A stretch of DNA of 8,862 bases from a bacterium BMS3Abin14 (lineage in GTDB: Bacteria; BMS3Abin14). The notes beneath the pieces are model-generated. The model saw only the letters and a program-made list of their open reading frames with translations. It was not told the origin of the DNA and did no database searches. The DNA is taken from assembly GCA_002897695.1 (NCBI GenBank), contig BDTG01000040.1:1-8862 (forward strand), in the 5' to 3' direction. A program made the position numbers and the translations under genes. Shown in pieces: positions 1 to 8,862 of this stretch (its first letter is position 1; each line of letters opens with the position of its first letter).

Positions 1-1197
1 GAGTCTGCAGCACATGGACCTTGCGTCATCGGGTGACATGTCGGAGTTGATAAAGTTGGCGAAATAGGGGATGCCGTATTTAGCGGTGGCTTCCCATAAC
101 CCATGCAGGTCAGGCTCATCCCAGGGAAAATCATGTGTGATGTTGTAGGTGGGGATCGGGAAAGTGAAGACCCGCCCTTTGGCGTCCCCTTCACACAGGA
201 CCTCCAGGAAAGCCCTGTTGAGCATATTCATCTCATGCTGAAATTCCGCGTATGTCTCCTCCTGCGCTTTGCCGCCGATTATAACCGGCTCCCCAGCCAG
301 GACCGTCGGAGGATGCAGATCGAGCGTCAGGTTGGTGAAGGGCGTCTGAAAGCCGACTCTCGTCGGCACATTGATGTTGAAGATGAATTCCTGAAGGGCC
401 TGTTTGACCTCTCTGTATTCCAGCCCGTCGTATCGGATGAAGGGTGCCAAAAGGGTGTCAAAGTTGGAAAATGCCTGTGCACCGGCGGCTTCGCCCTGCA
501 GGGTGTAGAAAAAGTTGACGATCTGTCCCAAAGCTGTCCGGAAATGGCGTGCGGGGCTGCTCTCCGATTTCCCTGGCGCACCCCTGAAACCCACACGCAG
601 AATATCCTGCAGGTCCCAGCCTACACAGTAAGCTGCGAGCTGTCCCAGATCGTGAACGTGCAGATCCCCTGATGCATGAGCCTCCCGGATTTCAGGGGAA
701 TAGATCTTGTTAAGCCAATATTCCTTGCATACTTCACTGGAAACGAAATTGTTTAACCCCTGCAGGGAATATCCCATGTTGCTGTTTTCTTTCACCTTCC
801 AATCCAGGCGTTCCAGGTAGCTGTCGATCAGATCGATATCGGCTTTCTGAACGAGTTCCCGGATGCGGGCATGCTGATCACGGTAAATGATATATGCCTT
901 TGCCGTTTTTTTGTATGGGGATTCCAGCAGGATTTCTTCAACGACATCCTGAATCCTTTCGACGGTTGGCAGGTCGTCTACCATTATAATTCCAGCCAGG
1001 GCAAGGGCTTTAATGGTAAGCTTGAGGGCCATGTTCTCATCGAACTCCCCGGTTGCTTTGCCCGCCTTATGGATGGCTTTCGTTATCTTTGATGCCCGGA
1101 AGGGGACGACCCTCCCATCCCGCTTCAGGATTTGAGTGAAATTCCCCGCTTCGTTCTTTTTTGCCGCTTCACGAACTGATTCCGTTGAGGTGTCCAT
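1..1197 (-). CDS. nrdD: Anaerobic (class III) ribonucleoside-triphosphate reductase, 5' part; runs off the left edge
   Basis: Reduces ribonucleoside triphosphates to deoxyribonucleotides in the cytoplasm under anaerobiosis, using a glycyl radical installed by the NrdG activase. The 399 codons in the window are open with no stop. An ATP-cone allosteric domain spans about residues 19-107 (KRDGRVVPF near 25-33, PTVERIQDVVE near 77-87, AYIIYR at 101-106). The catalytic barrel follows, with GDLHVHDLG (177-185), AQAFSNFD (240-247) and QTPFTNLTLDL (284-294). The visible part ends at RSMCCRL, the conserved double-cysteine region expected to hold the thiyl-radical cysteine. Family members are about 650-780 residues, so the C-terminal glycyl-radical site lies outside the window and nrdG is not seen. 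The start ATG at 1195-1197 follows AGGAAAGGAG with a 6-nt spacer. Upstream are a B12 riboswitch and NrdR-like operators. The family assignment is firm. Confidence 0.95.
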   Translation of the reverse strand, partial: MDTSTESVREAAKKNEAGNFTQILKRDGRVVPFRASKITKAIHKAGKATGEFDENMALKLTIKALALAGIIMVDDLPTVERIQDVVEEILLESPYKKTAKAYIIYRDQHARIRELVQKADIDLIDSYLERLDWKVKENSNMGYSLQGLNNFVSSEVCKEYWLNKIYSPEIREAHASGDLHVHDLGQLAAYCVGWDLQDILRVGFRGAPGKSESSPARHFRTALGQIVNFFYTLQGEAAGAQAFSNFDTLLAPFIRYDGLEYREVKQALQEFIFNINVPTRVGFQTPFTNLTLDLHPPTVLAGEPVIIGGKAQEETYAEFQHEMNMLNRAFLEVLCEGDAKGRVFTFPIPTYNITHDFPWDEPDLHGLWEATAKYGIPYFANFINSDMSPDDARSMCCRL

Positions 1198-1213
1198 ACC
1201 CGGCTCCTTTCCT

Positions 1214-1243
1214 GTGGATGCACCTATGAACAGGTGCATCCAC
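1214..1243 (-). repeat. Perfect 12-bp hairpin directly upstream of the nrdD ribosome binding site
   Basis: GTGGATGCACCT and its exact reverse complement AGGTGCATCCAC are separated by a 6-nt loop. In the nrdD mRNA the hairpin ends at the base immediately before the AGGAAAGGAG Shine-Dalgarno tract. No U-run follows, so it is not an intrinsic terminator. It may belong to the riboswitch expression platform, stabilise the 5' end, or keep the ribosome site open. The structure is certain as sequence; its role is inferred. Confidence 0.7.
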
Positions 1244-1253
1244 TAACGCATCC

Positions 1254-1271
1254 CACGTCCCCTCGGACGTG
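1254..1271 (-). repeat. Perfect 7-bp hairpin in the nrdD leader
   Basis: CACGTCC and GGACGTG flank a 4-nt loop. In the transcript the loop reads GAGG. It lies 10 nt upstream of the larger 1214-1243 hairpin, between the B12 riboswitch and the nrdD start. The GAGG loop resembles a Shine-Dalgarno core, but no good start codon follows at the right distance. It could take part in leader folding; the function is unknown. Confidence 0.55.
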
Positions 1272-1398
1272 ACAGTGGTCTTTGGGAGAATTTCAGACAG
1301 CCGTGAGCTATGAGACAGGAATTTCTCAACAGGTATTCTGCCAGGCTGAACGCATCTTCCCTCGAAGGCGACGATCAATATACCGCGCTATTCGGCGG

Positions 1399-1590
1399 GT
1401 CGCCGGCAGGTCTTCGGACTTGTAGGCAGGTGATCCTCTCTGGAGGATCCGTTCCTACTGGCCGCCGCTTCCCAGCCCTTTGGGCCAGTGCTTATTGGCG
1501 ACGTTCGTTCCTACTTACCGCTGCGGGGCAGCCCCGGATTCTCACCGGGTTCCCTTGTATAACACTCCAAATAAGGAGTGTACCGGCAAC
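1399..1590 (-). promoter_or_regulatory. Cobalamin (B12) riboswitch in the nrdD leader
   Basis: Read on the minus strand, the region has the conserved AdoCbl-riboswitch elements in order. They are a GGGAA-like segment, GGTGAGAATCC, the GCTGCCCCGCAGCGGTAAG core (plus-strand 1514-1553), a variable peripheral domain, and the B12 box AGTCCGAAGACCTGCC (plus-strand 1405-1420). The two ends close a P1 helix of 8 pairs between 1583-1590 and 1399-1406, one of them G-U. Binding of adenosylcobalamin would be expected to switch off the downstream gene, here nrdD about 200 nt away. B12 repression of B12-independent reductases is known in bacteria that also carry a B12-dependent class II enzyme. The class is very secure. 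The expression platform (transcriptional or translational) is not clear, since no U-tailed terminator is seen before the start codon. Confidence 0.95.
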
Positions 1591-1593
1591 AAA

Positions 1594-1609
1594 GCACTAT
1601 ATATAGTAG
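1594..1609. promoter_or_regulatory. NrdR box 1, overlapping the nrdD -10 element
   Basis: GCACTATATATAGTAG matches the NrdR-box consensus ACACWATATATWGTGT at 13 of 16 positions, including the whole central CACTATATATAGT palindrome. NrdR is the ATP-cone repressor of ribonucleotide reductase genes. The box covers the predicted -10 hexamer (1598-1603), so bound repressor would block RNA polymerase. A second box lies 32 bp away. The nrdR gene itself is not in the window. Confidence 0.8.
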
Positions 1610-1626
1610 TCAGAATGTAATGTCAA
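1598..1626 (-). promoter_or_regulatory. Sigma70-type promoter for the riboswitch-nrdD transcript
   Basis: Reading leftwards on the minus strand, a perfect -35 TTGACA (1621-1626) is followed by a 17-bp spacer and a -10 TATATA (1598-1603, 4 of 6 consensus). The expected start, about 7 nt on, falls at about 1590-1591, which is the first base of the riboswitch P1 helix. This coincidence, plus the overlapping NrdR boxes, supports the call. Confidence 0.8.
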
Positions 1627-1641
1627 TACAAGATAATGTAT
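1626..1641. promoter_or_regulatory. NrdR box 2, at the upstream edge of the nrdD -35 element
   Basis: ATACAAGATAATGTAT matches the NrdR consensus at 12 of 16 positions. It begins 32 bp from the start of box 1, about three helical turns, which is the typical tandem spacing that puts both boxes on the same DNA face. Box 2 is weaker than box 1 alone; the phasing is what makes it credible. Confidence 0.7.
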
Positions 1642-1824
1642 ACCAGGGTCGGTGTCAGACCATTGAAGGGAAGACAGCACTGAATCTGGCTATCGAAAGG
1701 TCAATTCAACAGATTTTCTGCCCAAAGTACTCTGGCACCGGTTTTGTTTCATCCAGAGATAGAATTGGATTTTGCGGAGATGATTACGTTGATTTTATCT
1801 TGCCCCTGACATTTGTAGTGGGGA

Positions 1825-2367
1825 CTATTGCGCCAGGTCAATTGTTTTCGATAGCTGGTATAAAGAAAGTGCATTATCATAAAAAACCTTTTCTGCGTAC
1901 CCTCCCAGAGCGTCTATAAGCAAACGGATATCATCGTCAGAATATGGCCTGGGTGCACGTGTTGACGGTCTGTCCGTTCCAAAAATCAGAGCATCAGGGT
2001 TTGCTTTACAGACATCTTGCAATGCCTGTTTGACATCAAAATCAACTCGACCAAAGCCGGTTGCTTTAACCTTTACACCACGCTCCACAAGCCAGAGCAA
2101 CGTTTTAAATCCTTTCTTTGACAGCCCCAGATGGTCAATGCTGACAGCAGGCAGTTTGATCAACCTGTCTTTAAGGTTGTCCAATTCAGAGGAGTCCACA
2201 TAAAGTTCAACATGCCATTTTGCCAAGTCGTACACTTGCTCGGCCAAACTTTCCAGATACTGAAGTTTCTCTGACCCTCCACGTTTGATGTTGAACCGTA
2301 CCGCTTTGACCCCAGCTTCGTTAAGCCGGGTAATTTCTTGGTCTGTGACAGTTACAGGTAACTGGGT
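1825..2367 (-). pseudogene. Amidohydrolase (COG3618 / amidohydrolase_2, TIM-barrel hydrolase), N-terminally truncated
   Basis: About 180 codons resemble the C-terminal two thirds of predicted TIM-barrel metal-dependent hydrolases related to 2-pyrone-4,6-dicarboxylate lactonase. Visible landmarks are TQLPVTVTD at the broken end, GVKAVRFNIKRGG, SIDHLGLS with its histidine, and LIFGTDRPSTRAPRPYSDDDI with the conserved FGTD aspartate. Family members are about 270-300 residues, and the missing N-terminus would carry the HxH metal-binding motif, so the remnant is probably inactive. The frame stays open a further 81 nt into the transposase region up to 2448, but that extension is antisense to the transposase and is not genuine. 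The stop is at 1825-1827. The roughly 180 nt between it and the nrdD promoter shows no gene or convincing terminator. The true substrate cannot be told. Confidence 0.8.
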
Positions 2368-3504
2368 ATCTCCAGTCGCAAACTGGAACGGGCGACATAT
2401 GATTCTGTGGCCTTTCGCTGCATTGCCGCCAACGATCACCCCGACCACGATACGATTGCCGCCTTTCGCAGGCGTTTTCTACCTGAGTTGGCCCCGCTCT
2501 TCGTCCAGATTCTGCTCATCGCCCGGCAGTTGGGGATTTTAAAGCTGGGCAAAGTCAGCCTCGATGGGACCAAGATCAAAGCCAACGCCTCTAAGCACCG
2601 AGCCTTGAGCTGGAAGCATGCCCGCAAGCTTGAAGCTAAACTCAAGGCTGAGGTCAAAGACCTTCTGAGACAGGCCGAAGAGGCCGATCAATCCGACATC
2701 CCCGACGGCATGGATATCCCGGCCGAACTGGCTCGCCGAGAAGACCGGCTGGCCGCCATTGCCGGAGCTAAGGCCGAAATCGAACAACGGGCTGCCGCGC
2801 GGTATGCGGAGGAACAGGCCGACTATGAAAAAAAGCTCGTTGCGCGTCAAGCCAAAGAACAGAAGACCGGCAAGAAAACCGGTGGCAAAAAGCCCAAGGC
2901 ACCCGTTGCCGGGCCCCGGGACAAGGATCAGGTCAACCTCACCGATGAAGAATCCCGGATCATGCCCATTTCCGGTGGTGGTTTCGACCAGTGTTACAAT
3001 GCTCAGGCCAGTGTTGATATCGAAACCATGCTGATTCTTGGTAGCCACCTTACTCAGAACCCTAACGACAAAATGGAAATGGAACCCGCACTTGAGGCTT
3101 TAAGCGCTCTACCAGAGAGCCTCGGTGCTGTTGATACCGTGCTGGCCGATGCTGGTTACCACAGTGAAGCCAATGTCGATCATTGTCTTCAACACGAGAT
3201 TCTCCCGCATATCAGTGCTGGACGCGAGACACATAATCAGACGCTCAAAGAACGATTCGGCGATCCGGATCCCTTGCCTGAGGATGCCGATGAAATCACA
3301 AAGATGAAGCACCGATTGAAAACCAGAGACGGCCGTGTTCTTTACGCTAAACGAAAATGCACCGTCGAACCGGTCTTCGGGATTATCAAGGCCATTATGG
3401 GTTTCCGGCAGTTTCAACTCCGCGGGGTGAAGCTCGTCAGTGGAGAGTGGGACCTGGTCTGCATGGCCTGGAATCTGAAGCGGTTACATACCCTGGCGGC
3501 ATAA
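2368..3504 (+). pseudogene. IS1182-family transposase, N-terminally truncated
   Basis: DDE transposase that would move its own insertion sequence. Family similarity begins at SSRKLERATYDSVAFR (from about 2371). A stop at 2359-2361 lies just upstream in frame, and the N-terminal DNA-binding part of IS1182 transposases (normally about 450-550 residues) is absent. The first usable start is GTG at 2407, giving 365 residues. Numbering from it, the catalytic triad is visible: D53 in SLDGTKIKA, D248 in VLADAGYHSEA and E321 in CTVEPVFGIIK. A lysine/alanine-rich coiled-coil insertion covers about 66-165, followed by EESRIMPISGGGFDQCYNAQ. The C-terminus (SGEWDLVCMAWNLKRL) is complete. The catalytic core is intact, but without the N-terminus and left end the element should be immobile. 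Confidence 0.88.
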
Positions 3505-3551
3505 ACCCGCCTGATAGTCCCTTCTTTCATCTCAAAATAACGGAACAATGA

Positions 3552-3584
3552 CCAATGGGGGCAATAAATCGTGATGCCCCTTGG
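3552..3584. terminator. Hairpin between the transposase and cynS genes, possible terminator
   Basis: CCAA plus GGGGCA pair with TGCCCC plus TTGG, giving ten pairs with a 2-nt bulge and an 11-nt loop. It lies 47 nt after the transposase stop and 69 nt past the cynS stop on the other strand. There is no strong T-run on either side, so termination, possibly in both directions for these convergent genes, is only a suggestion. Confidence 0.4.
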
Positions 3585-3586
3585 AA

Positions 3587-3609
3587 ATTTCAACAGCTGC
3601 TGTTCAAAT
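3587..3609. repeat. Near-perfect 23-bp palindrome downstream of cynS
   Basis: ATTT-C-AACAGC-T-GCTGTT-C-AAAT has only the C/C pair mismatched. It lies between the convergent transposase and cynS genes. It could be an insertion-sequence end structure, a transcription-end hairpin or a protein-binding site; nothing visible decides among these. Confidence 0.5.
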
Positions 3610-3652
3610 CGTCAGTCATGACTCGTTGCTGATGGACAAGTCCGACGGACTG

Positions 3653-4102
3653 CTAGTATTTCTTGTAGGGCAGGAACTTCCCGGACATGATCACCTTGAC
3701 CCTGTCGCCGTTGGGGTCTTCCTCTTTTTCCACCTTGAAGGAGAAATCGATGGCGCTCATGATGCCATCGCCGAACTTCTCGTGGACGACCGATTTGAAT
3801 GGGTAGCCGAAGACCTGGAGGATCTCATACAGGCGATAAATGAGGGGGTCAGTGGGAACGACAGGCCCCAAGCCCTTGTTCGGGAAGGATGTCAGGAAAT
3901 ACTCGAAAGTCTCCCTGTCTTCCTCCAGCCCGAGCTCGGAAACGATTTTGGCGGCTTCCTCGGCATTAGCCTGCATCTGGCCGTAGAGCAGTGCGGCAAC
4001 CCACACCTCGTCATGGCCTATCGCTTGTCCAAGTGCCGTAAAAGTCAGCCCCTTTTCCTCTTTTGCGTCAAGCAATACCTCAGTGTACTCAGTTATATCC
4101 AT
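3653..4102 (-). CDS. cynS: Cyanate hydratase (cyanase)
   Basis: Converts cyanate and bicarbonate to carbon dioxide and carbamate, which decays to ammonia and more carbon dioxide; it detoxifies cyanate and yields nitrogen in the cytoplasm. The protein is 149 residues (E. coli CynS 156). An N-terminal helical, HTH-like domain (about 10-75) precedes the C-terminal catalytic dimerisation domain. Catalytic residues align as R90 and E93 in DPLIYRLYE and S116 in [11 protein letters not shown], equivalent to E. coli R96, E99 and S122, so it should be active as the usual decamer. The ATG at 4102 is chosen over one 25 codons upstream because GGAAAGGAG sits 6 nt before it and homology begins there. No carbonic anhydrase or cyanate transporter gene is adjacent, so it appears to be a single-gene unit. 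Its promoter is not obvious. Confidence 0.95.
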
Positions 4103-4327
4103 GGATTCTCCTTTCCTGATACGGTTACAGAGATAAAATTCCCTGATTGTAAAACCAGGTGTGCGCCAAGTCGGCAACGGTCCCTAATGTAAAGAATTTT
4201 GGTATGACCAGTAGAATTCGGGTTTGCTCAACTATATATATACTTTTCGGATTTGGAAATGGTTTTCGCCCCATCTTCCCGCCCGTCAGGTGAGGCCCAT
4301 ACGTTCATCAAAGCGGTCTGTGGGACA

Positions 4328-4534
4328 GGCGGGCACAAAGTATACACCCCCGTTGTCAGGCACTCCGGCGGCGAGCTGCTCAATCTCCCGGGTACCGGAA
4401 ACATTGTCTAAAATCCAGGCGAGTTTTCCACCTGAAAAGTAGGGGGCAAGCACCAGGCCGGTTTTTTCGCGGAACATCCGTTCCATCCCATCCTGCTTCA
4501 GGCGATCGGTCAAGCCCGCTGCCCTCCTGTCCTG
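4328..4534 (-). pseudogene. glpK: Glycerol kinase remnant with large internal deletions
   Basis: Within a longer open frame (4286-4720), two blocks are recognisably GlpK. Block 1 (4385-4534) reads from [12 protein letters not shown] through [16 protein letters not shown] to [12 protein letters not shown] and matches roughly residues 100-150 of an intact kinase. Block 2 (4328-4384) reads [19 protein letters not shown] and matches a segment about 150-200 residues further on. The blocks are fused in frame, with ATP-binding and most substrate-binding parts lost. The next residues, TDRFDERM, faintly resemble the DRRFEPRM segment near the GlpK C-terminus, which would make a third block. Upstream residues 1-62 of the frame match nothing I recognise. 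Intact GlpK is about 500 residues; it phosphorylates glycerol to glycerol 3-phosphate. This is a non-functional relic or an assembly artefact. Confidence 0.75.
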
Positions 4535-4624
4535 GTCCTCGGCGCGGTCAGGACATAGGTAACATGCGGCCCTTGTGAAAAACCCGGACAGTTTACGTGT
4601 TGCTTGCCGGGGTTTAATTGGAAC

Positions 4625-4653
4625 TTGACTCGATTGCTCCTTGTAATTAGGAT
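4625..4653 (+). promoter_or_regulatory. Possible sigma70 promoter for the sensor kinase gene
   Basis: TTGACT (4625-4630) and TAGGAT (4648-4653) are separated by 17 bp, matching the consensus hexamers at 5 and 4 of 6. It would give a leader of about 155 nt. The 282-nt gap between the glpK remnant and the kinase also holds a TTTTTCC/GGAAAAA inverted repeat (4681-4713) that could bind a regulator. This is only a sequence match. Confidence 0.35.
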
Positions 4654-4816
4654 ACTCTGAATGTCCAAAGCTTATTGATGTTTTTCCTGGGTTGAGGATC
4701 GCCTGGGGAAAAATGTCCATTTAATATGGCGAACCCGGGAGAGATGGAAGCTGGTTGATTATGAACAATCTCCGGCAGAACGTCTCCCACTCCTTCTTTG
4801 GAAAAATGGTGCTTCC

Positions 4817-6496
4817 ATGGAGTATCCGAGTGACCTGCTAAACCTCATCGGTGAAGTCGATCTGGAGGAGATTCTCACTGTTTTTACGAGAGCAATGGGT
4901 GTGGCGTCCATTATCACCCATGTAGACGGGACGCCCATCACCAAACCGCACAATTTCACGCGACTTTGTGAGAGGTATTGCAGAACTACCAAGGAAGGCA
5001 TAAAGAAGTGTAAACAGAGTGACAGGTACGGAGGAAGGGAATCGGCCCGAAAAAGGGAGCCGGTAATCTACAATTGTCTCAACGCGGGGCTGATCGATTG
5101 TGCGGCTCCAGTGGTTGTTGATGGGTATCACCTTGCTACCGTTTTGTGCGGCCAGGTGCTGGAAGAACCCTTGGAAGATGATGTGGCCCGGGAGAATGCT
5201 CTTTCCATAGGGATTTCAGATATTTCAGGATATATGCTGGAGTTGGCGCAGATTCCGATCATGAGCCGCTCACGCCTCCTGGACATTGTCAACCTGATGG
5301 CGCTTATCACGAAAACGGTGAGCGAGTTGGTGCTTGGAAAGTATCGGCTTTTCAAGAGTTCCCAGGAATACCTGAATGTTCTCATCAACAGCGTTTCCGA
5401 CAGCATTATTTCAACGGACAACGAACACAACATCACCATGGTCAACAATGCCAGTGAGCATATTTTTCAATGGGATACCAGCGAACTGGCCGGCAGATCA
5501 ATTCTGTCACTGCTGGCGGGTCAGAAATCTGTGGATACTTATCTGGATAAAGCCTCAAACCATTGCCAAGAGAAGAGCTGGTTAGGAGAACTGCTTGCGA
5601 AGAAATCGGACCAGACCGAATTTCCAGTCCGTTTGTCTATCTCTGCCATCGTCGATCCTGAAAAAGAGGTAAATACGGGATATGTCGCGGTAGTTCGCGA
5701 TATCTCGGAAGAAAAAAAGGTCCAGCGAATGAAAGAAGAATTGGTTGCCATGGTGACTCACGATATGAGGAACCCTGTTCTTTCGGTTGGAAAAGCCCTT
5801 CAACTTCTGGCTGCTTCCGATCTTGCTTTTGGTGAACGACAATTAGAGATCCTTACCATGGCCATCGGAACCACGAACCATATCTATGGGCTTGCCAACG
5901 ACCTGCTGGATAATTACCGAAGCGAAACCGGGCAGCTCAGCCTTTTCAAAACCATTTTCGACATCAGGGATATTGTTCGCAACAGCATCCAACAACTGAA
6001 GTTTTATTCAGACGACAAGGGGATAACCATTCGCTATCGGGTACCACAAGAACCGCTTAAACTGACCGGAGACAGTGTAAGATTAACACGTGTTTTTACC
6101 AATCTCTTTGAAAACGCGATTAAATACAGTCCCGAAGAAGGAATAATTGAGGTGTCCACCATCATGGTCTCCGGTTCCGACCTCAAAAGTGTTGAAAATA
6201 GCGTTCCCTCCCATCACAAGAAGGTTCTGGTGGATGGGAGGTTTTACATTCTAAGTGAGATCATAGACGGTGGAGTGGGCATCCCGGAAAAGTACCAGAA
6301 CTCTGTGTTCGATAAATTTTTCACCATTGAAACCATAAATCTTCCGGAAAGAAGGAGCGTGGGTATTGGCCTTGCGGTCTGCCAACAGATGGTGGAAGCC
6401 CATGATGGGTGTATCTGGGTGAAATCCCCCATGACACAATGCGGCCCCGGGAGAAATGGAGGCTGCATCTTTTCCTTCATTCTGCCTGCAGTATAA
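4817..6496 (+). CDS. PocR-PAS sensor histidine kinase, soluble
   Basis: Cytoplasmic two-component sensor of 559 residues with no membrane segment. Residues about 6-165 form a PocR domain: LLNLIGEVDLEEIL, the ITHVDGTPIT segment, NFTRLCERYC, NCLNAGLIDCAAPV and LCGQVLEEP, with cysteines 51, 55, 65, 87, 95 and 111. A PAS domain follows at about 182-300. HisKA has H315 in VTHDMRNP as the phosphorylated residue. The ATPase domain shows the N-box NLFENAIKYSP (N429, N433), the G1 box DGGVGIP (484-490, glycine for the usual asparagine) and the G2 box SVGIGLA. PocR domains are predicted to bind small hydrocarbon derivatives such as propanediol. With gldA downstream, glycerol or another diol is a reasonable but unproven signal. 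The ATG at 4817 is the first start codon in frame (the frame is open back to 4679), although its Shine-Dalgarno is weak. Response regulator genes follow. Confidence 0.9.
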   Translation: MEYPSDLLNLIGEVDLEEILTVFTRAMGVASIITHVDGTPITKPHNFTRLCERYCRTTKEGIKKCKQSDRYGGRESARKREPVIYNCLNAGLIDCAAPVVVDGYHLATVLCGQVLEEPLEDDVARENALSIGISDISGYMLELAQIPIMSRSRLLDIVNLMALITKTVSELVLGKYRLFKSSQEYLNVLINSVSDSIISTDNEHNITMVNNASEHIFQWDTSELAGRSILSLLAGQKSVDTYLDKASNHCQEKSWLGELLAKKSDQTEFPVRLSISAIVDPEKEVNTGYVAVVRDISEEKKVQRMKEELVAMVTHDMRNPVLSVGKALQLLAASDLAFGERQLEILTMAIGTTNHIYGLANDLLDNYRSETGQLSLFKTIFDIRDIVRNSIQQLKFYSDDKGITIRYRVPQEPLKLTGDSVRLTRVFTNLFENAIKYSPEEGIIEVSTIMVSGSDLKSVENSVPSHHKKVLVDGRFYILSEIIDGGVGIPEKYQNSVFDKFFTIETINLPERRSVGIGLAVCQQMVEAHDGCIWVKSPMTQCGPGRNGGCIFSFILPAV

Positions 6497-6636
6497 TAGC
6501 TTTGCCTGCGTTGTCAGGTGGACCCGGGTAGTGGCCACCCTGCATTCGGGTTAGGTGTGGAGGATGTGTTTTCGCCGCGTTTTCAGTAACTGTTGATCAC
6601 AGAAGTGATTCGAGTCGTGGTCTGGAGGAAAGGACA

Positions 6637-7296
6637 ATGATTTGTGAGGAGTTTCCGGAACTGATCAAGGTGTTTGTGGCCGATGACCACCCACTGCTGC
6701 GAGCTGGTTTAAGGCTTTCTTTCACGGTGGAAAACGGGTTCGAGTACGTTGGAGAGGCCGCGGATGGGTTTACAGCTGTGGACAAGATAAAGGCCCAGCG
6801 CCCCGATGTTTGCCTTATCGACATCGATATGCCGGGGCTTTCCGGCATCGAGGTAATCAAGATCATAAGGAAGACATCTTCTGAAATGAAGATTCTCGCA
6901 CTTTCCACTTTCAAGGACGAAAAATTCGTTAAAGACGCCATGAGAGCCGGAGCGGATGGCTATCTCCTCAAAAGCATCGGTCTCGACGATCTTGGAGATA
7001 TCATTAGAGCTTTTTACCGTGGGGAGCAGATAATCTCTCCATATTTGGCCAATCTGACCCTACTGTGTCATGTGGAGGTTGAATCTTCCCAGGGTCCCCT
7101 TGATCAGCTGACCAGAAGGCAGCACGAAGTTTTTAATCTTATTGTCGAAGGTAAGTGCAACAAGGACATTGGGCGCCATCTGTACATCAGCGAGGATACG
7201 GTTAAAACCCATGTTAAAAATATTTACAGGAAGATACGTGCCAGGAACCGGGTTGAAGCGATAAAGGTCGCCCATGAGATGAAAGCCAGAATGTGA
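6637..7296 (+). CDS. NarL/FixJ-family response regulator (receiver plus LuxR-type HTH)
   Basis: A 219-residue DNA-binding regulator and the likely phosphorylation target of the kinase encoded 140 nt upstream. The receiver (about 9-130) has acidic residues D16 and D17 in VADDHP, phospho-acceptor D62 in LIDIDMPG, the switch S90 in LALS and K112 in LLKS. The C-terminal LuxR HTH (about 157-212) reads LTRRQHEVFNLIVEG, then NKDIGRHLYISEDTVKTHVKNIYRKI. All features of a functional regulator are present. GGAGG lies 8 nt before the ATG. The 140-nt gap after the kinase holds no convincing gene or terminator, so co-transcription is likely. The target promoter is unknown; the gldA upstream gap is the nearest candidate. 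Confidence 0.93.
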   Translation: MICEEFPELIKVFVADDHPLLRAGLRLSFTVENGFEYVGEAADGFTAVDKIKAQRPDVCLIDIDMPGLSGIEVIKIIRKTSSEMKILALSTFKDEKFVKDAMRAGADGYLLKSIGLDDLGDIIRAFYRGEQIISPYLANLTLLCHVEVESSQGPLDQLTRRQHEVFNLIVEGKCNKDIGRHLYISEDTVKTHVKNIYRKIRARNRVEAIKVAHEMKARM

Positions 7297-7347
7297 GCCG
7301 CAGGACGACCTTGGGAACGATTATTGCCAAACACAACGGAGGTGGTA

Positions 7348-7761
7348 ATGAAAATATTATTTGCTGACCAGGACCCGCTTTACAGAACAGCGCTGAAGTA
7401 CAGCCTTGATTGTGAAGAAGATTTCATCTCAGTGGGTGATTCCTGGGACGGCATGAAATCCGTCAATCGAATGAGGCCCGACCCGCCGGACGTCTGTTTG
7501 ATCGACCTGAACGGAAACGGTTTTCAATGCCTCAGAACGATCAGGACACTTAAAAAAAACTTTCCGCAGACAAAAGTGATCATTCTGTCGTCTTATGACG
7601 ATGAAAACAGCATCAACGAGGCGGTTGTTGCCGGCGCAGATGCCTACATCCTGAAAAGCATTGGATCCAAGGAATTAGCCCAAGTTGTCAGGGCTCTCCA
7701 CAAGGGTTCGACAATCAGCTCTTTTTATATGCTGAACAGTGGAAAGCATCACCCCCTCTGA
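7348..7761 (+). CDS. Stand-alone receiver-domain protein, degenerate, paralogous to the preceding regulator
   Basis: A 137-residue receiver without an output domain. It aligns with the preceding regulator (shared PDVCLID, AGADxYxLKSIG and VxRAxxxG segments), so it probably arose by duplication and loss of the HTH. The acceptor D53 and K103 in ILKSIG are kept, with serine at 81/82. However, the acidic pair has become D7-Q8 (ADQDP), and the loop after D53 reads LNGNG, about three residues shorter, with the usual MPG missing. Mg2+ binding and phosphorylation may therefore be altered. It could act as a phosphate sink, an adaptor or a phosphorylation-independent switch. The ATG at 7348 is preferred over one 8 codons upstream because GGAGG sits 5 nt before it. 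It starts 51 nt after the previous stop, so the two are likely co-transcribed. Confidence 0.85.
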   Translation: MKILFADQDPLYRTALKYSLDCEEDFISVGDSWDGMKSVNRMRPDPPDVCLIDLNGNGFQCLRTIRTLKKNFPQTKVIILSSYDDENSINEAVVAGADAYILKSIGSKELAQVVRALHKGSTISSFYMLNSGKHHPL

Positions 7762-7807
7762 TTTACTCCACCTCTCCAATATCACCCGAAATACACCCGA
7801 AAAGGTG

Positions 7808-7829
7808 AAAAAAACCCCCAATTCGGGGG
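7808..7829 (-). terminator. Intrinsic-terminator-like hairpin, orientated for minus-strand transcripts
   Basis: CCCCC-AATTC-GGGGG (7815-7829) is preceded on the plus strand by seven A residues. Read on the minus strand it is therefore a GC stem followed by TTTTTTT, a classical intrinsic terminator. In the plus direction, 54 nt after the receiver gene stop, only a weak T-rich stretch follows (ATTGCTTCT), so it may end that operon less efficiently. No minus-strand gene is recognisable immediately to the right. Confidence 0.6.
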
Positions 7830-7889
7830 ATTGCTTCTGCTCCCATTTTATTCTTTCATGTAGAAAGGGGAAGATTCTCCCTTGGAGTT

Positions 7890-7914
7890 CACTTCTCTCA
7901 GCTGAGAGCAAGTG
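7890..7914. repeat. Long inverted repeat with a 14-bp perfect core palindrome
   Basis: The core CTCTCAGCTGAGAG (7895-7908) is a perfect palindrome flanked by CACTT and AAGTG, which also pair apart from one bulged C. It can form an 11-pair hairpin with a very tight loop or serve as a two-fold symmetric operator. It lies about 300 nt upstream of gldA. Confidence 0.6.
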
Positions 7915-8098
7915 GGTTCGTGGTAGTTTGCGATCCTGAGTTTTTGGGTCGCATAAGCATGGCTTACCAGAAGTTCGATTCCTAGCTGGCAGGGTTGTTC
8001 AGATGCCGAAAATCACGTGGAGCAAAGCACTGCCAGGATTGGGCCGGCCTGCGGTTCAGCTTGTTGATAATGAATATATTCCAAGGTGTGAGGAGGTG

Positions 8099-8113
8099 GT
8101 CAAAAATTTTGAC
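8099..8113. promoter_or_regulatory. Candidate operator palindrome upstream of gldA
   Basis: GTCAAAA-A-TTTTGAC has perfect 7-bp arms around one central base, 93 nt before the gldA start. It overlaps TTGACA (8109-8114), which would be a perfect -35 hexamer, although no good -10 lies 16-18 bp beyond it. A dimeric regulator such as the LuxR-type protein encoded upstream could bind, but no motif knowledge ties it to that family. Confidence 0.4.
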
Positions 8114-8206
8114 ATAGGCTGATGGAGTAGCTTGGAGGGTTTCAACTTAGAACCCAAAACTTGCGATTTGGCCCCAGACTGAATTGTGGGGAAAAGGAGG
8201 TAGGAC

Positions 8207-8862
8207 ATGGCAAGGCTACTGTTGGCGCCATCCAGGTATATCCAGGGTGCTGGTGCGATCAAGGAAATCGGAACTCACGCGAGTAATTTTGGTACGAAAG
8301 CCCTCTTGACAGGTGGACGTTCGGCTCTTTCATCCTGTGGGTCAGCCATCGAGTCCAGCTTGAAAGAGAAGGGCATTACGTGTAAATCGGAGAGCTTTAA
8401 CGGCGAGTGCTGTGACAAAGAGATTCAGAGACTTGTGGGCGCAGGAAAAGCCCAGGGCGCGAATCTGGTGATTGCAGCCGGTGGGGGCAAAGTCATCGAC
8501 ACGGGGAAAGCCGTGGCCCATGAGATGAAAGTCCCCGTCATTGTTGTGCCTACCATAGCTTCTACGGATGCTCCATGTTCGGCTCTTTCGGTCATTTACA
8601 CAGAAGGCGGTGTATTTGATCGCTATCTGGTTCTTCCAAAAAACCCGGAGTGCGTTCTCGTTGACACCGCCGTCGTGGCACAGGCCCCCGTGGAGTTTCT
8701 CATCGCTGGCATGGGCGATGCTCTGGCCACATTCTGGGAGGCCGATACATGTGCCAAGAGTTGTAAGCCGAATGTCCTGACAGGCGGCACTCCGCCCACC
8801 CTTTCCGCCATAGCTTTGGCAAGACTCTGCTACGATACCCTTCTGGAATCCGGCCTTCAGGC
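8207..8862 (+). CDS. gldA: Glycerol dehydrogenase, 5' part; runs off the right edge
   Basis: Oxidises glycerol to dihydroxyacetone with NAD+ in the cytoplasm; it belongs to the metal-dependent family III alcohol dehydrogenases. The 218 visible residues are over half of the usual 365 or so. They show RYIQGAGAI (10-18), the nucleotide-binding AGGGKVIDTGKA (91-102), the substrate-domain signature PTIASTDAPCSALSVIYT (115-132), FDRYLVLPKNP (137-147) and GMGDALATFWEA (168-179). D171 in the last motif should be the Zn-ligand aspartate; the two histidine ligands lie beyond the edge. Similarity to E. coli GldA is strong throughout. The ATG at 8207 follows AAGGAGG with a 6-nt spacer. It lies 445 nt downstream of the two-component genes on the same strand, suggesting its own promoter under their control. 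Cysteine content (for example C69, C70) is higher than I would expect. Confidence 0.93.
   Translation, partial: MARLLLAPSRYIQGAGAIKEIGTHASNFGTKALLTGGRSALSSCGSAIESSLKEKGITCKSESFNGECCDKEIQRLVGAGKAQGANLVIAAGGGKVIDTGKAVAHEMKVPVIVVPTIASTDAPCSALSVIYTEGGVFDRYLVLPKNPECVLVDTAVVAQAPVEFLIAGMGDALATFWEADTCAKSCKPNVLTGGTPPTLSAIALARLCYDTLLESGLQ

Follow-up and report, generated by a model that had tools for sequence, protein, structure and literature searches.

NrdR is said to have been described by Grinberg in 2006 as a DNA-binding repressor of the Streptomyces RNR operons. The protein binds DNA together with dATP plus ATP/ADP and tolerates spacers of 14–17 bp (PMC12176259, PMC12051234). In Listeria monocytogenes a pair of NrdR boxes with a 16-bp spacer overlaps the RNA polymerase site of nrdDG, as in the locus presented here, but no riboswitch is mentioned and the start codon is located 13 bp downstream of box 2 (PMC12051234). 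According to the part of PMC5962746 that cites Borovok 2006, the leader of Streptomyces nrdABS, an operon for a B12-independent reductase, contains a B12 riboswitch, with a class II enzyme as the alternative; this resembles the present locus except that nrdABS encodes the aerobic class Ia enzyme and nrdD belongs to class III. Desulfovibrio vulgaris and Desulfuromonas have a B12 element before the class III genes nrdDG, with NrdJ also in the genomes and the same proposed logic; the part of PMC545781 concerned describes the element before nrdDG, with no mention there of NrdR boxes or promoter geometry. In Cutibacterium (Propionibacterium) acnes nrd-boxes and a cobalamin riboswitch are found together on nrdAB and nrdDG, and as here both inputs are on the same reductase operons, the genome has a B12-dependent nrdJ and layered control was proposed (PMC3848588). 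However, the P. acnes nrdAB promoter bears one nrd-box, not two, and the box pair of nrdDG is situated far downstream of the active promoter (PMC3848588), whereas in our locus the promoter itself bears the pair and the predicted +1 is where the riboswitch begins. Since the P. acnes combination is already published, control of reductase genes by NrdR and a riboswitch is known and the nrdD gene described here adds to a known type, and the register between -35 and box 1 is a modest new regularity. No description of a fixed base-to-base stacking was found in the literature searched on NrdR- and B12-controlled reductases.

The window (the whole stretch of DNA that was analysed, 8,862 nucleotides) contains at one end the first part of nrdD. 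Boxes, promoter, riboswitch and nrdD are all on the minus strand, and toward the gene the order is box 1, -35, box 2 over the -10, riboswitch, a 190-nt expression platform, Shine-Dalgarno sequence and ATG:

1626–1641, minus strand: NrdR box 1 (promoter-distal), ATACATTATCTTGTAT, 12/16 to the consensus, PWM 12.0 bits
1621–1626, minus strand: -35 hexamer TTGACA, a perfect match by sequence
1594–1609, minus strand: NrdR box 2, CTACTATATATAGTGC, over the -10, 13/16 to the consensus, PWM 19.5 bits
1596–1603, minus strand: -10 candidates, TATATA (1603–1598, 4/6, 17-bp spacer) and TATAGT (1601–1596, 5/6, 19-bp spacer)
1588–1592, minus strand: transcription start predicted from the promoter hexamers, about G1590
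1388–1602, minus strand: cobalamin riboswitch aptamer RF00174, cmscan 111.6 bits
1538–1543, minus strand: L5 loop GAGAAU of the aptamer, from the aptamer match and leader comparison
1340–1351, minus strand: candidate anti-start strand GUUCAGCCUGGC, from a two-sequence consensus fold
1286–1291, minus strand: candidate L13 AUUCUC, complementary to L5 over 6 bp
1214–1243, minus strand: 12-bp hairpin immediately upstream of the Shine-Dalgarno sequence, from sequence and predicted fold, without a U-tract
1204–1213, minus strand: Shine-Dalgarno sequence AGGAAAGGAG, from sequence
1–1197, minus strand: 5' part of nrdD, 399 aa with an N-terminal ATP-cone (NF006126 572 bits, PF03477 and PF13597)

The nrdD start codon is the ATG at 1197 and the gene runs off the contig end, with the remainder on contig C36, joined by an exact contig overlap of 126 bp. 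The product belongs to the class III reductases, with a score over the cut-off of NF006126, the glycyl-radical sequence RVVGYLRP near the C terminus, and nrdG (NrdG2, TIGR02495) adjoining the remainder of the gene. Elsewhere in the window, positions 1825–3504 hold a fragment of an amidohydrolase-family gene (minus strand) beside an IS1182-type transposase frame (plus strand), the start of which is missing since only profile positions 84–488 were matched. Positions 4817–7761 encode a PocR-PAS histidine kinase and then two NarL-like receiver proteins, of which the second lacks a DNA-binding domain; a glycerol dehydrogenase gene follows.

An earlier note on this DNA had reported two NrdR-like palindromes with 13/16 and 12/16 matches at a distance of 32 bp, and these were reproduced by counting matches to the consensus ACACWATATATWGTGT, by shuffling and by a scan with an NrdR matrix. 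The two 16-bp palindromes are placed 32 bp start to start, which gives a 16-bp spacer, within the range of 14–17 bp (PMC12051234), and they are near a reductase gene in a genome that encodes an NrdR with Zn ribbon and ATP-cone. The pair score of 25/32 was reached by 1 of 2000 dinucleotide shuffles of the 1-kb upstream region and by 0 of 2000 shuffles of the local 200 bp. The palindromes might be mere A/T-rich promoter sequence, with NrdR inactive here and B12 as the single input, and the core TATATATA does partly resemble any -10 region, the distal box being 12/16. This is very improbable, as the local shuffles already argue, and the sister species G001 has exactly the same box 1, a box that does not reach the -10, although the sequence immediately upstream diverges. 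G001 conserves the two boxes at the same spacing together with the -35, and its box 2 is CTACTATATATAGTGT, with a last base closer to the consensus than that of the window. A tandem-box model of 53 positions (R1) was trained on 23 other nrdD loci or promoters, among which were neither the window nor its sister. Of all sites in the 2.28-Mb genome it scores the window site best (E 2.4e-5, the next being at E 0.55), and a strict single-box pattern has the window site as its sole match in the genome. In family members without nrdD, the best R1 sites are found at nrdJ, which also speaks for an active NrdR.

Box 1 and the -35 share a single base, the T at 1626 with which the box ends and the hexamer begins. 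The promoter had been called consensus-like, which fits the perfect -35 hexamer but is generous for the -10, where the candidates match at only four of six positions with the optimal spacing or at five with the longer one, and a simple promoter scan did not list it. The riboswitch was claimed to be complete, and the match to RF00174 is indeed full length (model 1–189, E 5.6e-28) and above the gathering score of 31.5; it is located in the leader of nrdD, with NrdJ encoded elsewhere in the genome. The transcript should also begin where the riboswitch begins, as had been proposed, with +1 predicted at about 1588–1591 and the inner P1 run of the Rfam alignment beginning to pair at 1589. Three of the four outermost P1 pairs of the model are non-canonical, and those pairs would fall upstream of +1.

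No intrinsic terminator-like site was found in positions 1000–2000, and the start-codon region is paired in the predicted folds of both the window species and G001. For these reasons translational shut-off is, on the folding models, the better guess for the output of the riboswitch, held with modest confidence, and premature termination is the alternative. In the consensus fold GUUCAGCCUGGC pairs with 1192–1204 (GCCGGGUAUGGAC, which contains the AUG), and the differences between the window and G001 preserve the pairs. The fold of the full window leader prefers another partner, 1287–1315, for the initiation region, and the single-sequence folds of the two species disagree on the partner strand, this reading of the expression platform being drawn from two closely related sequences. 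The candidate L13 is AUUCUU in G001, with the pairing to L5 kept by one G-U. As a general feature of riboswitch-bearing nrdD loci the L5–L13 pairing was unsupported, comparable complementarity being absent in many other loci.

The same two inputs might instead act with a riboswitch that works by premature, for example Rho-dependent, transcription termination and not by hiding the start codon. The long leader, with a strong predicted hairpin at about 1253–1270 and the one at 1214–1243, would suit such a mechanism, and in P. acnes much nrdAB transcription does not reach the first gene (PMC3848588). A U-tract is missing after both hairpins, however, and the lack of a terminator-like site in 1000–2000 together with the paired start-codon region makes termination a possible but rather doubtful output. 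The perfect hairpin at 1214–1243 has a loop that is reverse-complemented in G001 (GTTCAT versus ATGAAC), as if the hairpin had been inverted.

From the two control elements it had been predicted that the genome would encode both NrdR and a B12-dependent class II reductase, and the two were found. NrdR matches TIGR00244 (208.6 bits, E 7e-62), and the DNA-contact residues D15, R17, R26, R28 and R37 named in PMC12176259 are all present in the host sequence. The class II adenosylcobalamin-dependent NrdJ matches NF006417 with 1206 bits and also TIGR02504. A class I small subunit was not found in the genome. CobQ was not found there either, nor above the family cut-off in any of the 12 family genomes, and an order-level search returned the same 12 genomes. 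Genes for BtuB, a TonB-like protein and BtuF are located downstream of the only other cobalamin riboswitch in the genome, and B12 seems to be obtained by uptake, as judged from one missing marker, CobQ. With NrdJ present, no class I small subunit, no CobQ, and a B12 importer under the other riboswitch, nrdDG reads as a B12-free backup. Within the family nrdD was found only in the genus of the window, and NrdJ in 11 of the 12 genomes.

The best R1 site is just upstream of nrdJ in six relatives without nrdD, and a weaker one is found there in a seventh, G008. In the genus of the window nrdJ has a weaker tandem (13.1 and 6.5 bits, 14-bp spacer), which appeared on re-reading at 30-bp spacing, and the idea that NrdR control had left nrdJ in this genus was therefore dropped. 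NrdR thus probably covers both reductases, with the riboswitch specific to the B12-free one. The tandem NrdR site upstream of nrdJ is seen in G002, G005–G007 and G010, which have NrdJ only. The NrdJ of the window species (L006:2983–6486, minus strand, contig C8) contains an intein of about 370 aa in a frame of 1174 aa; the frame is uninterrupted in G001 (798 aa) and has 1171 aa in G008, so that the intein is sporadic and apparently a recent acquisition of the enzyme for which nrdD would be the backup.

The earlier note had proposed a two-input gate on nrdD, and sequence conservation and genome context support it. The sequences show the control elements, how these are placed and conserved, and the genes that go with them, and from this we infer with considerable confidence that nrdDG provides a reserve reductase that needs no B12 and is under two consecutive OFF switches. 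At high levels of dATP and ATP, NrdR would bind both boxes as a tetramer, lie over the whole -10 and the edge of the -35, and prevent initiation. RNA that escapes NrdR would start at P1 of the riboswitch, and binding of adenosylcobalamin may then promote an L5–L13 contact that favours the start-codon region in a long-range helix, by which translation would be shut off. Under this scheme nrdDG should be expressed only in cells that are low in dNTPs and at the same time have too little B12 for NrdJ, the essential class II enzyme.

The arrangement was compared in 80 related nrdD loci from named genomes, 21 of which have a cobalamin-type riboswitch in front of nrdD. With boxes scored by a matrix trained solely on riboswitch-free loci, TTGA is found within 2 bp of the 3' end of the first box in 13/13 riboswitch-bearing loci with tandem boxes, compared to 1/29 box-bearing loci without a riboswitch (Fisher p 5e-10). 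A search of that one riboswitch-free locus, L024, for a hidden riboswitch gave no hit with the E limit raised to 1. In the window and its sister, too, the -35 stands at the end of box 1. Box 1 starts 34–42 bp before the Rfam riboswitch start in 11 of the 13 loci (L018 and L086 are exceptions) as well as in the window and its sister, and where it was computed the predicted +1 is 9–16 nt beyond the Rfam start, in the vicinity of the first pair of the P1 core. The stacked layout thereby recurs in related genes from several bacterial groups, with phylum labels taken from MAG titles, in which binning errors are possible. Further cobalamin riboswitches on the opposite strand are located back to back with the nrdD one and just upstream of it, at 2424–2609 in L016, 2149–2368 in L023, and 2064–2249 and 2384–2564 in L032, Desulfobulbus elongatus DSM 2908, which has two and is a culturable relative whose nrdD locus shows the same layout.

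The tight stacking had been put forward as something special. It is present, but the combination is known from P. acnes and the register is common to many related nrdD loci, probably by descent. In the protein tree 22 of 23 riboswitch-bearing genes are in one branch of 29 rows (support 98), and the riboswitch label changes 7 times as against 20.4 in shuffles. With most two-input loci in one NrdD clade and so few label changes, shared descent is the simplest cause and can account for most of the association between register and riboswitch. It is accordingly rather probable that the common register reflects inheritance and not functional design, one NrdD clade taking its promoter-riboswitch leader along on transfer to other lineages. 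That would explain where the layout came from, and the gene could equally well be under the two OFF switches. The kin-corrected test with independent pairs could draw on just 2 pairs with support, of which 1 agrees, and hence is without power. Against inheritance as the sole cause, riboswitch-free box-bearing loci inside the clade mostly do not have the register (1/7 do; Fisher p 1.3e-4, uncorrected for kinship). More tentatively, and with somewhat more doubt than trust, boxes, core promoter and riboswitch may form a single composite cassette of fixed geometry, kept by selection and moved between phyla with nrdD. In this geometry the end of box 1 falls within the -35, box 2 covers the -10 and transcription would start at P1, and selection for it is proposed because a repressor box downstream of +1 would be transcribed ahead of the aptamer.

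With two OFF switches in series on nrdDG, two metabolite sensors would act one after the other on one essential gene, in an organism that seemingly relies on imported B12 for its main reductase. Two-input reductase genes can be sought with the recurring register as a simple sequence signature, which could also serve tests of whether protein and RNA sensors combine independently.
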